From assembly GCF_907163105.1 (NCBI RefSeq), contig NZ_OU015321.1, forward strand, positions 1,054,001 through 1,118,000: 64,000 bases of DNA, written 5' to 3'. The DNA comes from Cloacibacterium caeni (GTDB lineage: Bacteria > Bacteroidota > Bacteroidia > Flavobacteriales > Weeksellaceae). Positions within the stretch are counted from its first letter, which is position 1. Each line of letters begins with the position of its first letter. A program made the position numbers and the translations under genes. Below are positions 1 through 64,000 of this stretch, piece by piece. A model generated the notes under the pieces. It made no database searches and was not told the origin of the DNA. It was given only the letters and a program-made list of their open reading frames with translations.

Positions 1-72
1 CTTATACTTTAATATTCAGACATTTCTATAATCTTAAAATTTTTACTACATTTATAACTCAATTTCAAGAAT

Positions 73-456
73 ATGGAAAATCTTAAATCCTTGACTTCTG
101 GTGAAGAACAAGTCATGAAAATCATTTGGAAACTTGGCCCTACTTATCTTAAAGACATTATGCTTGCTTTTCCCGAGCCAAAACCACACCAAAATACCGT
201 TTCTACTTTTTTGAAAAATTTGGTTACCAAAAACTATCTAAAACCTGTTTCTGAAGGAAGAATTCATAAATATGAAATCTCTGTAACTCAGGAAAATTAT
301 AAAAAAACACTGTTAAAAAACTTCATTCTTAATTTTTACGATAATAATCCTAATGCTTTATTAGTGGACTTAATGAACGAAGGAATGGTTCAGCTTTCTG
401 TGCCTGAAAAAGAAAAGGACAAAGACAAAAAGAAGAAAAAGAAAAAGAAAAAATAA
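73..456 (+). CDS. BlaI/MecI/CopY-family transcriptional repressor
   Basis: This 127-residue protein matches the BlaI/MecI/CopY winged-helix repressors: an N-terminal LTSGEEQVMKIIWK helix, the recognition-helix region HQNTVSTFLKNLVTKNYL (about residues 42-59), then a short dimerisation helix. Family members repress beta-lactamase or copper genes and are released by proteolysis through a BlaR1 partner. No blaR1, peptidase or beta-lactamase gene lies in the window, and the next gene is a DUF4153 membrane protein, so the target is unknown. The C-terminus ends in an unusual run of about nine lysines preceded by alternating Lys/Glu/Asp, not a normal part of the fold. The family call is firm; the role is not. 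Confidence 0.85.
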   Translation: MENLKSLTSGEEQVMKIIWKLGPTYLKDIMLAFPEPKPHQNTVSTFLKNLVTKNYLKPVSEGRIHKYEISVTQENYKKTLLKNFILNFYDNNPNALLVDLMNEGMVQLSVPEKEKDKDKKKKKKKKK

Positions 457-533
457 CTCTGTTGGATAATGGATGTTATAGGTGAGAAGTTTATGAAATA
501 GAGCACCCTTTTTCCAACTTCAAAACATACATC

Positions 534-2333
534 ATGATTACAAAATTTAAGGAAATCTGGGGGAAAACCGACGATATTATTTTAAGATATCCAATGGTTC
601 TTACCGCAGCGCTTATTGCAGCTATTTCTGCAGTTGTTGCAATAGAAATTGACCATCAAGACAATCAGTTTTTGGTAACCAAATTGGCTTTTACCGGATG
701 TTTGGGAATTTCGCTGATGTTTGGTATTAAAATGCTCTCTCAAAGAATTGGTAGAGGTTTTCTTTTAGAAATTTTGGGAGCTGCATTTCTCGTTTGGTTC
801 TATTTTTATTTGCCAAACTCCGAAAAGCAATTTACAGAAGTAAATGGTTTTGTGATTTTTGCGTTGGTCATTTTATCACACTTATTCGTTTCATTTTCAG
901 GATTTTTGAATAAAAAACCAGAACTTAATTTTTGGCAATTCAATAAAAATTTATTTATCAATATTTTCTTGACTGCCGTTTTCACAGGCGTTTTGGTTTT
1001 GGGAGTTGTTTTGGCGATTTTGGCGGTTGATAAATTATTTGACTTCAATTTTAACAATAATCTTTATCCTAAAACCATTCTGTTTTTAGCCATTTCAGGA
1101 AGCACTTTCATTTTTCTAATTTTTAACGACAAAGGAATTTTTCAACTCGAAAAAGACGGAAGCTACCCACAAATCCTAAAATTTTTCACACAGTTTGTTC
1201 TTATTCCGCTATTATTAATTTATGTAACCATTTTATATTTCTACGCAGGTAAAATATTGATTAACTGGGAATTACCACGAGGTTGGGTTTCTTATCTCAT
1301 CTTGATTTATTCAGTGGTTGGGATATTAGCATTGCTTTTGGTTCATCCACTGAAAGAAGAATCTGCAAAATCTTGGGTAAAAGTTTTCTCCAAAATTTTC
1401 TATTACACGCTTATTCCATTATTGGTTTTACTTTTTGTAGCGATTTTTACCAGAATTTTAGAATATGGTTATACAGAACCGAGATATTTCGTTTTGTTAT
1501 TGGCAATTTGGCTTACCACAGTCGTTTTTTATTTTATTTTTTACAAAAAAGCGACCATTAAATTTGTACCGATTTCACTGTTTATCTTCGGTGTATTTGC
1601 ATTGATTTTCCCTTATGTCAATGCTTTTTCTACCGCTAAAAGAAGTCAAAAAACAGAATTACAACAAATTCTAACCAAAAACCAACTTTTAGAAAAAGGA
1701 AAAATTAATTTTGAAAAAGCGATTCAAGATTCAGTGGCTATTGAAATTGCCAATAAATTTCAATTTCTAAACGAAAGAAATCAACAAGCATTTCTACTGA
1801 ATTTTATCCCAAAAACTCATCTTTCTAAATTCAAAAAAATATTAGAAAAAGAAAGATATATGGTGAACTCAGAAATAAGAATTTCTTTCAAAAACACCCT
1901 TAAATCTAAAGAAAATAAAGATTATCAGTATAATTATCAAGGAGTGTTTTCTAGCAAAAGAAATTATGACATTCAGAACTACGAAAAACTTATTGTTTTT
2001 AGCAATATTGATATTCAAAATGAAGAACAATTAAACGATTATAAGCTAAAGACAAAACCAATTAGAAATAGTTATATTTTCTCAGGATATATCATTGATT
2101 TAGAATCACCTACTAAAGTTACTCAATCTTATGATTTAACTCCATTTCTCAAAAAACAATTAGAAAAAGATAATGCAGACCAACTCAGTACTCCATTGGA
2201 AGAAATCTCTACAGAATTTGATTTGCACCAGTATCATTTCAAAGTATATTTTTCAGAAATCATCAACAATAAAGTAAACAAAAAAGATGATATTTCTGTG
2301 AGAGACATGGTCATTTTAGTCAAGAAAAAATAA
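534..2333 (+). CDS. DUF4153 domain-containing integral membrane protein
   Basis: The 599-residue product has an N-terminal half (about residues 15-370) made almost entirely of hydrophobic segments, roughly ten membrane spans, followed by a hydrophilic C-terminal region (about 375-599) rich in Lys, Asn and Gln. This resembles the DUF4153 membrane proteins common in Bacteroidota, whose function is unknown. It lies 77 bp after the BlaI-like repressor on the same strand and could be co-transcribed with it; I infer only a possible regulatory link. No catalytic motif was recognised. It ends just before a strong bidirectional terminator shared with the convergent RRM gene. Confidence 0.7.
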   Translation: MITKFKEIWGKTDDIILRYPMVLTAALIAAISAVVAIEIDHQDNQFLVTKLAFTGCLGISLMFGIKMLSQRIGRGFLLEILGAAFLVWFYFYLPNSEKQFTEVNGFVIFALVILSHLFVSFSGFLNKKPELNFWQFNKNLFINIFLTAVFTGVLVLGVVLAILAVDKLFDFNFNNNLYPKTILFLAISGSTFIFLIFNDKGIFQLEKDGSYPQILKFFTQFVLIPLLLIYVTILYFYAGKILINWELPRGWVSYLILIYSVVGILALLLVHPLKEESAKSWVKVFSKIFYYTLIPLLVLLFVAIFTRILEYGYTEPRYFVLLLAIWLTTVVFYFIFYKKATIKFVPISLFIFGVFALIFPYVNAFSTAKRSQKTELQQILTKNQLLEKGKINFEKAIQDSVAIEIANKFQFLNERNQQAFLLNFIPKTHLSKFKKILEKERYMVNSEIRISFKNTLKSKENKDYQYNYQGVFSSKRNYDIQNYEKLIVFSNIDIQNEEQLNDYKLKTKPIRNSYIFSGYIIDLESPTKVTQSYDLTPFLKKQLEKDNADQLSTPLEEISTEFDLHQYHFKVYFSEIINNKVNKKDDISVRDMVILVKKK

Positions 2334-2355
2334 TTTCGAAATAGACCAATAAAAA

Positions 2356-2390
2356 AAGCGACTCATTCCTGAGTCGCTTCATTTTTTTCT
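2356..2390. terminator. Bidirectional intrinsic terminator
   Basis: A 10-bp perfect stem (AAGCGACTCA / TGAGTCGCTT) with loop TTCC is flanked by an A-run on the left and a T-run on the right. It can therefore terminate both the DUF4153 gene and the convergent RRM gene. Confidence 0.9.
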
Positions 2391-2405
2391 TTGAAAAAAG
2401 ATTGT

Positions 2406-2753
2406 TTACCAACGGCTTCCACCTCTATCGTTTCCACCTCTGTTATTTCCGTAACCACCTCTGTTTCCGTAACCACCACCTCTGTTGTTATCGAAACTTC
2501 TTCTTGGTTTTTCTTCTCTTGGTTTCGCTTCAGAAACGTTAAGTTCTTTTCCGTTAAATTCTTTACCGTTTAGAGCTTCAACTGCTTGTTGACCTTCTTC
2601 ATCACTCATTTCTACGAATCCGAAACCTCTACTTCTACCTGTTTCTTTGTCTGTAATAATTTTGCACGAAGTAACTTCGCCAAATTCTGAAAATAAATCT
2701 TGTAACTGATAATCTTTAGTTACGTAATTGATGTTTGAAACAAAAATGTTCAT
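2406..2753 (-). CDS. RRM-type RNA-binding protein with RGG tail
   Basis: A single RNA-recognition motif fills residues 1-78: RNP2 is IFVSNI at about residues 3-8 and RNP1 is RGFGFVEM at about residues 42-49, with the expected aromatic residues. The tail (about 86-115) is a Gly/Arg/Asn-rich RGG-like segment. Small RRM proteins of this kind are common in Bacteroidota and cyanobacteria and are thought to bind RNA, often as cold-induced chaperones. The ATG at 2753 gives a start with RNP2 in the normal place. The upstream 130 bp is AT-rich and could hold a long 5' leader, but I see no clear structure there. Confidence 0.92.
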   Translation of the reverse strand: MNIFVSNINYVTKDYQLQDLFSEFGEVTSCKIITDKETGRSRGFGFVEMSDEEGQQAVEALNGKEFNGKELNVSEAKPREEKPRRSFDNNRGGGYGNRGGYGNNRGGNDRGGSRW

Positions 2754-2893
2754 TGTTAAAAAAATTAAATTAAAATTGTCCTAAATGATTGAATTATAAA
2801 AGATGACAAAAAACGAATGAACATTATTTTGAAAAACATTTATAAGAAATCTTTCGCAAGATACAACAATAAATGACATAAACAATTTTTATT

Positions 2894-3026
2894 TTGGCGT
2901 GCCCTATTTCCCAAATCCTAAATTCCTGTAAAATAGGTCGTTCTACGCTCACTCGCTTCCCGAAAATAAATTTTCGGGAGAGCTCAGACAAATCGCTTCG
3001 CACTCACGCAAACTCCCGTTATAAAA
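2894..3026. repeat. Degenerate structured dispersed element (GGCGTGCCC...CACGCAAACTCCC type)
   Basis: This is the only notable structure in the gap between the RRM and aldo/keto reductase genes. It opens with GGCGTGCCC, contains a perfect 9-bp stem (TCCCGAAAA at 2958-2966 with TTTTCGGGA at 2971-2979), and closes with CGCACTCACGCAAACTCCC. Its base composition is clearly higher in G+C than its flanks. From memory it resembles a family of about 100-150-bp intergenic elements scattered in Bacteroidota genomes; I could not run a search. A six-base CTCTAC-type low-complexity stretch follows at about 3058-3076. Confidence 0.55.
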
Positions 3027-3080
3027 CACCACTTAACCTCAAAAAAACTACTCAACCTTTACCTCTACCTCTACCTAATT

Positions 3081-3947
3081 CTACGCCACTTTATGCCCCA
3101 AACTGGCTTCTAAAAGAGTAAACCAATCTTCTATTGTTAAATTTATTTCTAGAGATTTTCTAAGAGATTTTATGCTTTCCGCTTTAGATGTTCCTATAAT
3201 CGGTAAAATTTTAGCAGGATGTTTTAGGAGAAACGCAAGTAAAAGTTGCGCTTCGTCTGCATTATATTTTTTAGACAAATCACCCAAAACAGACTTTATT
3301 CTCGCTGTTCTTTCAGAATCTTCTGCGAAATAACTTCCCATCACACTCCAAGCCATAGGTTGCAACTTTTTCATCATCATTTGGTCAATCGTTCCATCGT
3401 AAAAAGCTTTGGTTTCCGTCAAAGAAATTTCTACTTGATTGGTTACCAATTGCGGAAAATATTTAGAAATTAAATCAAACTGAGTAACAGAAAAATTGCT
3501 CACCCCGAAATCTCTCACTTTTCCAGAACTTCTTAAAATCCCAAATGCAGCAGCTATTTCTTCAGGATTCATGAGTGGAGACGGTCTGTGTAATAATAGC
3601 AAATCTATATAATCTGTTTTTAGATTTTTTAAACTCTCATCTACCTGATTCAGAATATATTCTTTAGAATAATTATAGTATTTCAACGGAAAATTTTTCT
3701 TTTCAGAAGGCATACAAATTCCACATTTAGTAATCAACTGAATTTTTTCACGTTCAATTTTCATCTCAGAAAAAGCATTTCCGAACAATTCTTCTGTAGT
3801 ATAACCACCATAAATATCGGCATGGTCAAAAGTATACAAACCTTCTTCTAAAGACGTTTCTATTAATTTTTGCACACCACTTTCAGAATGATTGGCTCCC
3901 CAAATTCCCCATCGCATTACCCCAATGATAATTTTTGAAAAATCCAT
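3081..3947 (-). CDS. Aldo/keto reductase
   Basis: The 288-residue product has the AKR TIM-barrel signature: the catalytic Asp/Tyr region in TFDHADIYGGYTTEELFG, the Lys of LITKCGI, the His of LLLLHRPSPLM, and a C-terminal cofactor region LPIIGTSKAESI. It resembles the YdhF-type NADPH oxidoreductases. I chose the ATG at 3947 because an in-frame upstream extension to 4025 would run through a TAnnTTTG promoter box at 3963-3970 and because the family begins close to this Met. It is divergent from the HMA-AraC regulator gene. The substrate cannot be predicted. Confidence 0.9.
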   Translation of the reverse strand: MDFSKIIIGVMRWGIWGANHSESGVQKLIETSLEEGLYTFDHADIYGGYTTEELFGNAFSEMKIEREKIQLITKCGICMPSEKKNFPLKYYNYSKEYILNQVDESLKNLKTDYIDLLLLHRPSPLMNPEEIAAAFGILRSSGKVRDFGVSNFSVTQFDLISKYFPQLVTNQVEISLTETKAFYDGTIDQMMMKKLQPMAWSVMGSYFAEDSERTARIKSVLGDLSKKYNADEAQLLLAFLLKHPAKILPIIGTSKAESIKSLRKSLEINLTIEDWFTLLEASLGHKVA

Positions 3948-3962
3948 AATTTTAATTTTTAT

Positions 3963-3970
3963 CAAAGATA
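3963..3970 (-). promoter_or_regulatory. -7 promoter box (TATCTTTG) for the aldo/keto reductase
   Basis: On the minus strand this reads TATCTTTG, an exact match to the Bacteroidota TAnnTTTG -7 element, 15 nt upstream of the ATG at 3947. No convincing -33 TTTG was found. Confidence 0.55.
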
Positions 3971-3995
3971 AGAAAACTACATGTTCTAAAAGTTG

Positions 3996-4003
3996 TATTT
4001 TTG
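3996..4003 (+). promoter_or_regulatory. -7 promoter box (TATTTTTG) for the HMA-AraC regulator
   Basis: TATTTTTG matches TAnnTTTG and ends 7 nt before the ATG at 4011. It lies back-to-back with the minus-strand box at 3963-3970, giving a compact divergent promoter region in which one bound regulator could affect both genes. Confidence 0.5.
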
Positions 4004-4010
4004 TGAATAT

Positions 4011-4574
4011 ATGATGGCTATTCACATTAAAAACATGGTTTGTAACCGCTGTATCACTGCAGTGGAAGACGTCTTTCGAAAGTCTGAAATTGATTTCGTT
4101 TCGGTGAATTTGGGTTGGGTGGATATTTCTACAGAAATTTCAAAAAATCAGCTTCAAAAACTCAACGAAAATTTACAAAAAATAGGTTTTGAAATTCTAG
4201 AAGATGCATCACAAAAACAAATTGAAAACATCAAAAAACTGATTTTAGAAAAAGTTCAGAATCTTGATATTAATGAAGATTTCTTGCTTTCTAAATACCT
4301 TTCAGATCAACTCAACAAAGAATACAGCAGTATTTCTAAGGTTTTTTCACAAACAGAAAACATTACTTTAGAACAATATTTCATTCTTCAAAAAATTGAA
4401 AAAGTAAAAGAGCTTTTGATTTATCGCGAACTCACGCTTTCTCAAATTGCAGACAAACTGGGTTATAAAACCGTTCAACATCTTTCTCAACAGTTCAAAA
4501 AAATCACAGGATTTTCGCCATCACAATTTCAGGAACTCAAAGAAAAAAAGAGACTTCCTATTGATTTGATTTAA
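4011..4574 (+). CDS. AraC-family regulator fused to an HMA-like metal-binding domain
   Basis: The 187-residue protein begins with an HMA-like ferredoxin fold (about residues 1-65) carrying a metal site MVCNRC (Cys11 and Cys14), the same M-x-C-x-x-C pattern used by copper chaperones. The C-terminal half (about 105-180) is a two-helix-turn-helix AraC DNA-binding domain, ending LGYKTVQHLSQQFKKITGFSP. No sugar-binding cupin is present, so the HMA domain probably serves as the sensor. The next gene is a copper-type P1B-ATPase whose own HMA carries MSCEGC. I infer a one-component copper (or silver) sensor that controls copA. The start could be ATG 4011 or 4014. Confidence 0.85.
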   Translation: MMAIHIKNMVCNRCITAVEDVFRKSEIDFVSVNLGWVDISTEISKNQLQKLNENLQKIGFEILEDASQKQIENIKKLILEKVQNLDINEDFLLSKYLSDQLNKEYSSISKVFSQTENITLEQYFILQKIEKVKELLIYRELTLSQIADKLGYKTVQHLSQQFKKITGFSPSQFQELKEKKRLPIDLI

Positions 4575-4651
4575 AATTTTCATTTCACAAAATCTTAAAA
4601 ATCTAAATTTCATAACATTCTGCCATGATTTGATAATGGTTTTTATTTGAT

Positions 4652-4659
4652 TAATTTTG
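4652..4659 (+). promoter_or_regulatory. -7 promoter box (TAATTTTG) for copA
   Basis: TAATTTTG matches TAnnTTTG, with a TTTG at 4629-4632, 19 nt upstream, as a good -33 element. It lies 24 nt before the ATG at 4684 and argues against the longer reading frame from 4657. Confidence 0.6.
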
Positions 4660-4683
4660 AAATTTGTATCAAAATTAAGAAAG

Positions 4684-7227
4684 ATGAATACCAAAAAATA
4701 TAACGTTCTGGGAATGTCTTGCGAAGGCTGTCAGAAAAAGATTTCTTCTGCTTTAAATAATGTTGAAGGAATAAAAGCAGATGTAAATCTCGCAGGAAAT
4801 TTCGTTGAAATCACTTCTGAACAAGAAATAGACTTAGAAAAACTTAATTCTGAGCTTAAAAATGCAGGAAACTACGTTTTAGAAGATCCAGAAAAACCAA
4901 AATCTACAGAATTTATTCCACCTCAAGACAGAGTTTCTATAAGTTCGGTTTATTATTGCCCAATGGAATGTGAAGGCGATAAAGTCTATTTCGTGCAAGG
5001 TAAACGTTGTCCAGTTTGCAATATGTATTGCGTTCCGATTGAAGAAAAGCAATCAGCAATCAGCAATCAGCAATCAGCTGAAAGCAAAAAGCCGACTGCA
5101 GAAAGCGGTTACTATTGTCCCATGTTTTGTGAAGGCGATAAAACCTATCCCGAAAATGTAGGTTGCCCAGTTTGCGGAATGGATTTGGTTAAAATCACTG
5201 GCAATGATGATGAATCTGAAGACGATACCTATAAAAATTTGAAAAAGAAATTTTGGATTTCGGTTGCTTTTACGCTTCCCGTTTTTATTTTATCGATGGG
5301 AGGAATGTTTTTTGAGTTTCCTTTTAGTTCAAGAATTTCTGGAATTTTACAATTGATTTTCACGCTTCCTGTCGTATTTTTCACGGGTTGGTTTTTGTTC
5401 AAAAGAGCTTGGATTTCTTTTAAATCTTGGAATCTTAATATGTTTTCATTAATTGGTTTGGGAGCAAGTGCTGCTTTTATTTACAGCATTTTCGCACTCA
5501 CTTTTCCGAGTTTAATTCCGCATGAATTTATGCAAAATCATCACGAAGTACCGTTGTATTTCGAAGCAGTTGCCGTGATTTTAACTTTGGTAATTTTCGG
5601 ACAAATGTTGGAAGCAAAAGCCCATCAAAAAACCGGAAACGCCATTAAAGAATTGATGAATCTATCGCCAAAAGAAGCACATCTTATTCAGAATAATGTA
5701 GAAAAAAATATTTCAATTTCAGAAGTTAAGATTGGAGATATTCTAAAAGTAAAACCAGGAGAAAAAATTCCAGTTGACGGAGAAATCATCGAAGGAAATA
5801 CCACGATTGACGAAAGCATGATTACAGGTGAACCTATTCCTGCTGAGAAAAAATTAGGCGACAAAGTAACTTCTGGAACCATCAACGGAAACCAAGTTTT
5901 CCTCATGAAAACAGAGAAAATTGGCAAAGACACGCTACTTTCTCAAATTATTGAAATGGTAAATGCTGCAAGCCGAAGTAAAGCGCCAATCCAAAAACTA
6001 ACGGATAAAGTTTCTAAAATTTTTGTTCCTGTGGTGATTGCTATTTCAGTTTTGACGTTCATTTTTTGGTATTTTTTCGGTGGAGAAAATCGTGCGATTT
6101 TTGCTTTGGTTAATGCTTTAGCGGTTTTAATTGTAGCTTGTCCTTGCGCTCTTGGTTTGGCGACACCAATGTCTGTAATGGTAGGAATTGGAAAAGGAGC
6201 AAGAAATGGAATTTTGATTAAAAACGCAGAAGCTTTGGAAGAAATGGAGAAAGTAAACGTGATTATTACTGATAAAACAGGAACTTTAACCGAAGGAAAG
6301 CCTTCTTTGACTCAAATTTTCTCAGAAAATATTCCAGAAAATGAAGCATTACAGTTGGCGGCTTCTCTCAATAAAAACTCTGAACATCCACTTTCACAAG
6401 CGGTTTTAAATAAAGCTAAATTCTTCGACTCCGCTCAGAATGACAACTTAAAAGAAGTTAAAAACTTTGAAAACATTTCAGGTAGAGGAATTTTAGGAGA
6501 AATTGATAGCAAAAAATTGTTCCTTGGAAATATTCATTATCTCAAAGAAAATCATTTTGAAATTTCTGAAAATCTACTTCAAAAAGCCCAAATTCTAGAA
6601 AACGAAGCAAATACCGTTTCTTACTTAACCATCGATGAAAAAGCTGTGGCTGTTTTTGGTTTTAAAGATAAAATCAAAGACAATGCAAAATCTGCCATCA
6701 AATCTTTACAAAATAAAGGCATTGAAGTTATCATGATGACAGGCGATAATGAAGCCACTGCAAAACACGTTGCAGAAAGTCTTGGCATCAAAAAATATTT
6801 TGCGAATTGTCTTCCTCAAGACAAAATAAACGAGGTTAAAAACCTCCAAACTCAAGGAAAAATTGTTGCTATGACAGGCGATGGAATCAATGATGCTCCT
6901 GCTCTAGCACAAGCCAACGTAGGAATTGCAATGGGAACAGGAACTGATATTGCTATGAATTCCGCAGAAATTACTTTACTGAAAGGCGACATTTCTGGCG
7001 TTGCAAAATCTAAAATTTTGAGCGAAAAAATGATGAAAAATGTAAAAGAAAACTTGTTTTTTGCTTTTGCTTACAACACACTCGGAATTCCGATTGCTGC
7101 AGGTTTACTCTATCCTATTTTTGGAGTTTTATTGTCTCCAATGTTTGCTGCTGCTGCCATGAGTTTTTCTTCCGTTTCTGTGATTGCTAATTCTCTGAGA
7201 TTGAATAATGTGAAGTTGAAAATTTAA
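4684..7227 (+). CDS. copA: Copper-type heavy-metal P1B-ATPase
   Basis: This 847-residue inner-membrane exporter has, in order: an HMA domain with MSCEGC (Cys13, Cys16); two Cys-rich heavy-metal-binding domains (about residues 90-121 and 143-173, each YYCPM-x-CEGDK then CPVC); membrane helices; the TGEP actuator loop; the ion-path CPC motif (about 486-488, in ACPCALGLATP); the phosphorylated Asp in DKTGTLTEGK (about 530); the HP motif; and the GDGINDAPAL hinge. CPC plus the C-terminal MSFSSVSVIANSLR indicate Cu(I)/Ag(I). Two short tracts look like inserted dispersed repeats: residues about 122-141, between the two Cys-rich domains, and about 580-588, in the nucleotide-binding domain. It follows the HMA-AraC regulator and is probably controlled by it. 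Confidence 0.95.
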   Translation: MNTKKYNVLGMSCEGCQKKISSALNNVEGIKADVNLAGNFVEITSEQEIDLEKLNSELKNAGNYVLEDPEKPKSTEFIPPQDRVSISSVYYCPMECEGDKVYFVQGKRCPVCNMYCVPIEEKQSAISNQQSAESKKPTAESGYYCPMFCEGDKTYPENVGCPVCGMDLVKITGNDDESEDDTYKNLKKKFWISVAFTLPVFILSMGGMFFEFPFSSRISGILQLIFTLPVVFFTGWFLFKRAWISFKSWNLNMFSLIGLGASAAFIYSIFALTFPSLIPHEFMQNHHEVPLYFEAVAVILTLVIFGQMLEAKAHQKTGNAIKELMNLSPKEAHLIQNNVEKNISISEVKIGDILKVKPGEKIPVDGEIIEGNTTIDESMITGEPIPAEKKLGDKVTSGTINGNQVFLMKTEKIGKDTLLSQIIEMVNAASRSKAPIQKLTDKVSKIFVPVVIAISVLTFIFWYFFGGENRAIFALVNALAVLIVACPCALGLATPMSVMVGIGKGARNGILIKNAEALEEMEKVNVIITDKTGTLTEGKPSLTQIFSENIPENEALQLAASLNKNSEHPLSQAVLNKAKFFDSAQNDNLKEVKNFENISGRGILGEIDSKKLFLGNIHYLKENHFEISENLLQKAQILENEANTVSYLTIDEKAVAVFGFKDKIKDNAKSAIKSLQNKGIEVIMMTGDNEATAKHVAESLGIKKYFANCLPQDKINEVKNLQTQGKIVAMTGDGINDAPALAQANVGIAMGTGTDIAMNSAEITLLKGDISGVAKSKILSEKMMKNVKENLFFAFAYNTLGIPIAAGLLYPIFGVLLSPMFAAAAMSFSSVSVIANSLRLNNVKLKI
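5049..5106 (+). repeat. In-frame heptamer repeat tract inside copA
   Basis: Four perfect copies of GCAATCA (5049-5076) are followed by a GCTGAAAGC / GCAGAAAGC segment (to 5106). It encodes a Gln/Ser/Ala-rich linker containing AISNQQS between the two Cys-rich metal-binding domains. The same four-copy array plus GCAGAAAGC segment occurs in hemN (37682-37745), and a degraded relative lies at 42511-42589. Confidence 0.85.
6421..6445 (+). repeat. Dispersed 25-bp sequence (CGACTCCGCTCAGAATGACA type) in copA
   Basis: A 25-bp tract ending CGACTCCGCTCAGAATGACA encodes FFDSAQND in the nucleotide-binding domain, just after the HP motif and the helix AVLNKAK. Its CTCCGCTCAG core is strikingly G+C-rich beside the surrounding AT-rich codons. 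From memory the same sequence occurs as an intergenic repeat in many bacterial genomes, so I read it as a tolerated in-frame repeat insertion. Confidence 0.55.
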
Positions 7228-7233
7228 CTAAAA

Positions 7234-7278
7234 TTCACACGAATGCACAAATATTTCATAAATTCGTGTATTCGTGGC
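7234..7278. repeat. Short inverted repeat (ACACGAAT / ATTCGTGT) between copA and the sirtuin gene
   Basis: ACACGAAT at 7237-7244 pairs with ATTCGTGT at 7262-7269, followed by ATTCGTGGC. It lies just after the copA stop and could form a weak hairpin, but no T-run follows, so it is probably not a terminator. The ATTCGTG-x-ATTCGTGGC wording is one I recall as dispersed in flavobacterial genomes. Confidence 0.4.
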
Positions 7279-7292
7279 AAAACTATAAATTA

Positions 7293-7967
7293 ATGAAAAA
7301 GAAACTCGTCGTTTTATCAGGAGCAGGAATTTCGGCAGAAAGCGGAATTTCTACATTTAGAGATTCTAACGGACTTTGGGAAAACCACAGAATAGAAGAT
7401 GTGGCTTCGCCAGAAGGTTTTGCTAGAAATCCGCAGTTGGTTTTAGATTTTTATAATTTAAGACGAAGACAATTGAAAGACGTAAAACCCAATCTCGCTC
7501 ACGAAATTCTTGCAGAATTAGAACAATATTTTGATGTACATATCATCACCCAAAATGTAGATGATTTACACGAAAGAGCGGGTTCTAATAAAGTGATACA
7601 TCTACACGGAGAATTGAAAAAAGTACGTTCTATAAATGATGAAACGCAAATTTACGACTGGGAAGAAGACTGTAATTTGGGAGATATAGATGAATTGGGA
7701 AACCAACTTCGTCCACATATTGTTTGGTTTGGTGAAATGGTTCCTGAAATGGAAAATGCTACCGAAATCGCTTCAGAAGCAGATATTTTCATCGTGATAG
7801 GAACTTCTATGCAAGTGTATCCTGCTGCTGGATTGATTCATTACGTTCCAAAAAATTGTGAAATTTTTGTGATTGATCCACATTTAGAAAACCAATTCAC
7901 CAAACATGAAAATTTCTTGAAAACTTCTGCTACAGAAGGAATGAAGATTTTAAAAGAACGATTATGA
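7293..7967 (+). CDS. cobB: NAD-dependent sirtuin deacylase (SIR2, class III type)
   Basis: The 224-residue product shows the SIR2 NAD-binding motif GAGISAESGISTFRD, TQNVDDLHERAG, the catalytic His of HLHGE (about His105) and GTSMQVYPAA. Tyr54 and Arg57 (YNLR) match the Tyr-x-x-Arg pair that lets SIRT5/CobB-type enzymes accept succinyl- or malonyl-lysine. The four zinc cysteines of E. coli CobB are missing; only one Cys is left in the region after the catalytic His. The TGA stop (7965-7967) is the first three bases of an inserted IS; joining across the 3-bp target duplication extends the reading frame by Leu-Lys to a TAA. The ATG at 7293 is used because the frame upstream runs through a repeat. 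Confidence 0.9.
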   Translation: MKKKLVVLSGAGISAESGISTFRDSNGLWENHRIEDVASPEGFARNPQLVLDFYNLRRRQLKDVKPNLAHEILAELEQYFDVHIITQNVDDLHERAGSNKVIHLHGELKKVRSINDETQIYDWEEDCNLGDIDELGNQLRPHIVWFGEMVPEMENATEIASEADIFIVIGTSMQVYPAAGLIHYVPKNCEIFVIDPHLENQFTKHENFLKTSATEGMKILKERL

Positions 7968-7990
7968 CTAATCCTAAAATAGGTTTACAA
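7965..7990 (+). repeat. Left terminal inverted repeat of the IS3 element
   Basis: The 26-bp left end begins TGACTAATCCTAAAATAGG. It matches the reverse complement of 9245-9270 except for a three-base block after TGAC and two single mismatches. Confidence 0.9.
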
Positions 7991-7998
7991 GTTTTACA

Positions 7999-8844
7999 TT
8001 AAAATACCAATCCGGAAGATATTGATTTTCCGGATTTTTTGTGGATTGTTTCCGGGGTTTTCATCTTCAGACTAAGATGTGGTCTTTTGTTGTTGTAAAT
8101 ATAAATACTTTCTTTAACCATTTGTTTTAAATCCTGAATGTTTTTGCATTTATAAATTAAAAATTCCTGCTTCAATATTCCGTTTATTCTTTCTGCCAAA
8201 GCATTTTGATAACAATCATAGCCATCTGTCATTGAGGGTTTTATTTTGTTTTCAACAAGTACTTTCTGATACACTTCTGAGCAATATTGCAATCCCCTGT
8301 CTGAGTGATGAATAAGCGGAAGATGTGTTGTTCTGTTTTTAACGGCCATTTTCAGAGCTTTGACTACATTTTCAGCATTCATATTTTCACTTAATTCGTA
8401 ACCCATTATTTTTCTGCTGTAAGCATCCGTAACCAAAGATAAATAACAGACATTCGTTTTGGTTTTTATATAAGTGATATCGCTTACAAATACCTGTTCT
8501 TTTCTTTTCAGGCAAGTCGTTTTCAAAAGGTTGGGGTGTTTTCTGAGCCAGTGTTTGGAGAAAGTTGTTCTTGTATATCTTTTCTTAGGATAAATAAGCA
8601 GGTTTTCTCTTCGTAAATAATTGAACAGCGCATCTCTGCCTATTTTTATCTTTTCAAGCTTGAACTTATTTTTAAGCAAATAATAAAGTTTTCTTGTTCC
8701 TATTCTGGGCTGTTCTAAACGAATCTCCTCAACGAATTGTTTAACTTTCTCCAATTCTTTTTCCCGAACACATACTCTTTGGCGCTGCTGGTAAATGGCT
8801 TGTCTGCTTATCCCAAACAATCTGCAGATTTTGGATAAACTCAA
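7999..8844 (-). CDS. IS3-family transposase OrfB (DDE integrase core)
   Basis: The 281-residue frame has an N-terminal HTH_21-like region (RIGTRKLYYLL) and an rve integrase core. Catalytic residues are Asp122 (VSDITYIK), Asp182 (HSDRGLQY) and Glu218 (ALAERING), with the 35-residue D-E spacing of the IS3 family. It begins at a TTG overlapping the orfA stop and is in the -1 frame relative to orfA, so the active enzyme is probably an OrfAB fusion made by -1 frameshifting on the AAAAAG tract just upstream (about 8847-8855). It may also be made alone. Confidence 0.95.
   Translation of the reverse strand: MSLSKICRLFGISRQAIYQQRQRVCVREKELEKVKQFVEEIRLEQPRIGTRKLYYLLKNKFKLEKIKIGRDALFNYLRRENLLIYPKKRYTRTTFSKHWLRKHPNLLKTTCLKRKEQVFVSDITYIKTKTNVCYLSLVTDAYSRKIMGYELSENMNAENVVKALKMAVKNRTTHLPLIHHSDRGLQYCSEVYQKVLVENKIKPSMTDGYDCYQNALAERINGILKQEFLIYKCKNIQDLKQMVKESIYIYNNKRPHLSLKMKTPETIHKKSGKSISSGLVF
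8009..8040 (+). terminator. IS-borne intrinsic terminator facing incoming transcription
   Basis: AATCCGGAA (8009-8017) pairs with TTCCGGATT (8028-8036), followed by T-residues to 8040 on the plus strand. It lies inside the 3' end of orfB and would stop transcripts entering the IS from the sirtuin gene. Confidence 0.7.
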
Positions 8845-9230
8845 TCCTTTTTCTTGGAGTTGTCTGACTGTTTGGGCGTAAACTTTTTTCGAATCTGTGT
8901 GCCGTATTGCTTGTCCGAGATATCAATCATCATATTGAGAACTTTGGTTTTCAGTTTCTCATCAGCTAATTCTTTCTCTAATCTTTTAATCTTTTCGGCG
9001 GGTGTTTCTTTGGATTGTAACATGGTATGAATGGTGGGTTTGCTCCAATCTAAATTACCATATTTTCTGAGCCAAACCAAAACGGTGCTTCTACCTTGGA
9101 TACCGTAATGTTGCTGCGCCTGTTTGTAAGTGAATTCGCCCTTTTCTACACGACTTACAATACCTAATTTAAAAGCCATTGTGTAATCTTGTTGTGTACG
9201 CTTTTCTACTGTCTTCTCTCGATTTTCCAT
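8841..9230 (-). CDS. IS3-family transposase OrfA (helix-turn-helix)
   Basis: The 129-residue frame has an N-terminal helix-turn-helix (MAFKLGIVSRVEKGEFTYKQ then HYGIQGRSTVLVWLRKYG) that recognises the IS ends, followed by a predicted coiled coil with regularly spaced Leu/Lys/Glu (about residues 80-115) used for multimerisation. Its last codons, Lys-Lys-Lys-Asp-stop, contain the A-rich tract where a -1 shift into orfB can occur; the four-base overlap with orfB supports this. Confidence 0.93.
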   Translation of the reverse strand: MENREKTVEKRTQQDYTMAFKLGIVSRVEKGEFTYKQAQQHYGIQGRSTVLVWLRKYGNLDWSKPTIHTMLQSKETPAEKIKRLEKELADEKLKTKVLNMMIDISDKQYGTQIRKKFTPKQSDNSKKKD

Positions 9231-9244
9231 AATAAGTCTATTGG

Positions 9245-9270
9245 GTGTAAACTTATTTTAGGACGGGTCA
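9245..9270 (-). repeat. Right terminal inverted repeat of the IS3 element
   Basis: Read on the minus strand it begins TGACCCGTCCTAAAATAAG. It is the partner of 7965-7990 and is followed by the TTA target duplication at 9271-9273. Confidence 0.9.
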
Positions 9271-9282
9271 TTATTAAAATAA

Positions 9283-9305
9283 AAAGCGAGAAAAAATCTC
9301 GCTTT
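9283..9305. terminator. Bidirectional terminator at the end of acr3
   Basis: AAAGCGAGA (9283-9291) pairs with TCTCGCTTT (9297-9305), flanked by A- and T-rich sequence. It overlaps the acr3 stop codon and probably served the sirtuin gene too before the IS separated them. Confidence 0.8.
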
Positions 9306-10335
9306 ATTTATACCATTTTTTCTTTAACCAAAGACTTGCTTTTACCAATAAAATAAGCACTGGAACTTCGATAAGTGGACCAATGACTCCTGCAAAAGCT
9401 TCTTTAGAATGAATCCCAAAAACTGCAATCGCAACTGCAATCGCGAGTTCAAAGTTATTTCCAGTAGCGGTGAAAGAAACTGAAGCGTTTTTATCATAAT
9501 CTATTCCTAATTTACGATTGATAAAGAAACTCGTGAAAAACATCAAAACAAAATAAATCACCAATGGAATCGCTATTTTAATCACGTCAAAAGGCAATTC
9601 TACAATTTTATCGCCTTTTAAACTGAACATCACCACAATCGTAAACAGCAATGCATACAAAGTAATGGGCGAAATTTTCGGAACGAAAACTCTATTGTAC
9701 CACTCTTTTCCTTTTTGAGCAATCAAGAAATATCTTGACAAAAAACCTGCAACAAAAGGAATTCCCAAATAAATGGCAACACTTATTGCTACATCTTTCA
9801 TGGGAACTGAGATTTCAAAATCTCCAAAACCTAAATATTGCGGTAAAAAATTAATAAATAACCAAGCGTAAAAACTGTACGTAAACACTTGAAAAATGCT
9901 ATTTAACGCCACCAACATTGCGGCATATTCACGATTTCCAGAAGCCAAATCATTCCAAACAATCACCATTGCGATACATCTTGCCAAACCAATTAAAATC
10001 AATCCAACCATGTAATTGGGTTCGTCTTTCAGAAAAATAATTGCCAAAACGAACATCAAAATCGGACCAATAATCCAATTGAGAATTAATGAAACTCCCA
10101 TTGTTTTACGGTCTTTAAAAGCCATAGGTAAAAGACTATAATCTACTTTGGCTAACGGTGGAAACATCATGAGAATCAAACCAATCGCTAATGGAATATT
10201 AGTGGTTCCGCTAGAAAACTGATTGATGGTTTCTGGGATTGATGGCACCAATTTCCCGAGTAATACTCCGAAAATCATTGCTGAAAAAATCCATAATGTT
10301 AAATATCTGTCGAGAAATTTCAGTTTGGGTTTCAT
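9304..10335 (-). CDS. acr3: Arsenite efflux permease, ACR3 family
   Basis: The 343-residue protein has about ten membrane spans and the ACR3 hallmarks: [16 protein letters not shown] with the conserved Cys needed for As(III) transport, followed by [13 protein letters not shown], and a late membrane segment with [20 protein letters not shown]. It exports arsenite across the inner membrane using the proton motive force. It is the last gene of the minus-strand ars operon, 21 bp after the arsenate reductase gene whose product it removes. Length is typical for the family. Confidence 0.96.
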
Positions 10336-10356
10336 GTTAATTTTTATGAGTCTGTT

Positions 10357-10971
10357 TTATGATTTTCTTAAATTTTCAAAGACAAATTTCATTTCTGTAG
10401 CGATTTCTAAACTTCTGTTGAAATATGTTTCGTTCATTTCAGCAGTTCCATCAGATTTTTTAGGATCTTCATATTTAATGGGAATTCTGGCTTCTGCTCC
10501 GTAAACAATCGGGCAATTTTCGTCTGCAGAATCACACGTGAGAATAGCAGCAAATTCTGACTTCGGATTAAAATCATTATCATATTTTTTAGAAAAACAA
10601 ATCACCGCATGTTCATTTTCGGCAAATTTTACCGCATAAACAGGATTTTCAGTTTCTGATAATTTTAAAATTTCAAAACCTTGATTTGTAAGCGTTTCAG
10701 AAATTTTTGGAAACATGGCTGTTGCTTCTGTTCCACCAGAATAGCAAAAAACATTTTCAATTTGATAATAATTCGCCATTGTTTGTACCCAAATCTGTGA
10801 AAGATGGCTCCTTCTGGAATTATGAGTACAAATAAAATTTAATCTAACTTCTTCATTTTCAGACCTTTTAGAAGAGATAAATTCAATTAAAGGTTGAAGG
10901 ATTATTTTTCGTTCCTCAGAAATTCTTTCTGTGGAAAGTTGAGAAATTATTTCTCTAATTTTTAAGTTCAT
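10357..10971 (-). CDS. arsC: Arsenate reductase, LMW-PTP/thioredoxin-coupled type
   Basis: The 204-residue protein has the low-molecular-weight phosphatase P-loop C-x5-R as CTHNSRR (Cys48-Arg54), after an N-terminal extension of about 40 residues. A second pair, Cys146 and Cys153 in TCDSADENCP, matches the redox cysteines of thioredoxin-type ArsC, in which three cysteines pass a disulfide on during As(V) reduction to As(III). Bacteroidota homologues are often labelled protein-tyrosine phosphatase; the three cysteines and the ars context favour arsenate reductase. It sits 4 bp after the CDF gene and 21 bp before acr3. Confidence 0.9.
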   Translation of the reverse strand: MNLKIREIISQLSTERISEERKIILQPLIEFISSKRSENEEVRLNFICTHNSRRSHLSQIWVQTMANYYQIENVFCYSGGTEATAMFPKISETLTNQGFEILKLSETENPVYAVKFAENEHAVICFSKKYDNDFNPKSEFAAILTCDSADENCPIVYGAEARIPIKYEDPKKSDGTAEMNETYFNRSLEIATEMKFVFENLRKS

Positions 10972-10975
10972 TTGA

Positions 10976-11764
10976 TTATTTTGATAGTTTTAAAATCGAA
11001 AAAGCGCCTCTCGTCACCAAGATAAAAATAAGAGTTCCAATGGCTAAATCTGGCATTTTGCTATGTGTAAAATAGACTAAAACCCCAGCAATTATCACTC
11101 CTAGATTGATTATCACATCATTATTGGTAAAGATTACACTCGCCTGAATATGTGCTTCTTTGCTTTTACTTTTTTGCAAAAGATAAAGACAAGCTGCGTT
11201 CCCTAATAATGCAAAAAACGAAATAAGCATCATCATTTGAAATTCTGGAACTTCTGTTTTTACAAAAAATCTTCGCAAAACTTCTGTTAAACCTAAAATT
11301 GCCAAAATTAACTGAAAATATCCGCTGATTTTGGCAACATTATTCTTTCTTTCAATGGCTTTTCCAACTGCAAATAAAGCCAATAAATACACAAAACTAT
11401 CTGCCAACATATCTAGACTATCGGCAACTAATCCCATAGAATTAGACCAAAAACCATAGAAAATTTCTAGCAAAAAAAAGAAAAAATTGATTCCTAAAAC
11501 ACTCCAAAGCAATTGTGTTTGATTTTTGTGTTCTTGGAGTTTTTCTTGCGTAAATTCTGTAGAAATATGCTGTGTATCAAAATTTAGTGTTTCTAATTGT
11601 TTGAAAATTTCTTCTTCATTTTCATGATGAAAAACCAATAATTCCCGATTGGGAATATCAAAATCCAAGGCTTCAATCGATTTGAAATTCTGGAGCTTCA
11701 TTCTGATGATTTGCTCTTCTGAAGGGCAATCCATTTTATGGATTTTGAATTTGGACTTTTTCAT
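10976..11764 (-). CDS. HMA-fused CDF-type cation transporter
   Basis: The 262-residue protein opens with an HMA-like domain (about residues 1-70) in which the usual C-x-x-C is CPSE (HKMDCPSEE). After it come about six membrane spans of the cation diffusion facilitator type: the first metal motif is ADSLDMLADS, and the second is NNDVIINLG, with Asn in place of the common His. It lacks the long C-terminal cytoplasmic domain of ZitB/CzcD. The membrane fold points to divalent metal export, but the position inside an ars operon leaves open another role such as a cofactor metal. The substrate is uncertain. Confidence 0.8.
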   Translation of the reverse strand: MKKSKFKIHKMDCPSEEQIIRMKLQNFKSIEALDFDIPNRELLVFHHENEEEIFKQLETLNFDTQHISTEFTQEKLQEHKNQTQLLWSVLGINFFFFLLEIFYGFWSNSMGLVADSLDMLADSFVYLLALFAVGKAIERKNNVAKISGYFQLILAILGLTEVLRRFFVKTEVPEFQMMMLISFFALLGNAACLYLLQKSKSKEAHIQASVIFTNNDVIINLGVIIAGVLVYFTHSKMPDLAIGTLIFILVTRGAFSILKLSK

Positions 11765-11773
11765 TACATAAAG

Positions 11774-12394
11774 TTACATTTTCTTTTGGAATTCGCAGAA
11801 AATAAAGTTTTGAGTGGTTTCAAAAGGTGTTTTATGCACTTCTTCAAAACTATTTAAAAGCGAAAAATCATTTCCGAAAATTTTCAAGAATTTCTCTTTG
11901 CTGTATTGCGTAATTTCTAAACCACTACATTTTAAAGGTCCTGATTCTGAAAAGGTTCCCACAAAATACAGTCCTTTTTCTCCTAAAACATCACTCAACA
12001 AAGTAGCATATTTTTGAATATCTTCTTCTTTGGTCAAAAAATGAAAACTTGCTCTATCATGTATCACATCAAACTTTTCTATTGAAGAAAAATCTAAAAT
12101 ATCAGACACTACAAAACGTACTTTTTCTGATTTTTCGCCCAATCTTTTCTTGATTCTTTCTATTGCATTTTCTGAAATATCAAGTAAAGTAAGACTTTCA
12201 TAATCTTGCTCTAATAGATTGTCAATCAAATAACTATCTCCACCACCAATTTCTAAAATCTTGGCGTTCTTTGGTATTTTATTTCTTCCAAAAAATTGTA
12301 GAGAAGTTTCAGGTTTTTCTTGATACCAGCTTACTTCTGTTTCTTTTTTGGTGGCGAAAACATTTTCCCAATGTTGCTTTTTATTTATTTCCAT
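11774..12394 (-). CDS. Class I SAM-dependent methyltransferase in the ars operon
   Basis: The 206-residue protein has the Rossmann SAM-binding motif ILEIGGGDSYL (about residues 45-55), the acidic residue of TLLDISENAIE, and SDILDF for the adenine contact. An N-terminal HWENVFATKKETEVSWYQ resembles small methyltransferases that are often placed near metal or thiol stress genes. No arsenic-binding cysteine triad is present, so it is unlikely to be a second ArsM. It lies 9 bp before the CDF gene. The substrate is unknown. Confidence 0.8.
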   Translation of the reverse strand: MEINKKQHWENVFATKKETEVSWYQEKPETSLQFFGRNKIPKNAKILEIGGGDSYLIDNLLEQDYESLTLLDISENAIERIKKRLGEKSEKVRFVVSDILDFSSIEKFDVIHDRASFHFLTKEEDIQKYATLLSDVLGEKGLYFVGTFSESGPLKCSGLEITQYSKEKFLKIFGNDFSLLNSFEEVHKTPFETTQNFIFCEFQKKM

Positions 12395-12408
12395 AGTTTA
12401 AAGTAAAC

Positions 12409-12441
12409 AATCCTTCAAGAATTTTAAATCCTTGAAGGATT
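12409..12441. repeat. Perfect 11-bp inverted repeat between arsM and the next gene
   Basis: AATCCTTCAAG (12409-12419) pairs with CTTGAAGGATT (12431-12441) around an AT-rich loop. It lies in the 55-bp gap between two co-directional ars genes and lacks a proper T-run, so it may attenuate or process the operon mRNA rather than end it. CCTTCAAG/CTTGAAGG palindromes are, as I recall, dispersed in related genomes. Confidence 0.7.
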
Positions 12442-12449
12442 AAAATAAT

Positions 12450-13289
12450 TTAACAACAACCCGAATTTGGCGTACAACAACCCACTACTTTTTCTGCATA
12501 AACCGTGATGCTGTAAATTCTAGTGGTAGAATCTTTATATTGCTGAATTTCTTCTTCGTTCAGGTAATTTTTCAGAATATCATCTGGAACGATAATCGGT
12601 TTTTTCTTCTGTAAAGTAATGTTTTTGAAGCCAGAATTTTCAATAATTTTCAAATAATCTTCCATTTGAATCGCCGAAGCTACGCAACCAGCGTACATTT
12701 CTGCGGCATTTTTAATTTTTTCTGGTAAATCTCCCACCAAAACAATATCAGAAATCGAAAAATGACCAGTTGGTTTCAAAATTCTTTGAACTTCCGCAAA
12801 AGCTTTCAGTTTGTTAGGAACCAAATTCATTACGCAGTTACTTACCACAACATCAGCAACATTGCTCATTAAAGGAATATTTTCGATGTCTCCCAACCTA
12901 AATTCCACATTATTAAAACCTAATTTATCGGCATTATTTCTTGCTTTTTCTATCATTTCAGGAGTGAAATCTATTCCCACGACTTTTCCAGACTCGCCAG
13001 TTTCTGCACGAGCTACGAAACAGTCATTTCCTGCTCCACTTCCTAAATCTACTACGTAATCGCCTTTTTTAATTTTGGCAAATTCTGTTGGCAAACCGCA
13101 ACCTAATTTAAGGTCAGCATCAGGATTATAACCTTCTAAATGGTCATAATCATCAGTCATAATATTGTACACTTCTGTACTACAACCGCCACTTCCACAA
13201 CAAGATGAAGAGTTAGTATCTTGGTTTTGTAAAGCGATTTCTGCATATTTTTGCTTTACCATTTCTTTGATTTCTTCGTTAGAATTCAT
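12450..13289 (-). CDS. arsM: Arsenite S-adenosylmethionine methyltransferase
   Basis: The 279-residue protein converts As(III) to methylated, partly volatile species. The SAM motif is DLGSGAGNDC (about residues 81-90). The three As-binding cysteines are Cys64 (KLGCGLP), Cys152 (VSNCVMNLVP) and Cys202 (YAGCVASA); the 50-residue gap between the last two equals that of well-studied ArsM enzymes. Extra Cys clusters occur at the N-terminus (CCGSGGC) and at the C-terminus (CC near 272 and at the very end). It follows the ICMT-like gene by 75 bp. Confidence 0.96.
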   Translation of the reverse strand: MNSNEEIKEMVKQKYAEIALQNQDTNSSSCCGSGGCSTEVYNIMTDDYDHLEGYNPDADLKLGCGLPTEFAKIKKGDYVVDLGSGAGNDCFVARAETGESGKVVGIDFTPEMIEKARNNADKLGFNNVEFRLGDIENIPLMSNVADVVVSNCVMNLVPNKLKAFAEVQRILKPTGHFSISDIVLVGDLPEKIKNAAEMYAGCVASAIQMEDYLKIIENSGFKNITLQKKKPIIVPDDILKNYLNEEEIQQYKDSTTRIYSITVYAEKVVGCCTPNSGCC

Positions 13290-13364
13290 AATTAATATTT
13301 TTAGTTGTTTAATTAGTAATTTATTGATAAATAATACGTTACAGAAATTATTTCCTTTTTTAGT

Positions 13365-13958
13365 TTAAATTAATCTTCTTGTGTTATTTTTATAATCAAT
13401 GTATTTTTGACCAAATTCTTTTAAAAGAAATTCTTCTTCTAATCTGATTTGAATTTGAATAACAATGTATCCTGTAAATGCGATGAAAAAAGTTAGAATA
13501 TTGGGCAAAACCATAAAAATTGAAAAAAGAGAAAGCATCATTCCTAGAAAAACAGGATTTCTAGAAATAGAAAAAAGTCCATGGGTTACAAGTTCTGATT
13601 TATTTTTTTCATCAATTCCTATTCTCCAGCTATTCCCCATTTGTTTTTGCGCAATAAAAATCCAAAACAAAGCAAAGTGCAACAGAAAAAAACCAATAAA
13701 AAACACAGAACTCAATTCTAAATAATGAATTGGAACTAAAAAATAATTATACAATTCAATATTTAAAAAATGAATCACAAAAACCATCAGCAACATGAAA
13801 ACGAGAAATTTATAAACATTTCCTACATAATTATGTGCATTGCTTTCTTTACCAAAAGTTATTGGGTTAATTCCTGTCTTTTTGTAAGTCAAATAAGTAG
13901 GAACTACAAAAACAAAAATGACAGAAAATAAAAATAAAACAAATAAATAAAGTTTCAT
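13365..13958 (-). CDS. ICMT/PEMT-like integral membrane methyltransferase
   Basis: The 197-residue protein has four or five membrane spans and the C-terminal signature of isoprenylcysteine-carboxyl/phospholipid methyltransferases: LVTHGLFSISRNPVFLGM, then RLEEEFLLKEFGQKYIDY. Bacteria lack prenylated CaaX proteins, so such enzymes act on other substrates and are often found beside heavy-metal resistance genes. Its ATG lies 1 bp after the arsR stop, so the two are certainly co-transcribed and probably translationally coupled. Whether it methylates a lipid, a thiol or an arsenic compound cannot be told from sequence. Confidence 0.82.
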   Translation of the reverse strand: MKLYLFVLFLFSVIFVFVVPTYLTYKKTGINPITFGKESNAHNYVGNVYKFLVFMLLMVFVIHFLNIELYNYFLVPIHYLELSSVFFIGFFLLHFALFWIFIAQKQMGNSWRIGIDEKNKSELVTHGLFSISRNPVFLGMMLSLFSIFMVLPNILTFFIAFTGYIVIQIQIRLEEEFLLKEFGQKYIDYKNNTRRLI

Positions 13959-13959
13959 G

Positions 13960-14286
13960 TTAACAGCATTTTGGTTGGTTTGCCTTATGAATGATCTGCG
14001 AAATAAAATGCTCCATTTTCTTCAATGTATCTGGATTAATGCAATAGCAAATGGCTTTTCCATCAATATCACCTTGAATAATTCCTACGTTTTTTAATTC
14101 TTTTAAATGTTGAGAAACGGTAGGTTGAGCCAATTTTATCTCTTCTACAATATCATTACAAATACATGAATCTACAGAAAGTAAATATTCTACAATCGCA
14201 ATTCTAGCAGGATGAGAAAGCGCTTTCATTAATTTTGCCACTTCATTTTGTTCTTCTGTAAAATGTTCAGTTTTAGAAATTCCCAT
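13960..14286 (-). CDS. arsR: ArsR/SmtB-family metalloregulator
   Basis: The 108-residue winged-helix repressor has the recognition helix QPTVSQHLKELKNVGII and, just before it, the metal site SCIC (Cys-x-Cys) in LLSVDSCICNDIVE, similar to the alpha-3 site of arsenic sensors. A CC pair ends the protein. As first gene of the minus-strand ars operon it is expected to repress the whole cluster until As(III) binds. A perfect palindrome just upstream (14300-14313) is the likely operator. Confidence 0.94.
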   Translation of the reverse strand: MGISKTEHFTEEQNEVAKLMKALSHPARIAIVEYLLSVDSCICNDIVEEIKLAQPTVSQHLKELKNVGIIQGDIDGKAICYCINPDTLKKMEHFISQIIHKANQPKCC

Positions 14287-14299
14287 ATTTTTATATTTT

Positions 14300-14320
14300 A
14301 ATATTGCAATATTACGATAT
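14300..14320 (-). promoter_or_regulatory. Putative ArsR operator
   Basis: AATATTGCAATATT (14300-14313) is a perfect 14-bp palindrome overlapping a second, imperfect arm TATTACGATAT (to 14320). It lies 14 bp before the arsR ATG, where a bound repressor would block the promoter. Confidence 0.6.
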
Positions 14321-14348
14321 ATAATTTTCTAAACCAAAATTTTCTTCA

Positions 14349-14356
14349 TAAATTTG
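14349..14356 (+). promoter_or_regulatory. -7 promoter box (TAAATTTG) for the YggS gene
   Basis: TAAATTTG is an exact TAnnTTTG match 18 nt before the ATG at 14375. It overlaps the alternative TTG start at 14354, which it therefore argues against. Confidence 0.55.
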
Positions 14357-14374
14357 AAAAAGAAATTCAAAATC

Positions 14375-15028
14375 ATGTCTATTCAAGAAAATTACCATAA
14401 AATAAAAGTCCAAATTCCAGCAAACGTAGAATTAGTAGCTGTTTCTAAATTTCATCCTGTTGAAAAAATAAAAGAAGTTTATGATTGTGGACAAAAAATT
14501 TTCGGAGAAAATAAAGTACAAGAGCTTTTAACCAAAGTAAATGAACTTCCTGCTGATATTCAATGGCATTTAATTGGGCATTTACAAACCAATAAAGTAA
14601 AATACATTGCTCCTTTTATAGATACCATTCAAAGTGTAGATTCTGAAAAATTATTACTAGAAATCAACAAAGAAGCAGCAAGAAACAATAGAAAAATTAA
14701 AGTTTTACTTCAAGTAAAAATCGCCGAAGAAGAAACTAAATACGGTCTTGAAATTGCTGAAGCCAAAGAAATTTTCAGCAATTACTTAGAACACAAATAC
14801 CCAAATATTGAGATTTTAGGTTTGATGGGAATGGCAACTTTCACAGATAATAAAAATCAAGTAAAATCTGAATTTTTAGTTCTGAAATCTCTATTCGATG
14901 AACTTTCTACCTTTAAAAAACTCGAAACACTTTCTATGGGAATGAGTGACGATTTCGCACTTGCAATAGAATGTGGTTCTACTTCTGTAAGAATAGGTTC
15001 TGCCATTTTTGGAGTGAGAAATTATTAA
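14375..15028 (+). CDS. YggS/PLPBP-family pyridoxal phosphate-binding protein
   Basis: The 217-residue protein belongs to the YggS/PROSC family, which holds PLP and controls B6 and amino-acid homeostasis without a known reaction. Seen are VAVSKF with the PLP-binding Lys (about residue 25), FGENKVQELL, WHLIGHLQTNKVKYI, LGLMGMAT, LSMGMSDDFALAIECGSTSVRIGSAIFG. It is a single-domain alanine-racemase-like barrel of normal length. The ATG at 14375 puts the conserved IQENYHKIK segment at the N-terminus. Confidence 0.95.
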   Translation: MSIQENYHKIKVQIPANVELVAVSKFHPVEKIKEVYDCGQKIFGENKVQELLTKVNELPADIQWHLIGHLQTNKVKYIAPFIDTIQSVDSEKLLLEINKEAARNNRKIKVLLQVKIAEEETKYGLEIAEAKEIFSNYLEHKYPNIEILGLMGMATFTDNKNQVKSEFLVLKSLFDELSTFKKLETLSMGMSDDFALAIECGSTSVRIGSAIFGVRNY

Positions 15029-15104
15029 TTTAGAACAATTTTCTAGTTAAATTTCTGAAAAATATTTTCCAAATTCTGTAATTTATAAACTGAATATAAT
15101 TCAT

Positions 15105-15112
15105 TAAATTTG
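15105..15112 (+). promoter_or_regulatory. -7 promoter box ending 4 nt before the start codon (leaderless candidate)
   Basis: TAAATTTG (TAnnTTTG) ends at 15112 and the response regulator ATG is at 15117, so the expected transcription start falls on or next to the ATG. Confidence 0.5.
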
Positions 15113-15116
15113 CCTT

Positions 15117-16301
15117 ATGCAAAAAGTATTAATCGTAGAAGACGAAAAAGCAATTTCTGGTGTACTGCACAGTATTTTATCAGATGAATTAACCAATTAC
15201 GAAGTTTTGGTTGCAGAAGATGGTTTAGAAGCCTACAAACTCATCGAAAAAGATGATTTTGCATTGGTGATTTCAGATATAAAAATGCCAAAACTTTCTG
15301 GTACAGAACTTTTGAAACAAGCACTTCAATTAAAACCAGACACTACTTTTGTCATGATTTCTGGTCATGCTGACATTGATACTGCTGTAAATTCTTTAAG
15401 AGATGGCGCTTACGATTTTATTTCAAAACCTATTGATATCAATAGATTGATTACCAGCGTAAGAAATGCTCTTGACCGTAAAAATTTGGTTCAAACGACT
15501 AAAGTACTTCAAAAAGAGAATACTCAGCTCAAGAAAAAAGTCAACAAAAAATACCAAATGATTGGTACTTCTGAAGCGCTTTCTAAAATTCAAAATATGA
15601 TTGAAAAAGTAGCGGCTACAGATGCAAGAGTTCTCATTACAGGTCCAAATGGTGCTGGTAAAGAATTGGTAGCCCATTCTATTCATGCACAAAGTGAAAG
15701 AAGCAGAGGACCAATGATTGAGGTAAACTGTGCGGCAATTCCATCAGAATTAATAGAATCTGAACTTTTCGGTCACGTAAAAGGTTCATTTACAGGCGCA
15801 ATAAAAGACAAACAAGGTAAATTTGAATTAGCAAACGGAGGAACAATTTTCTTAGACGAAATTGGAGACATGAGTTTGGTAGCACAAGCCAAAGTTCTTC
15901 GTGCGCTTCAGGAAAGCAGAGTTTCACCTGTAGGAAGTGACAAAGAAATAAAAGTAGATGTAAGAGTAATTGCAGCCACCAATAAAAATCTACAAAAAGA
16001 AATAGAAGACGGAAAATTTAGAGAAGACTTGTATCATAGACTTTCTGTCATTGAAATTTATGTACCACCATTAGATGCTAGAAAGGAAGACATTCCGCTT
16101 TTGGTAGAACATTTTGCTCAAATCATTGCAGATGAACAAGGAAATGCAGTTAGAAAATTTGATGACAAAGCGATAAAAGCACTTCAAAATTTCTCTTGGA
16201 CAGGAAATATTCGTGAGCTGAGAAATGTAGTAGAGCGTTTAATCATTTTGGGCGGAAATCCTGTAACAGCTGAAGATGTAGCAGATTTCGTAAGAAAATA
16301 G
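15117..16301 (+). CDS. NtrC-like sigma-54 response regulator lacking a DNA-binding domain
   Basis: The 394-residue protein has a receiver domain (about residues 1-120, phospho-acceptor Asp54 in VISDIKMPK) and a sigma-54 AAA+ domain with Walker A GPNGAGKE, the loop GSFTGA (about 223-228; GAFTGA in most members), Walker B GGTIFLDEIGD and the arginine-finger region REDLYHRLSV. It stops at about residue 394 after ENVxxAR-like helices, with no C-terminal Fis helix-turn-helix. Such proteins can activate from solution or through another DNA-bound partner. No adjacent histidine kinase; one lies 2.4 kb away on the other strand. Confidence 0.9.
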   Translation: MQKVLIVEDEKAISGVLHSILSDELTNYEVLVAEDGLEAYKLIEKDDFALVISDIKMPKLSGTELLKQALQLKPDTTFVMISGHADIDTAVNSLRDGAYDFISKPIDINRLITSVRNALDRKNLVQTTKVLQKENTQLKKKVNKKYQMIGTSEALSKIQNMIEKVAATDARVLITGPNGAGKELVAHSIHAQSERSRGPMIEVNCAAIPSELIESELFGHVKGSFTGAIKDKQGKFELANGGTIFLDEIGDMSLVAQAKVLRALQESRVSPVGSDKEIKVDVRVIAATNKNLQKEIEDGKFREDLYHRLSVIEIYVPPLDARKEDIPLLVEHFAQIIADEQGNAVRKFDDKAIKALQNFSWTGNIRELRNVVERLIILGGNPVTAEDVADFVRK

Positions 16302-16353
16302 TATGCTAGATTTAGATCTTAGACACTAGAAAAATTTAATAAATTTATACACT

Positions 16354-16379
16354 AAACCACGCAATTTTGCGTGGTTTTT
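16354..16379 (+). terminator. Intrinsic terminator after the sigma-54 regulator
   Basis: AAACCACGCAA (16354-16364) pairs with TTGCGTGGTTT (16367-16377), followed by a T-run. It ends the sigma-54 regulator transcript before the M1 peptidase gene. Confidence 0.85.
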
Positions 16380-16409
16380 GTTATTTTTAAGCACTGAAAA
16401 AATTTATTC

Positions 16410-18017
16410 ATGAAAAAAATCGGTTTATTTCTTTTAGTTTTTAGTCAAATCACCTTTGCACAAACTTTTACCAAAAAAGATACTTTAAAAGGTTCTGATA
16501 CGGCGTTTAGAAATTTTTGGGACGTCAAAAAATATGAACTCACGGTAGAACCTAATATTCAGGATCAATCAGTCAGCGGGAAAAACACCATTTTCTTTGA
16601 AATTACCAAAGATGTAGAAAATCCTACGTTTCAATTAGACCTTCAAAAGCCTATGAATTCTAAAAACTTCATGGGAAATTTTAATTATACTCAAGTAAAA
16701 ACCGAAGACGATTTCATTTTTATAGAAACTCAACAAAGTTTCAAAAAAGGAGAACGTTTTTACATGATTTTAGAATATTTCGGGAATCCAAGAATCGCAA
16801 AACACGCACCTTGGGATGGTGGTTGGGTTTTCGCCAAAGATGAACAAGGCAACCCATGGATTTCTGTAGCGCAAGAAGGAGACGGAACAAGTCTTTGGTT
16901 ACCTTCAAAAGATATTTGGAATGATGAACCAGATGAAGGAATAGAAATGAAAATCATTACGCCAAAAGATTTAATAGGAGTTGGAAACGGCAAATTAATC
17001 TCTCAAACCGTAGAAAAAGGCAAAAATGTTTTTACTTGGGAAGTCAAAAACCCTATCAATCTTTACAGCATTGTTCCTACCATTGGAAAATTTGAACATT
17101 TTTCAGAAATTTATGATGGTGAAAAAGGCAAACTTGATTGCGATTATTATGTACTTTCTTACAATCTAGATAAAGCCAAAAAACAATTTACGCAAGTAAA
17201 ACCAATGCTTCAAGCGTTTGAATATTGGTTTGGAGCTTATCCTTTCTACGAAGATGGTTATAAATTGGTAGAAACGCCTTATTTAGGAATGGAACATCAG
17301 TCTAATGTAGCTTACGGAAATCATTATTTAAATGGTTATCTTGGTAGAGATTTATCTGGAACTGGTGTTGGATTAAATTGGGATTTCATCATTATTCATG
17401 AATCTGGTCACGAATGGTTTGCGAACAACATCACCGCAAAAGATCAAGCTGACATGTGGATTCATGAAGGTTTTACGAGTTACTCAGAAACGCTTTTTAC
17501 TCAAAATTATTTGAACAAAGAAAAAGCAGAATTGTACATTAAAGGAATCAGACAAAACATAGAAAACGACAAGCCTATTATTGGGAAATACGGCGTAAGA
17601 AACGAAGGAAGTGGAGACATGTATTACAAAGGTGCAAACATGCTTCACACGATTAGAACTGCGATAAACGACGATGAAAAATTCAGACAAATTTTAAGAG
17701 GAATTGGTAAAGATTTTTATCATCAAACGGTAACTACTCAGCAAATTGAAAATTATATTTCTGAAAAATCTGGAATAGATTTCTCCACTGTTTTTGACCA
17801 ATATTTAAGAACCACTAAAATTCCAACTTTAGAATTTTCTCAAAACGGAAAAACGTTAAAATACAGATGGACAAATACTGTAGAAGGTTTCAACTTGCCT
17901 ATTAGAATAGAAAATACAACTCTAACTCCAACTAAAGAATGGCAAACCATTAAACTGAAAGACAAAAAAGAGGTGAAGTTTAATGATAATTATTTTGTGG
18001 AGTTTGTAAAGATTTAA
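16410..18017 (+). CDS. M1-family zinc metallopeptidase (aminopeptidase)
   Basis: The 535-residue exported protein has a signal peptide (about residues 1-17, ending FAQ). It then carries an M1 beta-saddle N-domain, the exopeptidase motif as GMEHQSNVAYG, and the zinc site HESGH (about 330-334) with the third ligand Glu353 in WIHEGFTSY. The spacing H-E-x-x-H-x18-E is exact. M1 enzymes remove N-terminal residues from peptides; a periplasmic or surface role in peptide feeding is likely. It lacks the C-terminal armadillo domain of PepN, like other short Bacteroidota M1 peptidases. Confidence 0.93.
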   Translation: MKKIGLFLLVFSQITFAQTFTKKDTLKGSDTAFRNFWDVKKYELTVEPNIQDQSVSGKNTIFFEITKDVENPTFQLDLQKPMNSKNFMGNFNYTQVKTEDDFIFIETQQSFKKGERFYMILEYFGNPRIAKHAPWDGGWVFAKDEQGNPWISVAQEGDGTSLWLPSKDIWNDEPDEGIEMKIITPKDLIGVGNGKLISQTVEKGKNVFTWEVKNPINLYSIVPTIGKFEHFSEIYDGEKGKLDCDYYVLSYNLDKAKKQFTQVKPMLQAFEYWFGAYPFYEDGYKLVETPYLGMEHQSNVAYGNHYLNGYLGRDLSGTGVGLNWDFIIIHESGHEWFANNITAKDQADMWIHEGFTSYSETLFTQNYLNKEKAELYIKGIRQNIENDKPIIGKYGVRNEGSGDMYYKGANMLHTIRTAINDDEKFRQILRGIGKDFYHQTVTTQQIENYISEKSGIDFSTVFDQYLRTTKIPTLEFSQNGKTLKYRWTNTVEGFNLPIRIENTTLTPTKEWQTIKLKDKKEVKFNDNYFVEFVKI

Positions 18018-18061
18018 AATAATATTCAGAAATTTAAGTTATACTATTTAAAATTATAAAC

Positions 18062-18613
18062 ATGAAATATTCAATTCTTATTGCTTTTTCAATTATCTCT
18101 GTTTCTACATTTGCTCAAGAATCACCATTAACAGTCAATAGAAATACAGAATTTAATTCTGGGTACAACAATTTTAACAACAAAAAAGAAACACTTTTAG
18201 AGAAACAAATTTTTAATATAGGAAATATTAAGAATTTGAATTTTCAAAAAATTATTATAAAAGACTCCAAAGAGAATTCAAGTCTTTCGGTTTTAGGTAT
18301 TATGACTTTTTTTGAAACTTTTGATTCTATTTCTAAAAGAACCATCACTTTTGATAAACAAGAAGTGAATCTTTTGATCAATAATCTTCAAAATTTAGAA
18401 CAAAAAACAGCAAGTAAACCCAATACAGAAACCAAATATAAATATTTGACTAAAAATTATTTAGAAGTTGGGAGCTCATTTAATGAAGAGTTAAATTCTT
18501 GGACTTATTACTTCAAACTACCTAATTCATCTTCTCAAAATCCAATATTATTAGATAAAACTGAATTTAAAGAGATTATAAATATTTTGAAAAAAGTAGA
18601 AAAAGATTTCTAA
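18062..18613 (+). CDS. Exported hypothetical protein
   Basis: A 183-residue product with a clear signal peptide (about residues 1-18, cleaved after FAQ). The mature part is rich in Asn, Lys and Ser with alternating hydrophobic residues, suggesting a small beta-rich periplasmic domain. No domain was recognised. It follows the M1 peptidase by 44 bp on the same strand and may be co-transcribed with it. Confidence 0.65.
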   Translation: MKYSILIAFSIISVSTFAQESPLTVNRNTEFNSGYNNFNNKKETLLEKQIFNIGNIKNLNFQKIIIKDSKENSSLSVLGIMTFFETFDSISKRTITFDKQEVNLLINNLQNLEQKTASKPNTETKYKYLTKNYLEVGSSFNEELNSWTYYFKLPNSSSQNPILLDKTEFKEIINILKKVEKDF

Positions 18614-18617
18614 AACC

Positions 18618-18736
18618 TTCGGCTCCTAACGGAGCCGAACTTATTTTCTTTTTGCAAATTTTCTACAAACCTTCAATTCCTACGGAATTATAAATTAGTA
18701 CAATAAACTCGGAACGCTAAACCCGAAACGCTAAAC
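18618..18736. repeat. Cluster of short palindromes and direct repeats
   Basis: Two related palindromes lie in series, each preceded by AAACCTTC or ACCTTC: TTCGGCTCC / GGAGCCGAA (18618-18626, 18631-18639, loop TAAC) and AATTCC / GGAATT (18675-18680, 18684-18689, loop TAC). They are followed by a direct repeat GAACGCTAAAC / GAAACGCTAAAC (about 18712-18736). The first stem is followed by T-rich DNA and could end transcription of the exported protein gene. The shared framework NTCC-TA(A)C-GGAN suggests a dispersed palindromic family. Confidence 0.65.
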
Positions 18737-18743
18737 AAAAATT

Positions 18744-19895
18744 CTACGCTTTCAGCACAATTCTAAAAGTAGTTCCCTTTCCTACTTCGGATTCTGCGAT
18801 TTTAATGTCGCCATTGTGATATTCATTAATTACACGTTTTACCAAAGACAAACCAAGTCCCCAGCCTCTTTTTTTGGTAGAATAACCTGGCTTGAAAGCA
18901 CTTCGCATTTGAGTATTGGTCATTCCAGAGCCAGAATCTTTTACGTCTATCAACACGTAATTATTTTTAGAATAAAGAGAAATTTCCAGTTTTCCCTCTC
19001 CTTTCATTGCATCTACAGCATTTTTCACAAGGTTTTCAATCACCCAACTCATCAAAATTCTATTGTGAGGAATTAAAATTTCTCTTGCGGGAACTTTGAG
19101 TTCAAAACTTACTTTTCTGGAAATTCTAGATTTCAGATAATCAAAGTTTTGTTGAACCGTTTCCTTTAAATTCAAATCATTCAGTTCTGGAACCGAACCA
19201 ATTTTAGAAAAACGTTCAGAAATGGTTTTTAAACGATTGATATCTTTATTGATTTCAAGTAAACCATCATCATTTCTATTGGCATCGAGTTTCATTACTT
19301 CTACCCAACCAATCATAGAAGAAAGCGGAGTTCCGATTTGGTGTGCAGTTTCTTTAGCCAAACCAGCCCACAACATGGATTCATCTGATTTTTTAATGGT
19401 GCGCAAAAACCAAAAAGAAAACAGAAGATACAAACCAATGAACAAACCTAAAGCATAAGGATAATAACGCAAATAATTGAGCAAATCTGAGTTGTCATAA
19501 AACACGAATTGGTTATTGAAATTGGGCAACTGAATCTCAAACGGAGGATATTTATCATCCATTTCAGCTATTTTTTTTTTCAGTTTTTCGGGATTGTTTA
19601 AGATTTCTTCGTCGATGTTTTTACTTTCAATCAGATTCCTATTTTTATCGGTAATAATTATGGGAATGTCTTTATTTTCGTCGATAACATTGAGTGACAA
19701 GTCATTCAATCGAGAATCTACATTATTGTCTTGAAGATATTTTACCGCAGTAGCAAGCGATTTTATTCTGTCTGTTTCTTTTTTTCTAAGATGATTGATT
19801 AAGAAATTAGAAGAAACAGCCAATCCTGCAACTATTATCGTTAATAGCACAAACACAAACCAGTTGTTTATCTTAGAAATAAAGTTGTTTCTCAA
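18744..19895 (-). CDS. Membrane sensor histidine kinase
   Basis: The 383-residue protein has a membrane helix near the N-terminus (about 12-34), a periplasmic segment (about 35-145), a second helix (about 146-165) and a kinase core. The phospho-acceptor is about His185 in KETAHQIGTPLSSM, and the ATPase boxes are NLVKNAVDAM, DSGSGM and GWGLGLSLVKRV. The start is a TTG; the first in-frame ATG would remove the sensor part. No response regulator gene is adjacent; the NtrC-like regulator at 15117 is a possible partner only by proximity. The ligand is unknown. Confidence 0.92.
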   Translation of the reverse strand: MRNNFISKINNWFVFVLLTIIVAGLAVSSNFLINHLRKKETDRIKSLATAVKYLQDNNVDSRLNDLSLNVIDENKDIPIIITDKNRNLIESKNIDEEILNNPEKLKKKIAEMDDKYPPFEIQLPNFNNQFVFYDNSDLLNYLRYYPYALGLFIGLYLLFSFWFLRTIKKSDESMLWAGLAKETAHQIGTPLSSMIGWVEVMKLDANRNDDGLLEINKDINRLKTISERFSKIGSVPELNDLNLKETVQQNFDYLKSRISRKVSFELKVPAREILIPHNRILMSWVIENLVKNAVDAMKGEGKLEISLYSKNNYVLIDVKDSGSGMTNTQMRSAFKPGYSTKKRGWGLGLSLVKRVINEYHNGDIKIAESEVGKGTTFRIVLKA

Positions 19896-20062
19896 AAATT
19901 TATAATTTTATAATCGAAATTACAATATTTTTTTAACAACAAAAGATGAAAAGATTTTCGTTATTTAAAAGCAAATAAAAAAACAAAGCATTTCTCTTTT
20001 TTCACTTTTGAAATACTTATTTTCAATGATTTCTTTTGTTTCTTTTGTGGTTTTAATAAAAT

Positions 20063-21412
20063 TTATTTCAAGTGATTCAAAACTTTATACAGCGCATCAC
20101 TCAAATCATTGACCTGATAATTATTCATAATAATTGCAAAAACATATTTTTGACCAGATTTAGAAGTATGATAACCTGCAAAAGCTCTACAATCTTTTAT
20201 GCTACCGCTTTTCATTCTCATACCATTTCCTTGCACTGGAAATCCTTCAAAATATTCAGCAAACCAAGGTTGTTTTTTTGCCCAAATCAAAGCTAAAACT
20301 TCAGCTCTTGTAGAAGCATAATTTTGCGGAGACAATCCACTTCCATCTACAAAATTAATCATTCTCTCATCTATTCCACGTTGTTTCCAGAAATTTTTAA
20401 GGTATTTCATTCCACTTTCAAAAGAAGAGTTTCCTGTTTTTTCTTTAGCCATTGTTTTCACGAAAGTTTCCCCGTAGAAATTGATGCTTTTTTTCAGAAA
20501 CCAAAAAACCATTTTATCTAAAGTAGGCGATAGATATTCTAAAATCACTTTATTTTTAGGAAAAACTAAAGGATTTTGACCTTCAATCAATCTTTCAGAA
20601 TTGATGATGATTTTTCCGTTAAAAGCGATATTTTGTTTCTTTAATTCTGCCACAATTTCTAGTGCCAATTGTTTTGGCGGGTTAGGTGTCGCTCCAGAAA
20701 TCGTCAAATTTTTTGCAGGAAGCGTGCCCGTTACATGCGCCACATCATTATAAGGAGTAGTAAAAATGATACTTCTGTCTGAAGTTCCTTCTGTTCTTGT
20801 ATCATTCACAAAATGTACACCTTCTAAATTGATATTGAAATTTTTAAAATCTTTACCAAAAGTATTAATGTCAAATTGGTTTTCTCGCCAATTTACGCCC
20901 CAAACTCCAGCTCCATAATAATTTCCAATGTCATTGTAAGGCCATCCTCCAGGAATTTTTTGAAAATCAAAGTACATGTCATCTATAACCAAATCTCCAG
21001 GAATTTCTTTGATATTTCTAGACTTGAGCGTTTCTATAATTTTTGAAATAAAATGTTCTGGTTTATAACCATCATATCGCCAACTTCCCAAAGTAGGATC
21101 TCCATTAGAAAAAATATACAGATTTTTATCGAAGGCTATTTGAGTTTTATATTGATAATTCTTTCCTAAAGTTTCCAAAGCCGCTGCAGCTGTAAAAATT
21201 TTCATGGTAGAAGCGGTAGACAATCCTTTGTTTCCTTGATATTCATAAACAAAATTACCGCTTTCATCTGCTACATAAAAAGAAAGATTCCCAGAATACA
21301 TAGGAGAAGACGCCAAAAGTGACTGAACTGCTTTATCTAAATTTTGCGTAACCAACTGTGAATAAAATATTTGCAAGCAAAAAACCGTTATAAAAGCAAA
21401 AAATTTCTTCAT
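20063..21412 (-). CDS. dacB: PBP4-type D-alanyl-D-alanine carboxypeptidase/endopeptidase
   Basis: The 449-residue protein has a signal peptide (about 1-18) and the S13 fold. The nucleophile motif is STMK (Ser68-Lys71), the second motif lies in DGSGLSPQNY (Ser-x-Asn type region), and the third is KSGSI, a KTG variant. Class C PBPs cleave D-Ala-D-Ala or peptide cross-links in periplasmic peptidoglycan. ATG 21412 is preferred over the frame start at 21433 because it places a typical Lys-Lys then hydrophobic signal sequence at the N-terminus. It is a single-gene unit with AT-rich flanks. Confidence 0.92.
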   Translation of the reverse strand: MKKFFAFITVFCLQIFYSQLVTQNLDKAVQSLLASSPMYSGNLSFYVADESGNFVYEYQGNKGLSTASTMKIFTAAAALETLGKNYQYKTQIAFDKNLYIFSNGDPTLGSWRYDGYKPEHFISKIIETLKSRNIKEIPGDLVIDDMYFDFQKIPGGWPYNDIGNYYGAGVWGVNWRENQFDINTFGKDFKNFNINLEGVHFVNDTRTEGTSDRSIIFTTPYNDVAHVTGTLPAKNLTISGATPNPPKQLALEIVAELKKQNIAFNGKIIINSERLIEGQNPLVFPKNKVILEYLSPTLDKMVFWFLKKSINFYGETFVKTMAKEKTGNSSFESGMKYLKNFWKQRGIDERMINFVDGSGLSPQNYASTRAEVLALIWAKKQPWFAEYFEGFPVQGNGMRMKSGSIKDCRAFAGYHTSKSGQKYVFAIIMNNYQVNDLSDALYKVLNHLK

Positions 21413-21612
21413 AAAGAATAATTGTTTTTTCAAATATAAAGAAAATAAAATGGATTACTTCTTCCTAAATAATTAAAAAAACAAAGAAATAAATGATTTA
21501 TTAGCAATGTCAATTTATTAAACAATTATTTAATTAGTAAAATAAAGGATGATTTTTGTCAATTTTATATTAAATTTTTATTTTTTAACATTTTATTATC
21601 ATTTATTTAGCA

Positions 21613-21620
21613 TATATTTG
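21613..21620 (+). promoter_or_regulatory. -7 promoter box (TATATTTG)
   Basis: TATATTTG matches TAnnTTTG, 33 nt upstream of the ATG at 21654, in an otherwise featureless AT-rich gap of 241 bp. Confidence 0.55.
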
Positions 21621-21653
21621 CATCATAATTAACAGTCTAAAATTTTTAAAATT

Positions 21654-22094
21654 ATGTCATACACAATTGTAGGGCTCTTCGGAAGCCAAGATCAAACAAA
21701 AGCAGTTTCTGAAAGTTTAGAAAAAAAAGGTTTCAAAGACTCTGATTACATTGTTTACATTAACCAAAGTAAACCAGTAGAAAAATCTTTTTGGAGCAAA
21801 CTATTCACTGATGACATAGACCAAGAAGCTACCGCTGTAGATTCATTGATAACTAGTGTGGCGATTAATAATGATACTGAATTACAATTGGCAAAAGATG
21901 CTTTCAGAGAAAACAAAGTAGTAAACACTTATGAATTACCAGAAGTAGATTTTGCAAAAGCAGTAGATTTAGATTACATTAAAAAAGTAGTTGCTCTAAA
22001 AGCGAAAGCGCTAATTTATGCAATGCCAGAAATTAAAACTTCTAGCTCTGAGATGAGCACAGGAATAAATTCTGAAGTAAGTTCAAACACATAA
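21654..22094 (+). CDS. Hypothetical small cytosolic protein (GsiB/YflT-like N-terminus)
   Basis: A 146-residue soluble protein with no signal peptide. The N-terminal 90 residues alternate TIVGLFGSQDQTKAVSESLE with a two-strand pattern, reminiscent of the heat-induced stress YflT domain in which a short ferredoxin-like fold is followed by a helical tail. The C-terminal 60 residues are acidic and Ser/Thr-rich. Function unknown; the stress-protein resemblance is weak and based only on pattern. Its stop codon lies at the first unit of a tandem repeat. Confidence 0.6.
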   Translation: MSYTIVGLFGSQDQTKAVSESLEKKGFKDSDYIVYINQSKPVEKSFWSKLFTDDIDQEATAVDSLITSVAINNDTELQLAKDAFRENKVVNTYELPEVDFAKAVDLDYIKKVVALKAKALIYAMPEIKTSSSEMSTGINSEVSSNT

Positions 22095-22139
22095 TTTTTC
22101 ATATCAAATTAATTTTTCATATCAAATTAATTTTTCATA
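22093..22139 (+). repeat. Tandem repeat, 18-bp unit, 2.6 copies
   Basis: Two exact copies of AATTTTTCATATCAAATT (22093-22110, 22111-22128) and a partial third (22129-22139). The first unit overlaps the stop codon of the preceding gene; the array ends just before the terminator hairpin. Confidence 0.9.
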
Positions 22140-22144
22140 CGAAG

Positions 22145-22172
22145 CCCGAAATTTATTTTCGGGTTTTCTTTT
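22145..22172 (+). terminator. Intrinsic terminator
   Basis: CCCGAAA (22145-22151) pairs with TTTCGGG (22157-22163), followed by a T-rich run to about 22172. Confidence 0.85.
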
Positions 22173-22185
22173 TAGGAATTACAGT

Positions 22186-22211
22186 AAAGCTTTTATTTTA
22201 AAGCTTTTTTT
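22186..22211 (+). terminator. Second AT-rich hairpin before the RSH gene
   Basis: AAAGCTT (22186-22192, overlapping the run TTTTATTTTA) can pair with AAGCTTT (22201-22207), followed by T-residues. It lies between the first terminator and the relA/spoT gene, so it acts as a second terminator or as part of that gene's promoter region. Confidence 0.45.
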
Positions 22212-22243
22212 TGTATTTTCGTGATAATTAAAGAGGCTCAAAG

Positions 22244-24448
22244 ATGGTTTATGATTTAGAAAAAGAAAATAAAGAAATTCAGTATCGCTATAAAGATTTA
22301 ATCTCTAATACATACAGAACTCTTGATGAAGAACAGAATAAACTCATCAGGAAAGCATTTGATATTGCTTTAGACGCTCACAAAGACCAAAGAAGAAAAA
22401 CGGGGGAACCTTACATCTATCACCCTATCGAAGTGGCAAAAATCGTTGCCAATGAAATAGGTTTAGGAGCCACTTCTATTGCTTGCGCATTGCTTCATGA
22501 CGTGATTGAAGATTCTGAATATACTTATGAAGACATCAAGAAAATTTTTGGTCAAAAAATTGCAGATATCGTCAATGGACTGACTAAAATTTCAGTGATG
22601 AACCATCAAAATATTTCGGTTCAGTCTGAAAATTACAGAAAATTACTTTTAACACTTTCAGAAGATTTCCGCGTGATTCTCATCAAAATTGCAGACAGAT
22701 TGCACAATATGAGAACACTTGAAAGCATGAGAGATGATAAACAAAAGAAAATTGCCTCAGAAACGGTTTACATTTACGCTCCTCTTGCTCATAGATTAGG
22801 ACTTTATAACATAAAATCAGAACTTGAAGATTTATCTTTAAAATACAACAATCCAGATGTTTATTACGACATTGCTAATAAATTAGAACTTGCCAAAGAT
22901 AATCGCGAGAAATATGTAGAAGAGTTCAAAAAAGAAGTTTCGGAACAACTAAAAGAAGAGCATCTCAATTTTACCATCAAAGGCAGAGCGAAAGCCATTA
23001 ATTCTATTTATAGAAAAATGCTGAAGCAAAACGTAGCTTTTGAAGAGGTATTTGACAATTACGCGATTAGAATTATTTATAAATCAGACGCTAAAAACGA
23101 AAAATTCATCGCTTGGAAAATCTATTCCATCGTTACCGATTTATACCACAGCAATCCGCAAAGAATGCGTGACTGGATTACCAATCCTCGTTCTACAGGT
23201 TACGAAAGTTTACATTTGACCGTTTTAGGTCCTGACAAAAAATGGATTGAAGTTCAAATTCGTTCCGAAAGAATGGACGAAATCGCTGAAAAAGGTGTTG
23301 CAGCACATTATAAATACAAAGAAGGCTTCAAACAAAACAGCGACGATAGAAACTTCGAGCAGTGGGTTTCTCAGATTAGAGAAGTCATCGAACAACAACA
23401 AAACCTTTCCACCACAGAACTTTTGGATAATATTAAACTTAATCTTTATTCCAAAGAAGTTTTTGTTTTCACACCAAAAGGAGAAATTAAAATTTTACCA
23501 GTGGGTTCTACCGCTCTGGATTTCGCGTTTTCGGTTCACACCGATTTGGGAATGAAATGTTTAGGTGCAAAAATCAATGGGAAACTGGTTCCTATTTCTT
23601 ACGTTTTGCAAAACGGCGACCAAATAGACATTCTTTCTTCTCAAAATCAAAAACCAAAGCAAGATTGGTTAGATATTGTTATCACTTCTAAAGCAAAATC
23701 TAGAATTAAAGCTGCGCTTAACTCCGAAAAAAACGGACAAGTTGCAGAAGGAAAAGAAATTTTCCAAAGAAAATTAAGACACGCAAAACTTACCTTTTCA
23801 GAGGAAGAAGTAAATAATATTCAGAAATTTTTTAATCATAAAACCTCTCAAGATTTATTTCTAAAATTCTACGATGGCACTTATGATACCACAGATTTAA
23901 AAAAATATGCCGATTCTAAAAGTGCTCTGAAAAATTTCTTCCAGAGATTTAGAAAATCACCCAACATCAATACTGCTTACGAAGAAAGTCCAACCACAGA
24001 TTTAGACTTAATCGTTTTCGGTAAAGATGAAGAAAAACTGAATTACAGCTTTGCCAAATGTTGTACCGTAATTCCAGGTGATAAAATTTTTGGATTTATC
24101 ACGATTTCAGACGGAATTAAAGTTCATAATGACAATTGTCCGAACGCAATTAACCTTAGAGCCAATTACGATTATAGAGTAATGCCTGCAAAATGGGTTA
24201 ATGAACAACGTTACAGCAGCAGAGTGAGAATAGAAATCGAAGGAATTGACAGAAAAGGATTGGTAAACGACATTACTGAAGTAATTAGTAATGCCATGAA
24301 TATTGACATGAAAAGTATTTCTATCGAAAGTAATGACGGTATTTTCTTAGGAACCATCACGCTAGAAGTTAAAAACAAAAGCCAACTAGAAGAAACACTA
24401 AAACAACTCAGAAATGTACTGAGCGTAACCCAAGTAAAAAGATTATAA
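22244..24448 (+). CDS. Bifunctional (p)ppGpp synthetase/hydrolase (RSH)
   Basis: The 734-residue protein has, in order, an HD hydrolase domain (HPIEVAKIV then LLHDVIEDS, about residues 60-95, with a later ADRLHNMRT), a synthetase domain (about 230-370, IEVQIRSERMDEIAEKGVAAHYKYK), a TGS domain (VFVFTPKGEIKILPVGSTALDFAF) and a C-terminal ACT domain (ending VLSVTQVKRL). The intact HD motif and synthetase residues mean it can both make and break the stringent alarmone. It is probably the only long RSH in the genome. nhaA starts 2 bp downstream. Confidence 0.96.
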   Translation: MVYDLEKENKEIQYRYKDLISNTYRTLDEEQNKLIRKAFDIALDAHKDQRRKTGEPYIYHPIEVAKIVANEIGLGATSIACALLHDVIEDSEYTYEDIKKIFGQKIADIVNGLTKISVMNHQNISVQSENYRKLLLTLSEDFRVILIKIADRLHNMRTLESMRDDKQKKIASETVYIYAPLAHRLGLYNIKSELEDLSLKYNNPDVYYDIANKLELAKDNREKYVEEFKKEVSEQLKEEHLNFTIKGRAKAINSIYRKMLKQNVAFEEVFDNYAIRIIYKSDAKNEKFIAWKIYSIVTDLYHSNPQRMRDWITNPRSTGYESLHLTVLGPDKKWIEVQIRSERMDEIAEKGVAAHYKYKEGFKQNSDDRNFEQWVSQIREVIEQQQNLSTTELLDNIKLNLYSKEVFVFTPKGEIKILPVGSTALDFAFSVHTDLGMKCLGAKINGKLVPISYVLQNGDQIDILSSQNQKPKQDWLDIVITSKAKSRIKAALNSEKNGQVAEGKEIFQRKLRHAKLTFSEEEVNNIQKFFNHKTSQDLFLKFYDGTYDTTDLKKYADSKSALKNFFQRFRKSPNINTAYEESPTTDLDLIVFGKDEEKLNYSFAKCCTVIPGDKIFGFITISDGIKVHNDNCPNAINLRANYDYRVMPAKWVNEQRYSSRVRIEIEGIDRKGLVNDITEVISNAMNIDMKSISIESNDGIFLGTITLEVKNKSQLEETLKQLRNVLSVTQVKRL

Positions 24449-24450
24449 TT

Positions 24451-25623
24451 ATGCTGATTACCAATTATTTTAGAAAATTTTTCCAAATAGCACAATCTTC
24501 AGGAAATTTATTGATTATCTGTGTCATCGTCTCATTAATGATTGCCAACTCTAGCTTAGGAGATGATTTTCAAAATGTATTAGATTATCCAATTGGACCT
24601 TATTCTACAAGTCTTTGGATTAATGATGGTTTAATGGCCATTTTCTTTTTATTGGTAGGTTTAGAAATTAAACGTGAACTCATAGAAGGAGAACTTTCTA
24701 GCCTCAAAAACGCTTCTCTTCCTATTTTTGCAGCGATTGGTGGAATGGTTGTTCCTGCATTAATTTTCATATTTTTTAATTACGGAACAGAATACCAAAA
24801 TGGATGGGGAATTCCTATGGCTACAGATATTGCGTTTTCTCTCGCCATTATTTCTATGCTGGGGAAAAGAGTTCCAGCTTCTGTTAAAATTTTCCTTACT
24901 GCGCTAGCAATTGTAGATGATTTAGGGGCAATTGTTGTGATTGCAATTTTCTACACAGAGAAATTAGAAATCACTTATTTAGCTTTGAGTGGTGCAGTTT
25001 TACTCCTTTTAATTCTTTTAAATTTTTTCAAAGTTAAAAAATATATTTTCTACATCATTCCAGGATTATTTTTATGGCATTTTATGCATCACAGTGGCAT
25101 TCACGCTACGATTGCAGGGGTTTTATTGGCATTTACCATTCCTACAAATGAAAGCACTACAGAAATCTCGCCTTTAGAAAAATTAGAAGAAAAATTACAC
25201 TTACCCGTTAATTATTTCATCATGCCGATTTTCGCATTAGCAAATACTAATATTCAGTTTAAAAGCGGAATGATAGAGGGATTATTTAGCAATTTCGGCT
25301 ACGGAATTATTCTAGGTTTAGTTCTAGGAAAGGTAGTAGGAATCAATCTTTTTTCCTTTATTGCCATCAAATTAAAACTAAGCGATTTACCTAAAAAAAG
25401 CAATTGGTCTCAAATGATTGGTGCCGGTTTATTGGCAGGAATTGGTTTTACCATGTCTATTTTCATCGCGTTGCTTTCTTACAAAGGACACACCGAAATA
25501 CAAGACGAAGCTAAATTTGCGATTCTGGTAGCTTCTGCAATTTCTGGATTTTCTGGTTATTTTTTACTGAAACTTTTAGCCAAAAAGAAAATTTCGGTTT
25601 CCGATTATAAAGAAAATATTTAA
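24451..25623 (+). CDS. nhaA: Na+/H+ antiporter NhaA
   Basis: The 390-residue protein has about eleven to twelve membrane spans. Core signatures are WINDGLMAIFFLLVGLEIKRE, GWGIPMATDIAFSLAI and ALAIVDDLGAIVVIAIFYT, where the adjacent Asp-Asp corresponds to the Asp163/Asp164 ion-binding pair of E. coli NhaA. It exchanges two protons for one sodium and controls internal pH. It is 2 bp downstream of the RSH gene and is therefore in the same operon, an unusual pairing for a stringent-response gene. Confidence 0.96.
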   Translation: MLITNYFRKFFQIAQSSGNLLIICVIVSLMIANSSLGDDFQNVLDYPIGPYSTSLWINDGLMAIFFLLVGLEIKRELIEGELSSLKNASLPIFAAIGGMVVPALIFIFFNYGTEYQNGWGIPMATDIAFSLAIISMLGKRVPASVKIFLTALAIVDDLGAIVVIAIFYTEKLEITYLALSGAVLLLLILLNFFKVKKYIFYIIPGLFLWHFMHHSGIHATIAGVLLAFTIPTNESTTEISPLEKLEEKLHLPVNYFIMPIFALANTNIQFKSGMIEGLFSNFGYGIILGLVLGKVVGINLFSFIAIKLKLSDLPKKSNWSQMIGAGLLAGIGFTMSIFIALLSYKGHTEIQDEAKFAILVASAISGFSGYFLLKLLAKKKISVSDYKENI

Positions 25624-25628
25624 GCATA

Positions 25629-25663
25629 AAAAAAGGGTTTCTAAAATTTAGAAACCCTTTTTT
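25629..25663. terminator. Bidirectional terminator
   Basis: A nearly perfect 17-bp stem, AAAAAAGGGTTTCTAAA against TTTAGAAACCCTTTTTT, serves the convergent nhaA and flavin oxidoreductase genes. Confidence 0.93.
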
Positions 25664-25666
25664 ATT

Positions 25667-26719
25667 CTAAGGCTTACCTCTTTCGTATTGTGGTGGGAAG
25701 AAACTTACTTGATTATTTTCCCAAGAGCTTTTTGCTACAAAATATGGATTTCTCAGAAGTTCTCTTGCTAACAAAATTACATCTGCTTCATCTTTTTGCA
25801 AAATTTCTTCCGCTTGAGTTGCATTGGTAATCAGGCCAACTGCACCAGTTTTTACTTCTGCTTCTTGTTTGATTTGATGAGAAAAAGGAACTTGATAACC
25901 AGAAAAAACATTGATTTTAGCACCCGAAATATTTCCACCGCTAGAAACATCAATTAAATCTACACCTTTTTCTTTTAAAATTTTAGAAAGCGCTACGGAA
26001 TCTTCTACATTCCAACCGTTTTCAGCGTATTCCGTTGCAGATATCCTCACAAACAAAGGAACATTCTCGTTGAGAACTTCATTCACAGCCTCTACAATTT
26101 CTAATAAAATTCTCGCTCGGTTTTCTAAACTTCCACCGTATTCATCTGTTCTCACATTACTTAAAGGAGATAAAAACTGAGAAATTAAATAACCATGTGC
26201 CGCATGAATTTCAATCACATCAAAACCTGCTTTCACACTTCTTACTGCAGCTTCTTTGAAAGCGTTTACCAATTCAGAAATTTCAGATTTTGTTAAAGCA
26301 TGAGGTGTTCTTTCACCTTCTAGATAAGGGATTTCTGAAGGCGCAACTGTAATCCAACCGCTTTCTTCCAAAGAAGTTTGTTTGCCATTCCAAGTAGAAG
26401 CTTTTCTACCAGCATGACCTAATTGAATCCCAATTTTGGTTTCTGTGTTTTGATGGATAAATTCTACTATTTTTTTCCATGCTTTAGCTTGTTCATCATT
26501 CCAAATTCCGGCACATTTATCCGTAATTCTACCTTCTGGAACTACACCAGTAGCTTCTGCAATGATTAATCCTACTCCACCAAAAGCGCGCGTTGCATAA
26601 TGTACCAAATGAAAATCATTCACTACGCCATTTTTTGCAGAATACATACACATAGGCGCCATGACTACTCTGTTTTTTATTTCTAAATTTCTAAACTTAA
26701 TTGGGGTAAAAAGTTTCAT
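25667..26719 (-). CDS. Old-yellow-enzyme family NADPH:flavin oxidoreductase (YqjM type)
   Basis: The 350-residue TIM-barrel flavoprotein shows the YqjM-like motifs VVMAPMCMYSA (with the FMN-modulating Cys about residue 23), FHLVHYATRA, HAGRKA, the substrate-binding pair in EIHAAHGYLI, and SPLSNVRTDEYGGS. OYE-family enzymes reduce activated C=C bonds of enals, quinones and nitro compounds using NAD(P)H; electrophile detoxification is probable but not provable. Single-gene unit on the minus strand. Confidence 0.93.
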   Translation of the reverse strand: MKLFTPIKFRNLEIKNRVVMAPMCMYSAKNGVVNDFHLVHYATRAFGGVGLIIAEATGVVPEGRITDKCAGIWNDEQAKAWKKIVEFIHQNTETKIGIQLGHAGRKASTWNGKQTSLEESGWITVAPSEIPYLEGERTPHALTKSEISELVNAFKEAAVRSVKAGFDVIEIHAAHGYLISQFLSPLSNVRTDEYGGSLENRARILLEIVEAVNEVLNENVPLFVRISATEYAENGWNVEDSVALSKILKEKGVDLIDVSSGGNISGAKINVFSGYQVPFSHQIKQEAEVKTGAVGLITNATQAEEILQKDEADVILLARELLRNPYFVAKSSWENNQVSFFPPQYERGKP

Positions 26720-26827
26720 ATTTATAAAATTAATTTGAGCCCAAATTTATCATTTTTACGCAGAATATCACGTTTAATTCTTTGGTTTCACAAAATTTTT
26801 GTAATTTTACTCTCCGATTTTTTTAAA

Positions 26828-27307
26828 ATGGAAAAAGAATTAAGAATTAAATTTTCTCAAATAGAAAGAAACGAACTTTCAGACATAGAGAAAACCCTTC
26901 ATGAAGCAGCTATAAATGCTAGAAAAAACGCTTATGCTCCCTATTCTCATTTCAATGTAGGTTGCGCTGTTCTTCTGGAAAACGGAGAAATTGTTACAGG
27001 TAACAACCAAGAAAACGCAGCTTATCCTTCTGGTTTATGTGCAGAAAGAGTCACAGTTTTTAATATAGGTGCCAATTATCCGAACGTAAAAATTAAAAAA
27101 TTGTACGTTATTGGTGGACCATCTAGAGAAGAGACTTTTACTACTGCTACTCCACCTTGTGGTGCATGCAGACAGAGTTTACTAGAATATGAGACGAAGC
27201 AAAATGAGCCGATAGAAATTTATTTTTCTGGAATTGATGGAGCGGTTTATAAATGTGATTCGATTAAAGATTTACTTCCGTTCTCATTTGATGCTTCTTT
27301 TTTATAA
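26828..27307 (+). CDS. cdd: Cytidine deaminase
   Basis: The 160-residue enzyme has the zinc and catalytic signature CAERVTVFNIG (Cys and proton-shuttle Glu) followed by PPCGACRQSL (two more Cys). It deaminates (deoxy)cytidine to uridine in pyrimidine salvage. The ATG at 26828 gives normal length; the open frame upstream to 26735 has no flavobacterial homology I recognise and crosses the probable promoter region. A terminator follows immediately. Confidence 0.95.
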   Translation: MEKELRIKFSQIERNELSDIEKTLHEAAINARKNAYAPYSHFNVGCAVLLENGEIVTGNNQENAAYPSGLCAERVTVFNIGANYPNVKIKKLYVIGGPSREETFTTATPPCGACRQSLLEYETKQNEPIEIYFSGIDGAVYKCDSIKDLLPFSFDASFL

Positions 27308-27313
27308 AATCTA

Positions 27314-27345
27314 AATAGAAAACCTTAGGGTTTTCTATTTTTTTT
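27314..27345 (+). terminator. Intrinsic terminator after cdd
   Basis: AATAGAAAACC (27314-27324) pairs with GGTTTTCTATT (27329-27339), followed by T-residues. Confidence 0.9.
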
Positions 27346-27404
27346 GAAATATATAGACCAAAAATTTTCACAATTTCTGGTTTAAATGTACATTTGCAAT
27401 GCTT

Positions 27405-27600
27405 TTGGTTTCCGATGTTTGTCGGAATTAAAATGGGAATTCGGTGAAAATCCGAAACTGTCCCCGCAACTGTAAATCGTGCTTCGGTGAAAATCGAAGG
27501 AATTTTTTGCAAAAAAAGCCATTATCTTATTTGAAAAGATGAGAAGGTGCAAAAAATACGAAAGTCAGGAGACCTGCCAAAAACATTCATAATCAATACT
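27405..27600 (+). promoter_or_regulatory. Cobalamin riboswitch
   Basis: The 5' leader of the TonB receptor carries the conserved cobalamin-aptamer features in order: GGTTTCCGA, a GGTGAAAATCCG segment, CTGTCCCCGCAACTGTAA (about 27458-27475), a second GGTGAAAATCG arm, and the B12 box GTCAGGAGACCTGCC (27564-27578). Downstream, AGTAGA / TCTACT (about 27612-27645) can form an expression-platform hairpin before the ATG at 27711. Adenosylcobalamin or methylcobalamin binding is expected to switch the downstream receptor off. This fills the 400-bp gap after cdd. Confidence 0.95.
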
Positions 27601-27710
27601 TTCGGAGGAAAAGTAGAGAAATCCTGTAAAAAACGCAGTTCTACTGTGGTTTTTCTTTATTTCTTTTCCAGAAAGTTATTGATAGCAGTCATTAACTTTA
27701 AAATTTAACA

Positions 27711-29627
27711 ATGAAGAAAAACTTAATCTTCGCAGGAATGCTCTTTGTGACGGGAATTTCACAATTGTCAGCTCAAGAAAAAGAAGAAAAACTAATTCCA
27801 GAAGTTACCATCGCAGCAAAAGTTAAACAACAACTTCACAAAACAGGTAAAAACGTACAACTCCTTACTTCTAAAGATTTAGAAAAATTCAAAGGACAAA
27901 ACGCAGCAGAAATCCTTAATCAAGTCTCTGGTTATCAAATCACTGGAAACTTCAACAATGGTCCAGAACCGAAATCTCTAAAAATTAGAGGCGGAAAACT
28001 AGCCAACGTTTTGATTTTAGTAGATGGAATTCCGTTAAAAGACGTTACCGGAAATGATTACAACGCTACAGACCTTAGACTTTTTGCTTCAGAAAATATA
28101 GAATCTATAGAAATTCTGAATGGAGCATCTTCGGTTTTATATGGTTCTAATGCTACCGTTTCTGTGATTAATTTTAAAACTAAAAAATCTTCGCAACAAG
28201 CTCTAGAAGGAAGAATTGGAGCAAGAATCGGCAGTTTCGGAACTTTTGGACAAAATTTGAGCGCTCAAGGAAAAATCAATCAATGGAATTATCAATTTTC
28301 TGGTTCTAATGAAAAATCAGACGGAATTTCGGCAGCTCTAGGAGAAAATTTTGATAAAGATGGTTTTGAAAAGCAAAATGCAAATGCTACTGTAGGTTAC
28401 AGTACTCAAAATTTCAATGTAAATGTAAACGCTGGTTATCAACATCATTATTATGATTTTGACAATGGCGCTTTTGAAGATGGAAAATACAAAGGCAATG
28501 ACACGCAAAAATTCAGCGGACTCAATGCTCAATATTCATACGACAAAGGAAACATCACTTTTAATTCTAGAATTTCTGCGAATGAAAGAATTGTGAGAAA
28601 TCTCAACAACAATACCTATCAAGACCAATACAGCTATCAAGGTCAAAATATTTTTGCAGAATTGTACAATCAGACTCAATTTTCGGAACATATTAATTTA
28701 GTAGCGGGAATTCAGTATGAATCTCAGAATTTAGGTTCCAAATCTTTACCTTGGGGCGGAACTTCCATGCAAAATGTATTGACTCTTGGCGAAACAGAGA
28801 TTCGTAATTTTGATGTTTTTGCCAATGCAAATTTAGCCTATCAAATTTTTCATTTGGATTTAGGTGCACGATTGAACAATCATTCTAAATATGATAATCA
28901 CTTTGTTTACAGCATAAATCCATTTATTTTAACAGATTTAGACGAGAATTTCTTAAAAATAGGCTATTCTTATGCCACTGCATTTATCGCACCTACTCTT
29001 TATCAATCTTATGGTTCATTGCCTTATGTTTTGCCAAATTTTGATTTAAAACCAGAAACCAATGCTTCGCATGAATTGGATTTCAGTTTTGGAAAGAAAG
29101 ACAGAACTTTTGTGGTAAATGCAAGTGTTTTCAGCAGAAAAGAAAAAGATGTTTTCGTGTATAATATTGTAGATTTCAACACTTATGCTGGGAAATTTTT
29201 AAATGTAGACAGCAATAAAGTAAAAGGTGTAGAATTAGGAGTTCAATATCATTTCAATGAAAAAGTAAATGTAGGTGGTAATTTTTCTTTCGCTGAAAAA
29301 GACAATCCTGCTACAAGATTGCGTTCGCCAAAACAAAGAGCAAATGCTTTTTTAGAAATTTTACCGATTAAAAATAACAGAATCAATATTTCTTATCAAT
29401 ATACCTCAAAAAGAAATGATGCGTACTATGATAGCAGTAGTTTTAGTACAAAAAACGTAGAATTAGAAGCGTTCCATTTGTTTAACCTGAATATCAATCA
29501 GAAAATCACCAAATCTCTAGATACTTATTTAAACGTAGGAAACGTATTGAATACCAGTTATACAGATGTCATCGGTTTTACCACAAAACCTAGAAATATA
29601 ACTTTAGGAGTTGAATATAAATTTTAA
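27711..29627 (+). CDS. btuB: TonB-dependent outer-membrane receptor, BtuB-like
   Basis: The 638-residue protein has a signal peptide (about 1-22), a TonB-box region (LIPEVTIAAK), a plug domain (LEKFKGQNAAEILNQVSGYQI then VLILVDGIPLKD and SIEILNGASSVLYGSNATVSVINFKTK) and a 22-strand barrel that ends in an aromatic residue (VEYKF). The cobalamin riboswitch directly upstream assigns it to vitamin B12 or a related corrinoid. It stands alone; periplasmic and inner-membrane B12 import genes are not in the window. Confidence 0.92.
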   Translation: MKKNLIFAGMLFVTGISQLSAQEKEEKLIPEVTIAAKVKQQLHKTGKNVQLLTSKDLEKFKGQNAAEILNQVSGYQITGNFNNGPEPKSLKIRGGKLANVLILVDGIPLKDVTGNDYNATDLRLFASENIESIEILNGASSVLYGSNATVSVINFKTKKSSQQALEGRIGARIGSFGTFGQNLSAQGKINQWNYQFSGSNEKSDGISAALGENFDKDGFEKQNANATVGYSTQNFNVNVNAGYQHHYYDFDNGAFEDGKYKGNDTQKFSGLNAQYSYDKGNITFNSRISANERIVRNLNNNTYQDQYSYQGQNIFAELYNQTQFSEHINLVAGIQYESQNLGSKSLPWGGTSMQNVLTLGETEIRNFDVFANANLAYQIFHLDLGARLNNHSKYDNHFVYSINPFILTDLDENFLKIGYSYATAFIAPTLYQSYGSLPYVLPNFDLKPETNASHELDFSFGKKDRTFVVNASVFSRKEKDVFVYNIVDFNTYAGKFLNVDSNKVKGVELGVQYHFNEKVNVGGNFSFAEKDNPATRLRSPKQRANAFLEILPIKNNRINISYQYTSKRNDAYYDSSSFSTKNVELEAFHLFNLNINQKITKSLDTYLNVGNVLNTSYTDVIGFTTKPRNITLGVEYKF

Positions 29628-29659
29628 GGATTAAATTTTTATTCCACTTGTGTTTCGAG

Positions 29660-29689
29660 CTTCAGCAATTTATTTGCTGAAGTTTTTTT
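29660..29689 (+). terminator. Intrinsic terminator after the BtuB-like gene
   Basis: CTTCAGCAA (29660-29668) pairs with TTGCTGAAG (29674-29682), followed by seven T. It overlaps the 3' end of the convergent BrkB-like gene. Confidence 0.9.
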
Positions 29690-30692
29690 ATGATTTTTTA
29701 TCAGAATCTAATTTGATGGTATGTTCAGAACTTGCTTCGGGTAAATTTTCGATTTCTTGGTGATATTCTTCTACTTCGTGTTTCATTTCATCTGCCAAAA
29801 TTTTCTCAATTCTGAGTTTTCTGATGGCGATATTCAATTCATTTCCTAAAAGAAGTAAAATCACATTTAAATTCACCCAAACCATTAATAAAATAATCGA
29901 GCCAATAGAACCGTACAAAACATTATATCTGGCAAATTTACTTACGTAAACCGCAAAGAAATACGTAGTAATCACAAATACTATCGTCGTGAAAAACGCT
30001 CCAGGAAGTGATTGTCTAAATCTGGTAATTTTGGCTGTTCCCACCCAATAAAACAAAGCCAACAACAAGAAATAAAACAATGGAAACGAAACAAAACCAA
30101 TGATTTTCGATAAATTATCTACAAACCAAGAAATATCGTATTGTGGGGTAAAAAGTTTGAGAACGACCTCAGAATAATACACTCCAAAAAGTGCTAAAAA
30201 GATAATCGCAATAAAACCAATCGTGATGAAAAAAGACAAAATATATTCATAAACATCGGTTCGTTTTTCTTCGGTGTGGTCATTAAATCCATCAATGAGA
30301 GAAAAAGTTCCATTAGTCGCAAAAATCAAAGCAAAAATAATCGTGAAATTACTGATGCTCTTCATATTCGGAACGATACTTTTGGTAATGTAATTCGTAA
30401 CATCTGCATGCATGTGTGCAGGAAAAACATTATGCATCAATACTTCAAAAATATAAAACTGAAGCTTGTCATAATGCGGTAAATAAGGCAAAATAGAAAG
30501 CAAAAACAACAAAAACGGGAATAAACTCAAAAAGAAACTCCACGAAATGGCAGACGCTTTCGCAATTAAACGGTTTTTAAAAACTCCTCTTACATAAATA
30601 TCAAACATTTCCCAAAGAGAAATGCCTAACATGGGCAAATGTATGCCATCTAAAAAACGATGAATTTTTCTAAGGAAAGTAGGAAGTTTCAA
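29688..30692 (-). CDS. YihY/BrkB-family inner-membrane protein
   Basis: The protein has six membrane spans and the family hallmarks AISWSFFLSLFPFLLFLLSILPY and YGSIGSIILLMVWVNLNVILLLLG. YihY proteins were first mislabelled RNase BN; their transport role is not proven. I place the start at the TTG at 30692 because a longer frame (to 30716) begins inside a TAnnTTTG promoter box. The C-terminus is a charged cytoplasmic tail of about 50 residues. It is divergent from rlmH and shares its promoter region. Confidence 0.88.
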   Translation of the reverse strand: MKLPTFLRKIHRFLDGIHLPMLGISLWEMFDIYVRGVFKNRLIAKASAISWSFFLSLFPFLLFLLSILPYLPHYDKLQFYIFEVLMHNVFPAHMHADVTNYITKSIVPNMKSISNFTIIFALIFATNGTFSLIDGFNDHTEEKRTDVYEYILSFFITIGFIAIIFLALFGVYYSEVVLKLFTPQYDISWFVDNLSKIIGFVSFPLFYFLLLALFYWVGTAKITRFRQSLPGAFFTTIVFVITTYFFAVYVSKFARYNVLYGSIGSIILLMVWVNLNVILLLLGNELNIAIRKLRIEKILADEMKHEVEEYHQEIENLPEASSEHTIKLDSDKKS

Positions 30693-30703
30693 AATCGTTA
30701 TTT

Positions 30704-30711
30704 TATATTTG
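30704..30711 (+). promoter_or_regulatory. -7 promoter box (TATATTTG) for rlmH
   Basis: TATATTTG lies 14 nt before the rlmH ATG at 30726, two bases from the divergent box at 30714-30721; the pair forms overlapping divergent promoters. Confidence 0.5.
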
Positions 30712-30713
30712 TA

Positions 30714-30721
30714 CAAAGATA
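30714..30721 (-). promoter_or_regulatory. -7 promoter box (TATCTTTG) for the BrkB-like gene
   Basis: Read on the minus strand as TATCTTTG, 21 nt upstream of the proposed TTG start at 30692. It explains why the longer frame start at 30716 is unlikely. Confidence 0.5.
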
Positions 30722-30725
30722 AGGA

Positions 30726-31199
30726 ATGAAAATTAATTTACTCTGCATAGGCAAAACTGACGATAAAGAAATTAAAAATCTCATCAATTACTATCTTACA
30801 AGACTTCCTAGACATTGGAATTTTGAAATTTTAGAAATTCCAGATGTTAAAAATGCTAGAAATCTCACTCCAGATTTGCTTAAAAAAGAAGAAGCTAAAT
30901 TATTTCTCAATATTATAGAAAATACAGATTTGGTGGTACTTTTAGACGAAAAAGGAAAACAGTTTAACAGCAGAGAATTTGCCCAAAAATTAGATTCTTA
31001 TCAAAATAATTCTATCAAAAAAATCTGTTTTTTAGTGGGTGGAGCTTATGGTTTTTCAGAAGAAATGTATCAAAGAGCAAATGAAAAAATCTCCATTTCT
31101 AAAATGACTTTCACGCATCAAATGATTCGATTATTTTTTGTAGAACAGATTTACCGAGCAGACCAAATCCTACAAGGAAAACCGTATCATAATGATTAA
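30726..31199 (+). CDS. rlmH: 23S rRNA pseudouridine-1915 N3-methyltransferase
   Basis: The 157-residue SPOUT-knot enzyme has LVGGAYGFSEEMYQRANEKI (SAM-binding knot) and the C-terminal MTFTHQMIRLFFVEQIYRA followed by QGKPYHND, both nearly invariant in RlmH. It methylates pseudouridine 1915 in helix 69 of 23S rRNA after large-subunit assembly. Length is typical (155-160). It is a single-gene unit with a divergent promoter. Confidence 0.97.
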   Translation: MKINLLCIGKTDDKEIKNLINYYLTRLPRHWNFEILEIPDVKNARNLTPDLLKKEEAKLFLNIIENTDLVVLLDEKGKQFNSREFAQKLDSYQNNSIKKICFLVGGAYGFSEEMYQRANEKISISKMTFTHQMIRLFFVEQIYRADQILQGKPYHND

Positions 31200-31226
31200 A
31201 GTTATGAGTTATGAGTCTTGAGTTGT
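31200..31226. repeat. ACTCATA-type short repeat at the PAP2 C-terminus
   Basis: The tract reads GTTATGAGTTATGAGTCTTG on the plus strand: near-tandem TTATGAG units. On the minus strand it supplies the final residues (TTQDS) and the TAA stop of the PAP2 gene. I recall similar ATGAGTT arrays in intergenic DNA of related genomes. Confidence 0.5.
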
Positions 31227-31784
31227 AACTTCTGATTTTCTGATGACTTTTTTTGCTAAAGTTCCAAAGAATAAAGCCAAAAGAATTCCCATAATTGCGC
31301 CTATGATAATATCTCCAGGAAAATGCATTCCGAGATAGACTCTACTGTATGCAACGATAGCTGCCCAAACAAATAGGAAATAGGGCAATTGTTTTATTTT
31401 TTTGCCTAAAAGTATGGTAAGATAAGTCGCTACAAAAAAAGAATTAGATGAGTGTGCAGAATAAAACCCGAACTTACCACCGCATTTTACTTCTCTCAAC
31501 AAACCTTCTAATGATGTATCATGACAAGGTCTTAATCGTTCAAATCCAAATTTAAAAATATTGGCGATTTGGTCAGAAGCTGTAATTCCTAATGCTATAA
31601 AAAGCAATATGTAGAACAATGATTTTTTATTGAAATTTTTATACAGAAAATATAAAAAAATAACATAAAGCGGAATCCAGAACCACTTTTCTGAAACCAA
31701 AATCCAGAACGGATCAAAAGTAGAACTTCCTAAATTATTTAGGAAAATCATGGCTTGTTTGTCTTCTAAAATAATTTCTTCCAT
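31209..31784 (-). CDS. PAP2-family phosphatase (lipid phosphatase type)
   Basis: The 191-residue membrane protein has the three PAP2 motifs: KFGFERLRP (K-x6-R-P), FYSAHSSNS (P-S-G-H variant) and SRVYLGMHFPGD (S-R-x5-H-x3-D). It has about five to six membrane spans. Family members remove phosphate from undecaprenyl pyrophosphate, phosphatidate or lipid A; PgpB/BacA-like recycling is the most likely role. Its ATG overlaps the tatA stop in TAATG, so the genes are translationally coupled. The last residues come from a short repeat. Confidence 0.93.
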   Translation of the reverse strand: MEEIILEDKQAMIFLNNLGSSTFDPFWILVSEKWFWIPLYVIFLYFLYKNFNKKSLFYILLFIALGITASDQIANIFKFGFERLRPCHDTSLEGLLREVKCGGKFGFYSAHSSNSFFVATYLTILLGKKIKQLPYFLFVWAAIVAYSRVYLGMHFPGDIIIGAIMGILLALFFGTLAKKVIRKSEVTTQDS

Positions 31785-32143
31785 TATCTTGAAACGGGGC
31801 CTTGATATTCGTCGCTTAATTTATTGATTTCTTCTTTAGATTCTTGAATCAACTCATCTGAAGATTTTCCTTCGATTTGTTTTCTTAAATCTAATTCTTG
31901 TTTTATTTTTTCGGTAGGATCGTATTCTTGAGCTGCTTTTTTTACTTTTTCTATTTCACGCTTTATTTCCGAGACTGGATTATCTGTTTCCTTCATGATT
32001 TCAGACTTTACATCTTCCATCGCATCTTTCATTTTACGCACTCCTTGTCCTAATCCTCTTGCAATTTCAGGGATTTTATTAGGTCCAAATAAAACGACGA
32101 TTACCAAAGCAATCATCAGCATTTCTCCAAAACTTAGTTCCAT
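31784..32143 (-). CDS. tatA: Twin-arginine translocase subunit TatA/TatE family
   Basis: The 119-residue protein has the short N-terminal membrane helix (about 5-21), the hinge FGPNKIPEIARGLGQGVRKM, an amphipathic helix and a longer acidic tail than usual, more like TatB. One TatA/B-like subunit per cluster is common in Bacteroidota. tatC is not in the window. It is followed by the PAP2 gene by a stop-start overlap and preceded by the MFS gene with its own TAnnTTTG box. Confidence 0.93.
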   Translation of the reverse strand: MELSFGEMLMIALVIVVLFGPNKIPEIARGLGQGVRKMKDAMEDVKSEIMKETDNPVSEIKREIEKVKKAAQEYDPTEKIKQELDLRKQIEGKSSDELIQESKEEINKLSDEYQGPVSR

Positions 32144-32147
32144 TCTG

Positions 32148-32155
32148 CAAATTTA
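32148..32155 (-). promoter_or_regulatory. -7 promoter box ending 4 nt before tatA (leaderless candidate)
   Basis: On the minus strand TAAATTTG ends 4 nt before the tatA ATG at 32143, which would place the transcription start at the start codon. Confidence 0.5.
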
Positions 32156-32175
32156 AATTATTAATTAATAATTAT

Positions 32176-33423
32176 TTACTTTTTTCTGTGAAAAACGTAA
32201 TAAACAAAATAAGCACTCACTGCCATCAATGCAAATCCTAAAAAGAACGGAGCTCCAGAAAACTGAAATGGAGGTTTCAATTCTAAGGTTAAAAGTTTAA
32301 TTTTAGCATCTGGATGAGTGAAAAAATAGAAAATCTGAGTCATCAATAATGGTCCGATAATAGACGTAATACTGATGACACTTGTTAAAGCTCCTTGTAA
32401 ATCTCCCTGTTCTTTCGGAGAAACTTTAGATGAAATAACCGATTGTAAAGCTGGCCCAGCAATTCCACCAAGACAATAAATGGCTAGAATTGCGTACATC
32501 ATCCATTCTTTTTGAGCAAATGCAAAAAGTAACATTCCGGTGCAATAAAACATAATTCCGTATAAAATACTTCTTTCGCTACCCAATTTAGGATGAACTT
32601 TTCTAATTAAAAAACCTTGAACAAAAGCGGTAAAAGCTCCCATTACTCCAAGAGAAATCCCTACTGTTTTTTCGTCCCAAGCAAATTTGTACATCGTAAA
32701 GTATGCCCAATTGGTTTGTACTGCATGACTCGCCAAATACACCAAAAACCAAGCAATGAAAAGTTTTAAAATTTCAGGATGTGTTCTTACTTTTAATAAT
32801 GAACCCACTGGATTAGCTCTTTTCCATTCAAAAGGTCTTCTGTGCTCTTTTCCTAAACTTTCTGGCAATATAAAATATCCGTATGCGAAATTAACTAAAC
32901 ATAAAACAGCGGCTGCATAAAATGGAACTCTAGAACCGAATTGCCCTAATAATCCACCAATTACAGGACCAATGATAAATCCTAAACCAAAAGCGGCACC
33001 TATCATTCCAAAATTTTTAGAACGATTGCTGTCATCTGAAATATCTGCAATATAAGCAGAAGCTGTAGTGATACTTGCACCTGTAATTCCAGAAAAAATA
33101 CGACCTACAAACAGCCAAAAAATAGTTGGCGCCCAAGCTTGAATAAAAAAGTTAATAGAAAATCCTAAAAGTGAAAACAAAATCACCGGTCTTCTGCCAT
33201 ATTTGTCACTCAAATTACCCAAAACTGGCGCAAAAAGAAATTGCATGAAAGCATATAAAAAACTAAGCCAACCACCATATTTAGAAGCTTCGCTTACATC
33301 TCCATTAATCAATTCTTCTATTAATTTAGGAACTACAGGAATTACAATTCCCCAACCTGTAATATCAATGATTAAGGTGATAAATATAAACCAAATTGCA
33401 GCTGTCTTATTCGAATTTTTCAT
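32176..33423 (-). CDS. MFS multidrug/tetracycline-type efflux transporter (DHA family)
   Basis: The 415-residue protein has 12 membrane spans and the MFS motif A GNLSDKYGRRPVIL after helix 2, plus the antiporter motif C region in GAAFGLGFIIGPVIGG (helix 5) and DITGWGIVIPVVPKLIEE (helix 1), all typical of the TetA/DHA1 group. It exports drugs or metabolites using protons. No tetR-like regulator is adjacent, so this looks like a resident transporter, not an acquired tet gene. Substrate unknown. Confidence 0.9.
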   Translation of the reverse strand: MKNSNKTAAIWFIFITLIIDITGWGIVIPVVPKLIEELINGDVSEASKYGGWLSFLYAFMQFLFAPVLGNLSDKYGRRPVILFSLLGFSINFFIQAWAPTIFWLFVGRIFSGITGASITTASAYIADISDDSNRSKNFGMIGAAFGLGFIIGPVIGGLLGQFGSRVPFYAAAVLCLVNFAYGYFILPESLGKEHRRPFEWKRANPVGSLLKVRTHPEILKLFIAWFLVYLASHAVQTNWAYFTMYKFAWDEKTVGISLGVMGAFTAFVQGFLIRKVHPKLGSERSILYGIMFYCTGMLLFAFAQKEWMMYAILAIYCLGGIAGPALQSVISSKVSPKEQGDLQGALTSVISITSIIGPLLMTQIFYFFTHPDAKIKLLTLELKPPFQFSGAPFFLGFALMAVSAYFVYYVFHRKK

Positions 33424-33499
33424 ACAGAAAGCGAAGATACATCTTTTTCGATTTTCTAGAAATTTTTTAACTTTTACATATCAGTTTATCTCATAAAAA

Positions 33500-33519
33500 A
33501 AGCGCTCTTTCGAGCGCTT
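33500..33519. terminator. Terminator after secDF
   Basis: AAGCGCTC (33500-33507) pairs with GAGCGCTT (33512-33519), loop TTTC, with a T-run on the minus strand; it ends secDF 4 bp beyond its stop. Confidence 0.9.
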
Positions 33520-33523
33520 CTAT

Positions 33524-36412
33524 TTATTTTTCTGTGGTTGTTCTTTCGTGTGGAACTTCTTCTTTTCCTGTTTTTAAGAAATCGTATGCAATTGCGGATG
33601 CAATGAATACAGATGAATAAGTTCCGAAGAAAATACCTAAGAATAATGCGAACATAAATCCTTTTAAATTATCTCCTCCGAAGAAGAATATAGCCATAAT
33701 TACTAGTAAAACAGTAAATGAGGTATTGAAAGTTCTACCTAATGTACTAGAAATAGAGTCATCAAACAATCCCGCTAAAGTAAGAGATTTTTTTTCTCTC
33801 AAATATTCTCTAATTCTGTCGAATACAATTACGGTATCATTTATCGAATAACCGAGCACTGTAAGAATCGCAGCGATAAAGTCTTGGTTAATCTCCATGT
33901 TGAATGGCATGATATTTTTAAAGAATGAGAATACCCCAAGAATGATAATTGCATCGTGAGCTAATGCTGCTACCGCACCTAATGAGAATTGCCATTTGTT
34001 AAATCTGAATAAGATATAAATGAAAATTCCTAATAACGATGCTAATACTGCATAAGTACCACCTGTTTGAATATCATCTGCTACTGTAGGTCCAACTTTA
34101 GAAGAAGAAACAATTCCTAATTCTGAACCTTGAGCGTCTTTGAAATCTGCTAATGTAGTATTTGGAGATAAGAAAGGTTTTAAACCTTCAAATAATTTTT
34201 TCTCAATATCTTGGTCAGCTTCGATTGATTCATCATCAATTTTATAGTCAGTTGTAATTTTTAATTGGTTTGCATTACCAAAAGTTTTAACATCTACTGC
34301 TTGAGATTCGCCATTTAAAACGAATAATTTAGCAAGAGATTCGTGAGCTTTAGTAGCTTCTACATCTTTATCAAATCTTACTACATAACTTCTACCTCCT
34401 TTGAAATCTACCCCAGTTTTGAAACCATAGTTGAAAATTGAGAATAAACTCGCAACAGTAAGAATTGCAGAAACGATGTAAGCATATTTTCTTTTACCAA
34501 TGAAATCAATCCATACATTTCTGAACCAGTTTTTGGTAACTGATGTCCAAACAGAAAGTCCTTTTCCTTTATTTAATCTATGGAAAATCATCACTCTAGA
34601 TAACAATACAGAAGTAAAGAAAGTCATGATAAGACCAATACCTGTAGTTACCGCAAAACCTTTAATAGGTCCTGTACCGAAGATAAATAATACTAATGCT
34701 GTTAGTAATGAAGTAAGGTGACCATCTATAATTGCAGAAAGTGCATGTTTGAAACCGTCTGTATATGCTTGTTTAATAGATTTACCTGCGAATAATTCTT
34801 CTTTCGTTCTTTCGTAGATGATTACGTTTGTGTCTACCGCAATTGCCATAGTTAATACAATACCAGCAATACCAGGAAGCGTAAGTGTAGCATTGATAGA
34901 ATCCATAATTCCGAAAAGGTAGAATAGGTTAAATATCATTGCTATAATCGCATAAACACCAGCACCACCATAGTAGAAAATAATATATACTACAATAATT
35001 AAGAATGCGATAAAGAAAGACCAAAGTCCCGCAGAAATAGATTCTTGACCAAGAGAAGGTCCTACTACATCAGCCTGTACTACTTTAGCAGAAGCTGGTA
35101 ATTTACCTGCGCTTAATACGTCTGTAAGGTCTTTGGCTTCTTCTTGAGTGAAACTTCCAGAAATCTGGGATCTACCAGAAGGAATTGGCTCATTTACATT
35201 TGGAGCAGTGTAAACAATGTTATCTAAAGTTACCGCAACTGGTTTTCCTACGTTTTTCTCTGTAAGTGTTTTCCAGTCTCTAGTACCTTCAGTATCCATT
35301 TGCATGTCTACTACAATTCTACCAAGATTATCATAGTTAATTCTAGCAGTTTCTACCGCACCGTCTACTGGAGCTTTTTGATTGATATTTCCTCTGATAG
35401 CGTAAAGAACTAAATTATCTGGATCAGCAGCATCTGGTTTATAGCCCCACATAAATTTAGTAAATTTAAGATTTGCTGGTCTTAATTTCACAGCAATTTC
35501 GCTATTGATAATCTTATTTACAGCAGCTGTATCAGATAATTTAACATTAGCTACACCATTCGAAACATTACTTGGATTAATAATTTTTAAGAAATCCGTA
35601 GTTTTTTCAACACCAAGAGAATCTGCTTTTGCAGGAACTATTTTTGAAAGACTTTCGAAATAAGAAAAAGTTTCTTGTGCTTGTTGTACTTCCCAGAACT
35701 GCAATTTAGCAGAAGTAGAAAGCATTTTTTTCACTTTGTCTTTATCTTTAATACCTGGCATTTCTACCGCAATTCTACCAGTACCAGGAACACGCTGTAC
35801 GTTTGGTTGTACCGCTCCCATTTTATCAATTCTGGTTCTAATTACTTCGAATGCAGTTCCTACAGAAGCATCAATTTTATTTCTAATAATAGATTTTACT
35901 TGATCATCTGTAGTATTGAATTTAATTTGACCACTTAATTTTTGAGTTCCAAAAACTTCTGGGCTAGCCAATTTAAGACCAGCTTTTTTCTCTTGATTAA
36001 CTAAGTCAAACTGAGTGAAAAAATCTTCAATATAAGGTTTTGTAGACTGTTTCTGAACTTTGTCAGCTCTGTCTAGCGCTTCTATAACGATAGGATTAGT
36101 AGAATAATTGGTTAAATCATTTACTAAATCTCTTTGGTTAATTTCTAATAGAACGTTAATACCACCTTTTAAGTCCAAACCAAGCTTCATTTCTTTCTGC
36201 TTAGCTTCAGGATAGTTCAGTTGAGTGAATCCTAAATGGATGGTATCTTTAGAAAGACGTGCAATTTCTTTATTATATTTTGCTTCATCTTCACCAGCAA
36301 TAGCTTTGGCTTCGTTTTCTATTTTACTTGCATACCAAGTTGGCAACAACTCGTTGATACAAATAAGCCCAAGAACAATCGCTACAATCGTAATAAGTCC
36401 TTTTCCTTGCAT
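33524..36412 (-). CDS. secDF: Fused protein translocase subunit SecDF
   Basis: The 962-residue protein joins SecD and SecF in one chain, as is usual in Bacteroidota. The SecD part has KLGLDLKGGINVLLEI near the N-terminus, the P1 head domain, and TMs with GIAGIVLTMAIAVDTNVIIYERTKEEL. The SecF part begins near residue 670 with YGFKTGVDFKGGRSYVVRF and contains TVLGYSINDTVIVFDRIRE. It uses the proton gradient to pull substrates through SecYEG from the periplasmic side. It is a single-gene unit in this window. Confidence 0.97.
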   Translation of the reverse strand: MQGKGLITIVAIVLGLICINELLPTWYASKIENEAKAIAGEDEAKYNKEIARLSKDTIHLGFTQLNYPEAKQKEMKLGLDLKGGINVLLEINQRDLVNDLTNYSTNPIVIEALDRADKVQKQSTKPYIEDFFTQFDLVNQEKKAGLKLASPEVFGTQKLSGQIKFNTTDDQVKSIIRNKIDASVGTAFEVIRTRIDKMGAVQPNVQRVPGTGRIAVEMPGIKDKDKVKKMLSTSAKLQFWEVQQAQETFSYFESLSKIVPAKADSLGVEKTTDFLKIINPSNVSNGVANVKLSDTAAVNKIINSEIAVKLRPANLKFTKFMWGYKPDAADPDNLVLYAIRGNINQKAPVDGAVETARINYDNLGRIVVDMQMDTEGTRDWKTLTEKNVGKPVAVTLDNIVYTAPNVNEPIPSGRSQISGSFTQEEAKDLTDVLSAGKLPASAKVVQADVVGPSLGQESISAGLWSFFIAFLIIVVYIIFYYGGAGVYAIIAMIFNLFYLFGIMDSINATLTLPGIAGIVLTMAIAVDTNVIIYERTKEELFAGKSIKQAYTDGFKHALSAIIDGHLTSLLTALVLFIFGTGPIKGFAVTTGIGLIMTFFTSVLLSRVMIFHRLNKGKGLSVWTSVTKNWFRNVWIDFIGKRKYAYIVSAILTVASLFSIFNYGFKTGVDFKGGRSYVVRFDKDVEATKAHESLAKLFVLNGESQAVDVKTFGNANQLKITTDYKIDDESIEADQDIEKKLFEGLKPFLSPNTTLADFKDAQGSELGIVSSSKVGPTVADDIQTGGTYAVLASLLGIFIYILFRFNKWQFSLGAVAALAHDAIIILGVFSFFKNIMPFNMEINQDFIAAILTVLGYSINDTVIVFDRIREYLREKKSLTLAGLFDDSISSTLGRTFNTSFTVLLVIMAIFFFGGDNLKGFMFALFLGIFFGTYSSVFIASAIAYDFLKTGKEEVPHERTTTEK

Positions 36413-36576
36413 TGTTTATAGTTTACAACATTTAAAATTATAGTCGGCAAATATAATGATTATCAGTTGAAATAAAAATTTTGTTTACATGATTTTTGAA
36501 GATATTTCACAGAATTCAGGTAATAAAGCGACAAAGGAATCCCAAATTCAAAAAAATCTTATCAATTTAAAAACAA

Positions 36577-36602
36577 AAAAGACGCAAATCATTGCGTCTT
36601 TT
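36577..36602. terminator. Terminator after hemN
   Basis: AAAAGACGCAA (36577-36587) pairs with TTGCGTCTTTT (36592-36602) with A- and T-runs, ending hemN on the minus strand. The rest of the 215-bp gap before secDF holds nothing recognisable. Confidence 0.9.
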
Positions 36603-36628
36603 CAATATATTCTAATGGATTTTGCAGA

Positions 36629-38041
36629 TTAAACCGTCATCGAAAACAATCTGGTTTCTGGCATCTTTCTCATCATTCTTAAATCAAAAGCCATCGCAAC
36701 ATTTCTGGTAAAAACTCTACCTTTTTCGGTAATTTTCACTGTATTTCCTGAAATTTCTACCAAACCATCTTCTTGCATTTCTTGTAATTTTTTCAATGCT
36801 TCTGGTAATTCTTCAAAAGAATTTTCTGGTGTAAAAGTGGTTTCTAACTGACACATTAAATTCAAAATATGTCTTCTTAATTTTAAATCTTCATCGTTTA
36901 AGATGTGACCTTTCACCACAGGAATAATTCCCTCTTCTACTCTTTTTTGATATTCTTCTACCGATTTTTCGTTTTGAGCAAAAGCATACCAAGAATCCGA
37001 AATCGCAGACATACCTAAACCTACCATCAATTGAGTATTACTTGAAGTATATCCCATGAAATTTCGGTGGAGTTTTTTATGAATTAAAGATTGGTACAAA
37101 TCATCTTTTTCGAGTGAAAAATGGTCCATTCCTACTTCTATATAACCTAATTCTTCTAACAGTTTTTTGCCATTTTCGTAGAGTTTACGTTTTTCTTCAC
37201 CACTTGGCAAATCATTTTCGTCAAAACCACGTTGACCAACTCCTTTTATCCACGGAACGTGAGCGTAAGAATAAAATGCCAGTCTGTCTGGTTTTAATTC
37301 CAAAGTCTTTCTGATGGTAAATTCCATTGCATCCCAAGTTTGGTGCGGTAAACCAAAAACCAAATCGTGAGAAACACTCTTATAACCTATTTCTCTAGCC
37401 CATTCTGTAACGTTTTTCACATTTTCGAAAGGCTGAATTCTATTGATGGCTTTTTGAACTTTTGCATCATAATCTTGCACTCCGAAACTACATCTTCTAA
37501 AGCCTAAATCATACAAAGTTTGCAAATGTACTTTGGTAGTATTGTTTGGGTGACCTTCAAAAGAAAATTCAGGATTTTCGGCAATTTCTACGGTGCTAAA
37601 AATTCCTTCTAGTAAAATTCTCAAATTTTCTGGAGAGAAAAAGGTAGGAGTTCCTCCACCGAGATGAAGTTCTTTTAGTTTGGCTTTCTGCTTTCCGCAT
37701 TCTGCTTTCTGCTCTGCTGATTGCTGATTGCTGATTGCTGATTGCGAAAATAATTCTAAATACAAATTCCACTCTTTTAAAACACTTTCTAAATAAGGTG
37801 TTTCTACAGAATGTTGTTTAGTTATGCGTTTATGACAAGCACAAAAAGTACACAATTGCTCACAAAAAGGAAGGTGAATGTAAATAGAAATTCCTTCTTG
37901 AGCATTACTCTCGTTGAAAGACTGAATAACAGTTTTTTGCCATTGTTCAGAAGTAAAACCATCATTGTCCCAGTAAGGAACGGTAGGATAAGAAGTATAT
38001 CTAGGTCCTGGAATATTATATTTATCGATTAAAGAATTCAT
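36629..38041 (-). CDS. hemN: Oxygen-independent coproporphyrinogen III dehydrogenase with a repeat insertion
   Basis: The 470-residue radical-SAM enzyme oxidises coproporphyrinogen III to protoporphyrinogen IX for haem. The 4Fe-4S site is C-x3-C-x2-C (Cys60, Cys64, Cys67 in IHLPFCEQLCTFCACHKRI), followed by LGGGTPTFF (SAM), GPRYTSYPT at the N-terminus and a C-terminal HemN domain. About 20 residues (roughly 100-120) before the LHLGGGTPT strand are Gln/Ser/Ala/Lys-rich and are encoded by a (GCAATCA)4 repeat tract that I do not expect in other HemN proteins. The rest is canonical in length and sequence. Confidence 0.95.
   Translation of the reverse strand: MNSLIDKYNIPGPRYTSYPTVPYWDNDGFTSEQWQKTVIQSFNESNAQEGISIYIHLPFCEQLCTFCACHKRITKQHSVETPYLESVLKEWNLYLELFSQSAISNQQSAEQKAECGKQKAKLKELHLGGGTPTFFSPENLRILLEGIFSTVEIAENPEFSFEGHPNNTTKVHLQTLYDLGFRRCSFGVQDYDAKVQKAINRIQPFENVKNVTEWAREIGYKSVSHDLVFGLPHQTWDAMEFTIRKTLELKPDRLAFYSYAHVPWIKGVGQRGFDENDLPSGEEKRKLYENGKKLLEELGYIEVGMDHFSLEKDDLYQSLIHKKLHRNFMGYTSSNTQLMVGLGMSAISDSWYAFAQNEKSVEEYQKRVEEGIIPVVKGHILNDEDLKLRRHILNLMCQLETTFTPENSFEELPEALKKLQEMQEDGLVEISGNTVKITEKGRVFTRNVAMAFDLRMMRKMPETRLFSMTV
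37682..37745 (-). repeat. In-frame heptamer repeat tract inside hemN
   Basis: On the coding strand four copies of GCAATCA (37745 down to 37718) are followed by GCAGAAAGC-type units to 37682. The first part is the same array in the same relative frame as the copA tract at 5049-5106, again giving the AISNQQS-type peptide. Confidence 0.85.
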
Positions 38042-38156
38042 TTTTTGGAAATTTTAAATTCTAAATTTTAGATTTTAGAATTGCAAAAATAAGGTTTATT
38101 TAGTCATTTCTAACAGACAACTTAGATAAGGTTTATTAATTTTATGAATATCTTCT

Positions 38157-38182
38157 GCAAAAATCTGTGAAATCTGCGTGAA
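38157..38182. repeat. AATCTGTGAAATCTGCGTG short tract
   Basis: Two near copies of AATCTG(T/C)G lie between the BNR protein stop and the hemN promoter region. From memory this wording recurs in related genomes beside genes. No hairpin or T-run is present. Confidence 0.35.
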
Positions 38183-39199
38183 CTATTTAAAAATTGCTTT
38201 TAAAATTCTATTTTTTCCAGCAAAAACGAGGCTGTTTTCATCAATCCATTCACAAACGTAAAGGTTTTTTTCTTGTGAAATCGTTTTCCAAGTTTTTCCA
38301 TAATCGCTAGAAAATTCTATATTTTGGTCTCCAACCGCAATAATGTCTTTTCCTTTAGATTTCGGACGGATTTTTACACATGTTTTATAGCCTCCATTTT
38401 TTCCAGAAGCTTGAATTTGCCAGGTTTCGCCACCGTCTGAAGTTGTAGCGATATTGTTAACATTATCTGATTGTTGGGTATAATCACCGCCTACTGCAAT
38501 CCCGAATTTCTCATCATAGAAATCTATAGAATAAATTCCTGTAGACGATTTCCCGTTGACAAAAGGCGTATTGTAAACATTCCAAAAATAAGGTTTATCC
38601 CAACTGAATTTGAAAATTCTAGAAACGGTTCCTCCTGTTGCAATCCAAACGGTATTTTCTTTCATTGCGATATTGGTATTGCTCGCTGCAAAATGCGCTT
38701 CACCTTCTTGATATTTCGGCATAATTCCGCCTTCGTTTTTATAATTTTTGCTCGAAATAATTCTAAAATGAGGTTTTCCTTCTTTTCTTGGGTCACTTAT
38801 TGCCAATCCTCTTCCCTTTTCATCAAACATGAAAGCATCATAAAATGCAGTTTTTATGGTATCGGTAAAAACTTCTTCTGCCGTAAAAGTACTTTTGGTA
38901 ATTTTATAAAAAGTAGCAGGACTTTCGATGTTTACAGTGTAAAACAAATCGTCTGTTTGTGCCAATGTCCTGAATTGAAGATTTGCATCTGATAATTTCA
39001 TTTGCTTTCTAATCGTTGGTTCTTTCAAATGAATATATCCAAATTTAGAATCTGTAGCAGCGTAATACACTTTGTTTTGCCAAATCTGAATTGCTCTTAC
39101 ACTCATGTTATAATTATCTGCTAAAGCCGAAAATTCTAGACTTTGAGCCGTCAAAAAAACATGAGCCAATAAACAAAAGGTGAATATTAATCTTTTCAT
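38183..39199 (-). CDS. Exported BNR/Ycf48-like repeat protein
   Basis: The 338-residue protein has a signal peptide (about 1-19) and a beta-propeller composition. Two Asp-box (BNR) motifs are visible: TSDGGETWQ (about 255-263) and SSDYGKTWK (about 298-306). Proteins of this kind are usually annotated as sialidase/oxidoreductase-like; here no catalytic residues could be assigned, so a surface or periplasmic scaffold/binding role is equally possible. It is transcribed on the minus strand just after the APC permease gene and its terminator. Confidence 0.75.
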   Translation of the reverse strand: MKRLIFTFCLLAHVFLTAQSLEFSALADNYNMSVRAIQIWQNKVYYAATDSKFGYIHLKEPTIRKQMKLSDANLQFRTLAQTDDLFYTVNIESPATFYKITKSTFTAEEVFTDTIKTAFYDAFMFDEKGRGLAISDPRKEGKPHFRIISSKNYKNEGGIMPKYQEGEAHFAASNTNIAMKENTVWIATGGTVSRIFKFSWDKPYFWNVYNTPFVNGKSSTGIYSIDFYDEKFGIAVGGDYTQQSDNVNNIATTSDGGETWQIQASGKNGGYKTCVKIRPKSKGKDIIAVGDQNIEFSSDYGKTWKTISQEKNLYVCEWIDENSLVFAGKNRILKAIFK

Positions 39200-39221
39200 T
39201 TCTACTTTTTTACAAAAATAA

Positions 39222-39246
39222 AAAATCCCACCAAAAGTGGGATTTT
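39222..39246 (-). terminator. Terminator after the APC permease gene
   Basis: AAAATCCCAC (39222-39231) pairs with GTGGGATTTT (39237-39246), with A/T runs on both sides, between the APC permease stop and the BNR gene start. Confidence 0.88.
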
Positions 39247-39251
39247 ATTTG

Positions 39252-40793
39252 TTAATCTTTATTATCAATATCGATTTCTATTTCTTCTAAAGGCTCTTGT
39301 TCCGCTTTGAAAGTTTCACCGAAACCACCATTTTGAAGTTTAGAATTTTTTCTACTGTATAAGAAGTAAATCACAAAACCAAACAACAACCAAATAGCTG
39401 AGTACGTTTGTGCTTCTATACTTAAATTAATAATCAAATAAATATTAATTAAAATTCCTAAAGTTGCAATTACTGGCAAAGCAGGAACTCTAAAATTTCT
39501 TTGAAGATTTGGTTGTTTTACTCTCAAAACCCAAACCGCAACACAAACCATCGTAAACGCGAAAAGCGTCCCGAAACTTGTCATGTGTGCTAAATCGTTA
39601 ATAGGTGTAAAAGCTGCAACTACAGAAATAACTCCTCCAAGAATCATTAAGTTTTTTCTTGGAACACCTGTTTCTGCATTTACTTTAGAGAAAGTTTTAG
39701 GAATCAAGCCATCTTTAGACATTCCTAAGAAAATTCTAGATTGTCCCATAATCATTACCATCAATACAGAAATAAGACCTACTGTAGCAGCAATCGTGAT
39801 GATGTATCCTGCCCAAGCTTGACCAGCAATATCAAACGCATAAGCTACTGGAGCTTTAATTGCATCTGGATATTTCCCTAGTGGATTGAAATCTGAATAA
39901 TGCATCATCCCTGTTAAAACCAATGAAACTAAAATATACAATAAAGTACAAATTAATAAAGAAGCAATAATAGCAAATGGTACATCTTTTTTAGGATTAA
40001 TTGCTTCACCAGCTTGTGTAGAAACTGCATCAAAACCTACGTAAGCAAAGAAAATTGCAGAAGCTCCCGCAATAATTCCGGCATAACCATAAGCACTATG
40101 CGAAACTCCGTTTTCAGTAATCACCGTTGGCTCTGGAATAAAAGGTGTCCAGTTAGCTGGATCAATGAAAAATGCACCTGCTACAATTACGAAAATAATC
40201 GCAGCTACTTTTAGCACTACAATAAAATTATTTGCTTTAGCAGCACCTTTAGTTCCTCTCAATAAGATAGAAATTACTATTAAAACGATGAAAAACGCTG
40301 GTAAATTCATGGAAAAACCTGAGTTTCCTGCTGCTAAATATGTTTGAGGATCGGTAGTTAGCCAAGCTGGAAGATGCAAGCCAAACATTTTGAGCAATTT
40401 CCCAAAATATCCTGACCAAGAAACCGCCACCGTCATAGAACCCATTGCGTATTCTAGTATCAATCCCCATCCAATAATCCATGCGAAAATCTCTCCGACT
40501 GTTCCATAAGCATAAGCATAAGCAGAACCTTCAACGGGTAGAATTGATGCAAATTCTGCGTAACACAGCGCTGCAAATACACAAGCAATTCCCGCAATTA
40601 CGAAAGAAAGTGCAAGAGCTGGACCAGCGTTATAATAAGCACCAGTTCCTGTCAATACAAAAATACCACCACCAATAATGGCTCCAATTCCTATGGCTGT
40701 TAAACTCCATTTTCCGAGAACTCTCTTCAGCTGACTCTTTTTGATGTCTGCCTCATAAGCTTCCATCGGCTTTTTAATCCAAATATTCGACAT
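39252..40793 (-). CDS. APC-family amino acid permease
   Basis: The 513-residue protein has about twelve to fourteen spans and the APC signatures GIGAIIGGGIFVLTGTGAYYNAGPALALSF (quoted in parts: GAIIGGGIFVLTG) at helix 1, and ASAIFFAYVGFDAVSTQAGE at helix 6. It looks like the cationic amino acid/YfnA-type transporters. The C-terminus is an acidic cytoplasmic tail. It imports or exchanges amino acids; specificity cannot be assigned. Confidence 0.92.
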   Translation of the reverse strand: MSNIWIKKPMEAYEADIKKSQLKRVLGKWSLTAIGIGAIIGGGIFVLTGTGAYYNAGPALALSFVIAGIACVFAALCYAEFASILPVEGSAYAYAYGTVGEIFAWIIGWGLILEYAMGSMTVAVSWSGYFGKLLKMFGLHLPAWLTTDPQTYLAAGNSGFSMNLPAFFIVLIVISILLRGTKGAAKANNFIVVLKVAAIIFVIVAGAFFIDPANWTPFIPEPTVITENGVSHSAYGYAGIIAGASAIFFAYVGFDAVSTQAGEAINPKKDVPFAIIASLLICTLLYILVSLVLTGMMHYSDFNPLGKYPDAIKAPVAYAFDIAGQAWAGYIITIAATVGLISVLMVMIMGQSRIFLGMSKDGLIPKTFSKVNAETGVPRKNLMILGGVISVVAAFTPINDLAHMTSFGTLFAFTMVCVAVWVLRVKQPNLQRNFRVPALPVIATLGILINIYLIINLSIEAQTYSAIWLLFGFVIYFLYSRKNSKLQNGGFGETFKAEQEPLEEIEIDIDNKD

Positions 40794-40988
40794 ATTAAAT
40801 CAATTTTTTACATTTTAGAATTCACGAAAATATAAATTTTTTAGAAGTATTAAGAACTTTTATTCAATTTTTTAACAGAGATGGTAGATTTCCCTAAACA
40901 ATAGCATTGAAAGATTATCATTTTTTTATTTGTTTTTTTGCGAATCTTTAAATTTTTAATTCCTCGCATATTTTCTAAACGAAATCTT

Positions 40989-40996
40989 TATCTTTG
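40989..40996 (+). promoter_or_regulatory. -7 promoter box ending 5 nt before pnuC (leaderless candidate)
   Basis: TATCTTTG (40989-40996) is an exact TAnnTTTG match, and the pnuC ATG is at 41002. The remaining 190 bp of the divergent gap holds nothing else recognisable. Confidence 0.5.
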
Positions 40997-41001
40997 AAAC
41001 A

Positions 41002-41664
41002 ATGAATTTGTACGAACTTTTTCTCAAACCTTACGAAACCTACACCAATTTTCAGATTTTTCTGGAAGCAACGGCAGCTATTTTCGGGTTGCTGAGTGTC
41101 TATTTTTCTATCAAAAAAAACATTTGGGTTTATCCTACAGGTATTATTTCTACGGCGCTTTATGTTTATATACTCTTTAATTTTGGGCTTTTAGGAGATG
41201 CAATGATTAATGTGTATTATACGATTATGAGCATTTATGGCTGGATTCTTTGGTCGGCCAGTTCAGAAGATAATATCCACGTAGAAGTTTCGTGGGCAAA
41301 CTTTAAACAATGGATTTTTGCCACAGTTTTATTTGTCTTCAGTTTAGGATTAGTTACCCTCATTTATTATTATAAACCCGCAATTGACAATCATTTTTCT
41401 ACCGAAAATGTAAATTTAGGTTTACATCATCTCGATTGGGCAAATTGGCTAGATGTCTTCACCACTTCTATATTTTTAGTAGGAATGTGGCTCATGGCAA
41501 AAAGAAAAATAGAAAACTGGATTTTTTGGATGATTGGCGATTTCATTTGCATTCCGATGATGCTCTACAAAGGTCTAGGAATAACTTCGGTGCAATATTT
41601 GGTTTTTACAGTAATGGCTTATCTAGGATATTTAGAATGGAAAAAATCAATCAAAAAAATGTAA
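41002..41664 (+). CDS. pnuC: Nicotinamide riboside transporter PnuC
   Basis: The 220-residue membrane protein has seven predicted spans and PnuC motifs: the N-terminal ATAAIFGLLSVYFSIKKNIWVYP, NVYYTIMSIYGWILW (W-x3-NxxY region) and the C-terminal KGLGITSVQYLVFTVMAYLGYLEW. It facilitates uptake of nicotinamide riboside for NAD synthesis, driven by later phosphorylation by NadR/NRK, which is not in the window. It lies 60 bp upstream of dapF with that gene's own promoter box between them. Confidence 0.93.
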   Translation: MNLYELFLKPYETYTNFQIFLEATAAIFGLLSVYFSIKKNIWVYPTGIISTALYVYILFNFGLLGDAMINVYYTIMSIYGWILWSASSEDNIHVEVSWANFKQWIFATVLFVFSLGLVTLIYYYKPAIDNHFSTENVNLGLHHLDWANWLDVFTTSIFLVGMWLMAKRKIENWIFWMIGDFICIPMMLYKGLGITSVQYLVFTVMAYLGYLEWKKSIKKM

Positions 41665-41683
41665 ATATTCTAATAATCTAAGA

Positions 41684-41691
41684 TATATTTG
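41684..41691 (+). promoter_or_regulatory. -7 promoter box (TATATTTG) for dapF
   Basis: TATATTTG matches TAnnTTTG, 33 nt before the dapF ATG at 41725. Confidence 0.5.
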
Positions 41692-41724
41692 CAAACTTAT
41701 TCATTATTTCAACTTTAAAAATTA

Positions 41725-42510
41725 ATGACAACACTAGATTTTTATAAATATCAAGGAACAGGAAACGATTTTGTAATGATAGACAATCGTGACTTGAGTT
41801 TCCCAAAAGATACAGAAATCATCAAAAAACTCTGCGACAGACGTTTCGGAATTGGTGGTGATGGACTTATTTTACTAGAAAATGCAGCAGAAGGAAATTT
41901 TAAAACAGATTTCAAAATGGTGTATTACAATTCGGACGGAAATGAATCTACCATGTGTGGAAATGGCGGAAGATGTATTGTAGCTTTTGCTCATTTTTTA
42001 GACATTTTCGAGGATAAATGTACGTTTCTTGCCATCGATGGTTTACATGAAGCCGAAATGAATTTCGGAACGGTTAAACTGAAAATGATAGATGTAGAAA
42101 ATATTAAAAACATTGATGAAAATTTTGAACTCAATACGGGTTCTCCTCATTTTGTGAAATATGTAGAAAATTTAGAAAATTTCGATGTTTACAAAAATGG
42201 TTATTCCATCAGAAATTCTGAAAGATACGCTCAAGAAGGCATCAATGTAAATTTTGTAGAAAAAACTGCTGAAAATAAAATCTTCGTGAGAACTTATGAA
42301 CGTGGTGTAGAAGACGAAACTTACAGTTGTGGAACGGGTGTAACTGCCTGTTCACTGGTTTATATGCTTCAAAATCATGTAGAAAAAGTAGACGTAAAAG
42401 TTCTGGGCGGAAATCTAAAAGTATATGCAGAAAAAGCAGAAAACGGTTTTAAAAACGTTTGGCTAGAAGGTCCCGCAAAACAAGTTTTCAAAGGAAAAAT
42501 CAATTTATAA
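41725..42510 (+). CDS. dapF: Diaminopimelate epimerase
   Basis: The 261-residue PLP-independent racemase has the two catalytic cysteines: Cys78 in STMCGNGGRC and Cys202 in YSCGTGVTA, plus the N-terminal FYKYQGTGNDFV. It converts LL- to meso-diaminopimelate for lysine and peptidoglycan. Length is a little shorter than E. coli DapF. It is the first of a run with mltG, 87 bp downstream, both serving cell-wall synthesis; the gap holds a degraded repeat tract. Confidence 0.96.
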   Translation: MTTLDFYKYQGTGNDFVMIDNRDLSFPKDTEIIKKLCDRRFGIGGDGLILLENAAEGNFKTDFKMVYYNSDGNESTMCGNGGRCIVAFAHFLDIFEDKCTFLAIDGLHEAEMNFGTVKLKMIDVENIKNIDENFELNTGSPHFVKYVENLENFDVYKNGYSIRNSERYAQEGINVNFVEKTAENKIFVRTYERGVEDETYSCGTGVTACSLVYMLQNHVEKVDVKVLGGNLKVYAEKAENGFKNVWLEGPAKQVFKGKINL

Positions 42511-42589
42511 TGCAATCGGCTGTCAGCATTCTGCAATCAGCTAACTAAAAATAAATGCCAAAAGCTGAAAGCTGAAGGCAGAAAGCAAT
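42511..42589. repeat. Degraded GCAATCAGC/GCTGAAAGC repeat tract between dapF and mltG
   Basis: The gap contains GCAATCGGC, GCAATCAGC, AGCTGAAAGCTGAAGGC and GCAGAAAGC in imperfect series. This is the intergenic relative of the in-frame tracts in copA (5049-5106) and hemN (37682-37745). Confidence 0.65.
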
Positions 42590-42597
42590 AATTATTT

Positions 42598-43635
42598 ATG
42601 AAAAAAGGTTGTTCTATCATCGCCGTTATTGGGCTAATCGTTTTTTTGATTGGCGGATACTTTGCATTTAATTTTTTGAAAAAATATAAACTCGGAAACG
42701 TAGCAAAAGAAGGCTATATTCTCGTTCCGACAGGTGCAAATTTCGAACAAGTTCTTGATTCTATCTCTCCTTATCTTAAAAATAAAGAAAGTTTCAAAGA
42801 AGTAGCACTAAAGAAAAATCTTGACCAAAAAATTAAGCCTGGTCGTTATAAAATTGAATCAGGAACAGATAACACAGACTTGGTAAACATGATTAAGGCT
42901 GGAAACCAAACAGAAAGCAGTTTCAGAATTGGAGATTTCAATGATGTTTATCAAATGATAGGAAGAGTTTCTAGAAAAACAGAAGCAGATTCTTTAACTT
43001 TTGTCAAAGAATTCAATAAAATTGCTGTTTCGAAAGGTTATAATAACGCCGAAGATTTAAAAAAATATTTCTTTGCAGACACTTATCAATTCTTTTGGAC
43101 GGTAAAACCTGCGGAATTTTTTGAAAAATTCGAAAATCAATATCAAGAATTTTGGAACGAAGAAAGACTTGCCAAAGAGAGAAAACTCAACCTTTCTAGA
43201 GAAGAAATTTATGCACTAGCTTCTATTGTTTACAAAGAATCTGGCGGAAAAACAGATGAACAAAAAACCATCGCAGGATTGTATCTTAATCGTGTAAGAA
43301 AAGGCATGAAACTACAATCTGACCCGACTGTAATTTATGCGATTAATAAGGAAAACAACTTTACTCAAGATATTAAAAGAGTGCTTTACAAGCATCTTTC
43401 CTTCCCTTCTCCTTACAATACTTATGCAGTAAAAGGAATTCCACCGGGACCAATTTGCGTGGTCGACAAAAGTTCTGTAGATGCTGTTCTAAACGCAGAA
43501 AATAACAATTATATTTACATGTGTGCCGACCCAAAAAGAATGGGTTATCATAAATTTACAGACAATGATGTAGAACACGCTGCGAATGCAAAAGCTTATC
43601 AAGATTGGCTAAATTCTAAAAACATTACTCAATAA
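42598..43635 (+). CDS. mltG: Endolytic murein transglycosylase
   Basis: The 345-residue protein has an N-terminal membrane anchor (about 5-27), a LysM-like/YceG N-domain, and the catalytic region ALASIVYKESGGK, whose Glu is the expected general acid, followed by AGLYLNRVRKGMKLQSDPTV and TYAVKGIPPGPICVVDKSSV. MltG cuts nascent glycan chains at the inner membrane and sets glycan length. It follows dapF, separated by a repeat tract, and is ended by a terminator at 43675. Confidence 0.94.
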   Translation: MKKGCSIIAVIGLIVFLIGGYFAFNFLKKYKLGNVAKEGYILVPTGANFEQVLDSISPYLKNKESFKEVALKKNLDQKIKPGRYKIESGTDNTDLVNMIKAGNQTESSFRIGDFNDVYQMIGRVSRKTEADSLTFVKEFNKIAVSKGYNNAEDLKKYFFADTYQFFWTVKPAEFFEKFENQYQEFWNEERLAKERKLNLSREEIYALASIVYKESGGKTDEQKTIAGLYLNRVRKGMKLQSDPTVIYAINKENNFTQDIKRVLYKHLSFPSPYNTYAVKGIPPGPICVVDKSSVDAVLNAENNNYIYMCADPKRMGYHKFTDNDVEHAANAKAYQDWLNSKNITQ

Positions 43636-43674
43636 ATTAACAAAAATTTAACTTTTTTAAGTTTAACATAATTA

Positions 43675-43710
43675 AGATTTCTGCGTCTAATTCACAGAAA
43701 TCTTTTTATT
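43675..43710 (+). terminator. Intrinsic terminator after mltG
   Basis: AGATTTCTG (43675-43683) pairs with CAGAAATCT (43694-43702), followed by a T-rich run. Confidence 0.85.
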
Positions 43711-43769
43711 TATTAAAAATTAAAAAAATAATCTGGAGCGAAAAATTTAGCTTCACAACACAAAAATTA

Positions 43770-46292
43770 ATGAAGATGATTCAAACAGAAATTCTAAATT
43801 TAATTACCAAAAAAACACTAGGTCTAACACTCGTTCTTTCTGCTGCTGCAATGGCTTTTGCACAAGAAAAACAACAAATTTCAGGTAAAATTGTAGATGC
43901 ACAAAACAATGCTGTTCCTTATGCTTCTATCTCTTTTAGCAATAAAACCGTAAAAGAAAATGCTGCGCTTTTTAGCGATGCTACCTTAACCGATGAGAAA
44001 GGAAACTTTACCATTAACCTTATTCCTGGAAACTACGAAATCACCATTGACGCAGTAGATTTCAAAAAATTAGTGGTTACTAAAAGCATCGGGCAAAATC
44101 CTAATTTAGGAAACATAAAAATAGAATCTGAACAACAAGTTACCAACGCAAAAACCAAAGATATAGAAGGTGTAACTCTTACCTCTACTGCAAAACCTTA
44201 CAAAATAGAGCTCGATAAAAGAACGTATGATGTAAACCAAGATATTATCAGCAAAGGTGGAAGCCTTCAAGATGTTTTACAAAATGTACCTTCAATTTCT
44301 GTAGATACAGATGGAACAGTTTCGATGAGAGGAAGCTCTAATGTAAGATTTTTGATTAATGGAAAACCTTCTGCTTTACTTGGTATAGATGATGGCGCAA
44401 ATGCATTACAATCTATTCCCGCAGATCAAATAGACAGAATTGAGGTAATTACCAATCCTTCTTCTAAATTTGAAGCAAGTGGAACGGCTGGAATTTTAAA
44501 TATTATCTTAAAAAAGAATAAAAAAGTTGGTCTTAACGGAAGCGTTACAGGAACACTAGGCTATCTACCACAAACCAATCTTAATACTAATCTTAGCATT
44601 AGAAAAGGAAACTTGACATGGTTTTTAAATGGTGGTGGTGGTTATAGAGAATCTAAAAACACTAATACTAACAAAGCTAATTATTTCAATGCAGTAGATC
44701 CTAAAGACAGAACTTCTTTTGACTTAGAATCTGTTTCTAAGAATAAAAATAAAAACTATAATGCATCTACAGGATTCATTTATGATATAAATGAGAAGAC
44801 TTCTGTAAACGTGTCGGGAACAGTTAGAAAATTTAACAGTGAAAATGCTGGAGATATTAACTACGATTATTATTTCTTAGATGGAACTCAATCTTTTACT
44901 AAAAGAGAGAATAGAGGAAATAATGACAATCTTGCATTACAAGGAGACTTCGGATTGGATCATAAATTTGATAACCACGGACAAAACATTTCATTATCAT
45001 TAAGTCTACAAAAAAATAAGTCAGAAAATGACACTCACGTAGACGAAAAAGACAATAACATTTTAGTTTTAGAAGATAAAATTAACCAAAATACCACTAA
45101 TAAAAACACCATTGGTAAAGTGGATTATGAACTTCCTATTGGTGATAAATCTAAATTAGAAGCTGGTTATAGATTAGATATTAACTCTAATAATTACTCT
45201 AATGATGTTCAAGAAAGATTATCTGCAAATTCTAATTTTGCTTACCTACCTAAATACACTTATGATGCAGATTATAAAGAAACTTTTAATGCTGCATACA
45301 TACAGTTCAAAAGCAAAATTGGAAATCTAGGATATCAATTAGGTCTTAGAAATGAATATTCTAATATCGATATTAAATATCAAAATCTTATTCCAACAGA
45401 TAACATTGATAAAAACAAGAGTTATAATAATTTATTCCCTAGTGTTTTCTTAAGCTATGAAATCACAAAGAGTAACCAAATTCTTGTTAACTACTCTAAA
45501 AGAATAGATAGACCTCGTTCTTTCTTTATGATTCCTAATCCAAGTTATTCTGATAATCAAAACATATTTTTAGGAAACATAGATTTAAATCCTTCGTATG
45601 TGGATTCATTTGAACTAGGTTACAGTATTTCAAAAAATAAGTTAACCATCAATCCTACTCTTTATTTCAAACATACAGAAGATGATGTTAAAATGCTTGT
45701 ATTTGCTGACAAAGGTGTATTTAACACTAAACCTATTAACCTTGGAACTAATGACAGATATGGTTTAGACCTTAACTTCAATTGGGAGGCAACCAAATGG
45801 TTAAGATTAATGGGTAATTTTGATTTATTTGGATATACTAATAAAGGCATCTATTTTGATAGTAATATTTTATCAGAGCCTATGTCTTTTGAAGGAAGCG
45901 GATTATCTGTAAGATCTAGAATTACCACAAGTTTTAGAGTAGATAAAACCTTTAATTTTCAGTTACAAGGATTCTACAGAGGTGCAGAAAACACCAAAAG
46001 TACAGATAGAAGAGACATGTACGCCATTAACTTTGGTGCTTCTAAAACAGTCTTAAAAGGAAATGGAACGATTACATTTAACATTCAGGATATATTTAAT
46101 ACCAGAGCAATGAGAAATGTGACAAGAACTGCAGAATTTACACGTGAAAACTACATGCAGTGGCAACCAAGACAGTTTGCTCTTTCTTTCTCATACAGAT
46201 TTAAACAAGGAGAAAAAGTAGAACAACCCAAGAAGAAAAAAGATATTAACAGCAATGACCAAGGTAGTGATGACCAAATGCCACCAATGTAA
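43770..46292 (+). CDS. TonB-dependent-receptor-like outer-membrane beta-barrel protein
   Basis: The 840-residue protein has a signal peptide (about 1-31, ending AFAQ), a carboxypeptidase-regulatory-like (CarbopepD_reg_2) domain (ISGKIVDAQNNAVPYASISF), a plug-like segment (GSLQDVLQNVPSISVDTDGT, then VRFLINGKPSALLG and RIEVITNPSSKFEASG) and a large barrel. It resembles the outer-membrane family often named OMP_b-brl_3. The C-terminus carries a Lys/Gln-rich tail (about 815-840) beyond the last barrel strand. No SusD-like partner is adjacent; ligand unknown. Confidence 0.85.
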   Translation: MKMIQTEILNLITKKTLGLTLVLSAAAMAFAQEKQQISGKIVDAQNNAVPYASISFSNKTVKENAALFSDATLTDEKGNFTINLIPGNYEITIDAVDFKKLVVTKSIGQNPNLGNIKIESEQQVTNAKTKDIEGVTLTSTAKPYKIELDKRTYDVNQDIISKGGSLQDVLQNVPSISVDTDGTVSMRGSSNVRFLINGKPSALLGIDDGANALQSIPADQIDRIEVITNPSSKFEASGTAGILNIILKKNKKVGLNGSVTGTLGYLPQTNLNTNLSIRKGNLTWFLNGGGGYRESKNTNTNKANYFNAVDPKDRTSFDLESVSKNKNKNYNASTGFIYDINEKTSVNVSGTVRKFNSENAGDINYDYYFLDGTQSFTKRENRGNNDNLALQGDFGLDHKFDNHGQNISLSLSLQKNKSENDTHVDEKDNNILVLEDKINQNTTNKNTIGKVDYELPIGDKSKLEAGYRLDINSNNYSNDVQERLSANSNFAYLPKYTYDADYKETFNAAYIQFKSKIGNLGYQLGLRNEYSNIDIKYQNLIPTDNIDKNKSYNNLFPSVFLSYEITKSNQILVNYSKRIDRPRSFFMIPNPSYSDNQNIFLGNIDLNPSYVDSFELGYSISKNKLTINPTLYFKHTEDDVKMLVFADKGVFNTKPINLGTNDRYGLDLNFNWEATKWLRLMGNFDLFGYTNKGIYFDSNILSEPMSFEGSGLSVRSRITTSFRVDKTFNFQLQGFYRGAENTKSTDRRDMYAINFGASKTVLKGNGTITFNIQDIFNTRAMRNVTRTAEFTRENYMQWQPRQFALSFSYRFKQGEKVEQPKKKKDINSNDQGSDDQMPPM

Positions 46293-46300
46293 TAAAAACA

Positions 46301-46330
46301 AAATCCGAGAAAAATTTCTCGGATTTTTTT
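46301..46330. terminator. Bidirectional terminator
   Basis: AAATCCGAGAAA (46301-46312) pairs with TTTCTCGGATTT (46315-46326), flanked by A- and T-runs, between the convergent beta-barrel and cytidylyltransferase genes. Confidence 0.9.
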
Positions 46331-46766
46331 ATTTATCTAGCTTCGCTTTTTCAGCTTCGTAGATTCTTTTTCTTAAATCTGTGGAAGAAAATCGATGATC
46401 TCTTTTATTGTAATAAATTTCAATTCCTTTTTCCTCACAATATTGCCTTCCCGTGAAATCTTTGTCTTTATATTCATCACCAATAATTCTCACATCAATA
46501 ACAAAAGACCTTAAAATATCTTCTAAATCCTGCTCTGTATAATATGGAACGATTTCATCTACTGCATTCACAGCTTTTAGCTGAATATAGCGTTCTACAA
46601 CCGTTTGAGTAGGTTTATTTTTAGTAGGTCTGTCATAAGCTGGGTCTAATTGCAGCCCAACAATCAAATAATCGCAAACCGTTTTTGCTTCTTCTAACAT
46701 CTTGATATGACCCGCATGAAGCAAATCAAATGATGAAAAAGTAATTCCTATTTTTTGGGTTTTCAT
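46329..46766 (-). CDS. Cytidylyltransferase-family protein (glycerol-3-phosphate cytidylyltransferase-like)
   Basis: The 145-residue nucleotidyltransferase has the HxGH motif in FDLLHAGHIKMLEEA (about residues 14-28), a C-terminal STDLRKRIYE in the ISSTxxR position and a TagD-like length. TagD-type enzymes make CDP-glycerol; related proteins use ethanolamine, ribitol or heptose phosphates. It sits six bases from galE in the same orientation, so a part in cell-surface carbohydrate synthesis is likely, though the substrate is not fixed. Confidence 0.87.
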   Translation of the reverse strand: MKTQKIGITFSSFDLLHAGHIKMLEEAKTVCDYLIVGLQLDPAYDRPTKNKPTQTVVERYIQLKAVNAVDEIVPYYTEQDLEDILRSFVIDVRIIGDEYKDKDFTGRQYCEEKGIEIYYNKRDHRFSSTDLRKRIYEAEKAKLDK

Positions 46767-46772
46767 AGAATT

Positions 46773-47792
46773 TTATTTTTCTCTAGTTTCTAAATATTTT
46801 TGCCATTGCCAAACGGTTCTGAGTGCCTCTTCTAATGAAGTTTCAGATTTCCAACCGAGTTCTTTTTCAGCTTTGTCAGCATTCGCATAAGCGATGGTAA
46901 TGTCTCCTGCTCTTCTTTCACAAATTTGGTAAGGAACCGCTACATCATTGGCTTTTTCAAAAGCATGAACTACTTCAAGAACTGAACTTCCTTTTCCTGT
47001 TCCTAGGTTATAAATATCTACCAGCGTTTCAGAGTTTTCAGAAATTAATTTCTGCAAAGCTTTTACATGCGCTTTTGCCAAATCTACCACATAAATATAG
47101 TCTCTGATTGCGGTTCCATCTTCGGTATCATAATCATTTCCCCAAACCGAAAGTTTCTCACGAACTCCAGCTGCAGTTTGCATTACATAAGGTACTAAAT
47201 TATTCGGAATTCCGATTGGCAGTTCTCCTAATTTTGCTGAAGGATGTGCTCCAATTGGATTGAAATACCTCAACAAAGTCACTTTTTTCTGATGAGCGGT
47301 TGCAAAATCTTTCAAGATTTCTTCGCCCATTTGTTTGGTTTTTCCGTAAGAAGATTCAGGTAATTTTAAAACTGTTTCTTCGTCTATTGGCATCTTATCA
47401 GCTTGTCCGTAAACCGTACAGCTAGAGCTAAAAATGAAATTAGAAATATTTCTTTCTTTCATTTCTTGCAAAAGATTTAGAAGAGAGAACAAATTATTTT
47501 CATAATAATCAATAGGTTTCACTTGAGATTCGCCTACAGCTTTATACGCTGCAAAATGAATACAACCTTCGATTTTGTGAGCATCAAAAACTTGTTTAAG
47601 TAATTCCTTTCTTTTTAAATCAAAAGGATAGAAAATAGGTTTTTTGCCCGTGATTTCTTCTATATTTTTAAGAATAAATCTTTCGGTATTGGATAAATCA
47701 TCAATGATGACTACTTCAAAATTGTTATTGAGAAGTTCTACAACGGTGTGAGAACCAATATATCCTAATCCGCCTGTTACGAGTATTGTCAT
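46773..47792 (-). CDS. galE: UDP-glucose 4-epimerase
   Basis: The 339-residue short-chain dehydrogenase has the NAD motif TGGLGYIGSHTVVELL, the conserved DDLSN, the catalytic Ser in SSSCTVYG and the Tyr/Lys pair in YGKTK (SSYGKTKQMGEE), with RYFNPIGAHPS and the C-terminal GWKSETSLEEALRTVW. It interconverts UDP-glucose and UDP-galactose for polysaccharides and glycan. Neighbours are a DegT aminotransferase and the cytidylyltransferase, all minus strand. Confidence 0.96.
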   Translation of the reverse strand: MTILVTGGLGYIGSHTVVELLNNNFEVVIIDDLSNTERFILKNIEEITGKKPIFYPFDLKRKELLKQVFDAHKIEGCIHFAAYKAVGESQVKPIDYYENNLFSLLNLLQEMKERNISNFIFSSSCTVYGQADKMPIDEETVLKLPESSYGKTKQMGEEILKDFATAHQKKVTLLRYFNPIGAHPSAKLGELPIGIPNNLVPYVMQTAAGVREKLSVWGNDYDTEDGTAIRDYIYVVDLAKAHVKALQKLISENSETLVDIYNLGTGKGSSVLEVVHAFEKANDVAVPYQICERRAGDITIAYANADKAEKELGWKSETSLEEALRTVWQWQKYLETREK

Positions 47793-47828
47793 GATTATTT
47801 TATTATACTTTCAGAATTCTAATTAGAT

Positions 47829-48953
47829 TTATTTCATAAACTCCAATACAGAATCAGTAATAAACTTCAATTGCTCCTCTTCTAATTCTGTGTGCATTGG
47901 TAAAGAAATCACTTGGTCTAATAATTTATCTGTGTTTACAAAATCTGCATCATTAGATTCTTGGTAATATGCCTTTTGTTTTCTTAGCGCAACTGGATAA
48001 TAAATCATCGCTGGAATTTCTTTTTCGGCTAAAAACGCTTGTAATTCATTTCTTTTTCCGTTTAAAATTCTAAGTGTATATTGATGGAAAACGTGTGTAG
48101 AGTTTTCTGATCTTTTCGGTATTAAAATATTAGGATGATTCGCAAAAGCTTTGTCATAATAATCTGCAGCACTTCTTCTTGCAGTATTATAAGAATCCAA
48201 AAGCGGAAGTTTTACTCTTAGAACCGCAGCTTGAACGCTGTCTAATCTAGAATTCACACCTACTTCATCGTGATAATAACGCTTGTACATTCCGTGGTTT
48301 ACAATTCCGCGCATTTTGTAAGCCAATTCATCATCATTGGTAAAAATAGCACCACCATCTCCATAACAACCTAAATTTTTAGATGGGAAAAAACTTGTGG
48401 TACCAATAGTTCCCATAGTTCCAGATTTTTTTACTGTACCATCAGAAAAAGTATAATCTGCACCAATTCCTTGACAATTATCTTCTACTACGAATAAATT
48501 ATGTTCTTTTGCTACTTCTAAAACAGCTTCCATATTAGCACATTGTCCGAACAAATGCACAGGAATAATCGCTTTCGTTTTTGGAGTAATCGCGGCTTTT
48601 AATTTTTCAATATCAATATTGAAAGTATCATAATCTACATCTACTAAAACTGATTTTAATTTTAAAAGATGAACCACTTCTACCGTTGCCGCAAAAGTGA
48701 AATCCGCCGTAATAACCTCATCACCAGGTTGTAAATCTAGCGCCATCAAAGCGATTTGTAAAGCATCTGTACCATTAGCACAAGGTATTACGTGTTTTAC
48801 ACCAAGATATTGCTCTAATTCTTTTTGAAAATTTTGAACTTCTGGACCATTGATGAACATAGCACTTTGCATCACATTAAGCACCTTTTCATCAACTTCA
48901 TTTTTTATTTTTTGATACTGACTTTGTAAGTCAACCATTTGGATTTTTTTCAT
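47829..48953 (-). CDS. DegT/DnrJ/EryC1/StrS sugar aminotransferase
   Basis: The 374-residue PLP enzyme has the fold-type I signature: ANGTDALQIALMALDLQPGDEV, VVEDNCQGIGADY with the PLP-stacking Asp, and the Schiff-base Lys in TSFFPSKNLGCYGDGGA (about residue 195). Such enzymes add an amino group to nucleotide-linked keto-sugars. The ATG at 48953 is preferred because the frame from 48971 lies over a TAnnTTTG box. It is 36 bp from galE and probably in one operon with it and the cytidylyltransferase for a surface amino sugar. Confidence 0.92.
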   Translation of the reverse strand: MKKIQMVDLQSQYQKIKNEVDEKVLNVMQSAMFINGPEVQNFQKELEQYLGVKHVIPCANGTDALQIALMALDLQPGDEVITADFTFAATVEVVHLLKLKSVLVDVDYDTFNIDIEKLKAAITPKTKAIIPVHLFGQCANMEAVLEVAKEHNLFVVEDNCQGIGADYTFSDGTVKKSGTMGTIGTTSFFPSKNLGCYGDGGAIFTNDDELAYKMRGIVNHGMYKRYYHDEVGVNSRLDSVQAAVLRVKLPLLDSYNTARRSAADYYDKAFANHPNILIPKRSENSTHVFHQYTLRILNGKRNELQAFLAEKEIPAMIYYPVALRKQKAYYQESNDADFVNTDKLLDQVISLPMHTELEEEQLKFITDSVLEFMK

Positions 48954-48968
48954 TTCTAAAAATTTTAG

Positions 48969-48976
48969 CAAAAATA
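48969..48976 (-). promoter_or_regulatory. -7 promoter box (TATTTTTG) for the DegT-galE-cytidylyltransferase operon
   Basis: Read on the minus strand as TATTTTTG, 15 nt upstream of the ATG at 48953. Confidence 0.5.
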
Positions 48977-49044
48977 CGGAAATTGTAAGGAAAAATAAGT
49001 GAATTTTTTAAAATAGATATTGTCAAAAATATTTTAAATTCGTA

Positions 49045-49052
49045 TAAATTTG
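49045..49052 (+). promoter_or_regulatory. -7 promoter box ending 5 nt before the subtilase gene (leaderless candidate)
   Basis: TAAATTTG (TAnnTTTG) ends at 49052, with a TTG 22 nt upstream as a possible -33; the ATG is at 49058. Confidence 0.5.
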
Positions 49053-49057
49053 AAAAA

Positions 49058-50653
49058 ATGAGAAAAATCATTCAATTATACTTTCTACTCTTTTTTAGTT
49101 TTGCTTTTTCACAAACAGAATTGGTATTTGTTTACTTCAAAGACAAACCAAATGCTTCTGCTTTTTTAGCCAATCCTCTTTCAGAATTATCACAAAAAGC
49201 CATTGACAGAAGAAGTAATCTAGGAATATCTATTACCGCTCAAGATGCACCAATAGAACCAGCATATATTCAGAATATACAAAATTTGGGATTTACCGTT
49301 AATGATAAATCAAAATGGCTCAATGGTGTTGCCGTGAATGCTACAGCAGCTCAAATTACTCAATTACAAGCCGAACCTTATGTATTAAAAGTAGAAAGTT
49401 TTGTAAAAAACAATCCTTCTGGAAAAATTTCTAAAAAAGAGAAATTTCCAAAAAATTTATCTGCAAAAATTAACTTTAATTACGGAAATTCTTTAGCTCA
49501 AATAGAACAAGTAAACTTGAGAACGCTTCATGTACAAGGTTTTACAGGCACTGGAGTTTCCATTGCAGTCATAGACACGGGATTTCCAACAGTAAATACT
49601 GGTTCTGCATTTGCTAGAATGAGAAGCAATAATCAAATTAAACACGTTTATAATTTCATCTCAAAAAATACAGATGTTTATAATACATCTCTCAATAGCC
49701 ACGGAACCAATTGCTTAGGAATTATTGGTGGTTATCTTGACGGAACTTTTGTGGGAGCCGCTCCAGATGCAGACTTTTATTTATACGCAACAGAAGATGG
49801 AACTAAAGAAATTCCAGAAGAAGAATTATATTGGATTCAAGCAGCAGAAGAAGCTGATAGAAAGGGAGTTGACATCATTTCTACCTCTTTAGGTTATGCA
49901 GATTTTTTTGATGACAGCCGTTATGATTATTCTTATTCTCAAATGAATGGAACTACTTCATTTATTGCAAGAGCCGCACAAATTGCTTCAGAAAAAGGAA
50001 TAATAGTAGTAGTAGCTGCAGGAAATGAAGGGAACCTAACATGGAAATACATTGTAACACCTGCAGATAACGAAAAAGTTTTTACTATTGGAGGCGTAGA
50101 TAGTACAGGAAATCCTTCTATTTTTACTTCTTTTGGCCCAAATTCTTCAGGAAAAGTTAAACCAGATGCTTCTGCTAGAGCAACTTCTACCTACTTTGCA
50201 TATAATAATGGTGCATATCCTGGAAATGGAACTTCTTATGCTACCCCACTTTCTGCTGGTGGTATTGCTTGTTTATTACAAGCTATTCCAAATTCTACTA
50301 ACAGAGAATTATTAAAAAATAGTTTGAGACAAACTGCATCTCTATACCCTAATTATACTGACCAACTAGGCTATGGAATTTTAAATTTTGGGCAAGTTCT
50401 TTCATCTTTCCTAAAAACAAATGAGTTTTATTCACAAAATAAGGCAATTGTATATCCTAATCCTGCAAAACAAGAAATCAATATTTCTTCTACACAAAAA
50501 ATTGAAAAAATATCTGTTTATAATAGTTTAGGCCAATTTTTATTCGACTCGAAAACCACTAAAATTAATATTGACAAACTAGAAAAAGGATTGTATTTTT
50601 TAAAAATCAAAACCCCTTCTTCTGAAACTGTAGAAAAATTCATCAAAGAATAA
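49058..50653 (+). CDS. S8 subtilisin-like serine protease with T9SS type A sorting domain
   Basis: The 531-residue protein has a signal peptide (about 1-18), an inhibitor-like propeptide (about 20-125), an S8 catalytic domain with Asp173 (VIDTGFP), His215 (NSHGTNCLG) and Ser393 (GTSYATPLSAG), and a C-terminal Por secretion (type A) domain with YPNPAKQEINISS and GQFLFDSKTTKINIDKLEKG. It should leave the cell through the type IX system and act as an extracellular or surface protease. A terminator hairpin follows. Confidence 0.95.
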   Translation: MRKIIQLYFLLFFSFAFSQTELVFVYFKDKPNASAFLANPLSELSQKAIDRRSNLGISITAQDAPIEPAYIQNIQNLGFTVNDKSKWLNGVAVNATAAQITQLQAEPYVLKVESFVKNNPSGKISKKEKFPKNLSAKINFNYGNSLAQIEQVNLRTLHVQGFTGTGVSIAVIDTGFPTVNTGSAFARMRSNNQIKHVYNFISKNTDVYNTSLNSHGTNCLGIIGGYLDGTFVGAAPDADFYLYATEDGTKEIPEEELYWIQAAEEADRKGVDIISTSLGYADFFDDSRYDYSYSQMNGTTSFIARAAQIASEKGIIVVVAAGNEGNLTWKYIVTPADNEKVFTIGGVDSTGNPSIFTSFGPNSSGKVKPDASARATSTYFAYNNGAYPGNGTSYATPLSAGGIACLLQAIPNSTNRELLKNSLRQTASLYPNYTDQLGYGILNFGQVLSSFLKTNEFYSQNKAIVYPNPAKQEINISSTQKIEKISVYNSLGQFLFDSKTTKINIDKLEKGLYFLKIKTPSSETVEKFIKE

Positions 50654-50672
50654 TTAAAACAAACACTAAAAA

Positions 50673-50697
50673 AAGCCTTCAGAAAATCTGAAGGCTT
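50673..50697. terminator. Bidirectional terminator
   Basis: AAGCCTTCAGA (50673-50683) pairs with TCTGAAGGCTT (50687-50697), between the convergent subtilase and PEP carboxylase genes. Confidence 0.9.
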
Positions 50698-50729
50698 ACT
50701 TTTTACATGACTCTTTTTACTTGGTTCTA

Positions 50730-53276
50730 CTATGCCGAATTTCTACTCGCATTAATATTCCCGAAAAGTGAACGAGTTACCAATTTTTCGAGCGTTTCTC
50801 TATCTCCTTCGTTTTTCTGTAATTTCATGAGTGCATACTGCTGAATACTCAACAACGGAAGCACTATTTTTTCTCTAATTTTCACGGATTTTCTTCCTAC
50901 TGGTTCTTCTTCCATCAAACTATGGAAACCTGTAATTTCGAACATCATTTCTTTGGACAATTCATACTCACTGAACAGTACTTGCCAAAACGCCCCGAAT
51001 TTAGGATGATTTTTCATGTAATAGGTAAGCGGAAAATAAGATTTATTCATCGCCATCATAGAATTAAGCACCAACGTTTTGAAGAAATCAGAATTTCTGA
51101 ATAAATCTTTTACTTCTTCTATTCTGCCTTCATCTTTTAATTTTTTAATTGCAGTTCCAAAACCAAAAAATCCTGGTACATTTTGCTTCAGTTGACTCCA
51201 ACTTCCCACAAAAGGAATTGCTCTTAAATCTTCAAACTTCAATTCATTTCCTGCGCCACGTTTACTTGGTCTACTTCCTATATTGGTTTTCCCGTAATAT
51301 TGAAGCGTACTTATTTCTTGCAAGTAAGGCACAAAAAGTGGATTTTCTTTTAAATCAACATATTTTACATAACTCAATTCTGCCAATTCTTCGATTAAAG
51401 TTCTTTCTTTTTCGGTTAAATCTTTTTTGTGATTTTTAAAAACTTCATTCTCGATTCCAGCAGTCAAAAGTTGCTCAAAATTATATTTCGCTTGATCTTT
51501 ATTTCCAAAAACCGAAGTAATGGTTTGACCTTGAATTGTTAATTCTATTTTGTTATTGGCAATTGTTTTTCCTTGACTTGCGTAGAACTGGTGCGTTTTA
51601 CCACCACCACGAGCTGGAGGTCCACCTCTACCGTCAAAGAAAATCACTTTCACGTCATTCTCTTCAGAAACTTTAGAAAGTCTTTCTTTGGTAGCATAAA
51701 TTTCCCAATTGGCTTTTAAATAACCACCATCTTTGGTTCCATCAGAAAAACCGAGCATAATTGTTTGCTCTCTTTTTCTCTTCGCCAAATGTTTTTGATA
51801 AACTTCATCATTGTATAAATCCTGCATCACTTTTTCTGCATTCGCAAGACCTTCCATGGTTTCAAAAAGCGGAACAATATCTATGTTGATGTCTTCATCT
51901 TGATAACCGCACACTTTGAACAAAGCGAAAACATTCATCACATCTTCTACAGTATCAGAATTAGAAATAATGTAACGGTGCATTCCTCTTTCGCCATTTT
52001 TGGCCTGAATTTCCTTAACATTGATGACACTTTTCAGTGTTTCTTTGATGATTTCATCTTCAAAATCATTCGGATTAGCCTTAATATGTTCAGAAATTAA
52101 GATATTTACTTTTTCAGAATTAGTAAGTGATGCAACATCTTGTTTAGAATATTTTGTCACCAATTCATCTATCACTTTTTGGTGAATTCTACTGTCTTGA
52201 CGAATATCCAAAGTTGCAAAGTGAGTTCCAAAAATCTTAACTCGGTCTCTGTAATCTACCAATATATTGGTAAAAAGTCCATTGTGCTGAGTTTTTAGAA
52301 TATCTTCAGCTTCTGATAAATATTTTAAAATCGTTTCACTTGAAATAGAATTTTCATTTTTGAAAATGTTATTGTACAATTCATTGCTTAGTTTTTCTAA
52401 TATTTCTGAAACGCCTCTGAAACTTAATCTTCTTCTTAAATCTTTTAAATGATTGTAATAATTTTTGAGAATAGAATTTCTGAGTTCATTGGCTACTTTT
52501 AGTGTAACATCTGCCGTTACAAAAGGATTCCCATCTCTGTCTCCTCCTGGCCAAAAACCTAATTGAAAAACGTCTTGATGAATATCAAAATATTCACTTC
52601 CGAAAGATTGTTTCAGTTTTTTATACAATTCGCCAATTGTGTCATAATACACATATCTCAAGTAAAAAATAATGCTTAATGCTTCATCTAGCGGAGTTGG
52701 TCGCTCTTTATTTACAAAAGGGGTTTTCCCTAACTGTTGAAGTAAAAGGTCTATTTCATTGATATCATCTTTTAAAATAGCAGAACGCAAATCATGCAAA
52801 ATTCTTTGTACAGCATTCGGATAAAACTGTGTAGGGTGCGCTGTAAAAACTACTTTTACGGCAAAATCTTCTAATTTTTCGCGAACTTTTCCTAACTTAT
52901 GTTCTTGCAAAGCACGTTCATGCAACTGCATTACTGTTCCCGCATCACTTTCTGAGTGCAACTGTTGAAAAGCTGCATCTTCTATACTGTCAAAAAGCAC
53001 AACTTGCCTTTCAATATATTGAATAATCTTAAAAAGCAGTTCCTGCTTCTGTTCTTCTGTAGTAACTTCTGTATGCTTTTTGAAGAATTCTTCTACAATT
53101 TCTTCTGGAGATTTTCCTTCTTCGTAACCATCTCTACTTTCTTCATAAAGAAACGGTAAAAGCATTCCGATGTTGGTCATTTTATCATACGGAAGGCTCA
53201 TAAACAAGCTGTTATAAATCTGAAATTTATTTTCTACAACCTGACGAAATTTTTCTAAACGGGCTTCATTAATCAT
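50730..53276 (-). CDS. ppc: Phosphoenolpyruvate carboxylase
   Basis: The 848-residue enzyme makes oxaloacetate from PEP and bicarbonate to refill the citric-acid cycle. Seen are VVFTAHPTQ with the essential His147, FWPGGDRDGNPFVT, the Gly-rich loop FFDGRGGPPARGGGKTHQ near the active site, and GSRPSKR. The C-terminus ends in ASRNSA rather than the usual -Asn-Thr-Gly, where the family forms its allosteric/active-site tail. Length is a little shorter than E. coli Ppc (883). Confidence 0.94.
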   Translation of the reverse strand: MINEARLEKFRQVVENKFQIYNSLFMSLPYDKMTNIGMLLPFLYEESRDGYEEGKSPEEIVEEFFKKHTEVTTEEQKQELLFKIIQYIERQVVLFDSIEDAAFQQLHSESDAGTVMQLHERALQEHKLGKVREKLEDFAVKVVFTAHPTQFYPNAVQRILHDLRSAILKDDINEIDLLLQQLGKTPFVNKERPTPLDEALSIIFYLRYVYYDTIGELYKKLKQSFGSEYFDIHQDVFQLGFWPGGDRDGNPFVTADVTLKVANELRNSILKNYYNHLKDLRRRLSFRGVSEILEKLSNELYNNIFKNENSISSETILKYLSEAEDILKTQHNGLFTNILVDYRDRVKIFGTHFATLDIRQDSRIHQKVIDELVTKYSKQDVASLTNSEKVNILISEHIKANPNDFEDEIIKETLKSVINVKEIQAKNGERGMHRYIISNSDTVEDVMNVFALFKVCGYQDEDINIDIVPLFETMEGLANAEKVMQDLYNDEVYQKHLAKRKREQTIMLGFSDGTKDGGYLKANWEIYATKERLSKVSEENDVKVIFFDGRGGPPARGGGKTHQFYASQGKTIANNKIELTIQGQTITSVFGNKDQAKYNFEQLLTAGIENEVFKNHKKDLTEKERTLIEELAELSYVKYVDLKENPLFVPYLQEISTLQYYGKTNIGSRPSKRGAGNELKFEDLRAIPFVGSWSQLKQNVPGFFGFGTAIKKLKDEGRIEEVKDLFRNSDFFKTLVLNSMMAMNKSYFPLTYYMKNHPKFGAFWQVLFSEYELSKEMMFEITGFHSLMEEEPVGRKSVKIREKIVLPLLSIQQYALMKLQKNEGDRETLEKLVTRSLFGNINASRNSA

Positions 53277-53280
53277 GAAA

Positions 53281-53288
53281 CAAAGGTA
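53281..53288 (-). promoter_or_regulatory. -7 promoter box ending 4 nt before ppc (leaderless candidate)
   Basis: On the minus strand TACCTTTG (TAnnTTTG) is followed by four bases and then the ppc ATG (53276). Confidence 0.5.
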
Positions 53289-53374
53289 TTAAAAACTCTT
53301 TATTTATAGCATATTATTGAAATTTTCAATCTTAAATTTTTATTAATTTTCATCACTTTCGGAATCTTATTTCG

Positions 53375-53382
53375 TAATTTTG
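53375..53382 (+). promoter_or_regulatory. -7 promoter box (TAATTTTG) for the iron alcohol dehydrogenase
   Basis: TAATTTTG matches TAnnTTTG and lies 17 nt before the ATG at 53400. Confidence 0.5.
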
Positions 53383-53399
53383 GGAAAAAATTTATTGAT

Positions 53400-54563
53400 A
53401 TGTTAAATTTTGAATTTAAAAATCCTACAAAAATTATTTTCGGTAAAGGCGAAATCGCTAAAATTTCTAGAGAAATCCCGAAAACAGAAAAAATATTAGT
53501 GCTTTACGGAGGCGGAAGCATTAAAACCAATGGCGTTTACGACCAAGTAAAAGCAGCATTAGAAGGTTACAATTGGGAAGAATTCGGAGGAATTCCTGCA
53601 AACCCAGAATACGAAGTTTTATTAGAAGCCTTAAAAATGATCAAAGAAAAAAATATCACTTACATGTTAGCAGTAGGTGGTGGTTCTGTAATTGATGGGG
53701 TTAAATTCCTTTCTGCAGCAGCCAATTATGAAGGAGAACCTTGGGATATTTTAAAAAATGGAATTAGAACAGAAGAAGGAAAAGGTTTACCATTTGCTTC
53801 TGTACTTACACTTCCTGCAACAGGTTCTGAAATGAATTCTGGCGCCGTAGTTTCTAGAAGAGAAATCGGTCAGAAATTAGGAATGGGAGGTCCTGGTTTA
53901 TTCCCACAATTTTCTATTTTAGATCCAGAAGTGATTCGTTCTATTCCTAAAAAACAAATTGCAAACGGAATTACAGATGCTTACACTCACGTTTTAGAGC
54001 AATATATGACCGTAAAAACTTCTGCTACACTTCAAGACCGTTTTGCTGAAAGCATTTTACAAACTTTACAAGAAATTGCTCCAAAAATGATGGAAGAAGA
54101 ATTCGATTATGATGCAGCGGCTAATTTTATGTGGAGTTGTACCATGGCTTTAAATGGATTGATTCAAAAAGGAGTCATTTCTGACTGGGCAATTCACGGA
54201 ATTGGTCACGAATTAACTGCTCAATTTGGTATAGACCATGCTAGAACTTTAGCCATTATTGCACCTTCTCATTACCGTTATAATTTTGAAGCTAAAAAAG
54301 AAAAATTAGCTCAATATGCAGAAAGAGTTTGGAATGTGACAGAAGGTTCTACTGAAGAAAAAGCGCTGAAAGGAATAGAAAAAATGGAAGCTTTCTTCCA
54401 AAGTTTAGGTATAAAAACCAAATTATCTGAGTACACCGAAAATTACCAAGGAACAGCAGAAAAAATTCAAGAAGCATTTATTGCTAGAAATTGGTTAGCG
54501 ATTGGTGAAAAAGGCATTGTAAAACCTGAAGATGCTAAAAAAATTGTAGAAATGGCATACTAA
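53400..54563 (+). CDS. Iron-containing alcohol dehydrogenase (YqhD/BDH type)
   Basis: The 387-residue group III dehydrogenase has the NAD(P) motif VLYGGGSIKTNGVYDQV with AVGGGSVIDGVKF, and metal ligands Asp in ITDAYTHVLEQY and His in AIHGIGHELTAQFGIDHART. The GGGS-x2-D pattern and overall length (387) fit the butanol dehydrogenase/YqhD branch, NADPH-dependent aldehyde reductases. Physiological substrate is not given by context; no fermentation operon is adjacent. A terminator follows. Confidence 0.93.
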   Translation: MLNFEFKNPTKIIFGKGEIAKISREIPKTEKILVLYGGGSIKTNGVYDQVKAALEGYNWEEFGGIPANPEYEVLLEALKMIKEKNITYMLAVGGGSVIDGVKFLSAAANYEGEPWDILKNGIRTEEGKGLPFASVLTLPATGSEMNSGAVVSRREIGQKLGMGGPGLFPQFSILDPEVIRSIPKKQIANGITDAYTHVLEQYMTVKTSATLQDRFAESILQTLQEIAPKMMEEEFDYDAAANFMWSCTMALNGLIQKGVISDWAIHGIGHELTAQFGIDHARTLAIIAPSHYRYNFEAKKEKLAQYAERVWNVTEGSTEEKALKGIEKMEAFFQSLGIKTKLSEYTENYQGTAEKIQEAFIARNWLAIGEKGIVKPEDAKKIVEMAY

Positions 54564-54599
54564 TGAACTCGTTCATTTTATGCTCAAAATAACTTCCAC

Positions 54600-54630
54600 A
54601 AAATCACAGAGAATTCTGTGATTTTTTTTT
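54600..54630 (+). terminator. Intrinsic terminator
   Basis: ATCACAGA (54603-54610) pairs with TCTGTGAT (54615-54622), followed by nine or more T. Confidence 0.9.
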
Positions 54631-54650
54631 ATTTTTGAAAAAAAGTAAAA

Positions 54651-56021
54651 ATGAATGCATTAGCAGAGAATAAGACCGTTTTAGCACACAATGATTTCTT
54701 CGAAATTCTGAGAAATGTAGAATACAAACGTTTAGATACACACAAGCAAGTTTATCTAGATTTTACGGGAGGAAATCTCTATGCTAAATCACAAATTTTG
54801 GAACATCAAGATTTGCTTATCAATAATATTCTCGGCAATCCGCATTCTACCAATCCTACTTCTCAATTGTCTACAAAATTGGTAGAAGAAGCGAGACAAA
54901 AGGTAATTGACTACTTCAATGCGGAAGATTATTACTGCATTTTTACTCAAAACGCTTCTAATGCATTGAAAATTGTGGGAGAATCTTATCCATTCAACGA
55001 GAAATCACATTTTTTACTTCTTGCAGATAACCATAATTCGGTAAATGGAATTCGTCAGTTTTGCCTTTCAAAAGGTGGAAAAGTAACGTACGCTCCTATC
55101 TATTATCAGGATTTAAGAATGGACGAAAATTTCGTGATGGAAAAACTTCAAGAATCTGAAAATTTTGAAAATAAACTATTCGCATTTCCTGCTCAGTCAA
55201 ACGTTTCGGGTGTGAAACACGATTTGTCTTGGATTAAAAAAGCACAGGATTTAGGTTGGGATGTTTTACTAGATGCAGCAGCATTTGTACCAACGAATCA
55301 ATTGGATTTAAAAGAAGTAAAACCAGATTTTGTATGTGTTTCTTTTTATAAAATTTTTGGTTATCCTACAGGAATTGGTTGTCTTTTGGTAAATAAAGAA
55401 AAGTTTAAAAAACTACAAAAACCATGGTTTGCAGGTGGAACTGTAAGCTTGGTTTCGGTGAATACCATTCATCATTTCTTGATTAATAATCACGAAAGAT
55501 TCGAAGATGGAACGCTCAATTATTTAGACATTCCTGCGGTAAAAATTGGTTTAGATTACATTGAAAATATCGGAATACAACGCATTAATGAACGTGTAGC
55601 TTCGCTCAGAAAATATTTATACGAAAATTTAGAAAGTTTACAACACGATAATGGTAGAAAATTGATTCAGATTTTCGGACCAAAAGACCATCAAAATCTT
55701 GGAGGAACCATTATTTTAGGTTTTTACAACCAAGAAGGCGTTCGTTATGAATTCGAGCAAATAGAAGAAATGGCGAATCAGCATAACATTTCACTTCGTT
55801 CAGGTTGTTTCTGTAATCCAGGCATTGACGAAGTTAATAATTGCCTAACAGACAATGAATTAGCAACCTACTACTCTTCTCACGAACAAGGTGATTACAA
55901 AGACATGATTAAATTTTTAGGAAAAATGCGTGGCGCAACTAGAATTTCTGTAGGAATTGCCACGACTAAAAATGACATTGATAAACTGATGAATTTCATG
56001 AGAGAATTGCTCAATAAGTAA
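54651..56021 (+). CDS. Class V aminotransferase-fold PLP enzyme, molybdenum-cofactor-sulfurase-like
   Basis: The 456-residue protein resembles the N-terminal desulfurase half of MoCo sulfurases: YLDFTGGNLYAKSQI, NPHSTNPTSQ, FTQNASNALKIVGE, the PLP Lys in SFYKIFGYPTGIGCLL, and a C-terminal RSGCFCNPG, a Cys region that could carry persulfide sulfur. It lacks the C-terminal MOSC domain of eukaryotic Mocos proteins. The family abstracts sulfur from cysteine. No molybdenum enzyme gene is nearby, so its acceptor is unknown; a selenocysteine- or Fe-S-related role cannot be excluded. Confidence 0.85.
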   Translation: MNALAENKTVLAHNDFFEILRNVEYKRLDTHKQVYLDFTGGNLYAKSQILEHQDLLINNILGNPHSTNPTSQLSTKLVEEARQKVIDYFNAEDYYCIFTQNASNALKIVGESYPFNEKSHFLLLADNHNSVNGIRQFCLSKGGKVTYAPIYYQDLRMDENFVMEKLQESENFENKLFAFPAQSNVSGVKHDLSWIKKAQDLGWDVLLDAAAFVPTNQLDLKEVKPDFVCVSFYKIFGYPTGIGCLLVNKEKFKKLQKPWFAGGTVSLVSVNTIHHFLINNHERFEDGTLNYLDIPAVKIGLDYIENIGIQRINERVASLRKYLYENLESLQHDNGRKLIQIFGPKDHQNLGGTIILGFYNQEGVRYEFEQIEEMANQHNISLRSGCFCNPGIDEVNNCLTDNELATYYSSHEQGDYKDMIKFLGKMRGATRISVGIATTKNDIDKLMNFMRELLNK

Positions 56022-56066
56022 TTAGGGTTTCCCTAAATTTGAAAAGTTTATCCTAATATTTTTATC

Positions 56067-56726
56067 ATGAAGAATTTTCTTAAAATTTCATTCCTCTTTT
56101 TTGTATTTATTTTCGGTTCTCTAACTGCTCAAAAAGCAGATTTTTATGATGATATTCAACATTTTAAAAAATTAGATGCAGAAAAAACACCACCAAAAGA
56201 TGCTATCCTTTTCTTGGGAAGTTCATCTTTTACCATGTGGAAAGACGTAGCAGATTATTTCCCTGACAAAACCATTATCAATAGAGCTTTTGGAGGTTCT
56301 AGATTGCTTAATCTAAATTACTATGCCGAAGATTTACTCAATCCTTATCAACCGAAACAAGTGGTGATCTATTGCGGCGAAAATGATATTGCACATGCCG
56401 AAAAACCTTCTGCAAAAGAAGTTTTCAAAAGATTTAAACAATTTTATAAAACGGTAAGAGCTCATTATCCTGAAGCAAATATCGCTTACGTTTCCATCAA
56501 ATATTCGCCAAGTAGAGAACAATTTTGGCCAACCATGAAGCAAGTTAATAAAAAAATTAAAAACTTCATGAATGCTAAGAAAAATGCAGAATTTATAGAC
56601 ATCACAGAAAGCATGAATGATGAAAATGGCAACATCAGAAAAGATTTATACTTAGAAGACATGCTACACATGAAACCTGAAGGTTATAAAATCTGGACTA
56701 AAGTGATGTATCCTTATTTAAAATAA
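56067..56726 (+). CDS. Exported SGNH/GDSL-family hydrolase
   Basis: The 219-residue protein has a signal peptide (about 1-21, ending LTAQ). SGNH features are block I FLGSSSFTMW with the candidate nucleophile Ser, block II FGGSRL (Gly), block III YCGENDIAHA (Asn) and a late Asp-x-x-His as DMLHMKPEGY. Such enzymes are esterases/lipases or acetylesterases acting outside the inner membrane. It is followed by a TPR-protein gene after 21 bp, likely in one operon. Confidence 0.9.
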   Translation: MKNFLKISFLFFVFIFGSLTAQKADFYDDIQHFKKLDAEKTPPKDAILFLGSSSFTMWKDVADYFPDKTIINRAFGGSRLLNLNYYAEDLLNPYQPKQVVIYCGENDIAHAEKPSAKEVFKRFKQFYKTVRAHYPEANIAYVSIKYSPSREQFWPTMKQVNKKIKNFMNAKKNAEFIDITESMNDENGNIRKDLYLEDMLHMKPEGYKIWTKVMYPYLK

Positions 56727-56747
56727 AAACTTTAAAAACCAATAACC

Positions 56748-57707
56748 ATGAAAAAACTAATGATTTTCCTTTTTTCAGTGATTTCCATTTCTATTTTTTC
56801 TCAAGAGAAAGAAACTAAAGAAGATGTTAATAAAATCATTGAAAGCATTAAAAAAGAAATTGCTGACAAAACTTGTAAATGCATTGATTCTGTAAAAGAT
56901 GAAGTCATTAACCGTAAAAGAAAAGAAAATATTGAAGGAATCAACGGCTGCGTAAAAGAATATACTGGAGCGTATATGCTAGGTAAAAAATTAGCGGCAG
57001 TAGATAAAACCAAAGACAGCAAAATCAACATTAATTTAAACGAAAAATCTCAAAATTACCTAGATTCAAAAAGAGAATTAGAAGACTATTTGATGAAGAA
57101 TTGTGAATCTATGAAATTCGTCTTAGCGACTAATGATAGAGAAAATGAGAATTCGGTTTCTCAAAATCCAAAAGCTAGAGATTACTATACAAAAGGTGTA
57201 AATGAATCTAACAATAAAAACTATGCAAAAGCATTAGAATATTTTCTTTTAGCAGTAAAAGAAGACAGCAATTTTCCTTTTGCATGGGATAATTTAGGAT
57301 ATTGCTACAGACAATTAGGAGAATATGACAAAGCGATAGAAGCTTATAAAAAATCAATCGAATTAGACCCAAATCATGCATTTCCTATTCAAAATTTGGC
57401 TGTTGCATATACCTACAAAAAAGAATATCAAAAAGCTATAGACACCTTTGAACTTCTCAAAAAATTAGACTCCGAAAATCCTGAAATCTATTACGGAATT
57501 GGTCAAATCTACTTTCAGTATTTAAAAGAATATGAAAAAAGTCTAGATTATATGTGTAAAGCTTTTAATCTCTATATCAAAAATAACTCTCCTTATCGTG
57601 CAGATGCAGAAAACATCATCAGGTACAATTTTACAGAGATGAAAAAACTTGGCAAGGAAGACAAATTTTATGAAATTTTAAAAGCCAATAATATTAATAC
57701 AAAATAA
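56748..57707 (+). CDS. Exported TPR-repeat protein
   Basis: The 319-residue protein has a signal peptide (about 1-18), an N-terminal helical region with cysteines (about 40-125, including a TCKC-x-D pattern), and three or more TPR motifs (about 145-300), for example AWDNLGYCYRQLGEYDKAIE then IQNLAVAYTYKKEYQKAID. TPRs bind partner proteins. The function is otherwise unknown; the neighbour is a secreted SGNH hydrolase, so a cell-envelope role is likely. Confidence 0.82.
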   Translation: MKKLMIFLFSVISISIFSQEKETKEDVNKIIESIKKEIADKTCKCIDSVKDEVINRKRKENIEGINGCVKEYTGAYMLGKKLAAVDKTKDSKININLNEKSQNYLDSKRELEDYLMKNCESMKFVLATNDRENENSVSQNPKARDYYTKGVNESNNKNYAKALEYFLLAVKEDSNFPFAWDNLGYCYRQLGEYDKAIEAYKKSIELDPNHAFPIQNLAVAYTYKKEYQKAIDTFELLKKLDSENPEIYYGIGQIYFQYLKEYEKSLDYMCKAFNLYIKNNSPYRADAENIIRYNFTEMKKLGKEDKFYEILKANNINTK

Positions 57708-57712
57708 AAAAC

Positions 57713-57737
57713 CGCTCCGAAATTCGGAGCGATTTTT
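57713..57737. terminator. Bidirectional terminator
   Basis: CGCTCCGA (57713-57720) pairs with TCGGAGCG (57724-57731) plus T/A runs, between the convergent TPR and helicase genes. Confidence 0.88.
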
Positions 57738-57740
57738 GTT

Positions 57741-59093
57741 TTATTTCTTTTTTCTCTTTGCAATAGATTTTGCCTTTGCTTGAGCTCTGTTTCCCGGTTT
57801 GGTTTTGGGTGGTTTTCTTTTGCTTGGTCCACCAAGATTCACTTTTTTATTTTTATCTTTTTTCTCGTGGAAAGCAGAACCTGGTTCAATTTTTTTATAC
57901 TGAACAGGATTTTTCATCACTACAACTTCTTTTTCTGACGCGATTTTCACCTCAGAAACCTTCACTTCTTCTGGAAATTCTATTCTTTTCACTTCCTTGT
58001 TCATAAACATTTCTAGTTCTATGAAACGTTCTTCTTCTTTTGGTGTGTAAAAAGAAATCGCAATTCCGTCTTTATCTGCTCTACCTGTTCTACCAATTCT
58101 GTGAATATATTGTTCCTGAATTTCTGGAATTTCAAAGTTAAAAACGTGTGAAACATCTGGAATATCAAGACCTCTCGCCATAACATCTGTCGTGATAATT
58201 CCTCTCAATTCATTGTCTGAGAAAGATTTCATCGTTCTCAATCTGAAATTTTGAGATTTATTCGAGTGAATCACCCCAAATTCTCCAGGGAATTCTTCGT
58301 CTATTTTATTAAAAATTAAATCAGCGTGTCTCTTATTATTGGCAAAAATTAGAATTTTCTCAAATTCATCTTGCGTTCTTAAAAGGTGAACCAATAGATT
58401 TAATTTGGTATTAAAATTCTTTACCGGAATAGCAGATTGAGCTATTTTTTCGAGTGGAGTTCCGCTTCTTGCTAAAGAAATTTCCTGTGGATTTTTGAAA
58501 TATTCGTCTAGCATGGCATCTACATCATCCGTCATGGTTGCAGAAAAAAGAATGTTCTGTCTGCGCTCACTCATCATCGTGAAAATATCTTCTAACTGTC
58601 TTCTGAAACCCAATGAAAGCATCTCATCAAACTCATCGATAATCAGTTTTTTTAGATCTTTCAAGTTCAAAACAGCATCTTTCATCAAATCCATTACTCT
58701 TCCCGGAGTTCCCACCAAAATATCTACACCTTCGTAAACCAAAAGTTTCTGAGTATTGATATTTACGCCGCCATAAACTCCTAAAACTCTTGTTGACATA
58801 TCTACTGTCAGTTTTTCTACAACTTCGGCAACTTGCACCACCAATTCACGCGTAGGAACAAGGATAAGAACAGTTGGACTTCCGTTTTTATTGTATTTCC
58901 AAGTTTTAAGAACTGGAAGAAGATAAGCTAATGTTTTACCGGTTCCGGTTTGTGCAATTCCCATTACGTCTTTTCCAGACATAATTGGGGAAAAAGATTT
59001 CAGCTGAATAGGAGTAGGCTCAGAAATTCCTAATTTTTCTAAAGCGCTGTTGAGTTGTTTTGGCAAATCAAAATCTGCAAATGATACTTTCAT
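57741..59093 (-). CDS. DEAD-box-family RNA helicase
   Basis: The 450-residue protein has the Q motif PTPIQLKSF, Walker A AQTGTGKT, PTRELVVQ (Ia), TPGRV (Ib), motif II as DEFD in place of DEAD, SAT (III), motif V TDVMARGLD and motif VI HRIGRTGR. The C-terminal tail is Lys/Arg-rich, as in RhlE-type ribosome-assembly or cold-adaptation helicases. The DEFD variant is, as I recall, common in this clade and should still hydrolyse ATP. The promoter box sits four bases before the ATG. Confidence 0.94.
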   Translation of the reverse strand: MKVSFADFDLPKQLNSALEKLGISEPTPIQLKSFSPIMSGKDVMGIAQTGTGKTLAYLLPVLKTWKYNKNGSPTVLILVPTRELVVQVAEVVEKLTVDMSTRVLGVYGGVNINTQKLLVYEGVDILVGTPGRVMDLMKDAVLNLKDLKKLIIDEFDEMLSLGFRRQLEDIFTMMSERRQNILFSATMTDDVDAMLDEYFKNPQEISLARSGTPLEKIAQSAIPVKNFNTKLNLLVHLLRTQDEFEKILIFANNKRHADLIFNKIDEEFPGEFGVIHSNKSQNFRLRTMKSFSDNELRGIITTDVMARGLDIPDVSHVFNFEIPEIQEQYIHRIGRTGRADKDGIAISFYTPKEEERFIELEMFMNKEVKRIEFPEEVKVSEVKIASEKEVVVMKNPVQYKKIEPGSAFHEKKDKNKKVNLGGPSKRKPPKTKPGNRAQAKAKSIAKRKKK

Positions 59094-59097
59094 TTGG

Positions 59098-59105
59098 CAA
59101 AAATA
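59098..59105 (-). promoter_or_regulatory. -7 promoter box ending 4 nt before the helicase gene (leaderless candidate)
   Basis: On the minus strand TATTTTTG then four bases then the ATG (59093). Confidence 0.5.
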
Positions 59106-59130
59106 CGATTTTTAAAATAGAGCAAAAATT

Positions 59131-60123
59131 TTAATCTCTTACAAACTCACCTGTTTCGTAATCTATTCTGTATTTATAGGTAAGTGTAGTAGATTGTGAC
59201 ATGGCAATTCCGCCTCCTACTCCTCCAATTGCAGTACCTAGAAGTACATCACCAAAAGAAGGACCTTGAACCACTTCTCCTACGAAGTAAAAATTATTTT
59301 TTTCTTTGATTACTCCATAAAAATTAAGTCCTTTGATATAAATATTATTGTCTTTAACAATAGCATAAGCTATAGGTTTTGCATTGACTATTTCTCCAGA
59401 ATTGTCTTTGTATTTAATTTTTTTAATTCCTGAAGGCGACAGAGCAATTTCCTGAATAGGAAAATCTGGTTTCAGATGTTTAAGAGACTCAAAACTTTTG
59501 TAAATACCGTCTGGATATTTATTATTGCTATACAGTGGAATTTCACTTTTCATGATATCATCATAAGAAATCATATCATTTAATGTAAATGCTCTTTCCA
59601 TTAGAAATGTATTAGATTCCATAGCGGTTTTGATTTCAGTAGAAATCAGATTATTAACTTGTTTTTGAAGTGACATGAGTTTATCCGTACTATTAAATGA
59701 TATTTTCTTTTCCACTTTAGAGATTAAGTGGTAAGTATCATTTTCTTGACTAAAAAATGCTCCTTTTAATAAAAAATTAGCTTGATTAGGCGTCTCAGAA
59801 ATATAGAAATCTCTCAAAAGAAAAGTAAGATTCTTAGAAGCAGAATTTTGCGGTAACAATTGATTAAAATAATCTATAAAAATATTTTCTATGGTTTTAG
59901 ACAGTAATAGTTTCTTCTTGGAATTTTGACCTCCATATTTCACAAAGCCTACATCTTCTTTTTGCTTTCTAATATCTAAAATTTGTAAAGTACTGTAGAA
60001 ACTAGATTGAGGAAGAGCTATGGATGTATTTTCAAAGTTAAAAGTTACAGTAGTATTTTCTTTCGATTGCGCCCAAAGTAATGAATTGCTGAGAATAGTT
60101 AATAAGATTATTAGTTTTTTCAT
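59131..60123 (-). CDS. Exported hypothetical protein with a glycine-rich late segment
   Basis: The 330-residue protein has a signal peptide (about 1-19, ending WAQ). No domain was recognised. A Gly-rich stretch, LLGTAIGGVGGGIAMSQST (about 295-314), resembles glycine-zipper segments of outer-membrane-associated proteins, followed by a short beta-like tail TYKYRIDYETGEFV. Its 3' neighbour on the same strand is the helicase. Function unknown. Confidence 0.6.
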   Translation of the reverse strand: MKKLIILLTILSNSLLWAQSKENTTVTFNFENTSIALPQSSFYSTLQILDIRKQKEDVGFVKYGGQNSKKKLLLSKTIENIFIDYFNQLLPQNSASKNLTFLLRDFYISETPNQANFLLKGAFFSQENDTYHLISKVEKKISFNSTDKLMSLQKQVNNLISTEIKTAMESNTFLMERAFTLNDMISYDDIMKSEIPLYSNNKYPDGIYKSFESLKHLKPDFPIQEIALSPSGIKKIKYKDNSGEIVNAKPIAYAIVKDNNIYIKGLNFYGVIKEKNNFYFVGEVVQGPSFGDVLLGTAIGGVGGGIAMSQSTTLTYKYRIDYETGEFVRD

Positions 60124-60182
60124 TTTAAAAATTTTTCTAAAAATAAGGGTTTTCTTAGAAAATAAAAAATGCTTTTTATCAC

Positions 60183-61316
60183 CTAAAATCTCGCCTGAAC
60201 TTGCACAAACATTGTAGTATGGTCATATTCTGAAGTAAGTGGAACATTTTTTTTGTAATCATCAATCATGGCTCCTATTTGCAAACAAGCAAAATATTGG
60301 TCAGCAAATTCTAAAGTAAGCATTGGCGTAAAAGTAGTTCTTACATTGCCTTCTAATTGGTAATTAGGATTAAGATATTCATATCGGTTAGAGAATTCTA
60401 TGCTTCTTAGTCTTGGTGAATTCAGATTATATCGAATAATAGGATTGATATAAAAACTTCTGAATCTAAAGTCTTTCAGCTCTGGCTTTGGTGAAAGCTT
60501 AGAAACTCCAAATTCTGAAAAATTGTTTCCTTCTTTGTATTCTGAGATGATTTCAAGATTCCATTTTGGATTGATAGTAAAGGTTTTTTCTACATCGGCC
60601 CCGATTACATTTCCTGATTGATTGATGTAACTGCCAATTCCTCCATTCACTCCAATTTTTAAATCATCTTTAAAATCCTTTTCTAATCTGGCGTAAACGT
60701 GTTTGCTTTGGTCATTATCAATTTCAGAACCACGAGAATTTCCATTGGTAGCTCCTATGTAGTATTTCAATGGATTTTTAGCATTATTGATATCACCATA
60801 AACAGCAATTCCGGTTTGGAAACTTTGCCAACCGTTTTTTCCCAATAAATAATAACCATTTGAGAAATCTACAGACTTAATAAACTCACTCGGAATTTCG
60901 TCTTCTATACCAAAATACGGACGGAACTGCCCTAATTGAATTTTAAGATGCTTATTATGGGAATATCTTACAAAAGCTTGTTCTAATACTTTTCCGGTAA
61001 GATTACTGTTGTTAAACTCAGCAAAATTAAGCATCATTCCCAAGTCAAAACGGTCATTAATCTTAGATTTTAATAAAAATCTTGCTCTTCTTACGTTAAA
61101 ACTATTGGTTACTAATTTTTGTTGGTCTGCTATATTTACACCGTTTACATCTACATTTTCGGTGAGAGAAACCAAATATCTGGTCTGCAACAAACCGCTA
61201 AAACTGGTGTTTCTTAAGATTTTAGAATAGTTCGAAATGGTGTCTTTTTTAGAATCATTTTGCGCAAAAATCGCCAAACTGAACAATACAAAACTGAATA
61301 AAAGAATTTTCTTCAT
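60183..61316 (-). CDS. Porin-like outer-membrane beta-barrel protein
   Basis: The protein has a signal peptide (about 1-18) and the pattern of phosphate-selective-porin-like (OprO/OprP-type) barrels: NVRRARFLLKSKINDRFDLG, QLGQFRPYFGIEDEIPSEF, and a C-terminal strand ending in the aromatic VQVQARF. It forms a passive outer-membrane channel. I chose ATG 61316 (61322 is also possible); the longer frame from 61370 would run through a TAnnTTTG box. Ligand unknown; no phosphate genes adjacent. Confidence 0.82.
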   Translation of the reverse strand: MKKILLFSFVLFSLAIFAQNDSKKDTISNYSKILRNTSFSGLLQTRYLVSLTENVDVNGVNIADQQKLVTNSFNVRRARFLLKSKINDRFDLGMMLNFAEFNNSNLTGKVLEQAFVRYSHNKHLKIQLGQFRPYFGIEDEIPSEFIKSVDFSNGYYLLGKNGWQSFQTGIAVYGDINNAKNPLKYYIGATNGNSRGSEIDNDQSKHVYARLEKDFKDDLKIGVNGGIGSYINQSGNVIGADVEKTFTINPKWNLEIISEYKEGNNFSEFGVSKLSPKPELKDFRFRSFYINPIIRYNLNSPRLRSIEFSNRYEYLNPNYQLEGNVRTTFTPMLTLEFADQYFACLQIGAMIDDYKKNVPLTSEYDHTTMFVQVQARF

Positions 61317-61354
61317 CTTCATTAATTTTAAACAATCATTTAAATTTGAAGATG

Positions 61355-61362
61355 CAAAATTA
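61355..61362 (-). promoter_or_regulatory. -7 promoter box (TAATTTTG) for the porin-like gene
   Basis: Read on the minus strand as TAATTTTG, about 38 nt upstream of the ATG at 61316; it decides against the longer reading frame. Confidence 0.45.
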
Positions 61363-61425
61363 TCATTCAAAAAGGACTAAATTATGCTAAGCAGAGAATA
61401 ATTTAAGAAAATAAGACAAAAATCA

Positions 61426-61932
61426 TTATTTGAGCTTCACAGATTTGGTTTCTACTTTGATTTCATCATTTTTCCAAACACTTGAAGTAATTCTTACGAA
61501 TCCTTTTTTCAGAGGATCTTTTTCAATCGGAAATTTATTTTCTTCCCACTGCGAACAATGCGTAGGAATTGGTTTTACCAAGGATTTCGATTCATTATTT
61601 TTAAAAGTGTAGACATAAAAAGAATGCCAACAACTGGTACACCAATTCGGATAAAATCCTATTTCATCTGCGCCATCATTGTTTAAATCTTTCAGGTTAT
61701 AGATATCACCGTTTTTAGCATTTTTGATGGTAATCGGTTTAATTTTTTCATCGGAAAAATGAATGGTAGTAATGCAATTTCCTTCGCATTCTTCACTACA
61801 ATCTGAAACCGTAGCGTATGCAAATTCTTTTTTGCCATCTCCGTTATAATCTCCTTCTATCTTCACATCAGAAGTTTGAGAAAACAAGAAATTAACCATC
61901 AGAAAAAACGAAATAGAAGCTATTTTTTTCAT
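61426..61932 (-). CDS. Exported small protein with Ca2+-loop-like (FG-GAP) motifs
   Basis: The 168-residue product has a signal peptide (about 1-18, ending FSQ). Two acidic loops, DYNGDGKKEFAYATV (about 25-39) and DLNNDGADEIGFYP (about 78-91), resemble the calcium loops of VCBS/FG-GAP and dockerin-like domains. The mature region has six cysteines, including SDCSEECEGNC and NWCTSCW, which may form disulfides in the periplasm. A surface-binding role is plausible; no catalytic residues were recognised. Confidence 0.6.
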   Translation of the reverse strand: MKKIASISFFLMVNFLFSQTSDVKIEGDYNGDGKKEFAYATVSDCSEECEGNCITTIHFSDEKIKPITIKNAKNGDIYNLKDLNNDGADEIGFYPNWCTSCWHSFYVYTFKNNESKSLVKPIPTHCSQWEENKFPIEKDPLKKGFVRITSSVWKNDEIKVETKSVKLK

Positions 61933-61963
61933 AATCATTTGTGTTTTAGGTTATTCCAAAAAT

Positions 61964-61995
61964 AAAAAAAATCTTTCATTAATTTGAAAGATTTT
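61964..61995 (-). terminator. Intrinsic terminator after guaA
   Basis: AAAATCTTTCA (61968-61978) pairs with TGAAAGATTTT (61985-61995), with a run of T on the minus strand. Confidence 0.8.
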
Positions 61996-62000
61996 AAAAT

Positions 62001-63530
62001 TTATTCCCACTCAATCGTTGCTGGAGGTTTACTCGAAATATCATAAGCGACTCTATTGATTCCTTTCACCTCATTGATAATTCTGTTCGATACATTTTCT
62101 AAAAATTCCCAAGGAAAATGACTGAAAGTTGCCGTCATAAAATCTGTAGTATTCGCAGAGCGAACTACAGCGGTGTATTCATACGTTCTTTCGTCTCCCA
62201 TTACTCCAACAGATTTCACAGGAAGTAACACCACAAAAGCCTGAGAAACCTTTTCATACAAATCATTTTTATACAATTCTTCTATGAAAATATCATCTGC
62301 TTCTTGTAATATTTTCACTTTTTCGGCATCTACTTCTCCTAAAACTCTGATTCCTAAACCTGGTCCTGGAAACGGATGTCTGTATACCAAATGATGCGGA
62401 ATTCCTAATTCTTCACCTACTTTTCTTACTTCGTCTTTAAATAATTCACGAAGCGGTTCTAGAAGTTGAAGTTTCATTTCTTCTGGCAATCCACCTACAT
62501 TGTGGTGAGATTTAATCACTGCAGAAGGTCCTTTTACCGATTGAGATTCGATAACATCTGGATAAATGGTTCCTTGAGCTAAAAATTTAGCGCCTTCAAA
62601 TTTGTGAGATTCTTCATCGAAAACGGCCACAAATTCTCTACCGATGATTTTTCTTTTTTCTTCTGGGTCTGAAACTCCAGCTAATTTTGACAAAAATCTT
62701 TCTGAAGCATCTACCATATCAATATTCATATGGAAATGCTCTCCGTAATTTTCCATTACTTTTTTGCCTTCATCTTTACGCAAAAGTCCTGTATCTACGA
62801 AAATACATTGCAACTGGTCACCAATAGCTTTATGAATCAAAACAGCAGCTACCGATGAATCTACACCACCAGAAAGCCCAAGAATGACCTTGTCATTTCC
62901 TACTTTTTCGCGGATTTCTGAAACGGTTTTTTCGATATAATTGGTGAGTTTCCAATTTTTTTCTGCTTTACAAATCTGGAAAACGAAGTTTTCGAGCATT
63001 TTAGCTCCAAATTCACTGTGCGAAACTTCTGGATGGAACTGAACGCAATAAATATTTTTCTTTTCGTTAAAAATCCCTGCAATTACTCCAGATTTTGCTG
63101 AAATTTCAAAATTCTCTGGCAAAGTTTCCACTTCATCAAAATGGCTCATCCAAACGGTAGAAAATCTGCTTACTCCTGTAAATAGTGGATTAGATTTCGT
63201 TATTTCTAGAGTTGCTTTTCCGTATTCACCTTTTTCACCTTTTTTTACGTTTCCGCCCAAAAGATGTGCTGTAAGTTGCATTCCGTAGCAAATTCCCAAA
63301 ACTGGAATTCCCAATTCGAATAATTCTTTTTCTACCAAATGTGCATCTGGAGAATTTACAGAACTCGGGCCACCAGAAAGGATAATTCCAGCAGGATTTT
63401 TGGATTTTATTTCTTCTAAAGAGGTATTAAAAGGTAAAATTTCCGAATACACTTCCATTTCGCGTATTCTTCTACCAATCAATTGGTTATATTGTGAACC
63501 GAAGTCCAAAATGATGATTCCTTTATTCAT
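62001..63530 (-). CDS. guaA: Glutamine-hydrolysing GMP synthase
   Basis: The 509-residue enzyme has a class I glutaminase domain with Cys81 (GICYGMQL) and the His/Glu pair in VQFHPEVSHSE, then the ATP-pyrophosphatase P-loop LGLSGGVDSSV and the C-terminal dimerisation domain ending PPATIEWE. It converts XMP to GMP. The ATG at 63530 is chosen because the longer frame from 63569 adds residues not present in the family. It is upstream of, and in the same orientation as, purD, separated by a repeat region and terminator, so both purine genes lie together. Confidence 0.97.
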   Translation of the reverse strand: MNKGIIILDFGSQYNQLIGRRIREMEVYSEILPFNTSLEEIKSKNPAGIILSGGPSSVNSPDAHLVEKELFELGIPVLGICYGMQLTAHLLGGNVKKGEKGEYGKATLEITKSNPLFTGVSRFSTVWMSHFDEVETLPENFEISAKSGVIAGIFNEKKNIYCVQFHPEVSHSEFGAKMLENFVFQICKAEKNWKLTNYIEKTVSEIREKVGNDKVILGLSGGVDSSVAAVLIHKAIGDQLQCIFVDTGLLRKDEGKKVMENYGEHFHMNIDMVDASERFLSKLAGVSDPEEKRKIIGREFVAVFDEESHKFEGAKFLAQGTIYPDVIESQSVKGPSAVIKSHHNVGGLPEEMKLQLLEPLRELFKDEVRKVGEELGIPHHLVYRHPFPGPGLGIRVLGEVDAEKVKILQEADDIFIEELYKNDLYEKVSQAFVVLLPVKSVGVMGDERTYEYTAVVRSANTTDFMTATFSHFPWEFLENVSNRIINEVKGINRVAYDISSKPPATIEWE

Positions 63531-63609
63531 TTTATTTAATTGAAAGTTAAAAATTGAGCTAAAACTCAATCTTAAATTTTACAAAATTTACTTTTTATTT
63601 CTAAGCGTA

Positions 63610-63715
63610 ACTAGCCCTGATTGCAACGGAAATCCTGTTATTGTGAGGAAAAAACTTGGGATTGCTTCGCTTTGCTCGCAATGACAGATTGCAGTGGAAA
63701 GCAGGATTAGCTCCT
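63610..63715. repeat. Composite dispersed element between purD and guaA
   Basis: The tract opens with ACTAGCCCTGATTGCAACGG and closes with CAGGATTAGCTCC; its two ends share GATTGCA(A/G)..GGAAA in direct orientation, and ATCCTG pairs with CAGGAT. Between them lies GCTTCGCTTTGCTCGCAATG (about 63664-63683), wording that I recall as a repeat of its own in many genomes. It has higher G+C than its flanks. Confidence 0.55.
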
Positions 63716-63723
63716 AAAAAAAT

Positions 63724-63745
63724 TGAGGGAAAATTCCCTCATTTT
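63724..63745. terminator. Intrinsic terminator after purD
   Basis: TGAGGGA (63724-63730) pairs with TCCCTCA (63735-63741), loop AAAT, flanked by A-rich and T-rich sequence, immediately beyond the purD stop. Confidence 0.8.
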
Positions 63746-63746
63746 A

Positions 63747-64000
63747 TTAAAATTTTCCGATGTCTTCTCTGTAAAATGCGTAGTCGAAATGAAGTGTTTT
63801 TGCGTCTTCATAGACTTTTTCGCGGGCTTCTTCGTAAGTATCGCCAGTTGCAACTACATTTAGCACTCTACCAGAATTGGTGACTACTTTTCCTGCAATT
63901 TGCTCTGCTCCTGCAAAGAGAACATTGCTGTGTTTTACCTTATCTAAACCTTTGATTTCGTAACCGATTTCATAATTCCCAGGATAACCGCCAGAACACA
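63747..64000 (-). CDS. purD: Phosphoribosylamine-glycine ligase, C-terminal part (runs off the window)
   Basis: The last 84 codons of a minus-strand gene are present and read SGGYPGNYEIGYEIKGLD, then a segment with VLFAGAEQIAGKVVTNSGRV and VVATGDTYEEAREKVYEDAK, ending RREDIGKF-like as YREDIGKF before the TAA at 63747-63749. This is the C-domain of PurD, which joins phosphoribosylamine and glycine in purine synthesis. It continues beyond position 64000, so start and ATP-grasp core are not visible. guaA follows on the same strand. Confidence 0.93.
   Translation of the reverse strand, partial: CSGGYPGNYEIGYEIKGLDKVKHSNVLFAGAEQIAGKVVTNSGRVLNVVATGDTYEEAREKVYEDAKTLHFDYAFYREDIGKF

Follow-up and report, generated by a model that had tools for sequence, protein, structure and literature searches.

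An in-frame heptamer tract in copA of Cloacibacterium caeni is probably a short copy of a dispersed IVS-like element linked to PF05635 genes

The pairing of Y1-type transposases with REP sequences (RAYT-REP) is an established system. The 23S rRNA intervening sequence (IVS) of Coxiella burnetii carries tandem heptamers at its 5' end and a stem of 28 bp, as long as four heptamers; it lies in the 23S rRNA, is excised by RNase III and has been termed selfish (PMC4990558). The 23S rRNA intervening-sequence protein (IVP; PF05635) has a member of known structure in XCC0516, an X. campestris locus number (PMC4990558, PMC3936711). GGGAATC and GGGGA(C/T)T repeats have been treated as quadruplex-forming (PMC4692102), in a paper whose available text does not contain the term S23. 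The terms S23 and four helix are likewise absent from the available text of PMC4679880, which cites the 7-bp slippage proposal of Mrazek et al. and whose author considers, among other possibilities, a mobile protein that binds the repeats.

The locus compared here lies in a 64-kb stretch of C. caeni DNA (the window). An initial annotation had reported a four-copy GCAATCA repeat in frame in copA, and (GCAATCA)4 indeed occupies 5049-5076 in frame within the 856-aa copA ORF. The span given to the tract, 5049-5106, coincides exactly with a 58-bp element (approximately residues 131-150) laid out as four GCNNTCN heptamers, a common GC and four heptamers on the opposite strand. The features are as follows.

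4657..7227, plus strand: copA ORF, 856 aa, copper-translocating P-type ATPase (TIGR01511, 585.8 bits; cut-off 397)
5049..5106, plus strand: entire copA element, 58 bp, without an IVP ORF
5049..5078, plus strand: left arm of the copA element, (GCAATCA)4 GC
5077..5106, minus strand: right arm of the copA element, four heptamers on the minus strand, the GC common to both arms
36629..38041, minus strand: hemN ORF, 470 aa, oxygen-independent coproporphyrinogen III oxidase (TIGR00538, 418.9 bits; cut-off 324.95)
37683..37745, minus strand: hemN element of 63 bp; in the sense direction its left arm is 37716-37745 and its right arm 37683-37712
42512..42586, plus strand: intergenic element, 75 bp, 1 bp past one ORF and 11 bp ahead of the next
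1503023-1503515 of the genome (G000), outside the window: full-length copy e10, 493 bp, with a PF05635 (IVP) gene between its arms

The likely ATG of copA is 27 bp inside the ORF. On the minus strand the right arm reads GCTTTCT GCAGTCG GCTTTTT GCTTTCA GC, and the GCTGAAAGC/GCAGAAAGC stretches once taken for further repeat units are this second, inverted arm. At 58 bp, the copA copy is too short for an IVP ORF. The doubled GCAATCA unit has six matches in the window against none in 100 shuffles. A scan of the window at Rfam gathering thresholds gave no match at the copA element; a cobalamin riboswitch and Flavo-1 were matched elsewhere. Pfam places an HMA domain at CopA residues 16-71 and an HMBD at 152-179, downstream of the tract. 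The tract had been placed between two Cys-rich metal-binding domains; the Cys-rich stretch directly before it is visible in the sequence, and no Pfam domain is called there.

The genome contains 19 such elements, 15 intergenic and four in frame (copA, hemN, cysS, polA). All have protein-coding surroundings by ORF calls and none lies in 23S rRNA, so they are better called IVS-like than rRNA IVSs. The GCWDTCNGCWDTCNGC pattern has 66 genome matches, its reversed control none. Sixteen elements are two-armed, with four units per arm, and 128/128 units begin with GC, a count that is partly by construction because the arms were located partly via GC anchoring; these counts omit e8, e13 and e15, in which an arm is single or degraded, and the imperfect outermost unit of e1 was counted in register. 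The hemN element covers approximately residues 99-120 of its ORF. The e10 protein matches PF05635 (8.5e-38), TIGR02436 and PDB 2gsc (9.3e-16), and e10 shares GCNNTCN arms with 15 more two-armed copies, which makes these arms terminal inverted repeats common to coding and ORF-less copies. The initial annotation overlooked what the unit is: it makes up one of the two arms of an element that is dispersed through the genome and associated with IVP genes. The copA tract is probably an ORF-less short copy of this IVS-like element, with arms of GCNNTCN heptamers, and its spread may be helped by IVP.

Alignment of the CopA linker (8 of the 14 best loci) bore out a lineage-specific tract. It is present in two of seven genus members (G000, G005); G001 and G004 have other arrays, and three have a non-repeat linker. 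At its position congeners G002, G003 and G006 and outgroup G008 carry a His-rich linker, and the addition of about 20 residues first supposed is no simple addition; CopA is 856 aa long in G000 and 866 in G006. The copA arms number 4+4 in both G000 and G005, the two genomes comparable at the site, and their units differ by substitution. In HemN the tract is a net 18-aa insertion found only in G000 among 68 loci with a readable loop (95 examined), and the hemN site is empty in congeners G002, G003, G005 and G006; between filled and empty sites a few bases are replaced and a clear duplication is not seen. Since G001 and G004 have other arrays, some with unlike arms, at the same copA and hemN positions, a simple one-insertion story is insufficient. 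Many element sites are common to congeners.

Whichever bases fill its Ns, GCNNTCN cannot yield a stop in any reading frame, and the reverse, NGANNGC, can form stops. This is a stronger form of the original observation of a stop-free forward unit whose reverse, TGATTGC, gives TGA in every frame, as direct reading confirms. In-gene copies were put at two, both in the tolerated orientation; the orientation stands, and the genome-wide count raises the copies to four with cysS and polA, 4/4 stop-tolerant rather than equally split. Stop tolerance does not, however, explain orientation. The A-rich strand is the sense strand in 18/18 elements with codirectional neighbours (judged on the whole element), 14 of them intergenic, where stops are irrelevant; moreover, as the element is an inverted repeat, either orientation opens with a stop-proof arm. 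By the arms alone, 14 of 16 elements score positive, two neutral and none opposite. A stop filter inside genes is still visible, acting on right-arm units: those that would yield TGA number 1/16 in genes vs 18/48 in intergenic copies (Fisher p 0.025).

IVP genes in other genomes generally have the same kind of setting. Among 91 IVP loci (88 recovered by phmmer, 89 by our own HMM), two are duplicated, and merging them brings 70/89 to 68/87 and 77/79 to 75/77 in the counts below. Tandem arrays of 6-9-bp units, at a threshold score of 20, flank 68/87 distinct loci in relatives and 23/30 in Gammaproteobacteria, leaving 19/87 and 7/30 below threshold. Because mononucleotide shuffles are weak, real genes served as controls: a score of at least 20 was reached by 4/153 ORFs taken at the copA and hemN loci in other genera and by 4/58 ORFs at gamma loci, with the small inequality that flanks start at ORF ends for controls and at HMM-match ends for IVP. 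The 153-ORF set replaced control loci chosen for GCNNTCN elements, where 73/265 ORFs reached 20 and which were contaminated by design. The arms are inverted in 75/77 distinct loci with both readable and comprise up to 22 units. In the plasmid records examined (10 out of 20), the arrays were inverted in six, direct in two (Pseudanabaena, Nostoc HK-01) and readable on one side only in two.

On the IVP tree, array period changes nine times against a shuffled mean of 15.8 (0/200 shuffles as low). For IVP pairs at different sites, those of at least 55% identity share the period in 95% and similar units in 24/75, and those below 35% identity have similar units in 5/1342. IVP identity and array similarity are rank-correlated at 0.222, only just above the maximum of 300 permutations (0.207), in a 68-locus pair test that retains duplicate loci and in which many loci are congener orthologues. 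By these sequence comparisons, array period and unit sequence follow the IVP subfamily, unlinked sites included. Given IVP genes of several phyla in one setting with subfamily-specific arrays, arrays and protein look like one unit, as far as association can support it.

Across 197 genomes of the family, 20-34 array hits occur in 6/6 genomes with this IVP (at least 76% identity) and at least 20 in 1/191 without a close IVP, among the matches listed (Fisher 9e-11), although four of the six belong to one genus and the independent unit is therefore three genera. Also among the matches listed, G184 has 25 hits and G001 nine without a close IVP; in G178 the IVP gene has an in-frame TAA. GGGANTN arrays occur in 8/274 Gammaproteobacteria genomes, with an IVP hit in 6/8 vs 50/266 of the others (p 0.001), and the reversed control also gave matches in several of the genomes, with as many as 28 per strand (G254, G301). 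The GGGAATC form of Xanthomonas is absent among the GGGANTN matches listed for these 274 genomes.

Spread by an unrelated enzyme such as a Y1/RAYT transposase, with IVP as a passenger, has its precedent in the RAYT-REP systems, and among 40 relatives all five high-copy genomes have 4-7 PF01797 (Y1) hits, a number of at least four being found in 3/35 others (Fisher 8.5e-5). Those three (G009, G010, G016), however, combine 4-5 Y1 genes with 0-2 array hits, and none of the four PF01797 genes of G000 lies within 40 kb of the listed elements, whereas IVP sits between the arms. The tracking of IVP clade by array type at unlinked sites further makes this route, which could work in trans, unlikely.

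We give equally little credence to elements kept as regulatory junction sites (for mRNA processing, translation or binding of a regulator, possibly IVP) rather than as selfish DNA. The sites common to congeners would fit, as would the codirectional neighbours of 74/83 IVP loci with both neighbours readable (duplicate loci retained) vs 24/53 window genes, and 8/10 copies fold better than their shuffles (z below -2). Against this, copies sit within the reading frames of copA, hemN, cysS and polA, the hemN site is empty in close congeners, and one and the same junction is occupied by different IVP clades and arrays depending on the genus. Selection for a perfect hairpin was rejected, the variable arm positions pairing less than with permuted right arms (0.266 vs 0.350). 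Polymerase slippage producing simple tandem repeats, possibly for frameshift phase variation of copA and hemN, is very improbable: in many bacteria heptamers are the preferred length of long repeats (PMC4679880), some arrays are long (22 units here, 2-26 in Xanthomonas; PMC4692102) and unit number varies among Coxiella strains (PMC4990558), but arms constant at 4+4 in G000 and G005 despite substitutions disfavour it, and it predicts neither the inverted partner (75/77) nor the IVP link (68/87 and 23/30 vs 4/153).

Were the copA tract indeed such a short, IVP-assisted copy, IVP, which is related to a homopentameric four-helix-bundle protein of solved structure, would recognise the array cognate to it, in DNA or RNA form, and this recognition would aid the spread of full and short copies. 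Copies may then persist where harm is least, at codirectional gene junctions and rarely in protein linkers, where the GCNNTCN arm creates no stop and the filters would be total length and right-arm stops only. More tentatively, since we hold it possible rather than probable, IVP may be the recognition part of a widespread and so far unrecognised class of selfish elements, each subfamily reading its own tandem array of 6-9-bp units and aiding the spread of full and ORF-less copies in the direction of transcription. If so, most of the heptamer repeats seen in Bacteroidota, Cyanobacteria and Xanthomonas would be arms of such elements, the classical IVSs of 23S rRNA would represent this element in an rRNA setting, and the presence of IVP genes in cas operons would reflect insertion, not a CRISPR function. 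This offers a single testable origin for heptamer repeats until now attributed, in separate descriptions, to slippage, quadruplexes or translational signals. It also suggests recognition of cognate arrays as a lead to the function of PF05635, which has been called functionally uncharacterised (PMC4990558, PMC11270868). An IVP reading arrays by a subfamily-specific code would represent a novel type of sequence-recognition protein, and a palindromic element in frame in housekeeping genes suggests a route from selfish DNA to new linker peptides.

Among described systems, the C. burnetii rRNA IVS with its S23p ORF is alike in having a PF05635-type ORF between inverted ends (PMC4990558), as e10 does between inverted ends of tandem heptamers; it differs in that the Cloacibacterium elements are found where mRNA genes adjoin or inside reading frames, and include many ORF-less copies. 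Xanthomonas GGGAATC repeats are likewise dispersed and mostly intergenic, most commonly of four units, with 70 and 75 convergent pairs, whereas Nostoc GGGGA(C/T)T repeats have few such pairs (PMC4692102). TAACTGA repeats of Beggiatoaceae, Cyanobacteria and Bacteroidetes are also intergenic heptamer arrays of patchy distribution but nearly all direct, with one inverted repeat in BOGUAY (PMC4679880). Unlike REP elements beside their RAYT genes, the listed elements of G000 have no Y1 gene within 40 kb, and unlike phase-variable tracts the copA element keeps its unit number, 4+4 in the two genomes compared. MITEs are similar as short ORF-less inverted-repeat copies sharing ends with a longer ORF-bearing copy (PMC10969869), as the terminal inverted repeats of e10 and the other copies do; here, the arms are tandem arrays, no transposase is assigned and hemN has no clear target-site duplication. 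Rickettsia palindromic elements differ in their size of ~150 bp and in that most Cloacibacterium elements are intergenic, but by their description (PMC10969869) they are palindromic and in frame inside unrelated genes, as are the copies in copA, hemN, cysS and polA.

The heptamer tract that the initial annotation placed in copA does consist of four in-frame GCAATCA units, and the span 5049-5106 is a complete inverted element in which (GCAATCA)4 and a shared GC are followed by four minus-strand heptamers (GCTTTCT GCAGTCG GCTTTTT GCTTTCA). The doubled GCAATCA unit has 6 matches in the window and 0 in 100 shuffles. The elements that carry the argument are as follows.

Window 5049-5076: four GCAATCA units, in frame in copA
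Window 37683-37745: hemN copy, same plan as the copA element
Window 42512-42586: intergenic copy, same plan as the copA element
Genome 1503023-1503515 (e10): 493-bp element enclosing a 125-aa ORF

The window also holds an AT-rich heptamer run immediately upstream of the hemN start codon (38049-38079), an intergenic AACGCTA-type 7/14-mer repeat (18704-18736) and an AGTTATG heptamer half-array between two convergent ORFs (31195-31230), perhaps a solo arm belonging to a separate array family. A cobalamin riboswitch (27389-27595) and a Flavo-1 RNA (63609-63712) pass the Rfam gathering threshold.

The copA tract almost certainly belongs to a dispersed element family. Across the 2.72-Mb genome, a single contig, GCWDTCNGCWDTCNGC occurs 66 times (0 for the reversed control), and these matches group into 19 elements. 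Every arm of the 16 two-armed elements is four units plus GC, with spacers from 0 to ~430 bp; all 128 units start with GC, position 5 is T in 125/128 and position 6 is C in 112/128, while positions 3, 4 and 7 vary. Four of the 19 lie within ORFs (copA, hemN, cysS and polA). The cysS copy (~residues 349-368) falls between the catalytic domain (ends 336) and DALR (begins 380), and the polA copy (~residues 297-326) between the 5'-3' exonuclease (ends 270) and the 3'-5' exonuclease (begins 355). Of the 15 others, six lie no more than 16 bp from the ORFs on both sides, seven run into the end of an automatically called ORF, and two lie farther away. The ORF of e10 matches PF05635, the 23S rRNA intervening-sequence protein (IVP; 8.5e-38), TIGR02436 ("four helix bundle protein") and PDB 2gsc (XCC0516; 9.3e-16).

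The hemN insert is lineage-specific, being present solely in the C. caeni genome among 68 readable loops (95 hemN loci examined); the site is empty in congeners G002, G003, G005 and G006, and loop length also varies in other genomes. The expected absence of the copA tract from close relatives holds for G002, G003, G006 and the outgroup G008, whose linkers are His-rich and non-repeat, and fails for G005, which shares the element with substitutions and 4+4 units retained. Other repeats occupy the hemN position in G001 and G004; in G001, copA carries a 58-bp element whose left arm is of the GATGGAA type and whose right arm consists of NNNAAGC-like units, and copA of G004 has two further unit types. 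Given these other repeat types at the same positions, arms behave as if they were swapped fixed-length cassettes. Some of these congener repeats (loci L077, L109, L079 and L110) have unlike left and right arms. A GCNNTCN element also lies in frame in an M3-family oligopeptidase gene of G003 (locus L054, 3019-3081).

The stop-codon arithmetic behind the proposal that genes tolerate the repeat in one orientation is correct and can be extended: GCNNTCN forms no stop in any frame, and its complement can. It does not account for the orientation, since intergenic copies are oriented alike; a stop filter within genes is visible but small. In 18/18 elements with codirectional neighbours (14 intergenic; spacers included) the sense strand is the A-rich one; judged from the arms alone, this holds in 14/16, with 2 neutral. 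Elements of G003 and G006, largely orthologous copies, share the orientation in 12/14, with 2 neutral, and IVP genes are codirectional with both neighbours in 74/83 cases versus 24/53 hand-picked window genes. Orientation thus follows transcription generally, a pattern that could come from insertion through RNA or from selection, after insertion, favouring A-rich sense strands. Conserved arm positions pair at 95%, whereas variable positions pair at 26.6% versus 35.0% with right arms permuted (31.2% versus 40.3% for intergenic copies alone). With variable positions pairing below permuted values, the arms look more like repeated recognition sites than a stem under selection for perfect pairing. 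RNA folds nonetheless outperform shuffles in most copies tested, with z below -2 in 8/10.

The family is very likely tied to its IVP. A close IVP (at least 76% identity) occurs, among the matches listed, in 6 of 197 family genomes, four of them Cloacibacterium and one each from two other genera. Congener G005 shares its IVP positions with G216, the C. normanense genome of locus L119, in keeping with placement of the genus as Cloacibacterium. Each of the six has 20-34 three-unit GCNNTCN array hits (Fisher p 9e-11, which ignores relatedness, the honest unit being three genera); of the remaining 191 genomes, G184 alone gets to 20 (25 hits), and G001 follows with 9. Simple causation is countered by G184, which lacks a close IVP, perhaps through loss, and by G178, whose IVP copy has an in-frame stop. 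Y1 transposases (PF01797) count against it too, since they also track copy number, with 4-7 hits in 5/5 high-copy genomes versus 3/35 others (40 relatives; p 8.5e-5). In the C. caeni genome no Y1 gene lies within 40 kb of any listed element. That the IVP may mobilise the elements is a reasonable hypothesis.

Arrays around IVP genes extend well beyond this family. PF05635 is present in 28/40 relatives versus 0/14 control genomes, and flanking arrays score at least 20 in 68/87 distinct IVP loci of relatives versus 4/153 control ORFs; in these 68 loci the period is 7 in 44, 8 in 19, 9 in 3 and 6 in 2. In a separate draw of Gammaproteobacteria, 56/274 genomes have an IVP, and 23/30 fetched loci pass the array threshold, all with period 7. 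Arms are inverted, not direct, in 75/77 distinct loci with both arms readable; four units per detected arm are most common (47/164), followed by five (40), with a tail reaching 22. A subfamily with the motif DFTxMPVWQ has 6-bp period arrays in two genera (L249 of G017 and L284 of G022).

Array period follows IVP phylogeny, with 9 changes versus 15.8 in shuffles (0/200 as low) on a tree of 69 rows, 14 of them without a called period; the period-9 group (2 rows) taken alone does not cluster. IVP pairs of at least 55% identity at different sites share the period in 95% of cases, versus 27-72% in lower identity classes, and have similar units in 24/75, versus 11/210 at 45-55%, 3/594 at 35-45% and 5/1342 below 35%; the rank correlation (0.222) exceeds all 300 permutations, barely (largest 0.207). 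One junction, before a fadI-like gene, hosts two separate IVP clades and a third, unplaced IVP in eight genomes, and another, before an rfbA-like gene, two IVP clades in five genomes, both gene names being read from sequence by eye.

A tblastn search of plasmids returned 20 records, one from Azospirillum lipoferum 4B and 19 from what we take to be cyanobacterial genera; the taxonomy lines of 10 examined records fit these assignments. Six of these 10 have inverted arrays, such as AGTAGGG/TCCCTAC in Nostoc edaphicum, a GAGGACG-type in Azospirillum, and CAGGTGA/TGTCACC in Anabaena sp. 90, where the arrays lie between cas6 and cas4. Two have direct arrays, one of them being Pseudanabaena galeata, whose very long AAAAGCT/AAAAGCC arrays likewise lie between these two cas genes; in the last two, arrays can be read on just one side. 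Array-flanked IVP genes lie inside cas operons at cyanobacterial plasmid loci L319, L326 and L327 (cas6-IVP-cas4, cas10-IVP-cmr3). The flanking arrays suggest that IVP genes in cas loci, reported earlier (PMC3936711; PMC10910872), are insertions.

Taken together, the copA tract is probably an ORF-less copy of an IVP-linked element. The broader reading, in which IVPs would be array readers of widespread selfish elements, is put forward tentatively and may well not hold. Confidence in both is reduced slightly by the Y1 finding and by the two plasmids with direct arrays.

Our literature search, confined largely to open-access papers, yielded no link of non-rRNA IVP genes to cognate tandem arrays. 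TAACTGA repeats are the subject of one study (PMC4679880), Xanthomonas heptamers come mostly as four units with many convergent pairs (PMC4692102), PF05635 is likened to Avd of diversity-generating retroelements (PMC10053308), and CPR bacteria carry IVP ORFs inside 16S and 23S rRNA insertions (PMC11270868). The closest precedent for the elements is the Coxiella rRNA intervening sequence with S23p, which combines tandem heptamers with a 28-bp stem and whose unit number varies among strains (PMC4990558).
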